This document shows positions 1 through 64,000 of a stretch of 64,000 bases of DNA, piece after piece (positions within the stretch are counted from its first letter, which is position 1; every line of letters starts with the position of its first letter). The DNA is from Spongorhabdus nitratireducens (lineage in GTDB: Bacteria; Pseudomonadota; Gammaproteobacteria; Pseudomonadales; Endozoicomonadaceae), in the NCBI GenBank assembly GCA_947387575.1, contig CANDOC010000009.1:186001-250000 (forward strand), written 5' to 3'. The position numbers and the translations under genes were made by a program. Under the pieces are notes generated by a model, which saw only the letters and a list, made by a program, of their open reading frames with translations, had not been told where the DNA came from and made no database searches.

Positions 1-618
1 ACGGATGAATGATTGGGATACTTCGGCAATGGTCAGTTTTACATTGACCTGCTTGGCTGCATCCAGCTCGATGTTGTTAACGACACCTTTATACTGTCGG
101 TTGGTCAGGAAGCGAATGTCATAACTGTTATCACCCGACTCCCACTTCAGTTTTTCTTCTATATACTTCTTCTTCAGCAGCTCACCTACCATGTTATAGA
201 TGCCCTGCCTTTCCTGTTCGGTAGAAACCAGACCACTGAGTACGACTTCGTCACCCAGATTTGCCAGTTCAACCTTGCTGCCAGGGTAACGGGCGATAAT
301 TTGCTGTCGAATAAAACCAAGGTTTTTTCGTACGCTCAGTGTCTTGCGATCGATCGTGTTGCCATCTGAATCAAGCAATAACAGTGAGGTTGATCCGATA
401 CCTTTGCCGAATACGATAACCTGCTTGTTATTGACGACCTGATAATTGGCTATTTTCGGGTTGGCAATAAAAACAGTACCAATGGCTCTGTCATAGTTCA
501 GTGACCGTGCTTCGTCGGTTTCCAGATGGAGGATACCTGCGGCATGGGCAAGAGAGCTGCAGAGAGTCAGAACCAACCACCCCAGTGCAGCCCAACGGAT
601 ATTTATTGCTTTCTTCAT
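1..618 (-). CDS. rcpA: Flp pilus secretin RcpA/CpaC, copy 1 (partial, N-terminal part)
   Basis: This is the N-terminal 206 residues of a type II/IV secretin-like outer-membrane channel for Flp pili; the rest lies beyond the left edge. It starts at an ATG at 618 with a signal peptide ending near 'SLAHAAG'. A pilus-secretin N-domain follows ('VFIANPKIANY', 'VIVFGKGIG') and then a BON-like region ('VELANLGDEVVLSG'). It is clearly paralogous to the complete secretin at 9167-10561, with long stretches of matching residues such as 'SYDIRFL' and 'LTIAEVS.SFI'. It sits 22 bases downstream of rcpC copy 1 on the same strand, so it belongs to the second flp-tadV-rcpC-rcpA set. Assignment is strong; completeness cannot be judged. 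Confidence 0.88.
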   Translation of the reverse strand, partial: MKKAINIRWAALGWLVLTLCSSLAHAAGILHLETDEARSLNYDRAIGTVFIANPKIANYQVVNNKQVIVFGKGIGSTSLLLLDSDGNTIDRKTLSVRKNLGFIRQQIIARYPGSKVELANLGDEVVLSGLVSTEQERQGIYNMVGELLKKKYIEEKLKWESGDNSYDIRFLTNRQYKGVVNNIELDAAKQVNVKLTIAEVSQSFIR

Positions 619-640
619 CTGACAGCTCTTGCTTTTACCC

Positions 641-1462
641 TTATTCCGCCGGTATTTCCTGCTGAATATTCAGGCGGGCGTCTCCGTAATGAACATCACG
701 CTGGTCAGCGCGCATTTCGACTATGGTGGTAAACTCCGGCAATACATCTTCCACTCGAATAGCCGGCACGGCCTGGGTGGTTGACTTGTACACATCCAGC
801 AAACCGATACGACTGGCAACAATCATTTTGCTGACATCTTCCGGGCGCAGGGCAATGGTGACGGTCATCTGGCTGCTCATAGCCGATGGTTCCCTGACGT
901 CTACTATTCGTCTGGAATTGAGTACAGGTGTTACTTCCAATCCCTGATACAAGTCGCCGACCGGTTTGTCTGCCAGATTTCGCCCTGGTGAAGAGATAAG
1001 TACTACATCAACTCGGTCACCCGGAACCAGACTACCGTTATAACCTTTATTACCATCAATGGTCAGTGGGTACGGTACTTTATCGGGTCTGAGCATATAG
1101 TCAATAAAGGCCGGTTGCCCCGGGCGTAGTAACTGGTGTTCAGCTACGATTGTGTCGGTTCTGATATGAGAGCCGGCGAGCATGCCTTCTTCAAGTTGCA
1201 GTACTTTTTCTGTGGTAACACCGAGCTCCCTGGCTTTGTCCAGTAGCAGCGAGCGAGGTTCCAAGTCAGAGGGGTTGATTGAATCACCCAGCTTGTAATC
1301 TTTGGTAGCAACCCAGACCTGGATTCGGGGACGTTCCTGTGGGGGAGTGACAGCAGTGCTTGTTTCGGGTTGGGGCTCAGGAGTATCGGGCTGATTCAGC
1401 AAACCAAAAATCCCTCCCGCACATAGCAGAAAGGCAATAACCAGCAAAATACGTCGATCCAT
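641..1462 (-). CDS. rcpC: Flp pilus assembly protein RcpC/CpaB, copy 1
   Basis: Periplasmic pilus assembly protein of the Tad apparatus with an N-terminal membrane anchor ('ILLVIAFLLCAGGIFG') and a SAF-type domain typical of CpaB. Length is 273 residues. The ATG at 1462 is preferred because CAGGAG lies six bases upstream; a TTG two codons earlier is also open. It is paralogous to 10581-11363: both share the 'LLRPGQ...YLLQPDK/YMLRPDK' region and the 'PGDRVDVVLISS'-type block. It follows tadV and precedes the secretin, the same order as in the main locus. Confidence 0.86.
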   Translation of the reverse strand: MDRRILLVIAFLLCAGGIFGLLNQPDTPEPQPETSTAVTPPQERPRIQVWVATKDYKLGDSINPSDLEPRSLLLDKARELGVTTEKVLQLEEGMLAGSHIRTDTIVAEHQLLRPGQPAFIDYMLRPDKVPYPLTIDGNKGYNGSLVPGDRVDVVLISSPGRNLADKPVGDLYQGLEVTPVLNSRRIVDVREPSAMSSQMTVTIALRPEDVSKMIVASRIGLLDVYKSTTQAVPAIRVEDVLPEFTTIVEMRADQRDVHYGDARLNIQQEIPAE

Positions 1463-1553
1463 GATCAACTCCTGAATCGAAAAGGGCGGTTTGGGAACCG
1501 TCTTTAGTTGTCAAATACAAAGAGGCAGCGGCAATACAGGGTCATAGCCATGT

Positions 1554-2006
1554 CTATAAGGAACTTGCCGTAAGCCATACACCCAGCAATCCGCCAACAC
1601 CAATTGGAATACCGTAGGGTAATCCTCGTTGGCGTACAGTGCTGAGCTTTCCTGTCAGTAAGCCGTAGATCAAGTATCCGCAAGCCATAACACCACCCAG
1701 TGTTGCTATCACCAGCAGCACTACTACCCACCAGGACCTGTCAATTGCGGGAAGAAAGGCAAGTATTAACTTGATATCTCCACCGGCTATTGCATTTGCA
1801 GCAAACAGGCCGATGCCAATCAATACTGCAATCAGATAAGGAAAAGGGGCAAAAGCGGTTAATCCGGAACAGAGCAGGGAAAGCACTGCGACAGAAACAA
1901 CCAGCGGGTTTCTGATTTGTCTTTTGGTGGCATCACTGTAAAAAATACAACAACAGACTGCCACCAAAATAACAAAAGCAATAAAGCTTACAGTTTCACT
2001 CAACAC
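1554..2006 (-). CDS. tadV: Prepilin peptidase TadV/CpaA (A24 family)
   Basis: Small integral-membrane aspartyl peptidase that cuts and matures the Flp prepilin and the TadE/TadF pseudopilins. At 150 residues it has the usual size for CpaA. The two catalytic aspartates are visible: one in 'YSDATKRQIRN' (first loop) and one in 'AGGDIKL' (the GxGD-like motif). About six hydrophobic segments are present. The start is a GTG at 2006, with a TTG one codon later as an alternative. It is the only prepilin peptidase in the window, so it may serve both flp genes. It lies 18 bases downstream of flp copy 1. Confidence 0.85.
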   Translation of the reverse strand: MLSETVSFIAFVILVAVCCCIFYSDATKRQIRNPLVVSVAVLSLLCSGLTAFAPFPYLIAVLIGIGLFAANAIAGGDIKLILAFLPAIDRSWWVVVLLVIATLGGVMACGYLIYGLLTGKLSTVRQRGLPYGIPIGVGGLLGVWLTASSL

Positions 2007-2024
2007 TACAGTGAAGCTGAATAA

Positions 2025-2240
2025 TCAGCCGCCCAGAGCAGTCTTGATCTTGTTGAAAGCTGTGGTCATGGCACCGGTAATAGTACCGTCGCCGCCACCG
2101 CTTGTGCCAGCAAAAGCAGCAGTCAGAACAACAGCAACACCAGCAGCAATCAGGGCATATTCAATTGCAGTTACACCGCGCTGATCTTGTTTCAGAGCGT
2201 CCAGCATCATAGCGCTTTTTACATAAAGTTTGGTAAGCAT
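2025..2240 (-). CDS. flp: Flp-type pilin, copy 1
   Basis: Structural subunit of the Tad/Flp pilus, 71 residues. A short positive leader ends in 'DQRG', followed by the processing site and the hallmark 'VTAIEYALIAAG' hydrophobic stretch with Glu at +5 (mature numbering) and the neighbouring Tyr. The C-terminus is glycine-rich ('GTSGGGDG'). It heads the flp-tadV-rcpC-rcpA set and has a 311-base upstream region. The second pilin gene at 11476-11670 shares the leader ('MLTK.YVK') but differs in the C-terminal half, so the two are old paralogs rather than a recent copy. Confidence 0.93.
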   Translation of the reverse strand: MLTKLYVKSAMMLDALKQDQRGVTAIEYALIAAGVAVVLTAAFAGTSGGGDGTITGAMTTAFNKIKTALGG

Positions 2241-2551
2241 CTCAATTCCACCCTACTTCTGTGTTTTGTTATAAACGTCCTTTAATTGGCTGTCCTGGCT
2301 ATTGATGCAATGGCAGGGGTACTTCATATTTTGCTATGCAGGCGAGGGCAGCCTATATGGGACAAGACCTTATCGTTTTATCCCTATCAGGACAAGTTCT
2401 TTCCTGATGCTCACATTATGCCTGTGTAGTGATTAATTACATGGCATAAATCAAAAAAAATGATATTACTTGCCTGCAATTCACCGATATATCGATTAGA
2501 TCATTTTAATGCTAAAAAGCATTTAATTTCAGGAGGTTCTGAGTCGATTAC
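2241..2551. promoter_or_regulatory. Upstream region of flp copy 1 with an imperfect direct repeat
   Basis: This 311-base gene-free stretch separates the truncated tadG-like gene from flp copy 1. It holds two near-identical elements: CCTATATGGGACAAG at 2352-2366 and CCTATCAGGACAAG at 2383-2396, 31 bases apart (about three helical turns). That spacing suits a regulator binding site upstream of the minus-strand flp promoter. I see no clear sigma-70 or sigma-54 hexamers. The function is inferred from position only. Confidence 0.35.
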
Positions 2552-2968
2552 TTATTTTTTTGAGGGGCTGGAGTTGATGGGTGTTTTTTGTGGAAAACCA
2601 AATCCGTTAATTTCAGGGAACAAGCTTTCGACTAAAACAGAAGCAATAATGTTGTAAGTTTTTCCGTCGCATAAATGAGAAGTGCAATTGCTGGATGAAA
2701 CTTGTACATCATTGATACGGGCATCCGGAATATAAGCGGCAATGTAGACGCTGACAACTTTAATATTCAGGGTCTGGTCATTACTCTGATTAATCTCCAG
2801 TGCTTTTCGGGCTGCTACGACAGCATCATTCAGTCGGCTTTTGATGTATAAATTGCGACCACCTTCCAATCCCAGAACCAGAAAATACATCAGAAGAGGC
2901 AGGACCAGGATAAACATCAGGGCTGCAACGCCCTGCTGTCGGAATACGCTTTGCGGTTGAGTAGCCAT
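2552..2968 (-). CDS. TadG-like pilus assembly protein, short form without vWA domain
   Basis: The N-terminus has the TadG/TadE-G like pattern 'RQQGVAALMFILVLPLL', a single membrane segment followed by a periplasmic region. Typical TadG proteins run to several hundred residues with a von Willebrand A domain; this one stops at 138. The tail is low complexity ('PINSSPSKK'). Its start overlaps the stop of the preceding tadF-like gene (TGATG), so it is translationally coupled and looks intact rather than sheared. Either it is a naturally short pseudopilin or a truncated remnant of TadG. Confidence 0.62.
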   Translation of the reverse strand: MATQPQSVFRQQGVAALMFILVLPLLMYFLVLGLEGGRNLYIKSRLNDAVVAARKALEINQSNDQTLNIKVVSVYIAAYIPDARINDVQVSSSNCTSHLCDGKTYNIIASVLVESLFPEINGFGFPQKTPINSSPSKK

Positions 2969-3510
2969 CAGGAATCCTTGATCCTGACTGGCAAGATCGC
3001 ACTGGCCTGAATGCTGGAAACTGTATTCTCTCCCAGGGTGAATGTGTTGTTATTGTCGGTGTAGCATAGTGTGACTTGTAGCTGTGAAATTTTTGGAGAG
3101 CTCAAGGTTTCTGAAACACGTCGTAAAGGTTCTGTTGCATTGCAGGGCTTATCCGGTTTTGGATTTCTGCTGAAAGAAACGACGACGACACCGCTTTGCT
3201 TTATCTGCATACCCAGCGCATCCGGCTGAAACCCTTTCAGACTTCGGGACATGGACTGACTGACCAGTGAGTAAATCATACGGAATTGTTGTTCGGATAT
3301 AATTGAGTCTGAATTGCTGCTGGCTGCATAGCTGCCTATATTCGCGGCATAAAAGCTGAGCCGTTGTATTACTCCCCGCTGAATCTGGAAAGTCACAACG
3401 TTTGATATCAACAGAATAGTGGCGGCTACTGCTGCAGCAATTAATGCCAGTTCAATTGCGAATGTGCCCTGCTGCTGTTTTTTTGATCTTCCTTTTCCTG
3501 GTGTCAGCAT
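2968..3510 (-). CDS. tadF: TadF-like pseudopilin
   Basis: A 180-residue protein with a short basic leader, then 'QQQGTFAIELALIAAAVAA', the pseudopilin pattern with a glycine before the cleavage site and a glutamate five residues after it. The rest is a periplasmic domain with two cysteines. It lies five bases downstream of the tadE gene. In Tad loci TadE and TadF are processed by TadV and help build the pilus. The E/F assignment rests on gene order, since both families are weakly conserved. Confidence 0.68.
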   Translation of the reverse strand: MLTPGKGRSKKQQQGTFAIELALIAAAVAATILLISNVVTFQIQRGVIQRLSFYAANIGSYAASSNSDSIISEQQFRMIYSLVSQSMSRSLKGFQPDALGMQIKQSGVVVVSFSRNPKPDKPCNATEPLRRVSETLSSPKISQLQVTLCYTDNNNTFTLGENTVSSIQASAILPVRIKDS

Positions 3511-3515
3511 GATTG

Positions 3516-3932
3516 CTACTCCTGTCTGATAAACAGGGCATCTCGGAATATCAGCTTGCTTTTTACCGGCTTGCCATAAATGGCCACTGGCTGATACGGG
3601 TAAGTTATCTGACAGATAGTGACAGTCAAATTCACCGGTATTCTTTTATCATTGCAGTTTTCCACTTTCAGTTTTTTGGTATCAATCAGGCCTGCCCAAG
3701 GGGATGATTGTTGCTGCAAGGACGATTGCAGTGCCTTACCAACTTGTACTGCAGTTGTGAGGCGTGTGCTGCGGCTGGCTTCTGCAGCAGCAAAATCGAC
3801 AGCCGCAGAGACAAAACCAAGCCAGCTGAATTCTATCCAGAAAAAAACCAATGTCAGAAAAGACAGTATGCCCAATGTTGTTTCAACAACAATAGAACCT
3901 TTCTGGCAGGTGAGCTGACTATTAAGATTCAT
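3516..3932 (-). CDS. tadE: TadE-like pseudopilin
   Basis: A 138-residue pilin-like protein. The leader ends in 'CQKG', followed by 'SIVVETTLGILSFLTLVFFW' with the key glutamate at the fifth mature residue, then a membrane helix and a periplasmic tail. Its start overlaps the end of tadD by four bases (ATGA), so the genes are coupled. The role is inferred from the family: a minor pseudopilin matured by TadV and needed for Flp pilus assembly. Confidence 0.75.
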   Translation of the reverse strand: MNLNSQLTCQKGSIVVETTLGILSFLTLVFFWIEFSWLGFVSAAVDFAAAEASRSTRLTTAVQVGKALQSSLQQQSSPWAGLIDTKKLKVENCNDKRIPVNLTVTICQITYPYQPVAIYGKPVKSKLIFRDALFIRQE

Positions 3933-4756
3933 TGGTCTGTCAGGCTGATAGCATTACTGGTCTTCGCAGGGTTGGCATCTATCAGTGCCCTGAATAGCTT
4001 CACATGTTCGTGTTCGGATGCTGAATCGCCATAAACACGTCTGAACTCGCTGTACATTTTTCCCTTGGCCAGAGCTATCAAAAGGTTTGCACGAATTCTT
4101 TCATCAGCCTGGCCACTGCTGTACAAGGGCAGAAGACGTTGGGCTGCTGACTCGTAGTTCTGTTCAAGAATGTCCAGCACGGCAAGGTTATTTTTTATGG
4201 CTGCATCATCCAGCATATTGATTCTGGACTGAGTGAAATACTGACGTGCCAGAGTGTAATTGTCCTGCTCTGCATAGAGCAGACCCAGCTGGTTGTTAAT
4301 ATCCGGATTATCGGGTTGCAATTCTTTTGCTTTCAGAGCGGCTTCCAGAGCTTGCCCGGTTTTATCGTTCAGTTGATAGGTTCTTGAATATAGAAGTAAT
4401 GCTTTGGCGGTGTCGTTACCCGAAGCCGATACCTGGCTGAGATAGAACTGTGCAGACTCGGTATCATGCGTTTCAAGATAGATAGTCACCAGCTTCAGGT
4501 ATATTTCGTCACGTTCTGACTGACTTTGACTGCCTTGCAGTCGAGATTTGTACAGCGCAATAAGCCCTGCATGGTTTTGGGCGGCCTGAAGCAGAACTTC
4601 GTTACTTGCCGCAGGTTCTGGACCTGAGTTATCGGCTGACTGTCGGGCATGCTGCTGAATATTCTGGAAACTACCAGTGCAGCCCTGAAGCAGTATCAAG
4701 CCAAGAATCATGATGGACAGGGATTTGATTATCTTGTGAGTGGAGTAATCAGCCAT
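3929..4756 (-). CDS. tadD: Lipoprotein TadD with TPR repeats
   Basis: A 275-residue outer-membrane pilotin-like lipoprotein of the Tad system. The N-terminus has a signal with lipobox 'LILLQGC'. The middle carries tetratricopeptide-like units, for example 'ALEAALKAKELQPDNPDINNQ' and 'LGLLYAEQDNYTLARQYFTQ'. TadD is thought to help the secretin reach or assemble in the outer membrane. The start overlaps the end of tadC by eight bases, consistent with one operon from flp copy 2 to tadG. Confidence 0.85.
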   Translation of the reverse strand: MADYSTHKIIKSLSIMILGLILLQGCTGSFQNIQQHARQSADNSGPEPAASNEVLLQAAQNHAGLIALYKSRLQGSQSQSERDEIYLKLVTIYLETHDTESAQFYLSQVSASGNDTAKALLLYSRTYQLNDKTGQALEAALKAKELQPDNPDINNQLGLLYAEQDNYTLARQYFTQSRINMLDDAAIKNNLAVLDILEQNYESAAQRLLPLYSSGQADERIRANLLIALAKGKMYSEFRRVYGDSASEHEHVKLFRALIDANPAKTSNAISLTDQ

Positions 4757-5618
4757 CGCTTAAAACCCTCATGATACTGGGCGCTATTATTAATATTACG
4801 ATTGGAAACATAATGAACAGTGCCAGCGGCACTGACATGCGTGCGGATAACTTGCCGGCTTTTTCCTCCAGTTCCAGCATATCGATATCCCGCAGGTTGC
4901 CGGACAACCGGATCAGAACATCAAAGATGGAACTGCCATATTGCAGACTTTGACTCAGGGTGTAGACAAAGCTGCGCATGGCATTTGAAGGGATTTGTTG
5001 CTGAAGTTCGTCAAGGGCATTGTTCATGCCGATAACCCGGGCCCGGGTATCAAGCTGGCTGACGATAAAGGCCAGATCCTTATCGAAGGTTTCAAGCTCC
5101 TTGCCGAGATAGGCAACCGACGACTCAATGGTCATTCCGGTTTGAACGCAGGTGGCCATCAAATCCAGCAAGTAGGGCAGCTGTCGTGATATACGACGGG
5201 TACGCCGTCTGGCCATAAGCTGCAACACAATATCCGGAAGAATAATAATCACCACAACACCTGACAGAACGGTTGCAATCTGAACCTCCCATCTCTCAAT
5301 GCCGAGGTGGGTCTCTGAAATCAGAACGACAGATGCCAGCAGGCTGGTTAACAGTAATTTCGCCGGAAGATAATAAGGCGCAAGTCGGCTGTTATAGATA
5401 CCAGCCTGTATCAAGCTTTGTTCAATATCCTTGCGCCGATAGTTGATCTTGTATTCAAACAGCCCGAAAAAACGTTTCCAACTGGTAATGGTATGAGGCA
5501 GGCCCAGCCAGCCCCGGTTAAACTGGCTGATAAAATAGCGGTTGAGTCGTAAAACAAATGCAGTTGCCACTGTCAGGGAAATCAGCAAGGGAATAAAAAA
5601 GGCATCCATGCCGCTCAT
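4749..5618 (-). CDS. tadC: Tad inner-membrane platform protein TadC
   Basis: A T2SF (GspF-like) membrane platform protein, 289 residues, which pairs with TadB under the TadA motor. It has an N-terminal membrane helix, a cytoplasmic four-helix domain ('RQLPYLLDLMATCVQTGMTI') and C-terminal helices ('PLALFIMFPIVILIIAP'). The ATG at 5618 is chosen because AAGGAG stands six bases upstream; a start at 5636 would overlap tadB by 16 bases without a good ribosome site. Confidence 0.88.
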   Translation of the reverse strand: MSGMDAFFIPLLISLTVATAFVLRLNRYFISQFNRGWLGLPHTITSWKRFFGLFEYKINYRRKDIEQSLIQAGIYNSRLAPYYLPAKLLLTSLLASVVLISETHLGIERWEVQIATVLSGVVVIIILPDIVLQLMARRRTRRISRQLPYLLDLMATCVQTGMTIESSVAYLGKELETFDKDLAFIVSQLDTRARVIGMNNALDELQQQIPSNAMRSFVYTLSQSLQYGSSIFDVLIRLSGNLRDIDMLELEEKAGKLSARMSVPLALFIMFPIVILIIAPSIMRVLSDG

Positions 5619-5620
5619 CG

Positions 5621-6535
5621 TTAACTCCTTACCCATCTCATCAGCAGGTAAATGGATGCGAATCCCACAGCTTCACTGATAATGGTGTAATAAAGTACGG
5701 GACGCCCTTCGTCATCGTGCATGATGAAGTCAAAACTCTCCGGGTTCAGGTACTGCATCGTGAACATAAAGATCACCGGGATGCACGCCACAATCCAGGC
5801 TGATGTTCGGGCTTCGGCGGTAATGGCTCGCTTCTTTTTTTCCAGTGAACGGTTATTGAACATCACCAGATTCAGGCGTTTGATGATTTCTTTCAATTTG
5901 CCACCGCGGCTGATATTGGCGCGCAGAGCGATGGCGAAAAAATAAAATGAAGGGTAAGGGAAACGAATACAGGACTGATTCAGCACATCTTCCGGCGACT
6001 GTCCCACACTCAATCGTTGTCCCATGAGTTTGAATTCCTTGCCAACCATTCCTTCCATTGAATCGCCGACAAAGATAATCGCTTGCATTAGGCCTTCACC
6101 AGAACTGACGGCACCGGATAGCAGATTCAGGGCATCAGGAAAGGACATTTCAAACTGCTTTTTTTCATAAAAGCGTAATCCTCTCAAAGCGACCAGGGCC
6201 AGTATCAAGATGATCAGGGCAAATAGTGCCAGTGGTGAAATATCCGGCGTCAGCGTGTATTCGACAGCGGCAAAAGTCAGACCACAGGCAAGGAGAAAGC
6301 CACAGAGCTTGAGCCAGAGATAATCGCCAATCCGGGCCTTGATATTTTGCAGTTCTACGGTCAATTGAGCTTTCAGGGGCGTATCAGTCAATGTCCTGAT
6401 ATTCAGTGCTTTGAGGTGACCTTTTTGATTGCGGCTGTCTTCCGATTCCAGTAAGAATTCCATAGGATCATTTCTGACAGGCCAGAACAGGGCTATCAGT
6501 GCCAGTGAGATGCCGATAAATAATGCGACGATCAC
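5621..6535 (-). CDS. tadB: Tad inner-membrane platform protein TadB
   Basis: A 304-residue T2SF-domain membrane protein, partner of TadC. It shows an N-terminal helix, two central helices ('LCGFLLACGLTFAAVEY', 'LALFALIILILALVAL'), the cytoplasmic T2SF core ('FPDALNLLSGAVSSGEGLMQAI') and C-terminal membrane segments. The start overlaps the end of tadA by four bases (ATGA), which points to translational coupling with the motor ATPase. Confidence 0.88.
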   Translation of the reverse strand: MIVALFIGISLALIALFWPVRNDPMEFLLESEDSRNQKGHLKALNIRTLTDTPLKAQLTVELQNIKARIGDYLWLKLCGFLLACGLTFAAVEYTLTPDISPLALFALIILILALVALRGLRFYEKKQFEMSFPDALNLLSGAVSSGEGLMQAIIFVGDSMEGMVGKEFKLMGQRLSVGQSPEDVLNQSCIRFPYPSFYFFAIALRANISRGGKLKEIIKRLNLVMFNNRSLEKKKRAITAEARTSAWIVACIPVIFMFTMQYLNPESFDFIMHDDEGRPVLYYTIISEAVGFASIYLLMRWVRS

Positions 6536-7809
6536 TGAATGGTCCCTGCAAAGATATCGTCCAGCGCCTCACCCATACCAAAGAAGCGGGCTTTATGTTT
6601 CAGTATCGAGCGATCGATCAGCCCCGGGGTTGTGAACTGGCCGGTAATGCGTGCGCCACCCTGGGTTGTATCTGGCTGGAAACGGAAGATTTCCTCCAGT
6701 ACAACACTGTCACCCTCAATCCCCATCACTTCACTGATGCTCATGATTCTGCGACTACCATCGTGCAGTCGTGCAATCTGTACCAGCAGATCGACGGCGC
6801 TGGTAATACTACGGCGGATGGCCTCCAGTGGCATGTTGTGAGATGCCATCATGACCATGCTTTCTACCCGCCCCAGAGCATCCCGGGGACTGTTGGCATG
6901 GAGTGTAGACATGGAGCCGTCGTGGCCGGTGTTCATGGCCTGTAGCATTTCAAAGGCCTCAGGACCACGGCACTCCCCGACGATAATCCGGTCCGGGCGC
7001 ATCCGCAGAGAGTTAATCACCAGATCCCGTTGGGTAATAACACCGGTATTTTCGATGCCCGGCGGGCGGGTTTCCATTCGAATAACATGAGGCTGCTTCA
7101 GTTTAAGTTCGGCTGCATCCTCAATGGTAATCACCCGCTCGTTGTCCGAAATATGACGTGATAGCGCATTCAGTAGCGTTGTTTTACCTGAACCGGTACC
7201 GCCGGATATCAGAATATTCAGGCGGCTGTAGGCTGCGACGGCCAGCAATTGAGCCATTTCAAGTGACAGGGTGCCGGTATCAACCATATGACCGAGTTCA
7301 AATTCATTGCCACCAAATTTACGAATTGAAATAACGGGGCCATCCAGTGTGATCGGAGGTATGGCAATATTAACCCGGCTACCATCTGGCAAGCGGGTAT
7401 CACACAGGGGACTCGACTCGTCTACACGACGCCCGGCCTGTGCGGCTATTCGGTGGGCGATATCCAGTAGTTGTTTATTATCAATAAAGGCGACATCGGT
7501 TTTGGTAAGCAATCCGTTTCTTTCGACATAAACACTCTCTGTGCCGTTGACCATAATGTCCGAGACTGAATCATCATCGATCAACGGCTGTAGTGGGCCG
7601 AGTCCCTTGATTTCATGAACCAGCCTTTCAACAAATTCGGTGCGAATCAGCACGGGTACCTGAATGTGATCCTTTTCAACCAGGGTATCCACAGCCTGTT
7701 TCAGCTCTTCCCGCAGTGCATCTGCAGCAAGTTCACTGACCACGGTGGCATCCAGCGCGGCAAATATTTTGCTTCGCAGCTTCAGATAGATGTCCTGGTT
7801 CTGGTACAT
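6532..7809 (-). CDS. tadA: Flp pilus assembly ATPase TadA/CpaF
   Basis: Secretion/pilus motor ATPase of the VirB11/GspE class, 425 residues. Walker A 'GGTGSGKTT' lies at about residues 203-211 and Walker B '[12 protein letters not shown]' near 274-285. The His-box region '[14 protein letters not shown]' follows at about 297-310. The N-terminal CpaF-type domain contains '[11 protein letters not shown]' and 'DIMVNG'. It hydrolyses ATP in the cytoplasm to drive pilin polymerisation through TadB/TadC. It lies 18 bases downstream of tadZ. Confidence 0.95.
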
Positions 7810-7827
7810 GTATCGCGCTCCCTGCGA

Positions 7828-9123
7828 TTAAGTCAGTAACCATGAAAGTAATGACGGCTTTCTAGGTGGTTTACCCAAAATCAGCCGGGTCAGATTTGTC
7901 AGCGGTAAAGAGAGCCGGCTACGGCTTTTACTCAGTTGCTGGCCAGATGCCAGTATCGATTCGCAGTGTTTGGTATAGGGCAGTTCTATCGCGACGGCTT
8001 GTCCGAGATACTGCTCAACGGCTTTACGCTCAATGTGAGCAGCCGGGCGGCAATGGTTTAGAACCAGTAACAGCCGGGTAGGCGTATCGGTGGCATCATT
8101 GATTTGTTGCAGTCGCTCCAGAAAGGCACGAGCTTCATTCTGGCCTGAAAGTGTCGGCTGAATAACCAGAATAATCAGATCGCTTTGGGTACAGAGCCAG
8201 TCCGGGTGGGGGTAAAAGTTAGCTGCAGCCGAATAGTCTTCAATAATAAAGTTTGCACTGGGCTGAAGGGCTTCGACGACCCGGTTGCTGTATTCCCGCA
8301 GGCTGTCGGCATGTGCGGCGGTTGTCTGTTTCTGCTCAAGCTCCAGCTCAAATCCGAGGTAACTGATCTGGTTGGCAACCGGTGAAAGCTGGCCCTGGGC
8401 GCTGACTGGGTCAAGTGTATTTCCCAGTGTAAGGTGGGACATGCCCTGGCTGTTTATCTGCTGTCGTATCAGATCCCGTTTGCCCAGCATCACCGACATA
8501 TTGCTGCCGGTATAACCGTGATCGACAACGATAACTTGCTGCTGACTTTCTTCTGCCAGCTCAAACGCCAGCTGTGACGTCAACATGGTGCAGCCACTAC
8601 CGCCTTTCAGTCCGACTACAGCAATGCGCATCGCCAGTCTGGCGGGCAACGCTGGTGACTGGTTGGCTTTGTGGCGCAGTGTCTGCAGAAAGCTGACCAC
8701 ATCTTGTTTCTCTGCCGGCCAGGGCAGGTAATAAAAGCCCAGTTCCTCTACTGCTCTGAGGGTTCGAATACTGTCTTCAGTGCCAATCAGAACGACTTTG
8801 GTTGCCTGGGGCAGCAGGCTGCGCAGTGTGCGTGCCCTTTTCAGCAGCCCGTCACTTACCTCGATAAAAATCAGTGAAAAGTCTGTTCCAGCGACATTGT
8901 CTTCCAGCGTGGCTGGCGTGCAGGAGCGAGCAACAGGGGCACCGATGCCACTGTAAAGTAATGCTTCTTCCAGCAGGCGAAAGCACTCGGGTGTTTGATA
9001 AAACAGTCCGCAGCTGGTTAGTTTCTGTTGTGACTCCGGACTTTTAGCTTGATCGGGAGCTTTGGCCTGAGACGGGTCTTCCGTTTGTTGCTGCTTGAGA
9101 ATCGCTTCCTTGAGATTCAGCAT
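7828..9123 (-). CDS. tadZ: Pilus assembly protein TadZ/CpaE (receiver-like plus ParA-type ATPase)
   Basis: A 431-residue localisation factor of the Tad machine. An N-terminal atypical receiver-like domain ('VLIGTEDSIRTLRAVEELG') is followed by a MinD/ParA-type ATPase with the deviant P-loop 'VVGLKGGSGCTML'. TadZ proteins mark the pole or site of pilus assembly. The start at 9123 is supported by AGGAGGA a few bases upstream; the longer open frame to 9192 would overlap rcpA and has no such site. Confidence 0.87.
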   Translation of the reverse strand: MLNLKEAILKQQQTEDPSQAKAPDQAKSPESQQKLTSCGLFYQTPECFRLLEEALLYSGIGAPVARSCTPATLEDNVAGTDFSLIFIEVSDGLLKRARTLRSLLPQATKVVLIGTEDSIRTLRAVEELGFYYLPWPAEKQDVVSFLQTLRHKANQSPALPARLAMRIAVVGLKGGSGCTMLTSQLAFELAEESQQQVIVVDHGYTGSNMSVMLGKRDLIRQQINSQGMSHLTLGNTLDPVSAQGQLSPVANQISYLGFELELEQKQTTAAHADSLREYSNRVVEALQPSANFIIEDYSAAANFYPHPDWLCTQSDLIILVIQPTLSGQNEARAFLERLQQINDATDTPTRLLLVLNHCRPAAHIERKAVEQYLGQAVAIELPYTKHCESILASGQQLSKSRSRLSLPLTNLTRLILGKPPRKPSLLSWLLT

Positions 9124-9166
9124 AATGTCCTCCTGACAGTTATGCCCGGTAAACGTAAATAGATGC

Positions 9167-10561
9167 TCATCGCTTGAAGCCTGCAGCACCAAGAATGGAT
9201 GTTGCTCTGCGGTTAACCGGTGGTGGCGGGGTGCCTGGCGGAGGCTTTTTCAGATTAAAAAAGCGCAGCAGGCTGTTTCGCAATTTCAGTCGAGGTAGCT
9301 GAATAGTCTGTGGCTGTACCGGCTGAATCAGATTAACGGTGGCAACAATGATCAGTTCGGTTTTCTGGCGTTCATCCCGGGTATTGCGAAACATGGCGCC
9401 AAGAACCGGAATATCACCGGCTAATGGAATTTTTGACAGGGCTTCCCGGTCTTCAGAGTTCAGCAGTCCTCCCAGTACGAAACTTTCGCCGTCACCCAGT
9501 TGGACGGTTGTTCGGGCTCGGCGGGTTTTGAACGCGGGAATATCCAGTTTGGTATTGCTGTTCTGGGGATCAATGGCACTGACTTCAGGCATCATGGTGA
9601 GATTGATCTTGTCGTCTCGCAGTACCTCTGCGGCCAGATCCAGCTTCACGCCAAATTCTTTATAGGTAATGTTCTGCGAGTCATTGACGAAAGTGATGAT
9701 TGGCATCTCACCACCGGCGAGAAATGAAGCGGTTTCCCCGGATATCACTGATAAGCTGGGTTCGGCCAGAATCTGCCCCATGCTGTCGTCATTGACAGCA
9801 TTGATATAGCGGGCAATATTGCGGGAGTTGAGACCGGTATTGAGCATGCTCAGAAACTCGCCGTTGCCACCTCCCAGCAGGTTCCCTTCGCTGTTAAGGG
9901 TTCCCCATTTGACCCCCAGATGCTGAATAAACGAGTGAGAAACTTCGGCAATGGTCAGTCGGACACTGACCTGCTTGGTTTCCTTTATTTCAATATTATT
10001 AATCAGCCCCCGGTAAGTTCTGCTGTTGAGAAACCGGATGTCATAACTGTCATCGTCATCTTCCCAGCTGATTGTTTCCTGCTCGAATTCCTTCTGTAGC
10101 AGTTCTCCGGTCAGGTAATAAATATCCTTGCGGGTTTGTTCCGAGGTAACGGTTCCACTGAGCACAACCTGATCGCCGAGGTTGGTGAGCTGAATTGCGT
10201 CATTGGGAAACCGGGCCGCAAGCTGCTGCCTGATAAATCGGAGATCTTTATTGATAACCAACATTTTGCTGTCGATGGTTCGGCCCCTTTCATCGAACAG
10301 CAGCAATGAAGACTGTCCCACGGCTCTGCCGAAAACAATAATCTGGTTGCCTTTTACCACGCGATAATCAGCTATATCCGGGTTGGCGATAAACACAGTA
10401 TCAATGGGGGTCGCGTACTTGAGGGGGCGTGCCTCATCAATGGCCAGGTTGATCGTATCTTGCGCGCGAGCCAGAGTGCTGAAAAACAGAATATAGAAAC
10501 ATGATATAAGTGGTATCAGTTTTATCAGGAGGACACGTCCTGTGTGCTTGCTCCTTGTCAT
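9167..10561 (-). CDS. rcpA: Flp pilus secretin RcpA/CpaC, copy 2
   Basis: Complete 464-residue outer-membrane secretin. A signal peptide (about residues 12-33) is followed by the pilus N-domain ('VFIANPDIADYRVV'), a BON region ('IQLTNLGDQVVLSG') and the C-terminal secretin domain ('FLAGGEMPIITF', 'FVLGGLLN', 'IPLAGDIPVLGAMFR'). It ends in a proline-rich tail ('PPPGTPPPPV'). It forms the gated channel for the Flp pilus and stands between rcpC and tadZ. The fragment at 1-618 is its paralog. Confidence 0.93.
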   Translation of the reverse strand: MTRSKHTGRVLLIKLIPLISCFYILFFSTLARAQDTINLAIDEARPLKYATPIDTVFIANPDIADYRVVKGNQIIVFGRAVGQSSLLLFDERGRTIDSKMLVINKDLRFIRQQLAARFPNDAIQLTNLGDQVVLSGTVTSEQTRKDIYYLTGELLQKEFEQETISWEDDDDSYDIRFLNSRTYRGLINNIEIKETKQVSVRLTIAEVSHSFIQHLGVKWGTLNSEGNLLGGGNGEFLSMLNTGLNSRNIARYINAVNDDSMGQILAEPSLSVISGETASFLAGGEMPIITFVNDSQNITYKEFGVKLDLAAEVLRDDKINLTMMPEVSAIDPQNSNTKLDIPAFKTRRARTTVQLGDGESFVLGGLLNSEDREALSKIPLAGDIPVLGAMFRNTRDERQKTELIIVATVNLIQPVQPQTIQLPRLKLRNSLLRFFNLKKPPPGTPPPPVNRRATSILGAAGFKR

Positions 10562-10580
10562 TATGAGGTGCTCTTGATTG

Positions 10581-11363
10581 TTATTTTAGCTTCAGGGTCT
10601 CGGGTGCTTCGGATCCTTCCTTGCCTCTCAATTCGATAATACTGGTCAGGTCTGCCAGTACATCACCAACTCTGGTGTTAATCAGGTTAGAGGAGCCTGA
10701 TTTGAACACATCAATTTCACCGATTCGGCTGGCAATCAGCATTTTGTGAGCATCTCGCCGATCCAGTGCTGCGGTAATATAAATGCTGTCTGCCATTTCA
10801 GTGCTATTACTGTTTTCAATACTGATGATGCGTTGTGACTGCACAACCGGAATCACTTTCAGACTCTGGAAGTGATTGTTTACAGCCTCTCTGGACAGAT
10901 TCTGTTCGTTTGAGGTGATCAGGATGACATCAATAAAATCGCCGGGTGACAGGCGCTCGGTGTAGCTTTTTCCGGCACTGACTTCTATCGGAAACGGTAT
11001 CTTGTCTGGCTGTAGCAAATATTCTCTGTAGGCTTCCTGACCCGGTCGAAGCAGCATGTCTTCGGTAATTACAGATCCTTTTGGGATCACCGTCGCGGCC
11101 AGCATGCCTTTCTCGACAGTCTGGCTGGTACCAGCATTTATCTGCTCAACATAGGTTGTTGAACTCTCAAGTGCAGATAGTGGAATCTTTTCTCCCTGCT
11201 CGAAATCATCCTGTGCCGTCCATATCCGTATGGTTTGTTGCGTGGCTTCATCTGCAACATGAATAACGGGTATATCTGCGGGCTGTTCTTTTCGGGTAAG
11301 TAAACCAAAGACGCTGCCTGCGCAAATTATAAAGGACAGGGTGAGGAGCAACCGTCGGTTCAC
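10581..11363 (-). CDS. rcpC: Flp pilus assembly protein RcpC/CpaB, copy 2
   Basis: A 260-residue periplasmic Tad protein with an N-terminal anchor ('LLLTLSFIICAGSVFGLL') and SAF/CpaB domain ('FEQGEKIPLSALE', 'RLSPGDFIDVILITS'). It lies 112 bases downstream of flp copy 2 and 19 bases upstream of rcpA copy 2. It matches copy 1 (641-1462) along its whole length at moderate identity, including 'ASRIGEIDVFKS' against 'ASRIGLLDVYKS'. Confidence 0.87.
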   Translation of the reverse strand: MNRRLLLTLSFIICAGSVFGLLTRKEQPADIPVIHVADEATQQTIRIWTAQDDFEQGEKIPLSALESSTTYVEQINAGTSQTVEKGMLAATVIPKGSVITEDMLLRPGQEAYREYLLQPDKIPFPIEVSAGKSYTERLSPGDFIDVILITSNEQNLSREAVNNHFQSLKVIPVVQSQRIISIENSNSTEMADSIYITAALDRRDAHKMLIASRIGEIDVFKSGSSNLINTRVGDVLADLTSIIELRGKEGSEAPETLKLK

Positions 11364-11475
11364 TGGAGAGCCTTTAGTAATTGTTATGTATCAGCTCTAT
11401 ACAAGCTTATGCGAGCTTGTGTTGAATTGAGTAAAAGCCTGCATTCAAGGGGCAGGCTTCCACTCGTCGTCGGCA

Positions 11476-11670
11476 TTACTTCAGGATATCGTTCAGTTTT
11501 GATTGCAGCTTTGCAGTCAGGCTGTCAGCACCCGTGCCGGAATAAACAGCGGTCACGACGGCAGCAATAGCAGCTGCAATAACGGCATACTCAATAGAGG
11601 TGACTCCGCGCTGATCCTTTTTTAAGGAATCCAGCCACAGAGCGGTCTTGACATACATTTTCGTCAGCAT
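11476..11670 (-). CDS. flp: Flp-type pilin, copy 2 (head of the main tad locus)
   Basis: Flp pilin of 64 residues. The leader 'MLTKMYVK...KKDQRG' is cleaved after glycine, giving mature 'VTSIEYAVIAAA' with the conserved Glu-Tyr pair. It is the first gene of the long minus-strand tad operon that ends at 2552. A candidate promoter and a 5' leader hairpin lie upstream (see 11752-11780). Confidence 0.93.
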   Translation of the reverse strand: MLTKMYVKTALWLDSLKKDQRGVTSIEYAVIAAAIAAVVTAVYSGTGADSLTAKLQSKLNDILK

Positions 11671-11705
11671 GATTCAACATTCCCTGTTTGTTGTCAGATT
11701 GTAGC

Positions 11706-11780
11706 CAGGCAATTCCGTTGCCTGATCCACCCGAAGGTGAATAGTTCTATTGTTATTCCCCAATTAAATGGGCTTGTCAA
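11706..11780 (-). promoter_or_regulatory. Candidate promoter and leader hairpin of flp copy 2
   Basis: On the minus strand a perfect TTGACA (-35, 11775-11780) is followed after 17 bases by AATAAC (-10, 11752-11757), a weak match to TATAAT. In the transcribed leader CAGGCAA/TTGCCTG (11706-11712 and 11718-11724) can form a seven-pair hairpin before the flp ribosome site. It is a plausible housekeeping promoter; no experimental support. Confidence 0.42.
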
Positions 11781-11863
11781 CAGCGAGGGAGTAATTGTCA
11801 TAAAGCGGCCATGAGTGATAGGAATATTTCTTGATAGTGTCGGCGATGATAAATTTTCACGCC

Positions 11864-11906
11864 AAAAAAACAAACCCCCGTACTCAATGAAGAGGACGGG
11901 GGTTTG
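11864..11906 (-). terminator. Rho-independent terminator of the deoC-deoA transcript
   Basis: CAAACCCCCGT at 11871-11881 pairs perfectly with ACGGGGGTTTG at 11896-11906 (11 pairs, 14-base loop). On the minus strand the hairpin is followed by seven T residues (the A run at 11864-11870). It lies 57 bases beyond the deoA stop. Confidence 0.9.
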
Positions 11907-11962
11907 TAGAGAGAGAAACCACAGCACTACTAAGGGGCGTGCCCAGGTTTTCTGTGGAGGCG

Positions 11963-13282
11963 TTACACGATGCGCTTATAAACGCAAGGATTCGCTTCCG
12001 GAGCTGTCTCACTGACAGTCAGTGCATTACGCAGCTTCTGTGCAGCCTGTTCCCAGGCGGCTTCATCGTCAGCGTGCAGCATGGCGATCGGCTTGTCAGC
12101 GGCCAGCTTGTCACCCAGCTTGCAGATATCGGTGATACCTACAGCGTAGTTGAGCTGGTCAGTCGGAACGGCGCGGCCACCGCCCAGCTGAACAACTGTC
12201 ATACCCACTTCGCGGGCATTCATGGCGGTAATGTAACCATTGCCTTCCATGTAGACGGGCTTGATGATGTTAGCCTTTGGGAGGTACTCATCGTACTTCT
12301 CAACGAAGTCAGCCGGGCCACCCAGACCATGAACCATCTTGCCGAAGATTTCAGCAGCCTTGCCGTTATCCAGCACGGTATTCAGCTTGTCTGTGGCTTC
12401 TTCGATATCCTTGGCAAGGCCACCAGATACCAGCAGCTCAGCAGACTGGGCCATAGTGATTTCGTGCAGACGTTCGTTGCGGTACTTGCCGGTCAGGTAT
12501 TCAACCGCTTCGCGTACTTCTACCGCGTTACCGGCGCTGGAAGCCAGGGCCTGGTTCATGTCGGTCAGCAGTGCAGTAGTCTTGACGCCGGCACCGTTGG
12601 CAACGCGAACGATGCTTTCAGCCAGCTCAACAGACTTCTGGAAAGTCGGCATAAAGGCACCGGAACCTACCTTAACGTCCATCACCAGTGCATCCAGACC
12701 CTCAGCCAGTTTCTTGGCCAGGATGGAAGCAGTGATCATGTCGATGGAGTCAACAGTCGCGGTAACGTCACGGATGCCGTAGATGCGCTTGTCAGCCGGA
12801 GCCAGTTCACCGGTCTGGCCAACGATGGCAATACCAGCTTCCTTTACAACCTTGCGCAGCAGCTCTTCAGAAGCGCTGGTGTTGTAACCCGGAATTGCGT
12901 CCAGCTTGTCCAGAGTGCCACCGGTGTGACCCAGGCCACGACCGGAGATCATTGGTACAAATGCACCACAGGCTGCAACCATCGGGCCGAGCATCAGGCT
13001 GACAACGTCGCCGATACCGCCGGTGGAGTGCTTGTCCAGTACCGGGCCGGTCAGACCTTCGTGTTCCCACTTCAGAGTGTCACCGGAATCGCGCATGGCA
13101 CAGGTCAGGGCTACGCGCTCTTCGATGTTCATACCTTTGAAGAAGGTTGCCATGGCAAATGCCGCAACCTGACCTTCGGATACGCTGTCGTCGGTTACGC
13201 CGAGGATAAACTGGCGGATTTCCTGTTCAGAAAGCTCCAGACCTTCACGCTTACGACGAATAACTTCTACAGGCAGGAACAT
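11963..13282 (-). CDS. deoA: Thymidine phosphorylase DeoA
   Basis: Cleaves thymidine and deoxyuridine with phosphate to the free base and 2-deoxyribose-1-phosphate, in the cytoplasm. At 439 residues it has the usual length. It shows the phosphate-binding '[10 protein letters not shown]' (about residues 83-92) and the family signature '[16 protein letters not shown]'. Other conserved stretches are '[11 protein letters not shown]' and 'LTDMNQ'. The start lies one base after the deoC stop, with AAGGAG inside the last codons of deoC, so the two are coupled. Its product feeds DeoC after isomerisation; no deoB is in view. Confidence 0.97.
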
Positions 13283-13283
13283 A

Positions 13284-14054
13284 TTAGTAAGCTCCTTCTT
13301 CTGCGCCCTTGTCTTGCATGCCCAGGGTCTTCAGCAGGTTGTCCAGCAGGCTGCTGGCGCCGAAACGGTAGTGGTTACGGTTAACCCAGTCGTTGCCCAG
13401 GATCTCTTCAGCGATACCCAGGTGCAGAGCGACGTCTTCAGCAGTACGTACGCCGCCAGCCGGCTTGAAGCCAACGTCCTTGCCGCTGTCTGCGATGCAC
13501 TGCAGCATGATGCGAGCTGCTTCAGGCGTCGCGTTTACAGGAACCTTACCGGTGGAGGTCTTGATGAAGTCAGCACCGGCTTCGATGCTCAGCTCGCTGG
13601 CACGACGAATCAGGGCTTCTTCTTTCAGCTCGCCGGATTCGATGATGACCTTCAGCATCTTGTCGCCACAGGCTTCCTTGCACTGTTTAACCAGTTCAAA
13701 GCCAACAGTTTCGTTGCCAGCCATCAGGGCGCGGTAAGGGAATACAACGTCTACTTCGTCAGCACCGTAAGCGATAGCCGCTTTGGTTTCAGCAACAGCG
13801 ATAGCGATGTCGTCGCCGCCAGCCGGGAAGTTGGTAACGGTTGCAATAGTTACGTCATTCAGACCCAGCTCGGCCAGAGTTTTCTTGGCCAGAGGAACGA
13901 AACGCGGGTAGATGCAGATAGCCGCAGTGTTGCCAGCCGGAGACTTGGCTTTGTTGCAGATGTCGATAATTTCCTGATCGGTTTCAGTGTTGGTCAGGGT
14001 GGTCAGGTCCATCAGTGCAATGCCGCTACGGCTGTAAGCGTTCAGGTCAGTCAC
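13284..14054 (-). CDS. deoC: Deoxyribose-phosphate aldolase DeoC (GTG start)
   Basis: Splits 2-deoxyribose-5-phosphate into glyceraldehyde-3-phosphate and acetaldehyde. The Schiff-base lysine is in '[10 protein letters not shown]', and a second active-site lysine in '[14 protein letters not shown]'. A GTG at 14054 is chosen: AAGGAA is six bases upstream and the N-terminus '[19 protein letters not shown]' lines up with the E. coli protein, giving 256 residues. The frame is open a further 80 codons upstream, but that stretch runs through the selD terminator and is not family-like. Confidence 0.96.
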
Positions 14055-14149
14055 AGTGTATTCCTTCAAAAAGTGGACAGGGGGGATTGTCCGGCAACTG
14101 CCTTGTGAGGGGGTAAGACAGTTGCAGACAGCTTCAAACTTAAAAAGCA

Positions 14150-14179
14150 AAAAGGGCGAACCTGTAGATTCACCCTTTT
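14150..14179 (-). terminator. Terminator after selD
   Basis: AAAAGGGCGAA (14150-14160) and TTCACCCTTTT (14169-14179) form a stem that pairs fully on the minus strand with one G-U pair. It is followed on that strand by TTTTTGCTTTTT. It closes the sel operon and insulates deoC. A T run on the plus side makes it look bidirectional. Confidence 0.75.
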
Positions 14180-14300
14180 TTCTTTTGTTATGGGCATATG
14201 TAATTTGGCAAAGTCTGAAATCGTCGCCCGCTTCCGGCGAGGTGTCAGATTTGCCCACTGACAAAGCGACACGTCGTATCGCTTTGTGCAGCAAGCAGGG

Positions 14301-15383
14301 TTACCGGAGTTCTATCCGATAGTCTGCAGCGGGTTGGCAGAAATGACCAACCGCCTCAAGTTCGAGATTCTGCTCCCGGGCGATCGCCAGAAATTCGGCT
14401 TCGGCCTCGGGCTGGACAGCGACAAGTAATCCGCCGCTGGTTTGCGGATCGAGCAGTATTTTTATATCCCGCTCACTCATCGGCGCAATACGGTCACCAT
14501 AACTTTGATGGTTACGCATACTGCCTCCCGGGGAGCAGCCCAGCGAGATATAGCGATCAACATCCGGAAGAAGAGGAACCTTATCCCGGTAGACAACAGC
14601 ACCCAGGTTGTTGCCATCGCACATTTCCAGCAAGTGTCCCAGAAAACCGAAGCCGGTAACGTCCGTAATAGCCGTAACACCTTGCAAGGCAGCGAAAGCC
14701 TGACCCGGTTTGTTGAGCCGACACATGGTTTCTGTGACCAGTTTTTCATGTTCCGGCGTGCAATGACCTTTCTTGATTGCTGTCGTCAGTACCCCGATTC
14801 CCAGTGGTTTGGTCAGGTACAACCTGTCGTTCCGGTTGGCACCCACATTCCGTTTCAGGTGACTGACCGGAATACGACCATTAACCGCCAGCCCGAAAAT
14901 AGGCTCCGGGGAATCAATACTGTGACCGCCTGCCAGTGGCATTCCGGCTTCCAGGCAGGCATCACGCCCACCTCTCATTACCTCCTTGGCAACTTCCGGC
15001 GGGATGGTGTTTACCGGCCATCCCAGAATTGCCAGTGCCATCATCGGGGTGCCTCCCATCGCATAGACGTCGCTGATGGCATTGGCCGCAGCAATACGTC
15101 CGAAGTCGTAGGGGTTATCCACGATCGGCATAAAAAAATCAGTCGTACTGATGATGGCTTCACCGTTACCCAGATCGTAAACGGCAGCATCATCAGCGGT
15201 ATCGTTGCCAACCAGCAACGCCGGGTGCCCGCTGTTATCGGACAACCCTTCAAGCATCTTGCCCAGGACCCCTGGGGAAATCTTGCAGCCTCAGCCCCCG
15301 CCGTGGGAGTAACGGGTCAGACGCACCTGTTCAGTGGTTTCATCTTCCCGCACCGGGCGCAGATCGGTTGTCTTTTCACTCAT
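14301..15383 (-). CDS. selD: Selenide, water dikinase SelD, a selenoprotein read through UGA (Sec31)
   Basis: Makes selenophosphate from selenide and ATP, the selenium donor for SelA. The reading frame from ATG 15383 is interrupted by TGA at 15291-15293, exactly where the family has its catalytic Cys/Sec: 'SHGGG-U-GCKISP' matches E. coli 'SHGAG-C-GCKISP'. Decoded as Sec this gives 360 residues. Downstream motifs are intact: '[14 protein letters not shown]', '[13 protein letters not shown]', 'AGGHSID', '[11 protein letters not shown]', 'DPQTSGGLL'. Ordinary gene calling would begin at the internal ATG at 15257 and lose the active site. It is the last gene of the selA-selB-grdX-selD operon. Confidence 0.95.
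15261..15293 (-). promoter_or_regulatory. Bacterial SECIS-like hairpin with the selD UGA codon
   Basis: The UGA codon is at 15291-15293 (minus strand). Starting about 14 bases after it, CCCAGG and CCTGGG (15262-15267 and 15271-15276) pair around a GGU loop, with an extra C-G possible at the base. Size, distance from UGA and a GU-bearing apical loop fit bacterial SECIS elements bound by SelB. SelB is encoded just upstream (15836-17659). Confidence 0.78.
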
Positions 15384-15424
15384 TATGCATACCGTTTATT
15401 GCCATGACCTGATCTCACGCGTTC

Positions 15425-15832
15425 TCAATCGATGTGTTGATCTCGAGTGAGAGCCGGGTCAATCGCATCCAGACCTGATTTTAGCAACTGGTAATCAATC
15501 AGCTGAAAATCTTCCAGCGTCTTTTTATCATAAATGCGCTGGCGACTGCAGGAGATCAACGTATTAAAACGATCTATGGCGCTTTCTATGACTTCAAGCG
15601 AGCGCATATCGAGAACCCCCTCCTGATCGTCAATGCAGACTGAACGATAGGGTGACTCACCTGGTTTGACACTGCCAGCGAGAGGGTGAGTAAGCACTTT
15701 TGCGCCTGCATGAACCCGGTTTCTGACCTGATGCAGTACCTGTTCGTAACTTTCGGATTGGTGCTGCGAAATAGCCGCAAATTTATCCTGCACCCGCGGA
15801 TTATTGGTGATAACTAATAGTTTTCTGGCCAT
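15425..15832 (-). CDS. GrdX-like protein in the selenocysteine operon
   Basis: A 135-residue soluble protein. The N-terminus 'LLVITNNPRVQDKF' and the core 'KVLTHPLAGSVKPGESPYRS' match the GrdX family, best known from glycine/betaine reductase operons of selenium-using Clostridia. A third conserved block is 'EDFQLIDYQLLKSGLDAI'. The biochemical role of GrdX is not established. Here it starts three bases after selB and lies 41 bases before selD, so it is a member of the sel operon. No glycine reductase genes are in view, which argues for a role in selenium or Sec metabolism rather than only in glycine reduction. Confidence 0.68.
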   Translation of the reverse strand: MARKLLVITNNPRVQDKFAAISQHQSESYEQVLHQVRNRVHAGAKVLTHPLAGSVKPGESPYRSVCIDDQEGVLDMRSLEVIESAIDRFNTLISCSRQRIYDKKTLEDFQLIDYQLLKSGLDAIDPALTRDQHID

Positions 15833-15835
15833 AAC

Positions 15836-17659
15836 TCAGGCTGCTCTGCCGTGTATATCCTGTTGATCTTCACTTTGCACCGGTACTTTCAGCACAATCC
15901 GGTCGTTATCATCCCGGCGCACCCAGCGATCAAGCTCCATTTTGTTCAGCAGCGGGATAATATATTTACGGCTCAGGCCGGTACGTTCACGGGCCAGAGT
16001 GATGCCAAAACGTTCTCCGACTTTCAGATCGGCCAGAATGGTCTGGATCAATTCTTGATACAGTTCGGTGGCATAGAAAATCTTGCCCTCGAGCGCAACG
16101 GTGAAACCCAGACGAGTCAGGTTTCGTAGTAACTTCTGGCCACCAACGACCTTCTCTTTATCAGCCTCGAATCCGTCTTTACCGGAAGCACGGATACGCG
16201 CCAACAGTTGTCGTCCGTCATTACCCAGTTCATCTTCAGATGCACCGCCACCGGCCATCCAGGCATCACGGCTCATGCGAATTTTGTCTTCTGATTTCAG
16301 GGTCAGCAGAATCTGCTCGAGTACTGGCGTATCGACATGCAGTCGAGTACTGAGTTCGACCGCAGTCATTGCAATACCTTCACCTTCAAGCGACTGAAGA
16401 ACCTGCTCCCGTACACTGTTGCAGAAGGTTCTAGTCAGCAGCCATTGGTCCAGTGTCAGATATTCATTATTGGCAGTAATAGCTTCCTGATCCTTGACGG
16501 CACTGAGTGGTGCGTAGCCATAGAGGTTCAAACTCAGCTGCATTAAATCAGACGGGTTGAGCTCTTCCGGCAAATCACTCAGAAGGGCTCGTAGCTGTTT
16601 ACGCTTTTTAGTCACAACATCATGGGTCCAGATTATCTGGCCACTGTGCACCAGCTCACTGCCACCATGGCGAATCATTGCCAGTGGTTGTCCCCAGAAA
16701 CAGGCAACCGGTGTTTCCAGTTTCAGCATAGCCAGACGGGTGCCCTTGAAGTACACCAGTTGCGCCAGCCCGTTCCAGGTGCCGAGAGCCACTTCTACTT
16801 CACGATTGCGCTGGTTGGTATTTGCACTTTGTTCCAGTCGAACAAACAGCCGGTCGGTTACTTCACAGTGAGCATTCCGCGCGGTAAGGCAGCAGCCACG
16901 TTCCAGCTCTTTTTTGGTAATCCCTTTCAGGCCCACAGCTACCCGGGAAACAGGTTCAGCTTCATCGAGGTTTTTGTGGTAGGACTGAAGTGTACGCACC
17001 TGAACGTCTTTACCGGCCGGGTAGACTTTCATTTTTTCGCCGACTTTCAACATGCCATCGGCAAGACTGCCGGTTACCACTGTGCCAATGCCGTTTACAG
17101 TGAAGACCCGGTCAATATAAAGGTGAGAGGAAGGACTTAGCGGTTTACGCTCAACCTGACGTAACTGACGGAGTATCAATTGACGCAGTTTGTCGATATT
17201 GCTGCCTGTCAGTGCCGAGACGGTAATTGACTCAGGGATTTCATCAGTAATGGCGAGGCATTTTTCCAGTGCATCTTCTTCTACCATCGCCAGTGTTTCA
17301 GCGTCGACGGTATCGGACTTGTTAATACAGAGAACGATATTTCGAATACCCATCGCGTGAGCCACGCTGAGATGATCAGTGGTCATTGGCATCCAGCCTT
17401 CGTCAGCTGCTACTACCAGAACAACCAGATCCAGACTCCAGACACCGGCAACCATATTGCGAATAAAGCGCTCATGGCCGGGTACATCGATGACACCCAC
17501 GGTATTTCCGCTATCATCGTCAAAATGAGCAAAGCCCAGATCCAGTGTCATGCCGCGCTTCTGTTCCACCGGACGAGCAGTGGTAATCCCGGTCAGCGCC
17601 TTGATTAAAGCGGTTTTGCCGTGGTCTACATGGCCGGCAGTGCCAATCACTGCTTTCAT
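15836..17659 (-). CDS. selB: Selenocysteine-specific elongation factor SelB
   Basis: GTPase that delivers Sec-tRNA-Sec to in-frame UGA codons by binding the SECIS hairpin. Length is 607 residues. G motifs: '[11 protein letters not shown]' (about residues 6-16), '[13 protein letters not shown]' and 'NKSD'. An EF-Tu-like domain 2 follows ('[14 protein letters not shown]'). The C-terminal third is made of winged-helix-type modules that bind RNA ('[17 protein letters not shown]', '[18 protein letters not shown]'). Its start overlaps the end of selA (ATGA). Confidence 0.96.
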
Positions 17660-19011
17660 ACGCCGAGGTAACTCCTGAGTTGTTCTGTCAGTACCGGCAA
17701 TTCTCTTGGCAAAATACCTGCCATATTCAGTTGAACCCGATCATTACGAATAATGCCAATAACCGGCAGAGGCATGTCTCGAAGGTCGGCCATAATTTTT
17801 TCAGCCGGCTTATCAATCTGCAATTCCAGCGACCATGACGGGAAAAATTCGTCTGGTAATGTGCCGCCGCCAACAAGCATTTGAGAAGGAAGCAGTTTGA
17901 CCTTGTCGCCCAGTGCAGCGGCCAGTTGTTCTGCCCGTTGCTGAATCTGCTGCTGTCCTGTAGCTGCTTTTTCGGCAACACCCTGACCTTCCGGAGTGCG
18001 GTTCAGCTTGCGAACCAAAAGCTCTTCCAGAATGGAATAAACCATACGACCGGGGCGGAAAGCCCGCATCATCGGGTTCTTTTCCAGCTGTTTTACCAGC
18101 TCTTTTTTGCCGCAGATAATACCGGACTGTGGCCCGCCAAGAATCTTGTCACCGGAGAAACACACCAGATCTGCGCCAGCTCGAAGATAGTGTGAGGATG
18201 GGTTTTCATTGGCAGCGAATCGTTCAGTTGAAAGGCCGGAACCCTGATCAACTGCAAGAATGACATGTTCCGGCAAGCGACGTGCGACATCTTTAATGTC
18301 GGGTGATTCAGTGAAGCCGCGCACGACAAAGTTGGAACAGTGCACCATCAGAATCATTGCCGTATTTTCGGTGACGGCATTCAGGTAATCATCTGCTGTG
18401 GTGATATTGGTGGTACCGACCTCGATCAGTTTGGCGCCCGCCAGTGCGAGAATATCGGGAATCCGGAAGCCACCGCCGATCTGGATCTGCTCGCCTCGTG
18501 AGACAATCACTTCTTTGCCCCGGGCCAGTTCATTGAGCAGCAGGTAAACAGAGGCCGCATTATTATTAACGACCAGCGCATCTTCTGCACCGGTAAGGCT
18601 GCCAATTAACTGACTGACGATACCCTTGCGCTGTCCTCGCTTGCCATCAGACAGCTTGATCTCAAGGTTACAGTAGCCGGTATTTACATCAGCAACTGAA
18701 TCCCATAACGCCGGATCAATCGGGGAACGGCCCAGATTGGTATGAACAACGGTGCCGGTACCATTAATGACCCGTGCATGACGCTGATTCAATAAAAACA
18801 GGCAGGCTGATTCAAGGCTGGAGAAGAGAGCATCCTGGCTAATACCTTCGGTGCGAAAGTTATCTCGCTGTCGTATTTTGCCAAGGGTTTTACGGATAAC
18901 GTCGGTCACTAGAGGACGACTGAGGCGGCGGATGTAGGGAGCAAGAAAAGGTTCCTGCAATAACTGCTCGACCTGTGGCAGGCGAACGATTCCCTTCGGG
19001 TCTGCACTCAT
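17656..19011 (-). CDS. selA: L-seryl-tRNA(Sec) selenium transferase SelA
   Basis: PLP enzyme that converts Ser-tRNA-Sec to Sec-tRNA-Sec with selenophosphate. With the start at ATG 19011 it has 451 residues, close to the usual length; the frame is open to 19131 but that would run into the tRNA-Sec gene. Key motifs: '[11 protein letters not shown]', '[12 protein letters not shown]', '[16 protein letters not shown]' and the PLP lysine in '[13 protein letters not shown]'. It is the first protein gene of the sel operon, 80 bases downstream of selC. Confidence 0.95.
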
Positions 19012-19091
19012 GGCATTAACAACCCCGCATAACGGCTTGCAGCAACAAAACCTGTAGCTACAAAAATAGAGTAATAAGGGACAGAAAGAAG

Positions 19092-19183
19092 TGGCGGAAG
19101 AGGCAGGAATCGAACCTACCAGAGCCGGCACGGCTCACATTGGTTTTGAAGACCAAGGGGACCACCAGATCCCATCTACTTCC
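19092..19183 (-). tRNA. selC: tRNA-Sec (anticodon UCA), selC
   Basis: A 92-base tRNA including an encoded CCA. The anticodon arm is UUGGU-CUUCAAA-ACCAA, giving anticodon UCA. The D arm has the six-pair, four-base-loop form special to tRNA-Sec (GGGAUC-UGGU-GGUCCC). The long variable arm GAGCCG-UGC-CGGCUC and the T loop UUCGAUU are present. The acceptor is unusual: the 5' strand GGAAGUAG pairs with CUCUUCC only if U6 bulges out, giving seven pairs instead of the usual eight. It lies directly upstream of selA. Confidence 0.95.
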
Positions 19184-19465
19184 TGAGTACGGGACGGATT
19201 ATTTAATGATGGTTTCCTGTGCGCCATTGCGGTTTTCCGTAGTTTGAGGGCATGTTGGCGCTTCTGTTGCGGTGCGTCAACTTTTTACCGGAAAAATGTC
19301 TCTGCTTAGCTCTACAGTACTGTTTACAGCAACATGAGTAGCGGAATTCTCCGCTCAGAGATCATTTGCTGAAGTAATTTAATTGATCCTTTTTATCGGC
19401 TTTTTCAGTAATTTTGATATGGAGAGCTACAGCTCTTCTATCCTGCATAGCTATGAAAAATAGCT
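19184..19465. other. Gap between selC and the cation-efflux pseudogene
   Basis: About 280 bases between divergent selC and the downstream plus-strand gene; it should hold both promoters. I see no convincing hexamer pair. A 13-base tandem repeat (ATAGCTATGAAAA, twice) ends at the start codon at 19466 and presents two ATGs in different frames. No gene is visible. Confidence 0.4.
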
Positions 19466-20345
19466 ATGAAAATCTCTGTGCAACCCAAGACTGAAGAACA
19501 CGTTTTATGGCTGTCGCTGATACTTGAACTGGTATTTGGCGTCGCAGGAATCCTGCTCTCAAGAATTTGCCATTCGCAGGTTGTCCTGCTGGATGGCAGT
19601 TATTCATTTCTTTATGGCGGTCACACTTTATGTCGTCAGGCGTGTCAAACAGTTGCCAAATGCTAGATACCCCTTTGGTCAGGCTGCTTTTGAGCCGCTG
19701 TTGCTCACTGTTGAATCCATTATTCTGCTGGCGCTGTGCATTACTTTAGCGGTGCAGGCTGTTCAGTTACTGCTGAATGGTGGCGTGAAGCTGAAGTATT
19801 CCGTTGCTATTGGCTATGAAGCTGCGGGTCTGGTAACAGGATTGTTGATGTACCTCGGCCTTAAGACTGTAGGCATGAAGCTTGGCTCCCAGCTGGTGTT
19901 GTTCGAAGCACAGGAGTGGTTGCTGGATATGACCCTGAGTGGCATTGCGCTGGTGGGGTTTGCAGCGCCTATGTTGTTTCCGAAGCACTCTGCAATGGCA
20001 AGCCTGACGGATCCCGTTCTGACTCTGGCGCTATGTCTGCCTCTTATGTATTTTCCCTTGCGTTGCTTTCGTCAGAATATTCGCCAGCTACTCTGGCATG
20101 CAGCGCCGTCTACGGTACATCAAGTGATCTGTACATTGCTGGCTCGCATGGCAACCGAGCAATCCATTGCTCTGGGAACAGATATCTCAGTCGTTGTGAT
20201 TGGCAGGAGTTTGTGGGTTTCCGTACCACTTGGTGGTAGCAAAGTGATGCCACCCCAAGCGCAGCTGCTATCACTTCAGTCAAAGATGGAGCAGCAGTTG
20301 CAGGATGACTTCAGGGGTTACAGGCTACATCTTGTTGTTGCCTGA
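19466..20345 (+). pseudogene. Cation diffusion facilitator-like transporter with an apparent frameshift
   Basis: Two overlapping frames together make one CDF-like membrane protein. The first (19466-19666) gives an N-terminus and first helix, 'LILELVFGVAGILLS', then 'VVLLDGSYSFLYGG'. The second (open through 20345) continues with 'YVVRRVKQ', 'YPFGQAAFEPLLLTVESIILL' and later helices with 'EAQEWLLDMTLSGIAL', the position of the second metal-site helix in the family. A +1 shift between about 19600 and 19660 would join them. Either the gene is broken, or this is a sequencing error or a programmed shift. The second frame alone would lack its first helix. Confidence 0.6.
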
Positions 20346-20357
20346 AAATGGCTCTTA

Positions 20358-20930
20358 TTATTGTTGAGATTCTGTCGCTTTATGCGGAACCGAGACTTTA
20401 CAAAACCCTTCGGCCGGAACATCCAGCGCAGCATTAAATTTGCTGGAAAGGTTCTGGAAAGCGATCAGTCCTGTCAGTTCAACCACAGCGTCTTCATCAA
20501 AATGCTGGCGCAGCTGACCCATCAGTTCCGGGGTGACCTGACGGTCGCTGTAGGTAATGCTTTCAGTGTACTCGAGGACAATCTTTTCCTTTTCGGTGAA
20601 CAGTTCACTGTCCCGCCAGTTATCCAGTGCTTCTACCTTGTCAGTATTGCCAGCACGCTTTGCCAGTGTCATGGCATTGACATCAACACAGAACTCGCAC
20701 CAGTTAATCTGGGATACACGCACAGTGATCAATGAGCGAAGCTGTGGAGGTAAAGGTGAGCTTTTGCGATCCAGTACACCATACAAGGCTGCAACAGCAG
20801 CGAACAGTTTGGGTATTCTTGCCCAAAGCAATCCGGGCTTAAGCACCTTGCCGTAACGGCGCTTCTGACTCCAGAAAAAAGGTTTGAGCCACAGGGGGTA
20901 GGACTTCAGTGGTTTCACCGGAATATGCAT
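20358..20930 (-). CDS. Carboxymuconolactone decarboxylase/AhpD-like protein
   Basis: A 190-residue cytosolic protein of the AhpD/CMD helical fold. The redox pair is visible in 'NWCEFCVDVNAM' (CxxC at about residues 78-81), after 'LPPQLRSLITVRVSQ'. The second half has the family pattern 'LVLEYTESITYSDRQVTPELMGQLRQ-HFDEDAVVELTGLIAFQN'-like helices, here given in two parts. Such proteins act as alkylhydroperoxidase-type reductases or are of unknown activity. It is convergent with the pseudogene at 19466-20345. Confidence 0.78.
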   Translation of the reverse strand: MHIPVKPLKSYPLWLKPFFWSQKRRYGKVLKPGLLWARIPKLFAAVAALYGVLDRKSSPLPPQLRSLITVRVSQINWCEFCVDVNAMTLAKRAGNTDKVEALDNWRDSELFTEKEKIVLEYTESITYSDRQVTPELMGQLRQHFDEDAVVELTGLIAFQNLSSKFNAALDVPAEGFCKVSVPHKATESQQ

Positions 20931-21082
20931 TTGTGATCTGCTTTGTTTATTAATGAAACTTTCTGGCTGGTCTGCAAAGTAACAGAAATAAAATTGCTAC
21001 AGAAGCGAACACATAGTATTTCGTTATGAGTATAATGCCTGCGGCTGGTGGTTTTTGATGCTGTTACCGCCCGGGGGAATGA

Positions 21083-21550
21083 ATGAAATCTAAATTAATA
21101 TCTATTGTTGTGCTGGTTCTTGCACTTGTCGGATTGTTTGCTGTGGTACAACAGTTATCTGATAAGCCATTGGGAAATGAGCTGCTGGAAACGGTCAGTG
21201 TTCAGTGCAATGTTGCTGAATCATGCAAAGCCAGATTATCTGATAACTCGGAAGTGGTGTTTGCAGTGAAACCTGCGATGTTGCGCCCGTTGGAACCATT
21301 GAGTATATCTGTTGGAACTTCGCTGCAAGGTGTCCAGGTTGCATCAGTGCGTTTTACCGGAACAACAATGGATATGGGCTTGCAGCCGGTTGAGCTGACC
21401 TTGCAATCTGAAGGCAAGTTCACCGGGGAAGGTATGATTACATTTTGTACCACAGGTTCTGCCATGGTTTGGGTTGCTGAAGTTGCCCTGCAGGGAAGTG
21501 ATGGTATTCGCCGGGTGCTGTTTGAATTAGGGCATCCCGATCTGGCCTGA
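21083..21550 (+). CDS. Membrane-anchored periplasmic protein of unknown function, next to a copper chaperone
   Basis: A 155-residue protein I do not recognise. A hydrophobic N-terminus (about residues 5-22, 'ISIVVLVLALVGLFAVV') serves as signal anchor. The periplasmic part looks beta-rich and carries three cysteines, two in 'QCNVAESCKARL' and one in 'MITFCTTG'. The late 'FTGEGMITFCTTGSAMVWVA' region resembles FixH-like or YtkA-like beta domains, but this is weak. It lies 86 bases upstream of the PCuAC gene on the same strand, so a role in copper handling in the periplasm is a reasonable guess. Confidence 0.55.
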   Translation: MKSKLISIVVLVLALVGLFAVVQQLSDKPLGNELLETVSVQCNVAESCKARLSDNSEVVFAVKPAMLRPLEPLSISVGTSLQGVQVASVRFTGTTMDMGLQPVELTLQSEGKFTGEGMITFCTTGSAMVWVAEVALQGSDGIRRVLFELGHPDLA

Positions 21551-21582
21551 GTTTATTGTGCCTGATACCAACAAAAAAGCCG

Positions 21583-21621
21583 TACAGCACTAGCGATAGA
21601 GCTATGATGAAGAGTGCTGTA
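21583..21621 (+). promoter_or_regulatory. Inverted repeat before the PCuAC gene
   Basis: TACAGCACT (21583-21591) and AGTGCTGTA (21613-21621) are perfect nine-base inverted arms with a 21-base spacer. The repeat ends seven bases before the TGGAGGT ribosome site of the PCuAC gene. It could be an operator or an mRNA hairpin that masks the ribosome site. There is no T run, so it is not a simple terminator. Confidence 0.4.
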
Positions 21622-21636
21622 AATACTGGAGGTTAT

Positions 21637-22143
21637 ATGCGAGTCCTGTCAAAAATTAGAAATATGCGACTGTTCGTTATCCTGCTGGCCTTATTCTGGG
21701 GAAGTACATCCACTATCGTGAGTGCAATGGATCATAAGCATCATGATTCCGGTGATGTGATGGTGGAAGGCGCATGGATCATGGCACCTCCGGGACCCAA
21801 TGCTGCTGGCTACCTGAAACTCACCAACAAGAGTGATAAAACCCTGAAGCTGGTAGACGCGGACAGCGATGTTGCGAAAAAGGTCGAACTGCATACTCAT
21901 CTTCATGAAAATGGTGTAATGAAGATGACCAAAATGGATCATGTTCTAATCGATCAGAATCAGACCCACGCGTTCAAGCAGGGTAGCGATCACGTAATGT
22001 TTATGGGACTGAAACAGCCCCTCAAGCCGGGTGAGGTTGTTGTGGTCGAACTGAAGTTCGAAAACCATGCACCTGTAACCGTTAAACTGCCTGTGCTGAG
22101 CATGGAAGAAGCGGCCAAGATGAGCTCTTCTCACAGTCACTAA
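21637..22143 (+). CDS. PCuAC-type periplasmic copper chaperone
   Basis: A 168-residue secreted protein that binds Cu(I) and in relatives delivers it to cytochrome oxidase. The start at ATG 21637 is set by TGGAGGT just upstream. A signal peptide ends at about 'STIVSAM', then a His-rich start ('DHKHHDSGD'). The metal motif is present: His/Met in 'VELHTHLHENGVMKM' and 'HVMFMGLKQPL'. The last residues ('SSSHSH') add more histidines. It pairs with the unknown gene at 21083-21550. Confidence 0.87.
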   Translation: MRVLSKIRNMRLFVILLALFWGSTSTIVSAMDHKHHDSGDVMVEGAWIMAPPGPNAAGYLKLTNKSDKTLKLVDADSDVAKKVELHTHLHENGVMKMTKMDHVLIDQNQTHAFKQGSDHVMFMGLKQPLKPGEVVVVELKFENHAPVTVKLPVLSMEEAAKMSSSHSH

Positions 22144-22167
22144 TCCTGCCTTATCTCCGGATCGAAA

Positions 22168-22773
22168 CTAGATCCAGATGACGGCAGCCGTTGCTGCCGT
22201 CAGCAATCCCATCCCGATACAAAATCCTCTCTGCTGCTTTGGTGTTTTCAGCAGTTTTCGCATAGTGCTGCCAAATGTTACCCATAAAGCAATAGATGGC
22301 AGATTAATCACCGCCATTACAATGGCTACCTGAAGAGCAGAGATCAAATATGTGTCATCTGCGTCTGTCGGAAAAACACTCATTGCAGTAACAACCATCA
22401 TCCAGACTTTGGGGTTAATCCACTGGATGGTAATGGCTTGAAAAAATGATACCGGCTGCTGGTTCTGATTATCGGTTTCTGCGGTATTGTCTCTCGCCAG
22501 CTTCCAGGCCAGATAAAGCAGGTAACCAGTACAAAGCAGTCGCATTATCAGCTGCAACAGAGGATAGCTCTGAAGCAGGCTGCCGATGCCGATAGCGCCT
22601 GCCAGCATCATAATCAGAATGCCGATATTGACTCCGAACATATGGGGCAGGGTTTGTTTCAGACCGAAACGGGCACCGGAACTGGCCAGTAAAAGGGTGT
22701 TGGGGCCTGGTGAGGCAGAGGTTGCAAAGGAAAATCCTGCAACGGCGATCAGAGTGGATAATTCCAGCAACAT
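22168..22773 (-). CDS. LysE/RhtB family amino-acid exporter
   Basis: A 201-residue inner-membrane exporter with about six helices. The N-terminal 'SASPGPNTLLLASSGARFGLKQTLPH' pattern, cited here in its key part PGPN, is typical of the LysE/RhtB family. 'WINPKVWMMVVTAM' is the second conserved block. Substrate cannot be read from sequence. It is divergent from an Lrp/AsnC regulator, a common pairing in which the regulator senses the amino acid. Confidence 0.87.
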   Translation of the reverse strand: MLLELSTLIAVAGFSFATSASPGPNTLLLASSGARFGLKQTLPHMFGVNIGILIMMLAGAIGIGSLLQSYPLLQLIMRLLCTGYLLYLAWKLARDNTAETDNQNQQPVSFFQAITIQWINPKVWMMVVTAMSVFPTDADDTYLISALQVAIVMAVINLPSIALWVTFGSTMRKLLKTPKQQRGFCIGMGLLTAATAAVIWI

Positions 22774-22912
22774 CGTGGGTAAGCCTGAAGATTTGTTTTA
22801 GGAAGTTGCATTCTAGAGAGGGAACGATGGAAAAGTTTTCCAAAGATGGGGCTGTATTTTGATTTTTTAGAAGCTATTTTTTATTTATAAGTAATGAATA
22901 GAAAATAATTCT

Positions 22913-23368
22913 ATGGATTCGATAGATAAGAAAATATTAATGTGTCTTCAGGAAGATGCGACGTTGCCACTGGCTGAAGTGGCTGCCAGAGTAAACCTGA
23001 GCTCGACACCCTGCTGGAAGCGCATCAAGCGGCTGGAGAAAGAGGGTATTATCCAGCGCCGGGTGACATTGCTTGATCCGGCAAAAGTGGGGTTGGGGGT
23101 ATCTGTTTTTGTCCAGCTGAAAACAGCCCGGCATGATACGGGTTGGTTGCGTAATTTTGCCCAGCAGGTGGCCAGCTTTCCCGAGGTGGCTGAGTCATAT
23201 CGAATGAGTGGAGAATGGGACTATCTGCTGCGAGTGGTGGTGAAGGATATTGCAGCGTTTGATCAGTTTTACAAAAAACTGGTGAGCTCTGTCGACGGTC
23301 TGAGTGATGTGACATCAAGTTTTGCTATGGAACAGATGCACTCGACGACGGTACTGCCCCTGAATTAA
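22913..23368 (+). CDS. Lrp/AsnC family transcriptional regulator
   Basis: A 151-residue feast/famine regulator. The N-terminal helix-turn-helix includes 'LAEVAARVNLSSTPCWKRIKRLE' (about residues 19-41, quoted in part) and the C-terminal RAM ligand domain carries 'YRMSGEWDYLLRVVV'. It likely controls the divergent LysE-type exporter through the 139-base region between them. Confidence 0.9.
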   Translation: MDSIDKKILMCLQEDATLPLAEVAARVNLSSTPCWKRIKRLEKEGIIQRRVTLLDPAKVGLGVSVFVQLKTARHDTGWLRNFAQQVASFPEVAESYRMSGEWDYLLRVVVKDIAAFDQFYKKLVSSVDGLSDVTSSFAMEQMHSTTVLPLN

Positions 23369-23380
23369 GGCCGGTGTAAA

Positions 23381-23415
23381 TATAAAAAAAGCAGGCTGTT
23401 TCTTCCGCCTGCTTT
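23381..23415. terminator. Bidirectional terminator between the Lrp-type gene and the DUF3108 gene
   Basis: AAAGCAGGC (23388-23396) pairs with GCCTGCTTT (23407-23415) around a ten-base loop. On the minus strand it is followed by a T run (A run 23384-23390), so it best serves the DUF3108 gene. It also ends the Lrp transcript on the plus strand. Confidence 0.82.
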
Positions 23416-23439
23416 GTCACTATACCTGAATGCTTACAA

Positions 23440-24243
23440 TCAGCTTTTGGTTTTGGCCGCAGTTGAAGTGGAGATGCCAGTCACTTCCTTGCCATCAAGT
23501 GATGCCTGCCTCACCTTGATCACGAATTCGTCTTCCTTTTCCAACTGGCGTAGCTGAACCAGCAGGTAGTCCCAGTCTCGAGCCAGCCAGATCCAGGTCT
23601 GACGCTTTTTGTTTTCCCTTACCAGCTTGATACGAACAGTGGCCAGTTTACCCAGCGGAGTATCCAGCAACTCTTCACCTTCGATTTCAAAGTTCTCGGT
23701 ATCCAGCTTTTTGCGGTCAACCACTCGGTAGGATAAGTCTTTGCGACCCTTCTCCATATCGAGCCTTAATTGCAGCTGGTAGGAGATATCATCAAGAGCA
23801 CCTTTTTCGATAGGGAAGCGCCACTCCTTGTCATCCCGGCGGCTCTGGATTTCATTCTGCTGCCAGTTGAAATTAACCTGCTCGACCTTGCTTTTACCAA
23901 AGAAACTGCGCTTGTCGGTGTAGCTTGAGGGTTTGATCTGGCCTTCCTTGTCGACGGTAAACTTGCTTTCCTGTTTCAGACTCAACAGTACAGTGCTGGC
24001 TTCAAAGCTTAGTGACCAGTCATCACCTTCCTTTTGAAGTTTGCGTACAGCACTGCCTGAGACAGGTAAACCGCTCATGTCGGCACTGTACTTGGCTTCA
24101 AAAGGTTTGGGGGTAACCTGCGATGTTGCCGATGCTTTGGCTGCTGGTGTGCTGGCTGTGCTCTGGGTTGTAACCGGTCCATCGGCCCATACGGATGCAC
24201 TCATCAGTGCCACCATACCCACAAGCAAGTTGCGAAGTTTCAT
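23440..24243 (-). CDS. DUF3108 family periplasmic protein
   Basis: A 267-residue secreted protein with a clear signal peptide ('LLVGMVALMSASVWA') and a low-complexity linker rich in Ala, Ser and Thr. The mature domain matches the DUF3108 pattern: 'YSADMSGLPVSGSAVRKL', 'WQQNEIQSRRDDKEW' and 'TWIWLARDWDYLLVQL'. The family is often found beside purN and purM, as here. The function is not known; an envelope role is likely from export. Confidence 0.78.
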   Translation of the reverse strand: MKLRNLLVGMVALMSASVWADGPVTTQSTASTPAAKASATSQVTPKPFEAKYSADMSGLPVSGSAVRKLQKEGDDWSLSFEASTVLLSLKQESKFTVDKEGQIKPSSYTDKRSFFGKSKVEQVNFNWQQNEIQSRRDDKEWRFPIEKGALDDISYQLQLRLDMEKGRKDLSYRVVDRKKLDTENFEIEGEELLDTPLGKLATVRIKLVRENKKRQTWIWLARDWDYLLVQLRQLEKEDEFVIKVRQASLDGKEVTGISTSTAAKTKS

Positions 24244-24333
24244 ACAAAGGCGTCCTCGATTCCCATGTTGCCTGATGTTATTGCCCAGCTGCTGTTACCT
24301 AGCAATGCAGGCATTCTCTATTTGAACTCTATT

Positions 24334-25038
24334 CTAGAAAATACTTCCTTCAGAACTATGACGCCACTTCTCGTCGAGAAGTTCACTTTTCAGCAGCAAG
24401 CCTTCTTTACTGACAGGCTTTCCATCCAGTATCGGCGTATTGCCATCCAGTCGCAGCCTACCTGTTGCAAACCATTGCACACACAGTGGGTAAATAATGT
24501 ATTCCTGTTGTTGTACCCGCCGACCCAGTTCACTTTCCTGTTCTTCGGGATTGAGCGCTACTTTGGCCTGTAGCACCAGTGGGCCGCCATCAAGCTCGGC
24601 CGTTACAAAGTGAACCGTTGTGCCGTGTTCGCTTTCGCCAGCTTCAATCACCCGGCGGTGAGTATGAAGCCCCTTATACTTTGGTAGTAGAGACGGGTGG
24701 ATATTCAGCATCCGGCCGGCATAGTGTTCTGTGAAGGCGGGTGTCAGCAAACGCATAAATCCGGCAAGCACAACCAGCCCCGGCTCGTAGTCGTCGATTA
24801 GTCGGGCCAGTTCAGTGTCAAAGGCCTCACGGCTGGCACAATCCTTGTGATTAAGTACCTTTACCGGAATATTTGCATTTGCTGCGCGTGTCAGACCATA
24901 GGCATCCGGCTTATTGCTGATGACGGCCCGGATCTCGATATTCAGCTCCTGCTGGCGGTCGATCATAGCCTGAAGGTTGCTGCCACTACCTGAAATCAGT
25001 ACAACAATGGGCAGGGCGGACGTGTTGTTATCGGTCAT
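24334..25038 (-). CDS. purN: Phosphoribosylglycinamide formyltransferase PurN
   Basis: Third step of purine synthesis: transfers formyl from 10-formyl-THF to GAR. Motifs: 'VVLISGSGSNLQAMID' at the N-terminus, 'GFMRLLTPAF', and the folate/active-site stretch 'NIHPSLLPKYKGLHTHRR' with Asn-His. The Asp partner is in 'ELDGGPLVLQ'. The start is set to ATG 25038 (234 residues); the frame is open 18 codons further but that part spans the preceding terminator. The C-terminus is about 20 residues longer than in E. coli. Confidence 0.95.
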   Translation of the reverse strand: MTDNNTSALPIVVLISGSGSNLQAMIDRQQELNIEIRAVISNKPDAYGLTRAANANIPVKVLNHKDCASREAFDTELARLIDDYEPGLVVLAGFMRLLTPAFTEHYAGRMLNIHPSLLPKYKGLHTHRRVIEAGESEHGTTVHFVTAELDGGPLVLQAKVALNPEEQESELGRRVQQQEYIIYPLCVQWFATGRLRLDGNTPILDGKPVSKEGLLLKSELLDEKWRHSSEGSIF

Positions 25039-25065
25039 GATGGTCAATACCCGGCGACTCAATGT

Positions 25066-25100
25066 AAAAACACCGCAAGCGTCTGAAGACAATTGCGGTG
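25066..25100 (-). terminator. Terminator or attenuator between purM and purN
   Basis: CACCGCAA (25071-25078) pairs with TTGCGGTG (25093-25100). On the minus strand the hairpin is followed by five T residues (25066-25070). It lies in the gap after purM and before purN, so it should reduce read-through into purN or make a partial terminator. Confidence 0.65.
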
Positions 25101-25150
25101 CTTGATAAATAGCTCGATTAAAAGCTCACTAAGTATGGCGCTAGACTGGA

Positions 25151-26188
25151 TTATAAACCGGCCAGTTCCACAGCAGCTTCAGAATCCTGTTTAGCCGCTG
25201 TTTTGCCGATAACCCAGGGCTCTTCCCCGGCAGCCTTGAACAAATCAATAGCAGCGTTCGCCTGATTCGCCGGCATGGCAATAATTAGCCCGGCACCACA
25301 GTTGAAGGTACGGTGCATTTCGTCTGCTGCGACATTGCCTTGCTGCTGGAGCCAGTTAAATACGGCCGGACGTTCCCAGGAACGGGTATCAACAACGGCT
25401 TTTAATCCGTTGGGCAGTACACGAGGCAGGTTTTCCTGCAAGCCGCCACCGGTAATATGGCTGATGGCATTGACCTGCAGGTTGCGAATCAATTCCAGTA
25501 CCGGTTTCACATAAATGCGGGTAGGTTCCAGCAGGGTTTCACCCAGAGTGCGGCCAGCCAGCTCCATATTCAGATCGGCTTTGCTGACTTCGAGAATTTT
25601 GCGAATCAGGGAATAGCCGTTGGAGTGAGGGCCGCTGGATTTGAGGGCAATCAGTACATCGTTTTCACTGACCTTGCTGCCATCAATAATGGCCTCTTTT
25701 TCGACCACACCCGTGCAGAAGCCGGCCAGGTCGTAATCTTCACTGGCATACATGCCAGGCATTTCAGCCGTTTCGCCGCCAACCAGACCACAGCCGGCCA
25801 GTTCACAGCCTTTGCCAATACCGCTGATAACGCTGGTGGCCACATCCACATCCAGCTTGCCAGTGGCATAATAGTCAAGGAAGAACAGTGGTTCGGCACC
25901 ACAAACAATAAGGTCGTTGACACACATCGCGACCAGATCGATACCAATGGTGTCGTGCTTGCAGAGATCGATAGCCAGACGGAGCTTGGTTCCTACACCA
26001 TCAGTGCCTGATACCAGTACCGGCTGCCTGTAACCGGCAGGAATTTCACACAGGGCACCAAAGCCCCCCAGATTACCTAATACTTCAGGTCGGTGAGTCC
26101 GCTGAGCGACTCCCTTGATACGATCTACCAGGGCATTGCCGGCTTCGATATCGACGCCTGCATCTTTATAACTTAGTTGGCGACTCAT
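25151..26188 (-). CDS. purM: Phosphoribosylformylglycinamidine cyclo-ligase PurM
   Basis: Fifth step of purine synthesis: ATP-dependent closure of FGAM to AIR. With the start at ATG 26188 ('[18 protein letters not shown]') it has 345 residues, the same as E. coli. Motifs: '[14 protein letters not shown]', '[16 protein letters not shown]', '[16 protein letters not shown]', '[16 protein letters not shown]'. It is upstream of purN on the same strand. Confidence 0.97.
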
Positions 26189-26489
26189 GGAATTATACGT
26201 ATCCCTGTCAGGGGTGAAACGGATGCGGCGCATAGTAGCACGGAAATACTGCTTAGACAGTCAGGGTGAAGTAAAAAATATTGGTTGTTTTCCGATGGTG
26301 GTGTTTTTTCTGAAGAGCATGATCAAGGATCACAATATTTGCTGCAACTATCTTGTTGCGACTATTTTTTTGTCGCAGCTATGGCAGAATAAACATCTTG
26401 CATGATTCCGGGAATTTTTCGCCTGAAAAAGTCGGCCGGTATTATCTTTAGGCTGGATGTGAACAAAAAGCGGGGTTCGGAGGCTGCGA

Positions 26490-27605
26490 ATGGTTTTTAA
26501 CGGGTGTTTTGCTCCTCTTTTTAATGACAGGTTGCAGCTGTTCGGCAAACTGATACTGGCCGTACTGGTTTGGTTGTTGCTGTTGCTGGCTGCAACAACA
26601 GTCCAGGCCGCGAATCAGGTTTCTTTGTATAACTCGGTCAAGCCGGTCAGCGGACAAACTGCGGCAGAACGAGAGCAGGCTGTACGCCAATCGCTGGCGA
26701 CTGTGTTTGTAAGAATTACCGGTAACCGTGAGGTGTTGACCCAGCCCTCAGTGAAAGAAGCCCTGACGCGTGCCAATGATTACGTCAGTAGCTATCACTA
26801 TAATCGGGACGCAGAAAACCAGACCCAACTTGAAGTGCGCTTCGATTCCGCATCCCTGAATGACTTTCTTCGTCGTCAGGGAATTCCTTTATGGGGAAGT
26901 ACTCGACCGGAAACCATGGTCTGGTTCGCGCTGGAGGAAAACGGTAAGCGCCATATTCTCGACAGTCGGCAGAGTGATGTGCTGGAAGATGCTCTCAGGG
27001 CTCAGGAAAGTGAACGCGGATTAAGTTTCCTGTTTCCGGTAATGGATCTTGAAGATGCGGCCAATGTTCAGGTTGCTGATGTCTGGGGCTTGTTTGATGA
27101 GCCTCTGGTTAAAGGCTCTCAACGTTATGGTGCTGCAGTTATTCTGGCTGGTCGTATTTATCCGCAGGGTAAGGGGTATAGTGGTCGTCTGGCCCTGTTC
27201 TTGCAGGGACGTAGAGCCTACTTTGATTTTTCCGGGCTGACATTTGAACAGTTGGCGGAACTGGCCGCGGACAGACTGGCCGTCAGCCTGTCGGATATTT
27301 ATGCCGTTGTGCAGCAGGAACAAAGTGACTGGGTTGCGCTGCAGGTTGGTGGCATTGAAACCGTAAAAGATTACGCCGGTGTGCTGGAGTATTTAAAGAA
27401 ACTGGCTATTGTGCGGGAGGTAGGACCTTCCCGGGCGAAAGGCTCCAGCCTGGTATTACAGGCAAGAATAGATGGTGACAGGTCGCAACTGGCTGCAGCT
27501 ATTGCGCTGGAGCATGTGTTGCAACCAGTCAAGGTGGAAGGTGCTCCTGCCGGAGTATCTCCTGAAGGAAATATGCTGGAATATATCTGGCGGCCCGGTC
27601 GCTGA
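26490..27605 (+). CDS. DUF2066 family exported protein
   Basis: A 371-residue protein that is divergent from purM and upstream of hda, the usual place of the DUF2066 family in gammaproteobacteria. A hydrophobic segment at about residues 19-38 ('LILAVLVWLLLLLAATTVQA') acts as signal. The domain core is 'RQSLATVFVRITGNREVLTQP' (in part) and 'LEVRFDSASLNDFLRRQGIPLW'-like, with 'LAGRIYPQGKGYSGRLALF' later. The cellular role is not known. The start may lie further downstream than 26490. Confidence 0.8.
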   Translation: MVFNGCFAPLFNDRLQLFGKLILAVLVWLLLLLAATTVQAANQVSLYNSVKPVSGQTAAEREQAVRQSLATVFVRITGNREVLTQPSVKEALTRANDYVSSYHYNRDAENQTQLEVRFDSASLNDFLRRQGIPLWGSTRPETMVWFALEENGKRHILDSRQSDVLEDALRAQESERGLSFLFPVMDLEDAANVQVADVWGLFDEPLVKGSQRYGAAVILAGRIYPQGKGYSGRLALFLQGRRAYFDFSGLTFEQLAELAADRLAVSLSDIYAVVQQEQSDWVALQVGGIETVKDYAGVLEYLKKLAIVREVGPSRAKGSSLVLQARIDGDRSQLAAAIALEHVLQPVKVEGAPAGVSPEGNMLEYIWRPGR

Positions 27606-27696
27606 CAAACAGACGAAATCGTGCTAGTGTCCGGCTTTCCCGGGACGTTTGTCGCGTGGTTTATTTTGCCCAGAGAGGGTGTACATTTAAGCGTTT

Positions 27697-28404
27697 ATGA
27701 ATCTTCCACTGCAGCTGTCGCTAAGTGTCCAGCTTCGCGATGACGCCACATTTGAAAACTTTTACCCAGGCTCCAATCTGGCTGTACTGGGTGTGCTCGA
27801 CCTTGAAAGTCATCCGGAAGAACTTGCCGGAGAGAATGCCGTTTTTCTTTACGGCGCTGAAGGTGTTGGTTGCAGTCACCTGTTACAGGCGGCCTGCCAT
27901 AAAGCCGACAAGCTGCAGTTACGCTCGATTTACCTGCCGATGGATGATGTTGTCAGTTTTACTCCCCGCATGCTTGACGGGATGGAAGAGCTGAACCTTG
28001 TCTGTATTGATAACGTACAGGCTGCTGCAGGTCTGAAAGAGTGGGAAGAAGCTCTGTTTGACTTGTACAACCGGTTGCGTGAATCCGGTACCCGACTGTT
28101 AATGGCAGCAGATAATGCGCCCCGCAATCTTAATCTGACTCTACCCGACTTGCAGTCTCGTTTGAGCTGGGGCCTTGTGTTTCAGGTAGCGCCGCTGACG
28201 GATGATGAAAAACTGAAAGCCTTGCAGCTGCGTGCTCACTTCAGAGGGCTTGAACTGTCGGAAGAAGTCGGACGCTACATTATTGCCAGAAGCCAGCGGG
28301 AAATGAGCCAGTTGTTTGGTGTGTTGCAAAAACTGGACAGTGCTTCTTTACGCGCCAAGCGAAAAATTACCATCCCGTTTGTTAAAAGTGTGATGGACTG
28401 GTAG
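27697..28404 (+). CDS. hda: DnaA regulatory inactivator Hda
   Basis: AAA+ protein of 235 residues that acts with the sliding clamp to stimulate ATP hydrolysis by DnaA and stop re-initiation. The N-terminal clamp-binding-type segment 'LQLSLSVQL' is at residues 3-11. The AAA+ core has a degenerate P-loop 'LYGAEGVGCSHLLQ', the sensor region 'LLMAADNAPRNL' and 'DLQSRLSWGLVFQV'. It follows the DUF2066 gene by 91 bases. Confidence 0.92.
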   Translation: MNLPLQLSLSVQLRDDATFENFYPGSNLAVLGVLDLESHPEELAGENAVFLYGAEGVGCSHLLQAACHKADKLQLRSIYLPMDDVVSFTPRMLDGMEELNLVCIDNVQAAAGLKEWEEALFDLYNRLRESGTRLLMAADNAPRNLNLTLPDLQSRLSWGLVFQVAPLTDDEKLKALQLRAHFRGLELSEEVGRYIIARSQREMSQLFGVLQKLDSASLRAKRKITIPFVKSVMDW

Positions 28405-28431
28405 GTCGAAAAAAGTCACTCCTGAATCCCC

Positions 28432-28467
28432 AAAAACGGTGTTGAACTTTATTTCAGCACCGTTTTT
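28432..28467 (+). terminator. Terminator of hda
   Basis: AAAAACGGTGTTGAA (28432-28446) and TTCAGCACCGTTTTT (28453-28467) form a 15-pair stem with one G-U pair and a six-base loop. It is followed by a T run on the plus strand, 28 bases after the hda stop. Confidence 0.85.
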
Positions 28468-28494
28468 TGATTACCCGCCCTGGTTTAGTTGTAG

Positions 28495-28887
28495 GCATCT
28501 GCGGAGTATGTCAGCTCATAGTTGTGGCTATAAATTTCCAGAATATTGTCAAACGGATCTTCTATATAAATCATGTGATAAGGTTTTTCGTCCGGGTAGT
28601 AATAACGAACCGGCATTTTCTGTTGGCTTCCGGCTATTTTATATTCTCTAACTCAAACAGCTTTACACCATGCGGTTTCCGCTAGATCAATGGGCTATCC
28701 GGAATGAGGATCAGCCTTTGCGGAAAACATCAGTACACATGATATCAATGTCGCTATCATCTTCGGTAATGTGGGGGGGCTCCATAATCAGGTATCAGCC
28801 GAGTACCTTGGTATAGAATTTTACTGCGGTATCCAGATTAGGTACTTAGATACCAATATGAGAAAAGTGCAGGAGGAAGTTTGTGAT
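28495..28887 (-). pseudogene. Decayed glyoxalase/VOC family gene
   Basis: The minus strand encodes pieces of a VOC-fold enzyme broken by several stops. Reading from the 5' side: 'HFSHIGI-stop-VPNLDTAVKFY' and 'TKVLG-stop-YLIMEPPHITE'. Then comes 'DIMCTDVFRKG-stop-SSFRIAH'. After a frame change the C-terminus reads 'YHMIYIEDPFDNILEIYSH' and ends at TAA 28495-28497. In-frame stops are at 28846-28848 (TAA), 28795-28797 (TGA) and 28711-28713 (TGA); the two TGA codons fall where tryptophan is expected. The gene is divergent from a LysR gene that may once have regulated it. Confidence 0.8.
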
Positions 28888-29005
28888 ATATGTCGTAACA
28901 TATTGCCGAAATAGCGATTTGCTGTATTCATTTGATGGCAATACTTCATTTATAAATAAAATAAAAATTAAATTATCATGTTCATTTTATTTGTAAGTGG
29001 TTGTT

Positions 29006-29872
29006 ATGGTTAACCCTGTTTGGCTCAAGACTTTTAAAAAGCTCGTGGAAGTCGGGCACTTTACTCGAACAGCAGAACAATTGGCAATGACTCAGCCTGG
29101 GGTCAGTCAGCAAGTCAGTAAGTTAGAAGCTCACTTTGGTTGTGCATTGCTGCAGCGTGAGGGAAAAAGCTTTGAATTAACGCCTGCTGGCAGAGCTGTC
29201 TATAAGTTTGCCTGTACCTGGCTGGAAGAGATAAAAAGTCTTGAACAAGAATTGAAAGAAGATGATCCGCATAAAGGCGAGCTGCGACTGGCGTCTCCTG
29301 GTGCTCTGAGTCTGGCTTTGTATCCCCAGCTAGTTAAATTGCAGGTGAGTCACAGCAAACTTTTAGTTAATTTTGAAGTAGCTCCTAATCATAAAATTGT
29401 GAAGGATATATCAGAAAACAAAATTGATATGGGTTGGATAACCAATAAGCCGGATTTTGCAGAGCTGGAATTTATTTCATATAGCAAGCAAGCTCTTGTT
29501 TTGGTTGTTAGCCACACTACAACAATCAGTAACTGGAATGAACTGATGAAACTGGGCTTTATCAATCATCCTGACGGGTTCCATCATGCAAGCCTTTTGC
29601 TTTCAGAGAATATGGGAAAGGATTTTCCAGGAGTAGATAAGCTGTTGGTAAGAGGGTATATCAATCAGCTTGGCCATCTGCTCGATCCTGTTGCTGCGGG
29701 ACTGGGATTTACAGTCGTTCCAGAAACTGTGGTAATGAACTATCCCAAAAATAACCAGATTAAACTGGTTCCGCTTCTGCAAGAAGTCTTTGAGCCTGTT
29801 TATCTAGTCTACAGAAAGAAACAGGTTTTACCTGCAAGGTATGCATTCATCCAGAGCAACCTCAAGATTTGA
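29006..29872 (+). CDS. LysR family transcriptional regulator
   Basis: A 288-residue regulator. Its N-terminal helix-turn-helix reads 'FTRTAEQLAMTQPGVSQQVS' and is followed by 'LEAHFGCALLQREGKSFELT'. The C-terminal substrate-binding fold is complete ('ELRLASPGALSLALYP', 'VAAGLGFTVVPETVV'). ATG 29006 is preferred over GTG 28997. The divergent neighbour is a dead VOC gene, so the target may be lost. The local DNA is AT-rich compared with the flanks. Confidence 0.9.
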   Translation: MVNPVWLKTFKKLVEVGHFTRTAEQLAMTQPGVSQQVSKLEAHFGCALLQREGKSFELTPAGRAVYKFACTWLEEIKSLEQELKEDDPHKGELRLASPGALSLALYPQLVKLQVSHSKLLVNFEVAPNHKIVKDISENKIDMGWITNKPDFAELEFISYSKQALVLVVSHTTTISNWNELMKLGFINHPDGFHHASLLLSENMGKDFPGVDKLLVRGYINQLGHLLDPVAAGLGFTVVPETVVMNYPKNNQIKLVPLLQEVFEPVYLVYRKKQVLPARYAFIQSNLKI

Positions 29873-29977
29873 TGCCCGCCCGACAACGGGAGAAGAACAT
29901 ATAGCCAGAGAAACTGAAGGGTGGATTGAGAAGAAACTATTTTGATCTATGCTTATCTTCACTCTTTGGAGATATCC

Positions 29978-31285
29978 ATGAAAAATGTAGTAAAAATAAT
30001 CAATATTGCGTTGCTTTTGTTTTTTTTAGCATTTTCATTGTCAGCAAACTCCAGTGCTATCAAAAACAGGATAGACACTATGTTCAGGCAGTGGTTATTA
30101 GTATTGAAAACCGTTGATTCGATGGTTGTTGTTTTTGATCTTGATGAAACTTTTTATATTTTAAATGATCCGGAAATGCATTTAATTCTTGATGGTGAAA
30201 ATGAGCAAACAGGTTTCACATATTTTTGCTCAATGTTCATTGCTGCAATTGCAAAGAACCCCAAAGTTTGTGTGGTTTATAGTACGGCAAGACCTTTTGG
30301 CAGGCAGACTGATTACATAGGGATTGATACATCAGAAAGCACAGCTCTCAGATCACAAGTAGCTGCAATAGGGGTAGATCTTGATGAAAGAGAGGATGTA
30401 TTTGTTGGTAGTGAACGCAGATTTGAACACACAGATGACTGGTTGCTGCTTAGACAAAAGCCTGAGAAGACTGGAGCAAAAAGGCCTTCAGTTTATATTC
30501 CAGCGCCTCATATTCTGGTTTGTGGTAGCGGGAATTACATTCAAGTTGGGAAGAAGCTGAAGGAAAGTGGTTTTGATCCGGCAAAGTACAACGATATTGT
30601 TGAGCAATGGGTCAGGCAGGACATTGCAAGTATGTCTGAGGTTACCGGTTTTTGGCGCAGTTTTAATTTGCAAATTATGCCGGTAACCCCTTCAAGTTAT
30701 TACAGGTTAGGAGCCAGAAGACATAATGGGAGTAACTGGGTCAATGCTGATATCCCAGACGGTTTGTCGGGGCTAAGTGCTTATAAAACCTCGTCTTTAG
30801 CATGGTTTAACAGTAACAAGAAAGGCGATGTTATAGCTATTCAGAACATGACAATAAATAAAGGTATTTCTCTGCAATGGGTTCTTTGTGAAATGAGAAA
30901 TATTGGAATTTTAAAAGAGAGCTCTAAAATCTCTATTTCTGTTCTGGGTGATGGTGAAGGTGACATTCCAATGATTTGCCTGAAAGAAAGTGGCTTTTCT
31001 CTGATGCCACTTTCCCAGTGTGATGAAAGCAAAAAAAGCCTGATTAGTGGTCGGCTTGCCTGTTTGGGACTTGGCTTTGATCTGCCTGAATGGATTTGTG
31101 ATGCGTGGGATTGCAGTATGATACCTGCAAAAAGTGCGCTGGCAGGCAGATTCGATAAGTTGAGTAATGATATGGGAAAAATACAGGTTGTACCTGGTGA
31201 ACAGGCTGGATTGTTACCATTAATGCAGGAAACCATGAGAACATTATTGAGTAAGCATCGGGGAATTCCAATCCAGGTTGAATGA
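29978..31285 (+). CDS. Secreted HAD-superfamily-like protein of unknown function
   Basis: A 435-residue protein with a strong signal peptide ('IINIALLLFFLAFSLSANSSA') behind a GGAG ribosome site five bases before ATG 29978. HAD motifs are visible: motif I 'VVVFDLDETFYILN' (about residues 49-62), motif II 'VVYSTARPFGRQ', a lysine candidate in 'NSNKKGDVIAIQ' and motif IV 'VLGDGEGDIPMICL'. The order resembles Cof-type or sucrose-phosphatase-type HAD enzymes with a large cap. An exported HAD phosphatase is unusual. The gene is AT-rich and has no operon partner, so it may be acquired; I cannot name a substrate. Confidence 0.6.
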   Translation: MKNVVKIINIALLLFFLAFSLSANSSAIKNRIDTMFRQWLLVLKTVDSMVVVFDLDETFYILNDPEMHLILDGENEQTGFTYFCSMFIAAIAKNPKVCVVYSTARPFGRQTDYIGIDTSESTALRSQVAAIGVDLDEREDVFVGSERRFEHTDDWLLLRQKPEKTGAKRPSVYIPAPHILVCGSGNYIQVGKKLKESGFDPAKYNDIVEQWVRQDIASMSEVTGFWRSFNLQIMPVTPSSYYRLGARRHNGSNWVNADIPDGLSGLSAYKTSSLAWFNSNKKGDVIAIQNMTINKGISLQWVLCEMRNIGILKESSKISISVLGDGEGDIPMICLKESGFSLMPLSQCDESKKSLISGRLACLGLGFDLPEWICDAWDCSMIPAKSALAGRFDKLSNDMGKIQVVPGEQAGLLPLMQETMRTLLSKHRGIPIQVE

Positions 31286-31355
31286 GATGCTGATAACAAA
31301 TACTCGGAGCTATAGCTTTAATTCAGATATAGCCCCAAGAATCACTTATCAAAAG

Positions 31356-31703
31356 TCAGCTGTTTTTCCACCGGGCAAACAACATCGAGCTAATAAAAAG
31401 ACCACAACTTAGAAGTGATAAAAAATACCCATATACTACATCTGGTCCGGTCATTGCATTAACAACACCTGATGTAAAGTAGAAGGTCAGTGCAAAACAC
31501 AGCCATAAAAAGGGGCGAACCACATCTTTAAATATGAAAGGTAGGAACAATAATAATGGCGTACAGCGAACAATCATAACAGCTGTTGTCGCTTCTCCTG
31601 GGGGCTCCAGCCAAAGTGTCCAAAGTCCGATCACGGCCAGTATGGCAAAGTATTGTATGCGAGAAATCTGCAGTGCGTAGCGGGCTTTATCAGTTATGGT
31701 CAT
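31356..31703 (-). CDS. DUF2069 family membrane protein
   Basis: A 115-residue inner-membrane protein with about four helices ('YFAILAVIGLWTLW', 'LLLFLPFIFKDVVRPFLWLC', 'YGYFLSLLSCGLFISSMLF'). This pattern and its place after wrbA fit DUF2069. Function unknown. It lies 17 bases after wrbA and ends an arsC-wrbA-DUF2069 set. Confidence 0.75.
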   Translation of the reverse strand: MTITDKARYALQISRIQYFAILAVIGLWTLWLEPPGEATTAVMIVRCTPLLLFLPFIFKDVVRPFLWLCFALTFYFTSGVVNAMTGPDVVYGYFLSLLSCGLFISSMLFARWKNS

Positions 31704-31720
31704 ACTTCGTAAAAATGTCT

Positions 31721-32676
<956 letters not shown>

Positions 32677-32760
32677 TTTTATCCTGTAAAGCATTCATCA
32701 GTGAGTCGGTATCGGAGTATTCTAATGCTTGTTGCCACGGATAAGTAGGGGGATTCCGGC

Positions 32761-34047
32761 ATGCCCGGATGGAAAGCACGTGCAAGGGCCATATTGCCAT
32801 CTGGTCAGGCAGATGAATCGAAACAGAAAAGTACAGAAATGCGCTGGGTCTGGCTGATTCGGCGAATGTTTCAGCGCTTTATGGCGGACGGTTGCCTCGA
32901 TAGTGCCGCAGCGTTGACCTATACCACCCTGTTTGCGGTGGTTCCCTTGATGACGGTGACTTATAGCATTCTGGCTGGGATTCCCTCTTTTCAGGAAGCG
33001 GGAGGCCAGGTACAGAATTTTATTTTCCAGAACTTTGTCCCTGCTACCGGGGAAGTGGTGCAATCTTATTTGCAGGATTTTTCCCAACAGGCCAGAAAGC
33101 TGACAGCTGTGGGTGTGGCTTTTCTGGTTATCACCGCGTTTATGATGCTGCGAACAGTTGATACCGCATTAAACCGGATTTGGGCTGCGTCACACGGCAG
33201 GCGTCGGGTTAATACCTTTCTTCTTTACTGGGCTATTTTAACACTGGGGCCTATTTTGCTGGGGCTGGGCTTTGCCCTGAGCTCTTATCTCACCAGCCTG
33301 AAGCTTTATGCCGATGCGGCATCACTGATCGGTGGTGAAAAGTTTCTGCTTCGAATGGCGCCGCTAGTACTGAGCATTACCACTTTTACCCTGATTTATA
33401 TAACGGTTCCCAATCGAAAGGTTGAGTTTCGACATGCGATTACCGGTGCGGTCTTTGTCGGTATTTTATTTGAGTTGGCGAAGGCAGGCTTTGCCTGGTT
33501 TGTTACCAATTCACCGACGTATGAACTGGTTTATGGTGCCTTTGCCGCGGTGCCGGTATTTCTGCTTTGGATCTGGATCAGCTGGGTAGTCGTTTTACTT
33601 GGTGCTGAGTTAGTGCGTTGCCTTGGTTTATACCGACAGGATATGCCTCCGGATGATCTGCCTGATATGGTGGCGCTGCTGGCTATACTGTCAGTTTTTC
33701 GGCAGCGGTTCCGGCAGGGATTGCACACAGGATATCGTCATGTGGTGGAAGCCGGGTGGGCATTACACCAGCGCCACTGGGAAGAGTTGGTTGCGCAATT
33801 ACTGAAACAGCAGATACTGGAATACAGTGAAAAGGGGGAGCTGATACTGGCGCGTGACCTCTCTTCTGTATCCATGATGGAACTGTGTGAGCAACTGAAA
33901 CTTGTGCTTCCCGATGAAACCGTTATGGCCACTTTTCCGGAAACCGGAACAAAGTGGCTGGAACAGCTCCAGCAAAGTGTTTCCAGTACACGTCAACACC
34001 AGCGTCAGGTTATGGTGGGAAGTCTGGCTGACTGGGTTGAGTCATAA
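32761..34047 (+). CDS. yihY: YihY/UPF0761 family inner-membrane protein
   Basis: A 428-residue membrane protein, formerly taken for RNase BN. Six helices lie in the first 300 residues, with the family block 'SAAALTYTTLFAVVPLMTV' and 'FGAFAAVPVFLLWIWISW'-like C-terminal helix 'YGAFAAVPVFLLWIWISWVV' (quoted in part). The extra C-terminal domain ('HVVEAGWALHQRHWEELV') looks soluble and is typical of the long Pseudomonas-type form. AGGGGG precedes the ATG. Function unknown. Confidence 0.85.
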   Translation: MPGWKARARAILPSGQADESKQKSTEMRWVWLIRRMFQRFMADGCLDSAAALTYTTLFAVVPLMTVTYSILAGIPSFQEAGGQVQNFIFQNFVPATGEVVQSYLQDFSQQARKLTAVGVAFLVITAFMMLRTVDTALNRIWAASHGRRRVNTFLLYWAILTLGPILLGLGFALSSYLTSLKLYADAASLIGGEKFLLRMAPLVLSITTFTLIYITVPNRKVEFRHAITGAVFVGILFELAKAGFAWFVTNSPTYELVYGAFAAVPVFLLWIWISWVVVLLGAELVRCLGLYRQDMPPDDLPDMVALLAILSVFRQRFRQGLHTGYRHVVEAGWALHQRHWEELVAQLLKQQILEYSEKGELILARDLSSVSMMELCEQLKLVLPDETVMATFPETGTKWLEQLQQSVSSTRQHQRQVMVGSLADWVES

Positions 34048-34081
34048 CAGACGTTGTATTGTTCAAATTGAAAGTACCGAA

Positions 34082-34561
34082 ATGATGATACAAACAGGTA
34101 GTAAGTGGGCGTGTGGATGTTTACTTGGAGTCGTGTTGCTACTGGCTGGTTGCAGCAATAGTGCAAACCTGGTGGACCAGGATGGGAAATCGCTCGAGCC
34201 GGATCAGTTTGCCGGGGACTGGATAGCAATTAATTACTGGGCTGTATGGTGTGCGCCCTGTATCAAGGAAATACCTGAACTGAATCGATTGGATAAGGCT
34301 GATAACGGTATTCGTGTGCTGGGGGTGGATTATGATGGTGCACTGCCGGAAGAGCTGAAAGCCAATATGAAGAAGCTGGATATCCAGTTCAGGGTTTTTC
34401 GTGGAGATCCTTCAGAGGCGTTGGGCTTTACTCTACCCGATGTTCTTCCTGCGACGTATATACTGAATGCTGAAGGTCAACTGGTTAAGCAGCTGCTGGG
34501 TCCGCAGACCCAGGCAAGTCTGGAGAAGGCTGTTGGTGAGCTGAAAATGCAGGAAGGTTGA
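34082..34561 (+). CDS. Thioredoxin-like (TlpA/ResA type) lipoprotein
   Basis: A 159-residue exported thiol-disulfide protein. The signal ends in the lipobox 'VVLLLAGC'. The thioredoxin active site is 'NYWAVWCAPCIKEIPELN' with CxxC, and the cis-proline is in 'LPATYILNAEGQLV'. It likely reduces or isomerises disulfides at the envelope. It lies 34 bases after yihY and six before the acylphosphatase gene, so these three could form one transcript. The frame is open upstream to 33902 but that part overlaps yihY. Confidence 0.85.
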   Translation: MMIQTGSKWACGCLLGVVLLLAGCSNSANLVDQDGKSLEPDQFAGDWIAINYWAVWCAPCIKEIPELNRLDKADNGIRVLGVDYDGALPEELKANMKKLDIQFRVFRGDPSEALGFTLPDVLPATYILNAEGQLVKQLLGPQTQASLEKAVGELKMQEG

Positions 34562-34567
34562 TTTGTT

Positions 34568-34846
34568 ATGGCTGTGGTAAGCAAGTGTGTCAGAGTGGAA
34601 GGTAAGGTTCAGGGCGTCTGGTTCCGGGCCTCTACCAAGGAACAGGCTGATCGGTTAGGCATTATCGGTTGGGCAAAAAACCTGCCCGATGGAGCGGTGG
34701 AAGTTTTGATGCAAGGAAGCGAAGAGAATATTGAAAGATTAACAACCTGGCTGCATGAAGGACCGCCAGCTGCATCCGTCATATCAGTCAATTTAATAGT
34801 AAATACAGAATCAGCTTCTGATTGTCAGGGCTTCCAGATTCTTTAG
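34568..34846 (+). CDS. acyP: Acylphosphatase
   Basis: A 92-residue enzyme that hydrolyses acyl phosphates. The active-site loop 'VRVEGKVQGVWFRASTKEQA' has the catalytic arginine, and 'IIGWAKNLPDGAVEVLMQG' has the catalytic asparagine. Length and order match the family fully. Confidence 0.94.
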   Translation: MAVVSKCVRVEGKVQGVWFRASTKEQADRLGIIGWAKNLPDGAVEVLMQGSEENIERLTTWLHEGPPAASVISVNLIVNTESASDCQGFQIL

Positions 34847-34870
34847 GCTCAAAGTAAATATTGCTGCAAT

Positions 34871-34907
34871 TAAAATGGCCACCTCTCTTTATCTCAGAGG
34901 CGGCCAT
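34871..34907. terminator. Terminator between the acylphosphatase gene and proS
   Basis: ATGGCCACCTCT (34875-34886) and AGAGGCGGCCAT (34896-34907) form a 12-pair stem, complete on the minus strand with one G-U pair. It is followed there by TTTTAATT. It lies 12 bases after the proS stop and also faces the acylphosphatase transcript. Confidence 0.8.
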
Positions 34908-34918
34908 CTGTCAGCAAA

Positions 34919-36637
34919 TTAAATGCTGACGTTTTCCTTGATAAAGGCAGGCAGGTCAGCCAGAGCCAGATCAACGCGGTCGGCTTCAGCGCGATGCTTG
35001 TATTCAACCATGCCGTCTTTCAGTCCGCGGTCACTCAACACCACGCGATGCGGAATGCCCATCAGCTCCATGTCGGCGAACTTGACGCCCGGGCTGGCCT
35101 TGCGGTCATCCATCAGTACGTCGTAGCCAGCTTCCTTCAGTTCGCTATACAGCTTTTCAGCAGCTTCGCGAACCACTTCGGATTTTTCCATCTTCAGCGG
35201 AACGATTGCAATCTGGAACGGAGCAATATTTTCCGGCCAGATAATGCCGCGGTCGTCATAGTTCTGTTCGATAGCCGCAGCGACAACACGGGTAACACCG
35301 ATACCGTAGCAACCCATGGTGACAACAGCAGATTTACCGTTTTCGTCCAGTACTGTTGCGTTCAGTGCTTCACTGTACTTCTGGCCCAGCTGGAAGATAT
35401 GACCGACTTCAATGCCACGCTTGATTTCCAGCTTGCCATTGCCGCAAGGACTTGCATCACCTGCGACAACATTGCGCAGGTCTTCTTCACGGGTAAAGCT
35501 GGCATCACGCTCCCAGTTAATACCGAAGTAGTGTCTGCCATCAACATTGGCACCGGCACCAAAGTCAGCCATCTTGGCTACAGTACGGTCAACAATACAA
35601 GGAATGGTGATCTTGACCGGACCCAGTGAACCCGGACCGGCACCCATGATTTCACGAATCTCTTCGTCAGTCGCAAAACGCAGCGGCTCGGCAACTTCCG
35701 GCAAATGCTCAGCCTTGATTTCGTTCAGTTCGTGATCACCGCGTACCATCAAGGCAACAAAGTCTGCGTCGCATTCTTCAGCAGCGGCAACAATCAGGGT
35801 TTTAACTGTTTTCTCGATTGGCAGATCAAACTGTTCTACCAGACTGGCGATGGTCTTGGCATCCGGAGTATCGACCAGACGCATTTCTTCGCTGGCTGCT
35901 GGACGATCACCAGCCGGAGCAACGGCTTCAGCTTTCTCAATGTTGGCAGCGTAGTCACTGCTGTCGCTGAAGACGATATCGTCTTCGCCGGACTGGGCCA
36001 GTACGTGGAATTCATGAGACTTGCTGCCACCGATGCTGCCGCTGTCGGCTTCTACCGGGCGGTAGTTCAGACCCAGTCGGTCAAAAATACGACAGTATGC
36101 AGAGTGCATATTGAGGTATTCTTCATCCAGGCTGGCATGGTTCAGGTGGAAAGAATAAGCGTCTTTCATCAGGAACTCACGGCCACGCATCACACCGAAA
36201 CGAGGACGAATTTCATCACGGAATTTGGTCTGGATCTGGTACAAATTCATCGGCAGTTGCTTGTAGCTGCTGATTTCATTGCGCACGATATCGGTAATAA
36301 CTTCTTCGTGAGTCGGGCCAATAACGAAATCACGGTTGTGACGATCCTTGATTCGCAGCAGTTCGGGACCATACTGCTCCCAGCGGCCGCTTTCCTGCCA
36401 CAGTTCTGCCGGCTGGACTGCAGGCATCAGGGTTTCCATTGCGCCAGCGCGATTCATCTCTTCGCGAACAATATTCTCAACCTTGCGCAGTACCCGCAGA
36501 CCCATCGGCATCCAGGTATAAAGACCGGAAGCCAGTTTACGGATCATGCCGGAACGAAGCATCAGCTGGTGGCTGACGACCACTGCATCGGAAGGTGTTT
36601 CCTTCAGGGTCGACAACAGGTATTGGCTAGTACGCAT
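34919..36637 (-). CDS. proS: Prolyl-tRNA synthetase ProS (bacterial form with editing domain)
   Basis: Charges tRNA-Pro with proline. At 572 residues it equals the E. coli enzyme. Class II motifs: '[18 protein letters not shown]' (motif 1), '[20 protein letters not shown]' (motif 2) and '[14 protein letters not shown]' (motif 3). An inserted editing (YbaK-like) domain sits in the middle ('[13 protein letters not shown]', '[15 protein letters not shown]'). Single gene with its own terminator. Confidence 0.97.
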
Positions 36638-36812
36638 ACAGGGAGGTACCGTGATATCTACTTTAAAAAAGCGTCATTCTAGCGCGAAAATATGTTTCCC
36701 ATAACCCGTGCTTGTAAGTACCCAAGTATATGTTGGTTCATCTTCGACTTGCTGTCTGTTATTGCAGGTCAGTATATTCTTACCCTGTTAAATGAATAAG
36801 GGAGGGTCAGGT

Positions 36813-37259
36813 GTGGATACACTGCCTTCAATGGAACCGTTTCAGCTGGCACCCCAGCTTGAGAAAGATACGGTAGCGATTGGCGATTTTCCGCTTTGTC
36901 GAGTATTACTGATGAATGATGCCAATTATCCATGGATTATTCTGGTCCCGAGAATGGCAGGGCTGGAAGAGATTTATCAGTTGTCCGAAACAGATCAGCA
37001 GCAACTGTTGAAAGAATCATCTTTTGTGGCTCAGACGCTTAAAGATGTTTTTACTGCAGACAAAATGAATGTTGCGGCTTTGGGTAATATGGTGCGGCAG
37101 CTGCATGTGCACCATATTGTGCGATATCAGAGTGATTCGGCCTGGCCTGCTCCGGTCTGGGGGCTGCAGCCGACCAGGCAGTATGATGATTCAGCATTAA
37201 AAGCCACAGTTGAAAAGCTGCAGTCTGCGTTTGCAGCAATGCTGGTTTCCGGACAGTAG
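36813..37259 (+). CDS. HIT domain protein
   Basis: A 148-residue histidine-triad-like hydrolase. The triad region reads 'RQLHVHHIVRYQSDSAWP', so the first two histidines are spaced normally but the third is shifted or replaced compared with HxHxH. 'FPLCRVLLMNDANYPWIIL' is the conserved start. GTG 36813 is preferred because GGAGG is seven bases upstream; ATG 36792 in the same frame is the alternative. It overlaps slyX or lies just before it. Confidence 0.78.
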   Translation: MDTLPSMEPFQLAPQLEKDTVAIGDFPLCRVLLMNDANYPWIILVPRMAGLEEIYQLSETDQQQLLKESSFVAQTLKDVFTADKMNVAALGNMVRQLHVHHIVRYQSDSAWPAPVWGLQPTRQYDDSALKATVEKLQSAFAAMLVSGQ

Positions 37260-37279
37260 TGAGTAGTGGAGAATTGAGC

Positions 37280-37480
37280 TTGAGTAATGAAATGATTGAG
37301 CTGCAAACTCAGTTGACGTTTCAGGAAGATACGATTCAGCAGTTGAATGAGGTTGTCACTCAACAGCAAAAAGATATTGAGCGGTTACAGTTGCAGATGG
37401 AGGCACTGAAAGGGCTGATTCAGGGTTATGTCCAGGAACAGCACAATGTGAAAGATGATGTGCCGCCCCCCCATTATTGA
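37280..37480 (+). CDS. slyX: SlyX family coiled-coil protein
   Basis: A short (66-residue) coiled coil with the family hallmarks 'LTFQEDTIQQLNEVV' and the C-terminus 'PPPHY'. The start is uncertain: TTG 37280 has GGAG eight bases upstream; GTG 37259 overlaps the HIT stop. The role of SlyX is unknown. Confidence 0.82.
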   Translation: MSNEMIELQTQLTFQEDTIQQLNEVVTQQQKDIERLQLQMEALKGLIQGYVQEQHNVKDDVPPPHY

Positions 37481-37491
37481 TTAGCAAAAAT

Positions 37492-37525
37492 AAACCCGGA
37501 GACGAAGGAATGCGTCCCCGGGTTT
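37492..37525. terminator. Bidirectional terminator between slyX and the cold-shock gene
   Basis: AAACCCGGAGACG (37492-37504) pairs with CGTCCCCGGGTTT (37513-37525), 13 pairs on the minus strand with one G-U. It is followed by ATTTTTG on that strand. It serves the minus-strand cold-shock gene and slyX. Confidence 0.8.
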
Positions 37526-37548
37526 GTCATAGCCGTATTATTCGGAAA

Positions 37549-38151
37549 CTATCTCCGGTTTGGTGCTGAAATAACGTCTTCGGCTTGCAGCCCTTTCTCT
37601 TTTGATGCGACAAGAAATTCAACGCGCTGACCTTCGTGCAAGACCCTGTGGCCTTCTCCGCGAATTGCCCGGTAATGAACAAAGATGTCATCACCCTGGT
37701 CCCGGGTAATAAAGCCAAACCCTTTGCTGACATTGAACCATTTGACGGTGCCAGCCTCCCGGCCGGGATCCATGGCTTCAGCAGAAAATGAAGGGGTAAC
37801 AGCAGGCGGGCCGCACAGAAAGTGCAAGAAAGTGCCTCCGAGTAACATACCGACACTGAATAAGGCGGCATCAAATGTTACCGGTTGACCAGATGCCGGA
37901 ATAAGTGCACAGGCACTGCTTGCCAGAACCAGCAGGCTACCAAAGAGCTGAACTGTACGTTTGCCTCCATAATGTGCAGAAAAATAGCTTCCCAATGACA
38001 GGTTGCAGACTGCAGCTGCCAGAATTAACAGAGACTCTGACTGGGCCAGCAGGGAAAAATTCTTGCTATCCCCGGTAAGAAAGGGCAGCGCCAGCCAGCT
38101 GATGGCAAGTGCAATGCCTGCCAGAGCGTGGATGAAGCGAAAGTGTTTCAA
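37549..38151 (-). CDS. Membrane-tethered cold-shock domain protein
   Basis: A 200-residue fusion. The first ~115 residues hold about four hydrophobic helices ('HALAGIALAISWLALPFL', 'LLILAAAVCNLSLGSYF', 'LFGSLLVLASSACALI', 'FSVGMLLGGTFLHFL'). The last ~70 are a cold-shock domain with both RNA-binding motifs, 'GTVKWFNVSKGFGFI' and 'DDIFVHYRAI'. The start is TTG 38151 with AGGA eight bases upstream. It should place a single-strand nucleic-acid binding domain at the cytoplasmic face of the membrane. Related fusions exist in other proteobacteria, but the job is not known. Confidence 0.83.
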   Translation of the reverse strand: MKHFRFIHALAGIALAISWLALPFLTGDSKNFSLLAQSESLLILAAAVCNLSLGSYFSAHYGGKRTVQLFGSLLVLASSACALIPASGQPVTFDAALFSVGMLLGGTFLHFLCGPPAVTPSFSAEAMDPGREAGTVKWFNVSKGFGFITRDQGDDIFVHYRAIRGEGHRVLHEGQRVEFLVASKEKGLQAEDVISAPNRR

Positions 38152-38570
38152 CGGTATTGTCCTTTATAGTTGTTGTCACGATTTGCCCGAACGTGCCAGG
38201 GAAATGGCCGGTAAACCTGTCACGTGGGAAGATTATTACGCGTTACAATATGTATTTAACCGCATCATCGATACTATCTCAAACTAATCAGTCTATACCC
38301 TGTTTTGGTGACAGTAGTTTTGGGGGGAATAGTTGTAGCGTGAATATGGTTAATGAAAAGAGTGCTTTGATCGTATCCTTTTATCAATCGTTTCCAGAGT
38401 TTGTTCTTAATATTGAAGAAAACTCGTATTTTAAAGGTTAATCCAATATAGCTGCCAAGTGTTGTGTAAGTGTGGTTTCAAGCTTGTACTGTTAAAAACT
38501 TCAGTTAAATTAAAAGGAGTGTTTCATATTTGTGTTATAAAAAATAAAAAATAGTTGAAAAAATGATTTT
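38152..38570. other. AT-rich gap before the histone-like gene
   Basis: About 420 bases with rising AT content and no gene I can support. A plus-strand frame ending at 38287 gives 'MAGKPVTWEDYYALQYVFNR', which looks protein-like but has no good ribosome site and no recognisable family. Confidence 0.4.
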
Positions 38571-38574
38571 TTTA

Positions 38575-38603
38575 TTGGACGTTAAATATACTTGGTTTAT
38601 AGT
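38575..38603 (+). promoter_or_regulatory. Promoter of the histone-like gene
   Basis: TTGGAC (-35, 38575-38580), a 17-base spacer and TATAGT (-10, 38598-38603) form a good sigma-70 match. The upstream 50 bases are A/T tracts that could act as an UP element. The start codon is 85 bases downstream. Confidence 0.6.
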
Positions 38604-38687
38604 GAAACCAGAGTCTGCAGTTTTGGGTTGTTGCGGACAGTAATCAGGATGATGGATCTCATAATAAATGCCAGGAGAGCACATAAC

Positions 38688-39236
38688 ATGGCAGCCCGGA
38701 AAGCAACACGCAAAACAACCGCAAGAAAAGCCGCACCTAAAAAAACTGCAGCTAAAAAAGTAGCCAAGAAGCCGGTAGCCAGGAAGGCCGCTCCAAAGAA
38801 AAAAGCTGCTCCGAAAAAAGCTGTAGCCCGTAAACCAGCTGCTAAAAAAGCTGCACCTAAAAGAGCTGCTGCAAAAAAAGCGCCTGTTAAAAAAGCACCG
38901 GCAAAGAAAGCTGGCCCTATTCAGGCACGCTACAGCAAAACCCAGATTCTTAATGAAATTGCAGCCAATACTGAATTGAGCCGTAAAGAAGTTGCTGCTG
39001 TACTGGAAGAGCTGGGCGGTCTGATGGAGCGGCATATTAAAAAGCGTGGTTGTGGTGAATTTACTCTCCCGGGTCTGCTCAAGGTTATGGCGGTTAAAAA
39101 ACCTGCCCGTAAAGCCAAGAAGGGTGTGCCTAACCCATTCCGTCCAGGTGAATTAATGGATGTTGCTGCCAAGCCTGCAACTGTTGTGGTTAAAGTTCGC
39201 CCCCTGAAGAAGCTCAAGGATTATGCGTTGAGCTAG
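38688..39236 (+). CDS. Histone H1-like/HU fusion DNA-binding protein
   Basis: A 182-residue nucleoid protein. The ATG at 38688 follows AGGAGAG. Residues 2-80 are a lysine/alanine/proline-rich tail with repeated 'KKAAPKK' and 'ARKAAPK' units, like eukaryotic H1 tails and AlgP. Residues 82-180 form an HU/IHF-like domain ('YSKTQILNEIAANTELSRKE', 'GEFTLPGLLKVMAVKKPARK', 'NPFRPGELMDV'). It would bind DNA with little sequence preference and compact it. Repeated A-rich codons make the region repeat-rich, so length may vary between strains. Confidence 0.88.
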   Translation: MAARKATRKTTARKAAPKKTAAKKVAKKPVARKAAPKKKAAPKKAVARKPAAKKAAPKRAAAKKAPVKKAPAKKAGPIQARYSKTQILNEIAANTELSRKEVAAVLEELGGLMERHIKKRGCGEFTLPGLLKVMAVKKPARKAKKGVPNPFRPGELMDVAAKPATVVVKVRPLKKLKDYALS

Positions 39237-39283
39237 GCAATGCTCTGAAGCAATTCCTGCTACTAAAACTCTCAATAATACCG

Positions 39284-39318
39284 AAACCGACCTTTGAATT
39301 AAGGTCGGTTTTTTTTAT
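39284..39318 (+). terminator. Terminator of the histone-like gene
   Basis: AAACCGACCTT (39284-39294) pairs with AAGGTCGGTTT (39301-39311) around a six-base loop and runs into eight T residues on the plus strand. Confidence 0.9.
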
Positions 39319-39323
39319 GGTTT

Positions 39324-39350
39324 AAAAAAACCGGCTTCAAAGCCGGTTTT
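39324..39350 (-). terminator. Terminator of the first OprD-like porin gene
   Basis: AAAACCGGCT (39327-39336) pairs with AGCCGGTTTT (39341-39350) with a TCAA loop. On the minus strand a run of T follows, 36 bases after the porin stop. It lies back to back with the preceding terminator. Confidence 0.85.
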
Positions 39351-39385
39351 ATCAGGTTTCTTAGATCGTTACTATTAATCGGTTA

Positions 39386-40702
39386 TCAGAATATAGCGAC
39401 ATCATACTTAATGATGACCCGACTCTCTTTATTAACAGTCTCAACCCTGGCGCTGTTCCGTGCGGTGTTTTTGGCATGGACAAGATCTACAGAAAGGCCA
39501 TCAACTACAGGCACCGCATAGTTTACCTTGATGTTGTACTCTTTCTCTTTTTGATCACGAACACCGGATTTGCCCATATCAATTGTACTGTCAACATACA
39601 CTACAGATGAGCTCAGCCCTTCAACCATCTCGGAGAAATTGTACCCGATATTAATGCCCCAGGCGCTTTGTCCTGCGCGGTTGAAGTCACTGTAAGCGAT
39701 GGCGTTGTATCCCATAAAACCGGAATTCTGCATATCACCATCATTTTCTCCGCTACCCCAGGCCATGCTGGCAGTGTTCAATCCGGTTTTGGTGTTTGAT
39801 GTCGGCTGATCGACATCGGTATAGGACAGGCCAAGACTCAGGTTACCCATCGTCATTCCTGCATTTATGCCCCAGAAATAAATCGTATCTTTATCCAGTT
39901 GCTGCCCTGCAGAAACAAGTTTATTGGCTACAGCATTATCCTGAGCATCGCCTTTCATTTTCTTGGTGCCGTATTGAGCACCAAGACTCATGTTCATGTC
40001 ATCATTTATAGGCATTTCATAAAGAGCATCGGTATAAAACTGGCTGCCAAACTCTTTTTGCTGGCCATACGCTGCAATAACGCTGAAACCATCACCAAAG
40101 TTATATCCACCGCCAATGATGTTTACGGCCTGTTTTTTATGTTTGCCATTACTGTCGTAAACACCATAGCTTTCATACCCTGATTCAACCCGTGCCGAGT
40201 TTTCTCTGGCATGAATACCATAGAGCCTTGCTGCACCAAATTCGCCTTCAGCCATCAAGGCTTCTGTTAATGAAGGAACATTACGGGAATCGGAATCGTT
40301 TAACAGAGGGGTATCAATATACATACGGCCATATTTAACTGTAGCCATATCCATAAGGTTGATTTTTACTGCTCCGCCAACTTTGCTGTAACTATGTGCT
40401 TTTTTCTCATTACCCTTGATTCGAAGCAAGCCAACATCAGCTTTGTTTTTGTCACCGGATAATTTAATAGCAGTGTACCAGCTGGCATCAAAGCCAATCA
40501 TATTCATGAAATAGCCTGAGCTGAATTCAGCTCTTATCCCCTGAGACCAGGCGCTCTGTTTTTGAGTGTTGGTTCTTTTGTCAGTTTTGTAGTAATTCCG
40601 CAAATGGACATTCAGTGAGCTGCCTTCGATAAAACTTTCAGCTTGGGCTCCGGACGCTAATAAAATAGCTGCGCTCAGAGAACTGAGAGCTAATAATTTC
40701 AT
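39386..40702 (-). CDS. OprD-like outer-membrane porin 1
   Basis: A 438-residue outer-membrane protein. The signal peptide ends 'ILLASGAQA', the mature start is 'ESFIEGSSLNVHLRNYY' and the C-terminus is 'VIIKYDVAIF' with the final phenylalanine used by the BAM complex. Alternating hydrophobic beta strands fill the body. The N-terminal 'GIRAEFSSGYFMNMIGFDASWY' area (quoted in part) matches the OprD family, which takes up basic amino acids, peptides or aromatic acids. Substrate unknown. A second, diverged paralog follows at 41007. Confidence 0.83.
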   Translation of the reverse strand: MKLLALSSLSAAILLASGAQAESFIEGSSLNVHLRNYYKTDKRTNTQKQSAWSQGIRAEFSSGYFMNMIGFDASWYTAIKLSGDKNKADVGLLRIKGNEKKAHSYSKVGGAVKINLMDMATVKYGRMYIDTPLLNDSDSRNVPSLTEALMAEGEFGAARLYGIHARENSARVESGYESYGVYDSNGKHKKQAVNIIGGGYNFGDGFSVIAAYGQQKEFGSQFYTDALYEMPINDDMNMSLGAQYGTKKMKGDAQDNAVANKLVSAGQQLDKDTIYFWGINAGMTMGNLSLGLSYTDVDQPTSNTKTGLNTASMAWGSGENDGDMQNSGFMGYNAIAYSDFNRAGQSAWGINIGYNFSEMVEGLSSSVVYVDSTIDMGKSGVRDQKEKEYNIKVNYAVPVVDGLSVDLVHAKNTARNSARVETVNKESRVIIKYDVAIF

Positions 40703-40868
40703 ACAAACTATCCTTGTGTGTTTTTGATTTTATTTTTCTGCTACTCAAGCAGGTATCTGTGTGTAATGGAAACTTTATAAAAGCTTCCGATATTTATACT
40801 CAAGGATGGGGCGAAATATTGCAACAAGATTTAAAACGTGAAAAGAAGTGCTGATTAAAAGCTGGTAA

Positions 40869-40906
40869 TTTGACGATTTTAAAATAAACGTCAAAAGTAT
40901 GACGTT
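40869..40906. promoter_or_regulatory. Inverted repeat upstream of porin 1
   Basis: TTTGACG (40869-40875) and CGTCAAA (40889-40895) are inverted arms with a 13-base spacer, and a third half-site ATGACGTT lies at 40899-40906. The cluster lies about 165 bases before the porin start. It may be an operator; I cannot name the regulator. Confidence 0.35.
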
Positions 40907-40943
40907 GGGTTTTACCCGGAATTAATTACTCTTGTCTTGAAAT

Positions 40944-40979
40944 AAAAAAAGGCCTGATTCCAGTTGGAATCAGGCCTTT
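40944..40979 (-). terminator. Terminator of the second OprD-like porin gene
   Basis: AAAGGCCTGATTCC (40948-40961) pairs perfectly with GGAATCAGGCCTTT (40966-40979) around AGTT. A T run follows on the minus strand. It lies 27 bases after the porin 2 stop. Confidence 0.92.
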
Positions 40980-41006
40980 AATCTTGCTGTTTTATAGTAG
41001 GCGAGC

Positions 41007-42371
41007 TTAGAACAGAGCAACCGTGTAATCGAGGTAAACTCTGTGATCATCCCTGCTGTTCCCTTCCAGCGCTTTCTGAGTTGAACCGTTGTTGTTATTA
41101 CGGTAAACGCTGTATTCATAGCTGAATGCCAGTCCCTTCAGGGCAGGCTGCTGGAAGTCGTAACTTAATACGACATCACGCTCCCATTCCTTGCCATCAT
41201 CCTTTTTGGTTGGGCGGTTGTAGGCATCTTCACCATGAGTATAGGTCAGGGCTGCTTTGAAACCAGGCAGATATTGCATGAAGTCATAAGCTACGCTGGC
41301 CTGCCATACCTTTTCATTTTCATGGTTGAAGTCAGATATAGTACGGGAGGTCCAGAAGGTTCCGGTTCCATGATCCTGATTGTGCATGTAGTAATCAAAG
41401 AAACCATCTTTGGTCTGGGTATAGGAAACAGCAGCCGTTAATTGCTGATAAACCAGTTCGGCATTCAGGTTGTACAGTCTGCTTTCGTAGTTCTTTCCTT
41501 TAGCATACTTTGCCTGATCTTCAGGTTTACCGAAGCTGGCATATCCCAAGTCATACTTCTTCTTGGTATTACCTTCCATCCAGTGATACTGGCCATCCAG
41601 TTTCAGGCTGACGCCAGGCTCAAATTCATGAACGTAATAAACTTCGTTGGATGAACGCTTTTTATAATCCTTGGCTTCACCATAGGCGAATTCAAAACCG
41701 AGTCCCATATCAAACTCGTGTTTGAAGCCCAGTATTTTGACATCACAGAGTTCCATCTCTTTGCCGCTGGCGTCTTTTTTCTTGCTTACAAATTTCTCAA
41801 AGCCGTTCTTGTTGCGCTCTGATTGCTTGGTCAGATAAGAGTAATAAACATCATATCCGTAGAAATCGGCTTCAACACTGCCACCCTCGAAACTGCTGGG
41901 TGTCAGGCGGCTGCCTGAGCTGGCCATGATCGGGTTGTCCTGGGTAAGACGGCCACCACGAATCAGCATATTAACGTCGTCATCCCCGAAACGGGCTTTG
42001 ATATTGGCAACGCCGATTTTGCTGTAATCCTGCATTTTGCCGGAATCAGTTTTATACAGCAGGTCGGTATTGGTGTTGCCCTTGCCGCCATCCAGTTTGA
42101 GTCCGCTATACCAGGAAACATCGAAACCAAGCACATCCCACATGTATCCGGAAGTGTAATCAAGTTGAATACCCTGACCCCACTGGCGAACACGACGCTT
42201 GGTTTGTCCTTTCTGGACATGTTTACCGTCGTTGTTGAAATAAGCGTTGCGCAGCTTTAAATCGAGCTGGCTTTCATCAAACAGGGTGGACAACTGGTCA
42301 GCCTGAGCACCACTGGACAGGCATCCGGCCATTATTGCGGCGCTCAGGGCGCCCGTTGTGATCTTTTTCAT
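41007..42371 (-). CDS. OprD-like outer-membrane porin 2
   Basis: A 454-residue outer-membrane protein with signal 'AAIMAGCLSSGAQA' and C-terminus 'VYLDYTVALF'. It shares with porin 1 the early block 'QGIQLDYTSGYMWDVLGFDVSWY' (in part) and 'YSKIGVANIKARFGDDDVN', typical of OprD. The start at ATG 42371 has GGAG upstream and gives a normal signal peptide; the open frame extends 12 codons more. It has an independent terminator, so the two porins are probably expressed separately. Confidence 0.84.
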   Translation of the reverse strand: MKKITTGALSAAIMAGCLSSGAQADQLSTLFDESQLDLKLRNAYFNNDGKHVQKGQTKRRVRQWGQGIQLDYTSGYMWDVLGFDVSWYSGLKLDGGKGNTNTDLLYKTDSGKMQDYSKIGVANIKARFGDDDVNMLIRGGRLTQDNPIMASSGSRLTPSSFEGGSVEADFYGYDVYYSYLTKQSERNKNGFEKFVSKKKDASGKEMELCDVKILGFKHEFDMGLGFEFAYGEAKDYKKRSSNEVYYVHEFEPGVSLKLDGQYHWMEGNTKKKYDLGYASFGKPEDQAKYAKGKNYESRLYNLNAELVYQQLTAAVSYTQTKDGFFDYYMHNQDHGTGTFWTSRTISDFNHENEKVWQASVAYDFMQYLPGFKAALTYTHGEDAYNRPTKKDDGKEWERDVVLSYDFQQPALKGLAFSYEYSVYRNNNNGSTQKALEGNSRDDHRVYLDYTVALF

Positions 42372-42860
42372 TACTGCTACTCCACGTCTTCGCTGTGCTG
42401 GGACCATTCCCCGGTCTTCCGGTAAATCAGTCCCTTGATCCCTGCATGTGCAAAATGCACGCTCCGAAACCGCTTTTTAATAAAGCTGTATCGGTTGTTG
42501 TTTATGATTTGACGGGTCTGTCACATAACAGAGCCTGAAGAGATAACAGTCACGGTCGCAGGGGCCTGACTGAAAGGGACTCCAATCCATACACGGCTAA
42601 ATCCCTGCCGTTTGCATCCGAGCGAAATTATTTCTGTGAAAAAGCTAAACGCCGCTGTTGTCTGAACAACTGTGGCAGACAAGGAATGAGTAAAGACGAA
42701 GATCGGGATTTTGCAAATCTAAAGTACTAGGGACTGGTGTGGTCAAATAAAGTTCATTTATCGCTTTACAGTAATATGGATACATTGACTCAAAAAATGA
42801 ACATATGCTGAAAGCAATAATGATAGTCCCTGTATTTGTGTTTCAGGCAGAGGGTCACAT
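42372..42860. other. Gap between porin 2 and the fmdB-like gene
   Basis: About 490 bases that should contain the porin 2 promoter and 5' leader. An inverted repeat TTGTCTG/CAGACAA is present (42658-42664 and 42676-42682). I see no supported gene. Confidence 0.4.
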
Positions 42861-42882
42861 TAGTGCACGGTTGCGGTATAAT
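42854..42882 (+). promoter_or_regulatory. Candidate promoter of the fmdB-aspS region
   Basis: TATAAT (-10) at 42877-42882 within 'GCGGTATAATCC'. The -35 position 17 bases upstream (42854-42859, GTCACA) is a poor match. It lies about 145 bases before the fmdB-like start. Confidence 0.45.
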
Positions 42883-43028
42883 CCGCCGATTATGCTGGAC
42901 TAACAGCCGGAGCAACCGGTTTTTCCGTTAATTTAAAAGATTGTTTCAGAGTGCCCTGGCGGGCCTTTGAGGCGGTACAGGAAAGGCCAGAGCCAGTGCT
43001 ACGGCCGATAGGGAGAATTTGCAGTTCT

Positions 43029-43301
43029 ATGCCTATTTATGAATATCTTTGCCAGTCTTGCGGTGAAGCGCATGAAGCTATTCAGAAAATGAGTGATGCC
43101 CCGCTGACGGACTGCCCTCAGTGCGGTGAAGCTTCCCTGGCGAAGCAGTTATCCGCACCGTCTTTCCGCCTGAAAGGCAGCGGCTGGTATGAAACTGACT
43201 TCAAGGGCGGACGTAAAAAAGGTCTGGCAACCAGCGATAATCACTGCCCGAGCAAGGATTCCAAAAGCAGCTGTGGCGGTTGTGCTGCTACCGCTGACTG
43301 A
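43029..43301 (+). CDS. FmdB/CxxC_CxxC_SSSS zinc-ribbon protein
   Basis: A 90-residue protein. The N-terminus 'MPIYEYLCQSCGEAHEAIQK' and 'DCPQCGEASLAKQLSAPSF' are the two zinc-binding knuckles of the FmdB family. The middle 'GSGWYETDFKGG' is also conserved, and the tail has more cysteines ('SSCGGC'). It is usually found just before aspS in gammaproteobacteria, as here. The role is unknown. Confidence 0.9.
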   Translation: MPIYEYLCQSCGEAHEAIQKMSDAPLTDCPQCGEASLAKQLSAPSFRLKGSGWYETDFKGGRKKGLATSDNHCPSKDSKSSCGGCAATAD

Positions 43302-43446
43302 GACTCCAAGATTTACGGCATTCGGTTTGGAATAAGCCTATCGCAAAATAATTGGCTTTCATGCAGTTATGAGCAAGGCTTAAGATCAATCCGGCAGCCG
43401 GTTCAGGCACAAAACCTTTCTATATAGATGAGTATCCGAGGTAATC

Positions 43447-45228
43447 ATGCGCAGTCATTATTGCGGTGAACTGGATCTTTCCCTCGACGGGCAGGAAGTC
43501 ACTCTGTGTGGCTGGGTGCACCGTCGTCGAGATCACGGTGGTGTAATTTTCCTGGACATGCGGGACCGTGAAGGTGTTGCCCAGGTTGTTTTTGATCCGG
43601 ACACTGTTGACGCGTTTGCGCTGGCCGACAAGTGCCGCAGCGAATATGTACTGAAAATTACCGGTCGTGTCCGTCCGCGTCCGGAAGGTACTGTTAATCC
43701 GAACATGCGTACTGGCGAGATCGAAGTGCTGGGCAAGCAGCTGGAGATCCTGAACTCTGCGCTGACCCCTCCGTTCCAGCTGGACGAATTTACCGATGTC
43801 GGTGAAGACGTGCGTCTGCGTAACCGTGTTGTCGATCTGCGTCGTCCGGAAATGCAGGACAAGCTGATTCTGCGCAGCAAGGTCACCAGTCTGGTTCGTC
43901 GTTACCTGGAAGAGAAGGGTTTCCTGGATATTGAAACCCCAATGCTGACCCGTGCGACCCCGGAAGGTGCCCGCGACTATCTGGTACCGAGCCGTGTTCA
44001 CGGTGGTTCCTTCTACGCGCTGCCGCAGTCTCCGCAGCTGTTCAAGCAGATGCTGATGGCGTCCGGTTTTGACCGTTACTATCAGATCGTAAAATGCTTC
44101 CGAGACGAAGACCTGCGTGCTGACCGTCAGCCTGAATTCACCCAGATCGATATCGAAACTTCCTTCCTGGAAGAAGAACAGATCATGGGTATCACCGAAG
44201 GTCTGGTGAAGGAAATGTTCCAGCAGCTGAAAGACGTTGATCTGGGCGAATTCCCGCACATGACCTATGCCGAAGCCATGAGCCGTTTCGGTTCCGACAA
44301 GCCGGACCTGCGTATTCCGCTGGAACTGGTTGATGTTGCCGATCTGATGGCCGGTGTTGAGTTCAAGGTCTTCAAAGGTCCGGCTGAAGATCCGAAAGGC
44401 CGTGTTGCTGCACTGAAGGTAACCGGTGGTGCAGAACTGAGCCGTAAGCAGATTGATGAATACACCAAGTTTGTTGGCATTTACGGTGCCAAGGGCCTGG
44501 CGTGGATCAAGGTTAACGCAATCGAAAACGGTGCTAACGGCCTGCAGTCTCCGATCATCAAGTTCCTGGGTGATGATGTCACCATGAAGATCATGGAACG
44601 CCTGGATGCCCAGAACGGTGATATCGTATTCTTCGGTGCTGATAAGGAAACCGTGGTCAACGAAGCACTGGGCGCACTGCGTTGCAAGCTGGGTGAAGAC
44701 CTGAACCTGTACACCCGTGACTGGGCTCCGCTGTGGGTTGTTGACTTCCCGATGTTCGAGGAAACCGACAAGGGTGCCCTGACAGCACTGCACCACCCGT
44801 TCACTGCTCCGACCTGTACTGCCGAAGAGCTGAAAGCCAACCCGGCACAGGCGCTGTCCCGTGCTTATGATATGGTACTGAACGGCTACGAAGTCGGTGG
44901 TGGTTCCGTTCGTATCCACAAGGAAGATATGCAGCAGACCGTATTCGAGGTGCTGGATATTGAACAGGAAGAACAGCGCGAGAAGTTCGGCTTCCTGCTG
45001 GATGCACTGCAGTACGGTGCACCGCCGCACGGTGGTCTGGCATTCGGTCTGGATCGTCTGGTGATGCTGATGACTGGTACTACCAACATCCGTGAAGTGA
45101 TTGCCTTCCCGAAAACCCAGTCTGCATCCTGCCTGCTGACCCAAGCGCCGGGTGAAGTTGATGCCCAGCAGCTGCGTGATCTTAATATCCGCATTCGTCG
45201 CGATCCGGCTTCTGCTACTAGCCACTAA
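43447..45228 (+). CDS. aspS: Aspartyl-tRNA synthetase AspS
   Basis: A 593-residue bacterial-type enzyme. An N-terminal OB-fold binds the anticodon ('[20 protein letters not shown]', in part). Class II motif 2 is '[19 protein letters not shown]' and motif 3 is '[13 protein letters not shown]'. The inserted GAD domain lies between them. Codon use is strongly biased (CTG, GGT, CGT), as expected of a highly expressed gene, and this leaves a long empty frame on the other strand. Confidence 0.97.
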
Positions 45229-45265
45229 TGCTAGTGATTGAAGCAAGATTGTAACGACACTCCGA

Positions 45266-45313
45266 ACCCCGTTTTCAATTTTCAGAAGTTTTGAAACTGA
45301 AAGCGGGGTTTTT
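45266..45313 (+). terminator. Terminator of aspS
   Basis: AACCCCGTTTTCA (45266-45278) pairs with TGAAAGCGGGGTT (45298-45310), 13 pairs with one G-U, followed by TTT on the plus strand. Confidence 0.75.
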
Positions 45314-45367
45314 GTATGTAAAAATCCATTTTTTCTGTTGAAGACCTGAATCCATCTGATAGGGGGC

Positions 45368-45385
45368 GTCGTATACCATCACGAC
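45368..45385. promoter_or_regulatory. Small inverted repeat before the YHS gene
   Basis: GTCGT (45368-45372) and ACGAC (45381-45385) flank eight bases, 34 bases before the YHS start. It may be an operator for the five-gene set; the evidence is weak. Confidence 0.25.
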
Positions 45386-45419
45386 AAGCCAATAAATACA
45401 CAGGATGGAGCACAAAATA

Positions 45420-45875
45420 ATGAATAAAAGAAAGATTACTTTTGCCAGCCTTTTGACTTTGCTGTTTTCACTGCAGGTTTTTCCGGCGCTGGCCAAAGAC
45501 GAAATCTATACCAGTTTCTTCAGTAACAAAGCTGTCGGTGGCTATGACACAGTTGCCTATTTTACGGAAGGTCGTCCGGTAGAAGGCAGCGATAAATTCA
45601 GGACTGAATACAAAGACACCGTTTGGTACTTCAGTAGTGCCGAAAACTTGAAAAAATTTAAAGCTGATCCTGAAAAGTATGCGCCTCAATACGGTGGTTA
45701 TTGTGCCTGGGCTGTCGGTCAGGGTTACACCGCCAGTGGCGATCCAAAACAGTGGCATATCGACAACGGCAAGCTGTACCTGAATTACGACGCAGAAGTA
45801 AAAGCGGAATGGCTGAAAGACAAAGCCAAATGGATTGAAGCTGGCGATAAAAACTGGCCAAAAGTAATTAATTGA
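45420..45875 (+). CDS. Secreted YHS-domain protein (Cys form of a selenoprotein-type family)
   Basis: A 151-residue exported protein, start ATG 45420 after GGAG. Signal peptide 'FASLLTLLFSLQVFPALA'. The domain 'AVGGYDTVAYFTEGRPVEGS' and 'WYFSSAENLKKFKADPEKYA' fits the YHS domain family whose members may carry selenocysteine at 'GGY-U/C-A'. Here the residue is cysteine (TGT) in 'YGGYCAWAVGQG'. YHS domains are linked to metals. It is the first gene of the set that continues with a DoxX-like protein, two ATP-grasp ligases and an MFS transporter. Confidence 0.8.
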   Translation: MNKRKITFASLLTLLFSLQVFPALAKDEIYTSFFSNKAVGGYDTVAYFTEGRPVEGSDKFRTEYKDTVWYFSSAENLKKFKADPEKYAPQYGGYCAWAVGQGYTASGDPKQWHIDNGKLYLNYDAEVKAEWLKDKAKWIEAGDKNWPKVIN

Positions 45876-45980
45876 ATCCATTGTCAGAAATACGACGTAT
45901 AGAGCAATAACAACAGTTAAAGAGTGGATAGTTGCAGGGGAGAGAATGCAGCTACCCATCTCAAAGCCGGAAGTGAAACC

Positions 45981-46502
45981 ATGAAAAAGCAAATCGTACA
46001 AATCTTCAGCTGGGTTACCGTGGCCTGGATTGCCAAAGTCTTTCTTGCCTCACTGCCCTACAAGTTCTCCGGTCACCCGGATACCCAACATATCTTCGGT
46101 ACTATTGGCGGCTGGATGCAGGGAGTACTGGGTGAAGGTATTGGCAGCTGGTTCGCAACCAGTGGTGCGATTGCCGTAGGTTCGGCTGAACTGGTTGTCA
46201 GCGTATTTCTGCTGGTTCCTGCTCTCTTCTTTGTGCGTGAAAAGCTGACCGGCCGCAAGCCTGTTTTCAGCCGGGCCCATTTCCATGCTCTGGGCGGACT
46301 GGCTGCTTCCGGCGTCATGACCGGTGCGGTTTTCTTCCACCTGTTTACCCCGCTGGGTATTGTCGTACTGCATGAAGGTAAAAGCGACGGCGGTTCCCTG
46401 TTCTATGCGGCGGCTTCCATTCTGGTACTGGGTCTGATTATGGCAGCAGCCAACTTCAGCCTGATTAAACAAGAAAAAGTCGAGGGTGTGCCGGCTTACT
46501 AA
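45981..46502 (+). CDS. DoxX-like inner-membrane protein
   Basis: A 173-residue membrane protein with four helices ('IFSWVTVAWIAKVFLASL', 'GSAELVVSVFLLVPALFF', 'LGGLAASGVMTGAVFFHLF', 'AASILVLGLIMAAANFSL'). The layout and 'YKFSGHPDTQHIF' followed by 'GIGSWFATSGAIAVGSAELV' (in part) suggest the DoxX/DoxD-like group. ATG 45981 follows an A-rich start region 105 bases after the YHS gene. It lies 36 bases before the first ATP-grasp gene. Its biochemical role is not known; DoxX proteins have been tied to redox and sulfur stress. Confidence 0.66.
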   Translation: MKKQIVQIFSWVTVAWIAKVFLASLPYKFSGHPDTQHIFGTIGGWMQGVLGEGIGSWFATSGAIAVGSAELVVSVFLLVPALFFVREKLTGRKPVFSRAHFHALGGLAASGVMTGAVFFHLFTPLGIVVLHEGKSDGGSLFYAAASILVLGLIMAAANFSLIKQEKVEGVPAY

Positions 46503-46538
46503 GTGCCGGCCTGACTCCTACTACCGGGAAGTAAGACC

Positions 46539-47393
46539 ATGATTACTCGCTCTCTGCTGGTGCTGTTCTATATCTGGCACTGTATCTGGCTGCGTGTTCG
46601 TCCCTGGCTGTTTTTTCAGCTGAATGCAGATTACTTCAACAATGCTAAAGGGATCTTTTCCAAACTGGATATGGATCAACGTATACCGGCCCGCTGGAGA
46701 CTGAACCAGTTTCGGGATAACGGTGTGCAGCAGCCTGAAAGCTTTCCGGTATTTATCAAACCGGAATGGGGACAGAACTCAGCCGGTATTACCCGGGCTG
46801 ATAGCCAGATTGAACTGGACGCAGCAAGAGCAGCAAGAACTGAGGCTGACCTGCCATATCTGGTGCAGGAGAGTGCACCGGGCAAGCGGGAGTTCGAGGT
46901 TTATCTGATTACTTCCGAACTGACATCGGATCAGTTCGCCACCCTGTCGATTACCGAAGTCACCAACACCAGCGGTGAAGATCTGCCGGTAAACGGTATT
47001 TACAACAAACAAACCAGCTATCGGGATATTTCTGCCGAGTTGAGCTACGGCCAGATGCAACAGCTCTGGGATCATCTGAAAACAGTCGGTTACTTCAGAA
47101 CCGCAAGGTTCGGCATTCGGGCCGACAGTGTGCAGGATCTGGTGGCTGGCGAGTTCAAGATTTTTGAAATCAATCTGTTTCTGCCGATGCCTCTGGTTCT
47201 GCACTGTGAAAATACGACAGCCACACAGCGCCTGGGGATGATTTATCGTCTCACTTATCAGCTGGCTGCCGTTACCGGAACGATTCCCGAACGGAAAAAC
47301 AGAAAGTCCATTTTCTTTCGCAAACTGTTTGGCAAAAAAAGTACAGCTTCAACCTCCTCTGAAATTGCCACCCATAAGGAAGTTATTTCATGA
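46539..47393 (+). CDS. ATP-grasp ligase-like protein 1
   Basis: A 284-residue protein with an N-terminal hydrophobic stretch ('LLVLFYIWHCIWLRVRPWLF'). ATP-grasp features: the B-domain lysine in 'FPVFIKPEWGQNSAGI', the adenine-hinge region 'YLVQESAPGKREFEVYLI' and the metal-binding 'FKIFEINLFLPMPL' (E-x-N). Such enzymes join a carboxylate to an amine through an acyl phosphate. The substrate cannot be read. Its stop overlaps the start of the second ATP-grasp gene (ATGA), so the two are made together. It differs from gene 2 in sequence and is not a simple duplicate. Confidence 0.68.
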   Translation: MITRSLLVLFYIWHCIWLRVRPWLFFQLNADYFNNAKGIFSKLDMDQRIPARWRLNQFRDNGVQQPESFPVFIKPEWGQNSAGITRADSQIELDAARAARTEADLPYLVQESAPGKREFEVYLITSELTSDQFATLSITEVTNTSGEDLPVNGIYNKQTSYRDISAELSYGQMQQLWDHLKTVGYFRTARFGIRADSVQDLVAGEFKIFEINLFLPMPLVLHCENTTATQRLGMIYRLTYQLAAVTGTIPERKNRKSIFFRKLFGKKSTASTSSEIATHKEVIS

Positions 47394-48298
47394 AATTTCT
47401 GAAAAAGACCCTTTACAGCTATATCAGCAGAAAGTTCATGAATGGCTGCACCAACTATAACTCGCTGGACGTGCGCAAAAGCTGTCGTTCCAAGGAGCAG
47501 GCACGGGATACCTTCGCGGCTAATGATATTCCCCATGCCAAAGGGGAAATTTTCATAAACCCGTGGAGAGCACATCAGTTTGCCAAAGAACACGGTTTTC
47601 CGCTGGTGATTAAACCGAATGTCGGCGGGTTCTCCCGCGGCAGTTACTTTCCAATCAAAAATTTCCGGGAATTATGGAAAGCCATTTTTCTGGCCAAGAT
47701 CTGGTGGCCTGCCAGTGTGGTTGAGCAGTATCTGGAGGGCAAAAACTACCGGGTGCTGGTGGCTAACGGCAAAATCGTATCGGTGATTCAGCGCTATGCG
47801 CCTTTTGTCACCGGTAATGGTAATGACTCGATCGCAACCCTGATTGATGCTGAAAACAAGATCCGTGAAGAGATGGGATTGCTGGGGTGTATGTACCCGC
47901 TGCAAAAGGGTGAGCAGACCCAGAGCTATCTGGCCAAACAGGGTTATAACCTTGATACCGTTCCGGCCAGTGGTGAGCAAGTGAAGTTGTTCCACCGTAT
48001 TGCGCTGGCGCCAGGTGGTGTGGTTGAGACCATTCAGAAACAAAAGGTAACAGCAGATAACCATCAGCTGATGGAAAAAACCATCGATGCCTTTGGTGCC
48101 CGGATTCTGGGTATTGATGTCATCATGGAAAAAGGTATTGAGCATAGCCATAAAGATCAGAAGTGCATCCTGCTGGAAGTGAACTCCCGTCCCTATGTCA
48201 AAATGCACGATTATCCCCGCTACGGTGAAAGGGATGATCTGGCAGCCTGCTTTGCCGAGCTGGATCAGCTCGAAGTGGCTCAGGCAGACGTATTCTAA
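47390..48298 (+). CDS. ATP-grasp ligase 2 (cyanophycin-synthetase-like core)
   Basis: A 302-residue enzyme with a full ATP-grasp set: lysine in 'PLVIKPNVGGFSRGSYFP', 'VVEQYLEGKNYRVLVANGKI', 'RYAPFVTGNGNDSIATLI', Asp in 'ILGIDVIMEKGI' and the E-x-N in 'LLEVNSRPYVKMHDY'. The G-x-x-Y-R-V-L-V and V-T-G-x-G blocks resemble the ATP-grasp part of cyanophycin synthetase and GshF. A peptide-like ligation is likely. It is coupled to gene 1 and lies 12 bases before the MFS transporter. Confidence 0.76.
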   Translation: MKFLKKTLYSYISRKFMNGCTNYNSLDVRKSCRSKEQARDTFAANDIPHAKGEIFINPWRAHQFAKEHGFPLVIKPNVGGFSRGSYFPIKNFRELWKAIFLAKIWWPASVVEQYLEGKNYRVLVANGKIVSVIQRYAPFVTGNGNDSIATLIDAENKIREEMGLLGCMYPLQKGEQTQSYLAKQGYNLDTVPASGEQVKLFHRIALAPGGVVETIQKQKVTADNHQLMEKTIDAFGARILGIDVIMEKGIEHSHKDQKCILLEVNSRPYVKMHDYPRYGERDDLAACFAELDQLEVAQADVF

Positions 48299-48310
48299 GA
48301 GAGTATTCTG

Positions 48311-49504
48311 ATGACTACGGCAGTGCGCTACTTCTACAGTTTTTCCGGTATTCATGCCTTTCTGATTGGTCTGCTGCCGTTTTTCCTGCCGACCTTGCTA
48401 TGGCGGCAGGGATACTCCCTGAGTGAAATTGCCGGCTTTATCTCAGTGTCAGGGCTTGCCTACTTTGTAACCCTGATTGGCTGGGAGAAATTAAGAAGTA
48501 GCCGCTGGAAACTATGGGCTGTTCGTGGCTCCTTTGTGACAGAAGCCCTGCTGGTTTTAATGCTGGTTCAGGCTGAAGCAACCGGTTTATGGTTGTTGGC
48601 AGTGGCGAATGGTGTATACGGCTGTTTTTACTGGATGTCCCAGCGTCTGCTGTTCAAGGACTTATCCAGTTACCGCAATTCAGGTAATCATTTCGGTAAC
48701 TTCCAGATTGTTGTAACTGTACTGCTGAAACTGGGCATTCTGGCAGGGGCTTTCCTGCTGGAGCACAGTAGCCAAATGTTGCTGGCAGTACTGGCTGTAA
48801 CAGCATCTCTGCTGGGATTACTGCATACCTGGAATAAAGAGACGAAAGCGGAAATCTTGTCAGCGCTTAAAGCCGACAGGGTGAGTCTTAAGCAAGCGCT
48901 AAACCTGAAAGACGGCAATCACTCCAAACTGGTTTTCTTTGTTGATGGCTTGTTTCTTTTTCTTGAAAGCTATTTCTGGACATTGTCGCTTTACTTCCTG
49001 AGCAGTGAAAAGCTCATGAATCTGGGGGGGATGGTTGTAGGCTTGGCAGTTGCGCTGGCATTACTGTTCTGGATGGTGAAACGTTCAATCGACCGTGTTG
49101 ATGCCATCAAACTGCTGCGTATAGCAACAGCGTTGTACGCCGTGTCATGGTGGCTGCGCAGTGGTGTTGCTCCAGATATGAATCTGCTGCTTCAGCTGCT
49201 ACTGATTATGACGATTGCTTTCTTTACCAGCCTGTTCCGGTTGGCTTTCAATAAGGTCTTTTTTGATCGTGCAGAGCAGGCGTTTACCCAGCAATATTTA
49301 TTGGCGAAAAGTTATTACTCTCAGGCTGGTGTTTTTGTCTTCTTCGGGCTGTTAGCGCTGTTTGCTATCGACAGTGGTTCTGCAATGGAGCAATTAAACT
49401 CAGTTTATATTTATGCTTCGCTGTTGGTGCCTGCGCTGTGGCTGTACGCAATGAAAACTCAGTCACAGCAGAAGGAAGAGTATGTGGGCGTCGTGCCCTC
49501 GTAA
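48311..49504 (+). CDS. MFS transporter of the ATP-grasp operon
   Basis: A 397-residue membrane protein with 11-12 predicted helices in two halves joined by a basic loop ('NKETKAEILSALKADRVS'). The N-terminus 'FLPTLLWRQGYSLSEIAGFI' looks like the MFS first helix pair. No substrate signature is seen. Its position after two ligase genes suggests export of their product. It is convergent with moaA, with only four bases between the stops and no visible terminator. Confidence 0.75.
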   Translation: MTTAVRYFYSFSGIHAFLIGLLPFFLPTLLWRQGYSLSEIAGFISVSGLAYFVTLIGWEKLRSSRWKLWAVRGSFVTEALLVLMLVQAEATGLWLLAVANGVYGCFYWMSQRLLFKDLSSYRNSGNHFGNFQIVVTVLLKLGILAGAFLLEHSSQMLLAVLAVTASLLGLLHTWNKETKAEILSALKADRVSLKQALNLKDGNHSKLVFFVDGLFLFLESYFWTLSLYFLSSEKLMNLGGMVVGLAVALALLFWMVKRSIDRVDAIKLLRIATALYAVSWWLRSGVAPDMNLLLQLLLIMTIAFFTSLFRLAFNKVFFDRAEQAFTQQYLLAKSYYSQAGVFVFFGLLALFAIDSGSAMEQLNSVYIYASLLVPALWLYAMKTQSQQKEEYVGVVPS

Positions 49505-49508
49505 ACAG

Positions 49509-50489
49509 TCAGCCGCCCACTTGAGCCAGATTACGGGTCATACCGGTAATACCCTGATCCAGAAAGTGACTGGCTTCTTTTAATTTGAGCGACTCTCTCA
49601 TGCGAATGACCAGTTCTTCATGCTGGTCATCACTCTGAAGTAAATCTCTTAATTCAATCCCTGAGCTGGCAAACAGGCATAACTGCAACTGCCCCTGGCT
49701 GGTAACGCGCAGGCGGTTACAGTTATGACAGAAGTCGGGAGCGTACGGCATGATCAGGCCAATCCGGCCACGATAATCATCGTGATAAAACTCCTGAGCC
49801 GGGCCTGCATCAAGCTCCCGGGGCAATGTTTTCCAGCCCCGGTTTATCAGATCATCATATATTTTCATCCCGGAAACATGATGGTCGTTAAAGAATCGGG
49901 TATTACTGCCCGTTTGCATCAGTTCAATAAAGCGAAGTGAAACAGGTTTATTGCTGACCCAGTTGATAAAACTATCAAGACTCTCATCATTGAGCCCTTT
50001 CATCAGTACCGCATTCACCTTGATTTTTGACAGACCACTGGCAAGGCCGGTTTCTATACCTTTCAGAATATCTTTAAGGCGATCATGACCTGTAATTAGT
50101 TCAAAGGCTTTGGGGTCAAGGCTGTCGATACTGATATTGACTGAATCGATACCGGCATCTTTCCATTGGGTAATACATTGACTGATTTTGTAGCCATTGG
50201 TCGTCATGGCGACTTTTTTGATGCCGGGAACCTGCTTAACGGTGCTGACAATATCCAGAAAGTCTTTTCTTAATGTGGGTTCGCCACCGGTCAGGCGCAC
50301 TTTTTGAGTGCCTACTGCTGCAAAGGCCAGAGTCAGGCGACGAATTTCGTTTATGGAAAGGGCATTATTGTGGTGATGATCAAAGCAGCCTTCAGGCAGG
50401 CAGTAGCTGCAACGGAAATTGCAAAGGTCAGTAACCGACAGCCTCAGGTAGGGAAATGTGCGTCCCAGTGTGTCTTGTAATCGTTCCAT
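49509..50489 (-). CDS. moaA: GTP 3',8-cyclase MoaA
   Basis: Radical-SAM enzyme, first step of molybdopterin synthesis. The N-terminal [4Fe-4S] motif is 'TDLCNFRCSYC' (CxxxCxxC), the SAM motif 'RLTGGEPTLRKD', and the second cluster is 'FCHNCNRLRVTSQGQLQLC' near residues 255-273. The C-terminus ends in Gly-Gly, needed for activity in the family. It lies 49 bases after the 43-residue microprotein gene and is probably co-transcribed with the nap genes, whose product needs the cofactor. Confidence 0.95.
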   Translation of the reverse strand: MERLQDTLGRTFPYLRLSVTDLCNFRCSYCLPEGCFDHHHNNALSINEIRRLTLAFAAVGTQKVRLTGGEPTLRKDFLDIVSTVKQVPGIKKVAMTTNGYKISQCITQWKDAGIDSVNISIDSLDPKAFELITGHDRLKDILKGIETGLASGLSKIKVNAVLMKGLNDESLDSFINWVSNKPVSLRFIELMQTGSNTRFFNDHHVSGMKIYDDLINRGWKTLPRELDAGPAQEFYHDDYRGRIGLIMPYAPDFCHNCNRLRVTSQGQLQLCLFASSGIELRDLLQSDDQHEELVIRMRESLKLKEASHFLDQGITGMTRNLAQVGG

Positions 50490-50538
50490 AAGCGCACATG
50501 ATTACACCGTATGAATTGTGTTTGAGCCCAAGGTGGAC

Positions 50539-50670
50539 TCACTTGTTCTTCTGGCTGATATCAATAAGGAAGCAGGCTACCAGAGCGGTAATAGCAAACC
50601 CTGCGATAAATATCATAGGCATTACAGAATAGCCCAGAATATGCCAGATAACGTACTCAAGTGTACTCAT
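50539..50670 (-). CDS. 43-residue membrane microprotein linked to nap (TIGR02808-like)
   Basis: ATG 50670 to TGA 50539-50541 encodes 43 residues: 'MSTLEYVIWHILGYSVMPM', then a single membrane helix 'FIAGFAITALVACFLI' and a basic end 'SQKNK'. The pattern fits the short TIGR02808 family seen near nap genes in marine gammaproteobacteria. It lies 39 bases after napC and before moaA on the same strand. It is too short for most gene finders. Function unknown; a small subunit or stabiliser of NapC is possible. Confidence 0.78.
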   Translation of the reverse strand: MSTLEYVIWHILGYSVMPMIFIAGFAITALVACFLIDISQKNK

Positions 50671-50709
50671 AGTGACGGTGTTCCCCTTGTAGGTTAATTT
50701 GCAGAGGGT

Positions 50710-51378
50710 TCATTGGCTGTGAGGATTGGTTTTATTTTTTCCTGACGGACCTGCCCTCTCGGTTTGCCAGCCTTCGATACCCTCCATATCCGGCAGGCGA
50801 TGGGCTATGCCCTTATGACAGTCTATACAGGTAAACTTTCCTGATGCCAGTGCAGTACTGTGAAGAGCTGCGGCACGGTTAGCCTGCAGGGTGAAATCCA
50901 TAAACTCAAAGTTATGGCAGTTGCGGCATTCCCGCGAGTCATTTTCTTTCATCCGCTGCCACTCCCGTTTCGCCATTTCCAGACGGTGCTCTTCAAACTT
51001 GATCGGAGTATCAATCTTGCCGGTAATCTTGCCCCACAGCTCCTTGCTGGCTTGTACCTTGCGAACAATCTTGTGAGTCCATTCATGAGGCACATGGCAG
51101 TCGGGACAGCTGGCACGAACACCCGAACGGTTGCTGAAGTGAATAGTGGTCTTCAGCTCCTGGAACACGTTATCGTGCATTTCGTGGCATGTGGTGCAGA
51201 ATGCTTCGGTGTTACTGGCTTCCATCAGGGTATTGAAGCCGCCCCAGAAGATAATTCCGGAAAAAAAACCGAACGCCAGTATGATCCATAAAGCCAGAGC
51301 GACCGGCCGGGTAAATATCTTCCAGTATCGATGCAGGAATGCAGGCAGAAGGGCTGTCAAAAAGGCAGGTAGTTTCAT
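50710..51378 (-). CDS. napC: NapC/NirT tetraheme quinol dehydrogenase
   Basis: A 222-residue membrane-anchored cytochrome that takes electrons from quinol to NapB. One N-terminal helix ('[18 protein letters not shown]') and four CxxCH heme sites: '[10 protein letters not shown]', '[10 protein letters not shown]', 'CRNCHNFEF' and '[10 protein letters not shown]'. It follows napB by seven bases. Confidence 0.95.
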
Positions 51379-51385
51379 AACAGCT

Positions 51386-51874
51386 TCATTGCTTTTTCAG
51401 GCTGTCGACAGGAGAGAAAGTATTGGGAACAAGAGGCTTGGCATTGGCCTGAACAACATGGCACTGGGTGCAGTTATAACGGCTGGGAGCTACATCAGCC
51501 AGAACATTGCCATCCCGGTCCATATAGTGACTGATGCCGATCTTGGGCGCCTTCATTCGCACAGAGTTTTGCCAGCTGTGGCACATCATGCACTTGTTAC
51601 TGTTAGCCGTAATTTCATACCCCCGAATTGAGTGGGGAATAGGCGGTGGCTGCCCGACATATTGCATGGGGTAAGGGTCGGTTTGTTTAGGGTATTTGGC
51701 AACCGGAGGCGGTTTACCCTCTTCATCTATCGGGGTTGGCCCTCGCAATGACTCAACCCTGACCGGGTCAGATGTTGTTTCGGTTTCACTTTCTTTGGCG
51801 GCAAAGGCAATTATGACCGTTACCAGTGTTGTCGCCATCAGTACCCGAACGATCAGTTGGGCAGGATTTGTCAT
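51386..51874 (-). CDS. napB: Diheme cytochrome c subunit NapB
   Basis: A 162-residue periplasmic electron-transfer subunit of nitrate reductase. The start at ATG 51874 has GGAG seven bases upstream. A signal ('[16 protein letters not shown]') is followed by the heme motifs 'CMMCHSW' and 'CTQCHVV'. Axial-ligand histidines are plausible in '[10 protein letters not shown]' and 'GISHYMD'. Confidence 0.94.
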
Positions 51875-51890
51875 GACAGCACTCCGGATA

Positions 51891-54383
51891 TCAGACCTTT
51901 TCAACCCTTACGGCACATTTCTTGAAGTCCGTCTGTTTTGAGAGCGGGTCGGTTGCGTCAAGAATCAGTTTGTTGACGAGCTGGGAAGCATCAAAGAAGG
52001 GAATAAATGTATACCCTCTTGGCATTCTGTTTCGACCCCGGGTTTCAACCCGGGTACGGATTTCACCCCGGCGGGAAATAACTTTTACTTGCGAACCCCG
52101 GCGCACACCCAGTTCACTGGCATCGTCCGGATTCATAAACAGCAGGGCATCGGGGAATGCTTTATACAGCTCCGGAATCCGCTGGGTCATGCTGCCTGAG
52201 TGCCAGTGTTCCAGCACCCTGCCGGTTGACAGCCACATCGGATACTGTTCGTCTGGCTCTTCTGCCGGTGGTTCATAAGGCAGGGCAAAGATCCAGGCTT
52301 TTCCGTCCGGCTTGCCATAGAAACGGATATCTTCGCCATCCGGAACATAAGGGTCATATTCTTCGTTGAAACGCCATCGGGTCTCTTCGCCATCGACGAC
52401 GGGCCAGCGTAGTCCACGCGCTTTGTGATACATTTCAAAGGGCGCAAGATCGTGCGCTTTGCCACGCCCGAAGGTCGCATACTCTTCGAATAGCCCCTTC
52501 TGAACATAGAAGCCAAAATGATGGGCTTCATCATTCTCCCGATCGGGATTCACCTCGGATAGCGGGAACCGGTTTATTTGACCGTTTTCGTATAAGACAT
52601 CGTAAACTCTTTTGCCTTTATACTGCGGAGCCTTGGCTAGCAGCTCTGGTGGCCAGACTTCCTCCACCTGAAAGTATTTGGAAAATTCCAGCAGTTGCCA
52701 TAAATCACTGCGGGCATTCTCCGGCGCTTTTACCTGCTGATACCAGAACTGGGTACGTCTTTCAGCGTTACCGTAAGCCCCTTCTTTTTCCACCCACATG
52801 GCAGTCGGCAGAATCAGGTCAGCACCTTGAGCTGTAACTGTAGGATAGGGGTCTGAAACGACAATAAAGTTATGTGGGTTGCGATAGCCGGGCCAGGTTT
52901 CCTGATCAAGATTCGGAGCAGTCTGCAGGTTATTGTTGCACATCACCCAGTAGGCGTTGATTTTGCCATCTTTCAGCATGCGGTCATGCAGCACAGCATG
53001 ATAACCGGGTTTTTCAGGGATAGTGCCGTCCGGCAGTTTCCAGATTTTTTCTGCTTTTTTACGGTGTTCAGGATTGGCGACCACCATATCAGCAGGCAGT
53101 CGGTGGGAAAATGTACCGACCTCCCTTGCTGTTCCGCAGGCAGAAGGCTGACCTGTCAGAGAGAAGGGGCCACAGCCAGGCTCTGATATCTTGCCTGTCA
53201 GCAGATGAATATTGTTAATAATATTATTCATCCACACGCCACGGGTGTGCTGATTAACGCCCATGGTCCATAGCGACATCACTTTGATATCAGGGTCGGC
53301 ATAACCTTCGGCCAGCTGTTCCAGCAACTCTGGAGAAACCCCTGATAACTCGGCTGTTTTATCCAGCGTATAGTCGCTGACAAAACGGGCAAAGTCTTCC
53401 AGTGATATTGCTTCAGAGTCTCCACTATCAGGGTTTTTGGCTTTTTGCTGCCGGGGATCTTCCGGTCTCAGCCCGTATCCGATATCGGTAACGCCGCGCC
53501 GGAAATGAGTATGCTTATTGACAAAGTCCATGTTGACTCTGCCAGTAGTGATGATGTGGTTACAGATATAGTTGCCAATGGCCAGATCAGTCTGGGGCTT
53601 GAATATCATCGGGTGTTTGGCAAGGTCACATGACCGGTGTCGATAAGTTGACAGAACTTCGACATTCACATGTTCATAAGCCAGCACTCGCGCAGCTATC
53701 CGTGTCCACAGCACTGGGTGGTTTTCAGCCATGTTTGAGCCCCAGAGCACAAACAGGTCGGCATTTTCAAAGTCGTCATAGCAGCCCATGGGTTCATCAA
53801 TGCCAAAGGTGCGCATAAAGCCACCCACAGCAGAAGCCATACAGTGTCGGGCATTGGGATCAATATTGTTTGATCTCAGTCCGGCTTTCATAAACTTGGA
53901 TGCAGCGTATCCTTCCCATACCGTCCACTGCCCCGAACCGAACATGCCAACGCCTGTTGGACCTTTCTCCTTCAGCACCTTCTTAAACTGTTTGGCCATT
54001 TCCTGGAATGCGCGTTCCCAGCTAACCGGTGTGAATTCTCCTTCCTTGTCGTACATTCCATTCGACATTCTCAGCAGCGGAGTCGTGAGGCGGTCCGCGC
54101 CGTATATGCCTTTGGAAACAAAGTAACCCTTGATGCAGTTAAGACCACGATTTACCGGCGCCTCGGGATCTGCCTTGGTGGCAACAATTCGGCCATCCTG
54201 TACTCCGATAAGAATGCTACAGCCGGTACCACAGAAGCGGCAGGGTGCCTTGTCCCAGCGAATCCGGTTTCTTTTGGTGGATGCAATCAGGTTGGTGGCG
54301 CTGGCAGGTACGGCCAAACCTGCAGCGCTGGTGGCTGCAGCGGCTGCTGACATCTTCAGAAACTGACGACGATTTCCGTTCAT
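51891..54383 (-). CDS. napA: Periplasmic nitrate reductase catalytic subunit NapA
   Basis: A 830-residue molybdenum enzyme (bis-MGD, one [4Fe-4S]) that reduces nitrate to nitrite. A Tat signal is present ('[16 protein letters not shown]'). The cluster motif '[14 protein letters not shown]' and a later cysteine in 'GLNCIKGYF' are in place. The Mo ligand is the usual cysteine region '[18 protein letters not shown]'. Length equals E. coli NapA. It is third in napF-D-A-B-C. Confidence 0.97.
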
Positions 54384-54448
54384 AGTGACTGCAACCTGTG
54401 TGCGCTGAATAAAGCTGCTGGTGGAAAATACCGCAAATGGCTGTTTGA

Positions 54449-54697
54449 TTAATCGCAGTGACCGTAAGTAAAGGAAACATCCAGCACTTCCGGCAGATCC
54501 TGCAGCAGGGTTATTTTCCGGAACATGCGTTGAGACTGACCATTATCTTCGATGGTGATGGCAAACCTGCCGCAGTTATCCTGAGCATGAATATCCACCC
54601 CTTCCATCGCATGAAGTTGCTGCTCAACCTGATGCTGGTGTTCAGGCCTGGTAAGAACAACCAGACCACAAACTTCATAACCGGGAGATGCAGGCAT
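54449..54697 (-). CDS. napD: NapD, Tat chaperone of NapA
   Basis: An 82-residue cytoplasmic protein that binds the NapA Tat signal. '[21 protein letters not shown]', in part, and the C-terminal '[12 protein letters not shown]' fit the NapD family. It lies between napF and napA. Confidence 0.86.
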
Positions 54698-54751
54698 TGA
54701 GATGTACCGGTGTCTGGAAGTTAATGGTGCAACCAGGAACTGCTGATTTCG

Positions 54752-55276
54752 TTAATCACCAGGTAGTTCATCGCCAGATAGCACGGGCTCTTGCATTTTG
54801 ATGGCGGTTACCGGACATACACGGTAACAGGCCCCACATCCGGTACAGTTGTCGTCTTGTATCCGGGGAATGAAAGTGCCGTCTGTTTCTGGCGCAAGAT
54901 GAATGGCTTCTGTCGGACATTCATCGACACAGGCCAGACATTGAACACCCTGAGTTGCAATGCAGTTTTGACCAATAATGGCTTTAAGTTGCCAGGGCGA
55001 TGTTCCGGATACAAAGTGTAGTGCATTAACCGAACATGCACCGGCACAGTTTTGACAAAAAGTGCATTCACCCTTGTCAAAGTTAACTTCAGGAAAACCG
55101 CCACTGCCGTTAAAAAGAATGCTCTCAGGACATTCTGTGATGCAGTCACCACAACGGGTGCAGATTGAAGTAAATCTGTTTTCATTCCCGAACCAGGGTG
55201 GTCTGAGAGGAGTGGCTTTATTTCGTTTCAAAGAAAGAAATGATCGACGGCTGTGATCAATGTTTTCGTCTGCCAT
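54752..55276 (-). CDS. napF: NapF ferredoxin-type protein
   Basis: A 174-residue cytoplasmic iron-sulfur protein that helps activate NapA. Four cysteine groups: 'CTRCGDCITECP', 'CTFCQNCAGAC', 'CLACVDECP' and 'CTGCGACYRVCP'. The early 'SRRSFLSLKR' is typical. The start is ATG 55276; the open frame runs 16 codons further. It is the first gene of the nap operon; no napG, napH or napE is present. Confidence 0.92.
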   Translation of the reverse strand: MADENIDHSRRSFLSLKRNKATPLRPPWFGNENRFTSICTRCGDCITECPESILFNGSGGFPEVNFDKGECTFCQNCAGACSVNALHFVSGTSPWQLKAIIGQNCIATQGVQCLACVDECPTEAIHLAPETDGTFIPRIQDDNCTGCGACYRVCPVTAIKMQEPVLSGDELPGD

Positions 55277-55363
55277 TTCACATGCTCGACCGTAAACGCA
55301 GAGTTGCGAAAGTATAGAGTGCAACGCCTTTTCCTGCTCAAGGCACGGTCACACTGATCTGCG

Positions 55364-55394
55364 TTGGTCAACATTCCTGCGGTTGCGTTATAAT
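55364..55394 (+). promoter_or_regulatory. Candidate promoter of yebC
   Basis: TATAAT (-10) lies at 55389-55394 and TTGGTC (-35) at 55364-55369, with a long 19-base spacer. It is in the 215 bases between divergent napF and yebC, so the napF promoter must lie here too; I see no clear FNR or Nar site. Confidence 0.45.
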
Positions 55395-55491
55395 GCGGGG
55401 TTTGAAATCTATTGGGTGTGCTGCTTCCCCCGCAGTCTGTCAAACAGGCTGCCAGCAGCCGCGTAGTATTTGAGACGCGAAGAGGCATTTC

Positions 55492-56238
55492 ATGGCAGGT
55501 CATAGTAAGTGGGCCAACATCAAGCACCGCAAGGCAGCTCAGGACGCCAAGCGTGGCAAAATCTTCACTAAAGTAATTCGCGAACTGGTTGTTGCAGCCA
55601 AGGCTGGCGGTGGTAATCCGGACGATAACCCGCGTCTGCGTGCAGCTATCGACAAGGCGCTGGGCGTCAACATGACCCGCGATACCATCAACCGTGCAGT
55701 ACAGCGTGGTGCTGGTGGTGGTGAAGACTCCAACATGGATGAAGTGACCTATGAAGGTTACGGTCCGGGTGGTGTGGCAGTACTGGTTGAGTGTCTGACC
55801 GACAACCGCAACCGTACTGTATCTGAAGTGCGTCATGCGTTCAGTAAGCACGGCGGTAACCTGGGAACTGACGGCTCTGTTGCTTACCTGTTTGAGCGCA
55901 AGGGTCAGATCTTCTTTGAAGCCGGTGCTGACGAAGAAACCGTAATGGACGCGGCACTGGAAGCGGGTGCTGAAGATATTGTCACCAATGATGATGGTTC
56001 CATCGAAGTGCTGACTGACTGGACTGAGTTCATGCAGGTCAAGGAAGCACTGGAGCAGGGTGGCCTGACTCCGGCGGGTGGTGAAGTGGCGATGATCGCT
56101 TCAACCCAGGCGCCGATGGATAAGGATGGTGCAGAGAAGATCCTGAAGCTGATCGATCGTCTGGAAGATCTGGATGACGTGCAGGAAGTTTACACTAATG
56201 CCGATATCCCGGCAGAAGTGATGGAGCAGCTGGGTTAA
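55492..56238 (+). CDS. yebC: YebC/PmpR family protein
   Basis: A 248-residue protein of the YebC family, reported as transcription factor or ribosome-associated factor. The N-terminus '[20 protein letters not shown]' is diagnostic, with '[19 protein letters not shown]' style block and '[19 protein letters not shown]' following. It is in the usual place before ruvC. Confidence 0.95.
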
Positions 56239-56260
56239 TTAAAACCCGGTTTGTCTCAAG

Positions 56261-56296
56261 ATGCAGTGTTTGTTTCATGCGAACACTGCATTTTTT
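56261..56296 (+). terminator. Terminator of yebC
   Basis: ATGCAGTGTT (56261-56270) pairs with AACACTGCAT (56282-56291), followed by T residues on the plus strand. It sits 23 bases after the yebC stop. Confidence 0.85.
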
Positions 56297-56310
56297 ATAT
56301 GTGTCGCAGA

Positions 56311-56457
56311 TTACATATTCCAGCCCAGCAACAGCATAAACAAAACAGCAATGACGGCTGTGAGGGTAAGCAGGGTGTAGAAAAGGTCGTTCATTGCCAT
56401 TCGCTTGATCGTTTCCAGTGTTTGTCGTTGCGGCGGCTTGTAAAAAAGTCCCTCTAT
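56311..56457 (-). CDS. Possible small membrane protein
   Basis: A minus-strand frame gives up to 49 residues from ATG 56457. Its C-terminal end 'LFYTLLTLTAVIAVLFMLLL' is a clean membrane helix. An internal ATG precedes 'NDLFYTLLTL'. No good ribosome site is visible and I know no family. It lies between yebC and ruvC, opposite strand. Low confidence. Confidence 0.28.
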   Translation of the reverse strand: MEGLFYKPPQRQTLETIKRMAMNDLFYTLLTLTAVIAVLFMLLLGWNM

Positions 56458-56649
56458 CATAGCGGAGCGCCACGTAACCCCTTTCGGTATTTGGTTACGG
56501 TTTGCAACCTCTGTTGAGTTCCATGTCACCTCATGGCTTGTTTTGTGTCCTGCTGGTCACTTCAGTACATTAATAGAAACCGGAAGTCCTTTATCAGCAA
56601 AGGATAGGGCTCCAGTAAAGAGTGTTATTTTCTATAGGTTTATCAGGCA

Positions 56650-57165
56650 TTGATCATTCTTGGGATTGACCCCGGGTCCCGTATTACCGGTTATGGTGTT
56701 ATTAATGAAATTGGCAGCCGCTGCGAATATATCGCCTCAGGTTGTATTCGGGTTGGTGAAGGCGAGCTGCCTGAACGGCTGCGAATAATTCATGACGGTA
56801 TCACCGAAGTGATAGAGCGCTTCTGCCCCCAAAGTGTCGGCATTGAACAGGTGTTTATGTCCCGCAATGCTGACTCGGCCCTCAAGCTGGGGCAGGCGCG
56901 TGGTGCCGCTATTGTGGCGGCAGTGTGTCAGGATCTGCCAGTCAGTGAATATTCGGCCCGGCAGGTCAAACAGTCTGTAGTGGGCAAAGGCTCTGCGGAT
57001 AAAAGCCAGGTCCAGCATATGGTGAAGTCGATCCTGAAGCTGGAAGATACGCCTCAGGCTGATGCGGCAGATGCACTGGCTGTAGCTTTGTGTCATGCCC
57101 ATACCCGTCAGAGCCTGGTCAAAATGGCCGGTGTTCGCAGTGTCCGTCGTGGACGTATGAGGTAA
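56650..57165 (+). CDS. ruvC: Holliday junction endonuclease RuvC (TTG start)
   Basis: A 171-residue nuclease that resolves Holliday junctions. '[17 protein letters not shown]' holds the first catalytic aspartate, '[20 protein letters not shown]' the glutamate, and '[19 protein letters not shown]' the C-terminal aspartates. The start codon is TTG at 56650, in the place of the normal ATG; there is no strong ribosome site. The ruvA start lies eight bases after the stop. Confidence 0.95.
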
Positions 57166-57173
57166 ATAAAATA

Positions 57174-57785
57174 GTGATTGGAAGACTGAAAGGTATTCTG
57201 CTGGAAAAACAGCCACCGGCGCTGCTGCTGGATGTAAATGGTGTTGGCTATGAGCTGGAAGCGCCGATGACCACTATCTACAAGCTGCCGGAAACCGGTG
57301 TGGAGACCATTCTTCATACCCACTTTGTAGTGCGGGATGATGCCCAGCTGCTTTATGGCTTTGCCGAGAAGCGTGAGCGTGAACTGTTCCGGTTGTTAAT
57401 CAAGGTGAACGGTGTGGGCCCTAAAGTTGCGCTGGCAATTTTGTCCGGGCTGGATGCCGAAACCTTTGTGGGCTGTGTACAGGAACATGATGCCATGGCG
57501 CTGACCCGGATTCCCGGAATCGGCAAAAAAACCGCCGAGCGTCTGATCGTGGAAATGAAAGACAAGCTGGGCAGCTGGCAGACTTCGGCTGCAACTTCTC
57601 TACCGGGACTGATGGAAGCGTCCGGTAATCTGGAACAGGGTCGTCAGGCTGCTGCGGATGCGGTCAGTGCCCTGGAAGCGCTGGGTTACAAGGCACAGGA
57701 TGCCAGCAAAGCGATCAAGGCTGTGATGGAAGATGGGCTAGACAGTCAGGAGCTGATTCGCCGAGCGCTAAAGCAGATGATTTGA
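57174..57785 (+). CDS. ruvA: Holliday junction helicase subunit RuvA (GTG start)
   Basis: A 203-residue DNA-binding subunit, the same length as in E. coli. GTG 57174 starts '[20 protein letters not shown]'; GAGG lies 11 bases upstream. Helix-hairpin-helix motifs are '[18 protein letters not shown]' and '[19 protein letters not shown]'. The C-terminal domain that contacts RuvB is present ('[20 protein letters not shown]'). ruvB is not next to it but three genes away. Confidence 0.95.
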
Positions 57786-57966
57786 TATCAAAGTAACGCT
57801 CATCTGCAGTTTTGGTTTTGTGATACTTATCAGAAACTAAAGCTGCAGAAGTCAGATTTTGGCTTTTCAGATATAAGGTGCAGATGAGTCGATCTACGGT
57901 TTTTATGGAATGAACTCTCCATGGGCATGTGCGTCATATTAGGTTCATAGTGCTGGATTTAATATA

Positions 57967-59019
57967 ATGCCTCTCCGTTTGAAACTGAGATTTATTGCTT
58001 TTCTGTTTCCCTTATTTGCCTGTGATTTGGCGGGGGCAATAAATTGTCTTAACTGTAGCGAGTCAGGTCAGGAAATAGATAAAGCCTGCAAGGTCTGTAG
58101 TTTAACAATAAGTATGGAGGAGGTTATTTCCAAAACACTGGGAAGGCCTTTTATCTATCTGACTGAGGATCCACAGGGCTCCCTGAAGTTATCAGGTATT
58201 GCGTCTTCGCTGAATGGATTGTCTGATGATGACTGCTCATTTCAGGGCGAAGCATTCACGATCCTTCCAAGAGAAGATTTGATACGAGTACTTCATTATG
58301 TAGAGAGTCAATATTGTCAGGTCGTTATCTCAAAAGAAGTTGTTCATAACGCCCTTGTTATGACAAGTACACAGTTTCAAGAATTTCCGGAGCTAAGAAA
58401 TTTAACTGAGCAGTCGCATCGATATAATATGTGGCTTATTGTTATTTCGTGGATTCTGTATCAAACGCCAGCGTTTATCGATGACGCAGGTCGTTTCATA
58501 GCTTTCTCAGCCTACAACCGATTGTCTGATTACAACCATATCGCGCTGGAAAAAATGCGAGTCTTAATGAAAGACAGGTTGGAACGAGTTACTACTGCTG
58601 TTGTGACACTTCAGCCCTGTGATGATCAACCTGAAATATCCATAGCGTATGTTCTCATAAGAGCTCTTGATATAAATGGAAGTCCTCTGCGTTGGAAAAT
58701 TGGCTCATCCCTTTTGGGAGTTTCTAGGCTATCAGATAGCCAGTATTTTGTTAGTTATGAAAACAGGCAGTACTTGATCAGTGATTGCAGGGAAGTTGTT
58801 GCTTTAATATCGGGCTTCCAATTTAATCAGAATATATCGGATATTCTTGTTTCAGTTGGTTATTGCACTCATGAGATCTCCAATACGCTGACAAAGCTGC
58901 TGATTATGAGTATTCCAATTTCAGTATTGACAATGGTTACTGGAATAGAGCCTGCTGATGCTTTTCATCTGCTTATTCCATTTGTCGGTATTACTGGCTT
59001 GCCGAGATTGCAGGAATAG
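57967..59019 (+). CDS. Secreted or membrane protein of unknown function, inserted between ruvA and ruvB
   Basis: A 350-residue protein I do not recognise. A signal-like N-terminus ('FIAFLFPLFACDLAGA') is followed by a short cysteine module 'INCLNCSESGQEIDKACKVC' with two CxxC pairs, like a zinc ribbon. A hydrophobic segment lies in the middle ('MWLIVISWILYQTPAFI') and another near the C-terminus ('LLIMSIPISVLTMVTGI'). The DNA is AT-rich and codon use is unlike the ruv genes, which suggests acquisition. It is flanked by ruvA and a perfect 16-pair hairpin. Confidence 0.5.
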   Translation: MPLRLKLRFIAFLFPLFACDLAGAINCLNCSESGQEIDKACKVCSLTISMEEVISKTLGRPFIYLTEDPQGSLKLSGIASSLNGLSDDDCSFQGEAFTILPREDLIRVLHYVESQYCQVVISKEVVHNALVMTSTQFQEFPELRNLTEQSHRYNMWLIVISWILYQTPAFIDDAGRFIAFSAYNRLSDYNHIALEKMRVLMKDRLERVTTAVVTLQPCDDQPEISIAYVLIRALDINGSPLRWKIGSSLLGVSRLSDSQYFVSYENRQYLISDCREVVALISGFQFNQNISDILVSVGYCTHEISNTLTKLLIMSIPISVLTMVTGIEPADAFHLLIPFVGITGLPRLQE

Positions 59020-59050
59020 GTTCCGAAAGTGAGCTTTGGCAAATTCAGAA

Positions 59051-59095
59051 TTATGGAGTGTATAGCTTTTACTAGGCTATACACTCCATAATTTT
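59051..59095. terminator. Bidirectional terminator between the unknown gene and ferritin
   Basis: TTATGGAGTGTATAGC (59051-59066) and GCTATACACTCCATAA (59076-59091) form a perfect 16-pair stem with a nine-base loop, then TTTT on the plus strand. It ends both convergent genes. Confidence 0.85.
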
Positions 59096-59618
59096 ATGCC
59101 TGATTGCTTGATGTCTCTGCTGAATGAATTCCGACCTGCTTGGCCACTTCCTTATCAATAAAGTACAGGCCTTTACCTTCCGCACCGATCATCTTGATCT
59201 TGTCGACGATAGAGGCAAACAGTTTTTCTTCTTCGTGTTGCTCCGCCACATACCACTGCAGGAACTGGAAGGTTGAGAAGTCTTTGGTGGTGAACGCCAT
59301 ATCAACCAGCTCGTTGATCTTGCGGGTTACCAGACGTTCGTGGTCCAGAATCTGGGTGAATACGTCTTCAATACCTTCAAATTCGCAGGCCGGTGCTTCG
59401 ATTGCACCGATAATGGCCATGGCACCGGTTTCGTTCACATAGTTGAAGAGGCGGTTCATATGATCCATCTCTTCAGTAGCGTGTGCACGCAGGAACTGGG
59501 CGCAGCCTTCCAGTCCCTTGTGCTCGCACCAAGAACTCATCTGCAGATAGATATTGGAAGAGTAGAACTCCAGATTAATCTGGTCGTTCAGGCTTTTGAT
59601 CATGGCTTCGCTTAGCAT
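59094..59618 (-). CDS. ftnA: Bacterial non-heme ferritin FtnA
   Basis: A 174-residue iron-storage protein. Ferroxidase residues are in '[18 protein letters not shown]' (Glu17-type), '[16 protein letters not shown]' (Glu/His) and '[16 protein letters not shown]' (Glu). It stores Fe(III) in a 24-mer shell. No Fur box is visible. It is a single gene on the strand opposite to ruv. Confidence 0.94.
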
Positions 59619-59722
59619 GACGTTATTATTCCCTGGTTAAATACCCGCGCTATTTTGCAGCAGTCACAGAAAATATGCACTGATATACATCGTTACAGAT
59701 ATGCCTCGTTTTAAAATTCTGG

Positions 59723-60604
59723 TCATGTCTCGGCTTTCAGTGCTTTGATGGAATCTATGCAGACCAGAAGCACTGCGATCCAGATCATGCTGTTGGTAAT
59801 CCATTGCTCGGCTGAAATGCTGTCTTTGAGCACCAATAAACCAACCAGAAAAATCAGCGCGGGTTCAAGGTAGCTCAGCAGACCAAACAGTCCCATTGGC
59901 AACTGGCGGGATGCAGAGATATAAAACAGCATGGAAATAGCATTGAGCAGGCCTAGCCCGGGTAGCAAGACCCAAAGTGAAGGGGCATCTGATGCGGTAG
60001 CAAAATCAAAGTCTATTCCGGGGATAGCAATAATAGCCAGTAACACAATCAGGCTTTCAAGAAAGAAGGAGCTCAGGGCTTCCGCACCAACCTTGCGCTT
60101 GATTAAAAAGTAAGCCGGGTAGGTCAGAGAAACCAGCAAGACTACCCATGACAGCTGTCCCTGAGTGACAAGTTCATGCAATGCGCCACAGCTGGCTGCA
60201 AAAATTGCGACTTTCTGCAGTGTGCTGACTTTCTCGCGTAGAAACATAAAACTGGTCAAGACAATTGTCAGCGGTAGCAAGAAATACCCCATGGCAACAT
60301 CAAGGGTATAGCCATTGAGTGGAGCCCAGACAAAAAGCCACCACTGGATGCCCACTATCAGCGAGCAAACCATCAAACCGGCAATTTTGGCCACACTGTT
60401 AACGGCATGACCAAGCCTGCACCATTTTTTAAACAGGGTGAGAATAATGATTGCCACTGCGACGGAGAACAAAATCCGGTGGCTGAATATGGCAGTGCCA
60501 TTCAGGGGCTCCAGCCACTGAACGTAGACAGGAGTGAATCCAAACAGTACAGAGGCTGAAACCGAGCAGCCAAGCCCTTTCAGGAATGAAGCATCACCGG
60601 ACAT
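59723..60604 (-). CDS. RarD/EamA family permease
   Basis: A 293-residue inner-membrane transporter of the drug/metabolite superfamily, with about ten helices. The start 'ASVLFGFTPVYVQWLEPLNG' and 'HRILFSVAVAIIILTLF' fit RarD. Others are 'YFLLPLTIVLTSFMFLREKV' and 'SYLEPALIFLVGLLVLKDSI'. ATG 60604 has a near AGG site; the open frame extends 16 codons further. Substrate unknown. Confidence 0.84.
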   Translation of the reverse strand: MSGDASFLKGLGCSVSASVLFGFTPVYVQWLEPLNGTAIFSHRILFSVAVAIIILTLFKKWCRLGHAVNSVAKIAGLMVCSLIVGIQWWLFVWAPLNGYTLDVAMGYFLLPLTIVLTSFMFLREKVSTLQKVAIFAASCGALHELVTQGQLSWVVLLVSLTYPAYFLIKRKVGAEALSSFFLESLIVLLAIIAIPGIDFDFATASDAPSLWVLLPGLGLLNAISMLFYISASRQLPMGLFGLLSYLEPALIFLVGLLVLKDSISAEQWITNSMIWIAVLLVCIDSIKALKAET

Positions 60605-60782
60605 ATCACCAACCTGCAAACTGCACGAAGGGGCTTTCATCCCCGAAACCAAATAACCCGAATGTGAGTGTATATAGTCTCTATATGTTCAACTCACACT
60701 TTCATGCAGACCACTAGTGCTTATCACGGTTCCCGATGACCGGCTTTTTCGCTTTAGTTCCGGCACAATCTTTGAAATGATT

Positions 60783-60832
60783 GGAGGATAATGACACCTC
60801 TGATGACACGATTCTCAAACCAAGATGATTGA
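60783..60832 (+). CDS. Possible 13-codon leader ORF overlapping the ruvB start
   Basis: A strong GGAGGAT (60783-60789) precedes ATG 60791, which opens '[13 protein letters not shown]' and stops at TGA 60830-60832. The ruvB ATG (60825) lies inside this mini-gene's last codons, and it has no ribosome site of its own. Translational coupling is therefore likely. The peptide itself may have no function. Confidence 0.45.
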
Positions 60833-61835
60833 AGCGGACAGACTGGTTTCCGCCCAGGATAAAGGGCAGGAAGATTCACTCGACCGGGCGATTCGTCCCC
60901 GGATGCTGGCAGACTATCAAGGCCAGCCGACAGTGCGGGAACAGATGGAAATATTTATTCAGGCTGCCCGTCAGCGGGGTGAGGCACTGGATCATACCCT
61001 GATTTTCGGTCCTCCGGGATTGGGTAAAACTACTCTGGCCAATATTCTGGCCAATGAAATGGATGTCCAGATTCGCACCACTTCAGGGCCGGTACTGGAA
61101 AAGGCCGGCGATCTGGCGGCGCTGCTGACCAACCTTGAGCCTAATGACGTCCTGTTTATCGACGAAATTCACCGTCTCAGTCCGGTGGTTGAGGAGGTGC
61201 TTTATCCAGCGATGGAGGATTATCAGCTGGATATCATGATCGGTGAAGGTCCTGCTGCGCGCTCAATTAAACTCGACCTGCCACCTTTTACGCTGGTTGG
61301 AGCAACAACCCGGGCCGGTTTGCTGACCTCCCCCCTGCGTGATCGATTCGGTATCGTTCAGCGACTGGAATTTTACGGTCTGGATGATCTGACCCATATC
61401 GTACAGCGCTCAGCCAGTATTCTGGGGGTTGAAATGGATGAGGCCGGAGCCAGAGAAGTTGCCTGTCGTTCCCGGGGAACGCCGCGAATTGCCAACCGTT
61501 TGCTGCGTCGGGTGCGGGATTATGCGGATGTGAAAGCCGGTGGCAAGGTCGATCAGGAAGTTGCTGATGCCGCCCTGAATATGCTTGCGGTAGATGCTCG
61601 AGGCTTTGACTTTATGGATCGCCGCCTGCTACTGACAATGATTGAAAAGTTTGATGGTGGACCGGTTGGTGTAGACAGTCTGGCGGCAGCGATCAGTGAA
61701 GAACGGGATACTATCGAAGATGTGCTGGAACCGTTCCTGATCCAGCAGGGTTATATGATGCGTACCCCGAGAGGTCGGGTCGTTACCCGTCGGGCATGGG
61801 AACATTTCGGGCTGGATGCTCCGGATGCCGGATAA
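60825..61835 (+). CDS. ruvB: Holliday junction helicase motor RuvB
   Basis: A 336-residue AAA+ motor. '[14 protein letters not shown]' matches the E. coli start. Walker A '[16 protein letters not shown]' (about residues 62-77), Walker B '[12 protein letters not shown]', sensor '[18 protein letters not shown]' and the C-terminal winged helix ('[18 protein letters not shown]'). It is separated from ruvCA by three genes and has its own start region. Confidence 0.97.
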
Positions 61836-62027
61836 ATAAATCTGTCATCATCGCTACCGGTTACAGAATTCCCTCAAGATCCCTTTGTACAAGCCCCCCG
61901 CATCGGAATATGATTGAAACAATGTTTCAAACTAGGTTTCAAAATCAGGGTGCGGCAGGCTTGTTCTTTGTCGAGCTATCGCCGTACCTGGCTTCAGCGT
62001 AGAAAGCCACAGAGCAGGAAGTGCCGT

Positions 62028-62435
62028 TTGTCTGCAGTCAGCCGATTACCTATCCGGATATATTATGAGGATACCGATGCCGGTGGCATCGTCTATCACG
62101 CCAGTTATTTACGTTTTATGGAACGTGGACGCACCGAGATGTTACGGGAGCTTGGCTTTGGTCAGGCCAATATGATGGAGCAGGGCGTTCAGTTTGTGCT
62201 GAGTGAACTGAACCTCAAGTACCGTCAGCCTGCCAGACTGGATGATCAGGTTATTGTTGAGTCCCGTATTGTTGATGTTCGCCGTACCTGGATTGGCTTT
62301 GAGCAGGCTGTTGTCAGAAATGACGCTTTGCTGTGTAAGGGAACATTCAAGGTAGCCTGTATCTCGACAGAGAGTCAGCGTCCCATGGCCATGCCGGATG
62401 AAGTCAGACAGCAGTTTGATGCAAGGGAATCCTAG
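62028..62435 (+). CDS. ybgC: Acyl-CoA thioesterase YbgC (TTG start)
   Basis: A 135-residue hot-dog fold thioesterase. 'RIYYEDTDAGGIVYHASYLR' holds the catalytic aspartate and histidine region and 'FMERGRTEMLRELGF' follows. The start is TTG 62028 with AGGAAG six bases upstream; the longer frame from 61914 has no support. It heads the ybgC-tolQRA set, as in many gammaproteobacteria. Confidence 0.92.
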   Translation: MSAVSRLPIRIYYEDTDAGGIVYHASYLRFMERGRTEMLRELGFGQANMMEQGVQFVLSELNLKYRQPARLDDQVIVESRIVDVRRTWIGFEQAVVRNDALLCKGTFKVACISTESQRPMAMPDEVRQQFDARES

Positions 62436-62598
62436 CGCTGGTATTGAGTCAGAATATTTGAACAAGTGTCATAAATAGAAAGGCACAGCTTTTATATACT
62501 GCAGGATTGAATATGCCGGTGGCAGCTTGAAGCACCGGTGATGATTTCGATCAGGGCAGAAGCAAAACAGAACAATCACTGTGACTGGAGAAAATACA

Positions 62599-63288
62599 GT
62601 GGCTGAAAGTATGTCGATGTGGGCACTGGTATTTAATGCCAGTTGGGTTGTACAACTGGTACTGGTAATGCTGCTGGTGGCCTCGGTTGTATCCTGGGTC
62701 ATGATTATGCAGCGGGTGATCCTGTTCCGTAATACCCGCCGGGCCATGGTGGAGTTTGAAGACCGGTTCTGGTCCGGAATGGATCTTGGGCAACTGTATC
62801 GAGAAGTCCATGAAGAGCCGAATCAGGACAGTGGTCAGGAAGCGATCTTTCGGGCCGGCTTTCGTGAGTTCAGCCGTCTGAGAGGGCAGGCCGGTGCTGA
62901 TCCGGATGTTGTTATGGACGGCGTACAGCGCACCATGCGGGTTGCCCTGTCACGGGAACAGGAAAAACTGGAGAAAAACCTGCCGTTTCTCGCAACCGTC
63001 GGTTCGACCAGCCCGTATGTCGGTCTGTTCGGTACCGTGGTCGGGGTTATGAACTCATTCCGTGGTCTGGCCAATGTCTCCCAGGCAACACTGTCTGCAG
63101 TTGCGCCGGGTATTGCTGAAGCGCTGGTAACAACAGCGGTGGGCCTGGTTGCTGCGATTCCGGCGGTGGTGGCCTATAACCGTTTTGCAACGGAAGTTGA
63201 CGCATTACTGGCGAACTACGAAACCTTTGCTGACGAATTTTCCGGTATTCTGCACCGGAAGCTGCACAGCCGTTCTTCACAATCCTGA
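62599..63288 (+). CDS. tolQ: TolQ, proton channel subunit
   Basis: A 229-residue inner-membrane protein with three helices ('VVQLVLVMLLVASVVSWVMI', 'VGLFGTVVGVMNSFRGLA' and 'ALVTTAVGLVAAIPAVVAYN'). With TolR it uses proton flow to power TolA and keep the outer membrane in step with division. GTG 62599 is preferred, as GGAG lies eight bases upstream; GTG 62581 is also open. Confidence 0.95.
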   Translation: MAESMSMWALVFNASWVVQLVLVMLLVASVVSWVMIMQRVILFRNTRRAMVEFEDRFWSGMDLGQLYREVHEEPNQDSGQEAIFRAGFREFSRLRGQAGADPDVVMDGVQRTMRVALSREQEKLEKNLPFLATVGSTSPYVGLFGTVVGVMNSFRGLANVSQATLSAVAPGIAEALVTTAVGLVAAIPAVVAYNRFATEVDALLANYETFADEFSGILHRKLHSRSSQS

Positions 63289-63336
63289 TGTGATGCTGGA
63301 TTAGATCATTATGAGCGGTAACTAAAGGATTTTTCG

Positions 63337-63765
63337 ATGGCCAGAGTTTCCCGTGGGCGCAAGCCCATGTCAGAAATCAACATGGTGCCGTTTATCGACA
63401 TCATGATGGTAATGCTGGTGGCGTTTATGGTCAGTGCCCCGATGCTGACCCAGGGCGTTAAAGTGGATCTGCCGAAAACAACCAGTGCCCCGATAACCAA
63501 TCAGCCCAAAGATATTCTGGTAGTATCGGTGAAGGCCGATGGCAGCTATTACCTGAATATGGGACGGCAGCAGGATAAGGCACAAAAGCTTGCCGAAGTT
63601 GCCGAAAAAGTCGGCAAGGTTGTTGCTTCAAACAGCGATATCCCGGTATTGATTAAAGGTGATGCCAAGGTTGAATACGGTGATGTTGTGCGACTGATGG
63701 GGCATCTGCAACAGGCCGGTGTCAGTAACGTGGGGCTGGTAACTGATCCGGAAGAATTAAAGTAA
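63337..63765 (+). CDS. tolR: TolR
   Basis: A 142-residue protein of the ExbD/TolR family. One N-terminal helix carries the proton-binding aspartate ('NMVPFIDIMMVMLVAFMVSA'). The periplasmic domain ('GVKVDLPKTTSAPI', 'VLIKGDAKVEYGDVVRLMGH') is complete. Its stop overlaps the tolA start (TAATG). Confidence 0.95.
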   Translation: MARVSRGRKPMSEINMVPFIDIMMVMLVAFMVSAPMLTQGVKVDLPKTTSAPITNQPKDILVVSVKADGSYYLNMGRQQDKAQKLAEVAEKVGKVVASNSDIPVLIKGDAKVEYGDVVRLMGHLQQAGVSNVGLVTDPEELK

Positions 63766-64000
63766 TGGTGTCACTGAAAAGTCCGGGGGATAAAGTTAAA
63801 GGCAAGCCGGGTGCATCGGATGACAAGCCCGCAGCCAAAGCCGGCAGGTGGCATGATGGTTATGGTTTGCCGGTACTGTTTTCGCTTGTGCTGCACAGTC
63901 TGGCACTTGGCATTGCGTTGATGGCGTGGTCACCTCCTGCAGAGCTGCATGTGAATCCGGTGCCGCAACATATGGCGGCACAGCTGGTTGAACTCGAACC
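63765..64000 (+). CDS. tolA: TolA (partial, N-terminus)
   Basis: The first 78 codons of tolA before the right edge. A basic, Lys/Gly-rich cytoplasmic start is followed by the membrane helix with the family's conserved Ser/His ('PVLFSLVLHSLALGIALM') and the beginning of the periplasmic part. The position after tolR, with TAATG overlap, confirms the call. Confidence 0.88.
   Translation, partial: MVSLKSPGDKVKGKPGASDDKPAAKAGRWHDGYGLPVLFSLVLHSLALGIALMAWSPPAELHVNPVPQHMAAQLVELE

Follow-up and report, generated by a model that had tools for sequence, protein, structure and literature searches.

A conserved operon with two distinct ATP-grasp ligases in Spongorhabdus nitratireducens: a candidate ligation and export module that may act on hypotaurine or taurine

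The window analysed here, a 64,000-nucleotide stretch of contig CANDOC010000009.1 from Spongorhabdus nitratireducens (genome G000), a marine animal-associated bacterium of the Endozoicomonadaceae, carries a compact run of five genes between aspS and moaA:

43447-45228, plus strand: aspS, flanking gene
45420-45875, plus strand: YHS-domain gene; a further in-frame ATG lies upstream at 45405
45981-46502, plus strand: DoxX-like gene
46539-47393, plus strand: AG1, ATP-grasp ligase gene
47390-48298, plus strand: AG2, ATP-grasp ligase gene; overlaps AG1 by 4 bases
48311-49504, plus strand: MFS transporter gene
49509-50489, minus strand: moaA, flanking gene

On rechecking the gene positions, the five genes and their flanks lie where a preliminary description had placed them, with the spacings of 105, 36, -4 and 12 bases that it gave. 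A purine-rich stretch (GGAAG or GAGAG) precedes the start codons of the DoxX-like, AG1, AG2 and MFS genes; a promoter scan returned no sigma-70-like matches (0 against 4.1 expected in shuffles) and terminator-like matches at the chance level (6 against 5.4 expected). Of the 28 gammaproteobacterial genomes that have both AG1 and AG2, 11 carry the five genes as one group with this order, which indicates that the gene set is more than a chance assembly. Genes in the relatives' loci were called as longest ORFs, so their starts are approximate; several of these loci are cut by contig ends, and a gene termed unlinked below is one that lies on another contig.

AG1 is a short ATP-grasp ligase with a reduced N-terminal domain and a conserved KPEWGQN loop and E-x-N motif. 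The residues K74, E210 and N212 are invariant in the aligned AG1 sequences, as are K75, E263 and N265 in those of AG2; in both proteins we take the lysine to be that of the nucleotide-binding loop and the glutamate and asparagine to be metal-binding positions. AG1 matches the Pfam model Dala_Dala_lig_C with 24.2 bits, just above the cut-off of 24, and AG2 matches RimK with 24.8 bits (cut-off 21). An AlphaFold2 model of AG1 built from 12 input sequences (pLDDT 80.3) finds structural matches that are nearly tied: LysX/ArgX (Z 14.0), synapsin (13.9), CphA (13.8), RimK and Ddl. Both proteins are thereby assigned to the ATP-grasp superfamily of carboxylate-amine ligases, AG1 by its motifs and modelled fold and AG2 by its motifs.

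As the preliminary description had it, the two ligases are distinct in sequence, their mutual similarity being limited to a local match of 31 residues (E 0.005). Its remark that it knew of no named pathway for this set also fits, in that neither ligase scores high enough for a curated pathway model: AG2 scores 155.3 bits against the cyanophycin synthetase model TIGR02068 (far under the cut-off of 850, AG2 having 302 residues), 97 bits against GshF PRK02471 (cut-off 425, with only profile positions 492-744 of 756 matched) and 75 bits against N-acetylglutaminylglutamine (NAGGN) synthetase TIGR03103 (cut-off 569); AG1 scores 25.9 bits against D-alanine--D-alanine ligase TIGR01205 (cut-off 245.65). 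On these scores we rejected an identification of AG1 and AG2 with the enzymes of cyanophycin, glutathione, D-Ala-D-Ala or NAGGN synthesis. The two genes mostly occur together: an AG2 match of at least 500 bits is present in 11 of the 12 genomes recovered by one AG1 search, and two genomes (G841 and G965) keep AG1 without AG2. Plasmid sequences yielded only remote CphA/GshF-type matches to AG2 (50 records, all below 60% identity; 24.6-31.1% among the 20 matches listed) and viral contigs yielded no confirmed relative; hence we dropped the reading of the operon as a mobile element.

The MFS protein of the window has no Pfam match itself; 9/11 of its aligned homologs match PF07690 (MFS_1) at an E-value of at most 0.1. 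A profile search against sequences of solved structures returned only NorA chains, weakly (E 0.007-0.02), and an AlphaFold2 model from 11 input sequences (pLDDT 88.4) has a full-length MFS fold, with LacY as the best match (Z 27.7). The homolog matches and the modelled fold together identify it as a member of the major facilitator superfamily. Importers, exporters and peptide transporters are nearly tied in the fold search, so that the fold does not decide the direction of transport; the protein presumably exports the product. The ligases, with the MFS protein in most loci, form the conserved core, and a small conjugated and exported product, as originally proposed, is still the best reading of it.

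The YHS protein passes both Pfam PF04945 and NCBIfam NF041384 (161.5 bits, cut-off 70) and has a hydrophobic signal-like segment at its N-terminus (residues 6-25). It was searched for genome-wide in the window genome and at the AG1/AG2 loci in the others; at these loci the gene is present in 17/28 gammaproteobacterial genomes. Cys95, the single cysteine shared by the aligned proteins, is invariant (14/14), and the name of the NF041384 family includes the term '(seleno)protein'. Together, these two features point to a redox chemistry for the YHS protein; the metal-related or sensing role suggested earlier has so far found no support. The DoxX-like protein has four hydrophobic segments and no cysteine, and the window copy has no Pfam match; its homologs from loci L049 and L130 score 19.6 and 21.2 bits against DoxX_2, both under the cut-off of 26.3, and the L130 paralog scores exactly at the cut-off of MauE (27.0 bits). 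The preliminary description would have the YHS/DoxX pair stay with the ligases and transporter, and this is half of what is seen. Physically the pair does not always adjoin the ligases: the DoxX ortholog lies on another contig in 7 gammaproteobacterial genomes, and both genes are absent from the AG1 loci of Desulfobacterota. Across gammaproteobacteria, however, the DoxX ortholog tracks AG1: it is found in 25/28 genomes with AG1 and AG2 (those 7 included) against 0/26 family members without AG1, and in 5/274 genomes of the class, all five of them AG1-positive.

Cysteine dioxygenase (CDO) and cysteine sulfinate decarboxylase (CSAD; the enzymes of the relatives are CSAD-like) constitute a known route from cysteine via cysteine sulfinate to hypotaurine. 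It is the linkage of these two genes to the ligases in relatives that makes hypotaurine or taurine the probable amine, and thereby refines the original reading. Among Desulfobacterota, CSAD and/or CDO lie directly upstream of AG1 in 9 of the 11 loci whose upstream sequence could be read: G833, G988, G1087 and G993 have both genes, G963, G964 and G961 (the last with a broken frame) have CSAD only, and G836 (at a contig edge) and G834 (a matching fragment of 36 residues) have CDO only. The two exceptions are G841 and G965, the loci that also lack AG2; G841 retains a CSAD at the syntenic site without ligases. Two gammaproteobacteria show comparable arrangements, with the gene orders DoxX-CSAD-CDO-AG1-AG2-VTT-like in G415 and CSAD-AG1-AG2-MFS in G335. 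Overall, five ligase-adjoining loci (G415 and the four with both genes above) have CDO and CSAD and six more have one of the two. Most of this linked evidence comes from Desulfobacterota, whose loci are those without YHS and DoxX.

The identities of the two enzymes were examined in the relatives. CDO passes PF05995 in loci L019 and L049, and the PDB matches of the L019 protein are cysteine dioxygenases only. Ten aligned CDOs have the motifs Y[ST]R (10/10), HGHP (9/10) and N-x-IH (9/10), and vary at later positions (His in 8/10, Tyr in 6/10); we assume active-site roles for all of these residues. The best PDB matches of the CSAD-like decarboxylase are GADL1, CSAD and GAD chains, and in L080 GAD67 ranks above CSAD by half a bit, which leaves glutamate or aspartate decarboxylase activity compatible by similarity. 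The amine might accordingly be beta-alanine (or GABA), made by decarboxylation of aspartate (or glutamate) and built into a beta-alanyl or related peptide, with CDO incidental or acting on another thiol. GADL1, which an excerpt of PMC7367687 describes as decarboxylating aspartate, is among the top matches of the L019 enzyme, and CSAD adjoins AG1 without an adjacent CDO in G335 and the three CSAD-only Desulfobacterota. Against this, five AG1-linked and five unlinked loci have CDO next to the decarboxylase, and the CDO product is a sulfinate, not aspartate. Moreover, the specificity position is Trp in all 12 sequences with the motif pattern (15 tried), as against Phe in CSAD and Ser in GAD67: an aromatic residue as in CSAD and GADL1 counts against glutamate as the substrate, not against aspartate. 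We regard this alternative as decidedly unlikely.

Beyond physical linkage, CSAD matches at E-values of at most 1e-60 occur in 5/11 AG1-positive genomes against 1/358 others in a sample of 369 gammaproteobacteria (Fisher p about 5e-8, a test that ignores relatedness and for which two 369-genome draws with agreeing listed handles were taken as the same set). Adjacent CSAD-CDO pairs unlinked to AG1 are present in G139, G281, G349, G837 and G838; four of these five genomes fall in the well-supported 25-row tree group that holds the window. That tree covers 36/42 loci (L017 and L028 were left out as duplicates and L027, L077, L078 and L087 as AG1-only or truncated); one of its rows (L050) is very long, and its deepest fork is weak. 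A CSAD of the cluster type, alone or together with CDO, was seen in only 7/28 gammaproteobacterial AG1/AG2 genomes, and the Pfam CDO model alone, above its cut-off, shows no clear enrichment (5/32 AG1-positive against 1/26 AG1-less genomes), a search that missed divergent CDOs beside CSAD; in two of the five positives (G838 and G839) the match lies beside a CoA-transferase-like gene, not CSAD. The window genome itself has no PF05995 match and no decarboxylase at an E-value of at most 1e-20, the absence of CDO being less certain than that of CSAD since the divergent CDOs beside CSAD in G281, G349 and G837 escaped the Pfam search. The many AG1/AG2 genomes in which CDO or CSAD was not detected would suit a further explanation: the ligase product would be a peptide for detoxification or signalling that has nothing to do with taurine, and CDO and CSAD would be linked to the ligases through common control by the supply of sulfur; the DinB and TANGO2 neighbours could likewise suggest stress or cofactor handling. 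Yet a directly adjoining gene order in two phyla, with overlap of CSAD and CDO in L019 and L049, and co-occurrence in the absence of linkage are hard to obtain from regulation alone, and we hold this explanation to be very improbable.

The product might also be a membrane lipid or lipophilic amide, in which the ligases would have joined a (hypo)taurine or amino-acid headgroup to an acyl chain or aminolipid; the transporter would then be a lipid flippase. Cerilipin, a taurine-ornithine lipid of Gluconobacter, offers a precedent. The window genome (locus L130) and the AG1-less genome G030 (locus L131) have a second operon with genes for VTT (in L131 assigned by position and look), ATP-grasp, YHS, DoxX, an OlsF-like bifunctional acyltransferase and DinB; the acyltransferase scores 413.2 bits (L130) and 432.6 bits (L131) against the OlsF ornithine lipid synthase model NF052615, under its cut-off of 620. 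In addition, the VTT-like protein that replaces the MFS gene in G415 scores 30.5 bits (cut-off 33.9), and a Legionella ATP-grasp enzyme makes acyl-histidine, according to an excerpt of PMC11631085. Nevertheless, no lipid acyltransferase was seen near the AG1/AG2 loci, by look through the ORF lists and family searches of some neighbours; AG1 has no segment above the hydrophobicity threshold used; and the ATP-grasp protein of the second operon matches AG2 over only about 100 residues, at 27-31% identity. A lipid product appears unlikely.

Returning to a hypotaurine- or taurine-based conjugate, we propose that the operon supplies the steps of ligation, export and membrane redox chemistry in a pathway that is apparently undescribed, a proposal that we consider evenly poised between right and wrong. 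The motifs and folds of the ligases and the tracking of AG1 by DoxX, even when unlinked, support it. In those relatives that have the upstream steps, CDO would produce cysteine sulfinate, and the CSAD-like decarboxylase would convert it to hypotaurine. At the expense of ATP, AG1 and AG2 would convert carboxylates into acyl phosphates and make one or two amide bonds, yielding an acyl- or peptidyl-(hypo)taurine, which would leave the cytoplasm through the MFS protein. In gammaproteobacteria, this product may then be oxidised or otherwise processed at the membrane by two further proteins, the exported YHS protein with its single conserved cysteine and the membrane protein of DoxX/MauE type. As neither CDO nor CSAD was detected in the window genome, the amine would there come from outside: Endozoicomonadaceae may draw it from the animal host or from seawater. 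In a bolder version, which we find rather doubtful, the ATP-grasp pair would make exported (hypo)taurine amides of a new class, which might be membrane lipids, and a YHS cysteine protein in the periplasm would process them with a membrane redox partner of DoxX type, with some Desulfobacterota making hypotaurine themselves and invertebrate symbionts using the host pool. This would make for a sulfur-amine currency between animals and bacteria.

Marine animals are rich in taurine and hypotaurine. In the open-licence PMC literature we found no paper that pairs ATP-grasp with Endozoicomonas, ATP-grasp with the YHS domain or the YHS domain with DoxX. Excerpts of coral-microbiome work discuss bacterial taurine use as breakdown, via TauD or taurine aminotransferase (PMC8269258, PMC9502895). 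If our proposal is true, a family of coral and invertebrate symbionts would have a conserved pathway that builds on taurine, a role other than breakdown, and two proteins that are so far poorly understood, the YHS (seleno)protein and its DoxX-like companion in the membrane, would gain a testable role tied to a defined ligase pair.

Four known or related systems bear comparison. The bacterial CDO-CSAD route to hypotaurine/taurine in Synechococcus PCC 7335 (Agnello 2013, as mentioned in an excerpt of PMC8153620) uses the same gene pair that is adjacent in the operon's relatives, at the locus or elsewhere in their genomes; here, in contrast, the pair is linked with a transporter gene and those of two ATP-grasp ligases, and neither of its genes was detected in the window genome. 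With LysX/ArgX, RimK and the D-Ala-D-Ala ligases, AG1 shares the ATP-grasp fold and catalytic loop (the best match, at Z 14.0, has an rmsd of 3.5 over 215 residues), and differs in its reduced N-terminal domain and in an identity of 8-18% among the matches listed. The preliminary description had likened the second ligase to cyanophycin synthetase and GshF; residues ~32-285 of AG2 align with the ATP-grasp regions of CphA1 and GshF, EVN motif included. AG2 is, however, a stand-alone protein that corresponds to the ATP-grasp part only, without a Mur-ligase or GshA part. Finally, the second operon encodes YHS and DoxX proteins with 53% and 38% identity to those of the window, a DinB gene and an ATP-grasp protein with weak similarity to CphA; where the window operon has AG1 and the MFS transporter, it has VTT and the OlsF-like acyltransferase instead.

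The five genes lie exactly where the preliminary description had placed them, on contig C9 of a 5.04 Mb genome, and the set it had delineated is real and functionally coherent. Searches of open-licence PMC papers found no description of such a gene set.

Genes of the operon, with positions in the window
45420-45875: YHS protein
45981-46502: DoxX-like protein
46539-47393: AG1, the first ATP-grasp ligase
47390-48298: AG2, the second ATP-grasp ligase
48311-49504: MFS transporter

The occurrence of AG1 across genomes is sporadic: counting the window's own genome, it is present in 12 of 94 genomes in the search of relatives, 11 of 369 of the class and two of 398 of the phylum. It is also found in 11 of 257 genomes of the class of Desulfopila G841, where G988 has a second, partial match. 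A search of named genomes recovered 12 AG1 loci, with a strong AG2 match in 11 of the 12 genomes. With duplicates merged, 28 gammaproteobacterial genomes possess both ligases, the Desulfobacterota being additional. The window's order YHS-DoxX-AG1-AG2-MFS is seen in 11 of these 28, YHS is present at the locus in 17 and DoxX in 18. The G005 locus showed no MFS gene, and the Desulfobacterota AG1 loci yielded neither YHS nor DoxX. In Granulosicoccaceae-type loci a retropepsin-like gene (by look) precedes AG1, and an AMP nucleosidase-domain gene follows MFS (L024 4133-5647, by Pfam; L046 11361-12839 and L047 11359-12876, by look).

A clue to the substrate had been missed in the preliminary description, and our best-supported addition is that hypotaurine or taurine is likely a substrate: AG1 and AG2 would join it to one or two carboxylates, and the MFS protein would export the product. 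Cysteine dioxygenase (CDO) and cysteine sulfinate decarboxylase (CSAD) together convert cysteine to hypotaurine. In the Desulfobacterota, the genes immediately before AG1 encode a PLP decarboxylase and a protein of the cupin type. The cupin proteins of loci L019 and L049 score above the cut-off of the Pfam cysteine dioxygenase model, and cysteine dioxygenase provides the only PDB matches of the former. Among 10 aligned CDOs, Tyr-Ser/Thr-Arg is kept in all, and His-Gly-His-Pro and Asn-x-Ile-His in nine each; in rat CDO these motifs supply the substrate arginine and the iron ligands. Further along, eight of the sequences retain a His and six a Tyr; the varying Tyr speaks against a fully standard CDO. 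The best PDB matches of the decarboxylase are GADL1, CSAD and GAD, with scores close together (GAD67 is ahead by half a bit for L080). All 12 sequences, of 15 tried, in which a motif pattern located the site have Trp at a position that is Phe in CSAD and Ser in GAD67; a study of GADL1 gives an aromatic residue there as the main cause of its lost glutamate activity (PMC7367687).

CSAD and/or CDO precede AG1 at nine of the 11 Desulfobacterota loci whose upstream sequence could be read, including one with a CDO fragment and one with a broken CSAD (G962, whose sequence begins inside AG1, was left out); the two unlinked loci, of G841 and G965, also lack AG2. The linkage is further seen in two gammaproteobacteria, G335 and G415. 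The latter has DoxX, CSAD, CDO, AG1, AG2 and a VTT-like protein in the MFS position in a single run, which joins the gammaproteobacterial and Desulfobacterota arrangements. Before this run are a Rieske-type ferredoxin and a TrpD2-like gene (by look; L049 4273-5630), and a similar TrpD2-like gene is upstream of CSAD in G993 (L080 14067-15251). In G961, CSAD is in three ORFs within a 4.3 Mb contig (L079 6223-7684), either a decaying gene or sequencing errors.

Co-occurrence is also observed without linkage: five gammaproteobacterial AG1/AG2 genomes (G139, G281, G349, G837, G838) have CSAD and CDO side by side on another contig. Of the 369 genomes in the class sample, six have CSAD at E<=1e-60, and five of these are among the 11 AG1-positive ones (Fisher p 4.9e-8, uncorrected for relatedness). 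The sixth, G430 (71% complete, CSAD cut by the contig start), is of the same genus as AG1-positive G335. By the Pfam CDO model alone there is no clear enrichment: matches above cut-off are present in five of 32 AG1-positive genomes (G139, G415, G833, G838, G839) and one of 26 AG1-less family members (G001; the G030 match is below cut-off). This search overlooked the CDOs adjoining CSAD in G281, G349 and G837. In G838 and G839 the match is of a second kind, away from CSAD and adjoining a CoA-transferase-like gene by look (L090 5054-7013; L091 4284-6066).

A tree built from the concatenated AG1 and AG2 sequences of 36 loci places the window in a group of 25 gammaproteobacterial rows, which is supported (98/97). 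The rows with linked CSAD/CDO (Desulfobacterota, G415, G335) and that of G139 fall outside, but the group includes G281, G349, G837 and G838, which have their CSAD-CDO pair elsewhere in the genome; the linkage evidence thus stems from branches other than the window's. In the window genome neither a CDO (Pfam model) nor a decarboxylase (E<=1e-20) was found. Therefore, the amine would come from outside or be a different one; two papers describe host-derived taurine as available to coral bacteria (PMC8269258, PMC9502895). Among family members, G021 has a CSAD homolog at 38% without CDO, and G005, G012, G020 and G033 have weaker decarboxylases. In G841, CSAD persists beside the same flanking genes but AG1-AG2-MFS is absent from the site (L124 7644-12716, versus L081 of G963, 3215-10331); thus, the link between hypotaurine formation and the ligases is not a strict one.

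The product, the partner carboxylate and the YHS/DoxX step of the pathway are unproven, and a lipid product instead is a live alternative. A second, paralogous operon occurs in the window genome (L130, G000:C14:70000-82000, 3771-9178) and in AG1-less G030 (L131 4059-9297). It codes for a VTT-type protein, an ATP-grasp protein with weak CphA similarity, YHS, a DoxX/MauE-like protein and an OlsF-like bifunctional acyltransferase scoring below the OlsF cut-off; a DinB gene lies on the opposite strand. The operon possibly specifies a modified aminolipid pathway. A DinB-like gene also follows MFS in eight AG1/AG2 genomes (G832, G249, G359, G023, G084, G003 and the same-family relatives G010 and G026; Pfam-confirmed in two). 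The DinB genes of the two kinds of locus are related (E 8e-17). Thus, there are two settings in which ATP-grasp proteins are accompanied by YHS, DoxX and DinB. At L018 (10933-12161) and L054 (4440-5770) a TANGO2/NRDE-like gene accompanies DinB after MFS; it is absent at L017, L041, L042, L051, L053 and L056.

Returning to the proposed hypotaurine or taurine ligation pathway, the DoxX ortholog is present in 25 of the 28 gammaproteobacterial AG1/AG2 genomes, on another contig in seven, and is missing from G249, G359 and G451. It was found in five of 274 class genomes, every one AG1-positive, and in none of 11 Desulfobacterota AG1 genomes searched. At E<=1e-20 none of the 26 AG1-less Endozoicomonadaceae had it (only weaker paralogs, best 2e-16). 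As it tracks AG1/AG2 whether linked or not, DoxX appears to be a pathway member in gammaproteobacteria, split operons included. Its invariant residues are Lys28, Glu70, His120 and Asp136 (16 aligned), and the window's protein is cysteine-free. The window genome has four YHS-domain matches, three above cut-off. One cysteine, in a GG[YHF]C site, is common to the 14 YHS proteins aligned; NCBIfam names the family '(seleno)protein', and this site may be its selenocysteine position. YHS-DoxX might constitute a redox or processing module acting on the ligase products.

The predicted structure of the MFS protein has the full MFS fold. AG1 and AG2 both belong to the ATP-grasp proteins, and their motifs are intact: the KPEWGQN loop and E-x-N motif of AG1 are invariant across 19 aligned sequences, and AG2 has a similar set across 18. 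The structure model of AG1 (pLDDT 80.3) is that of an ATP-grasp ligase whose N-terminal domain is reduced, and its best structural matches are nearly tied: LysX/ArgX, synapsin, cyanophycin synthetase, RimK, D-Ala-D-Ala ligase and others. In sequence, AG1 resembles the D-Ala-D-Ala ligase family and AG2 the ATP-grasp region found in cyanophycin synthetase and in GshF, both with scores far below the curated cut-offs.
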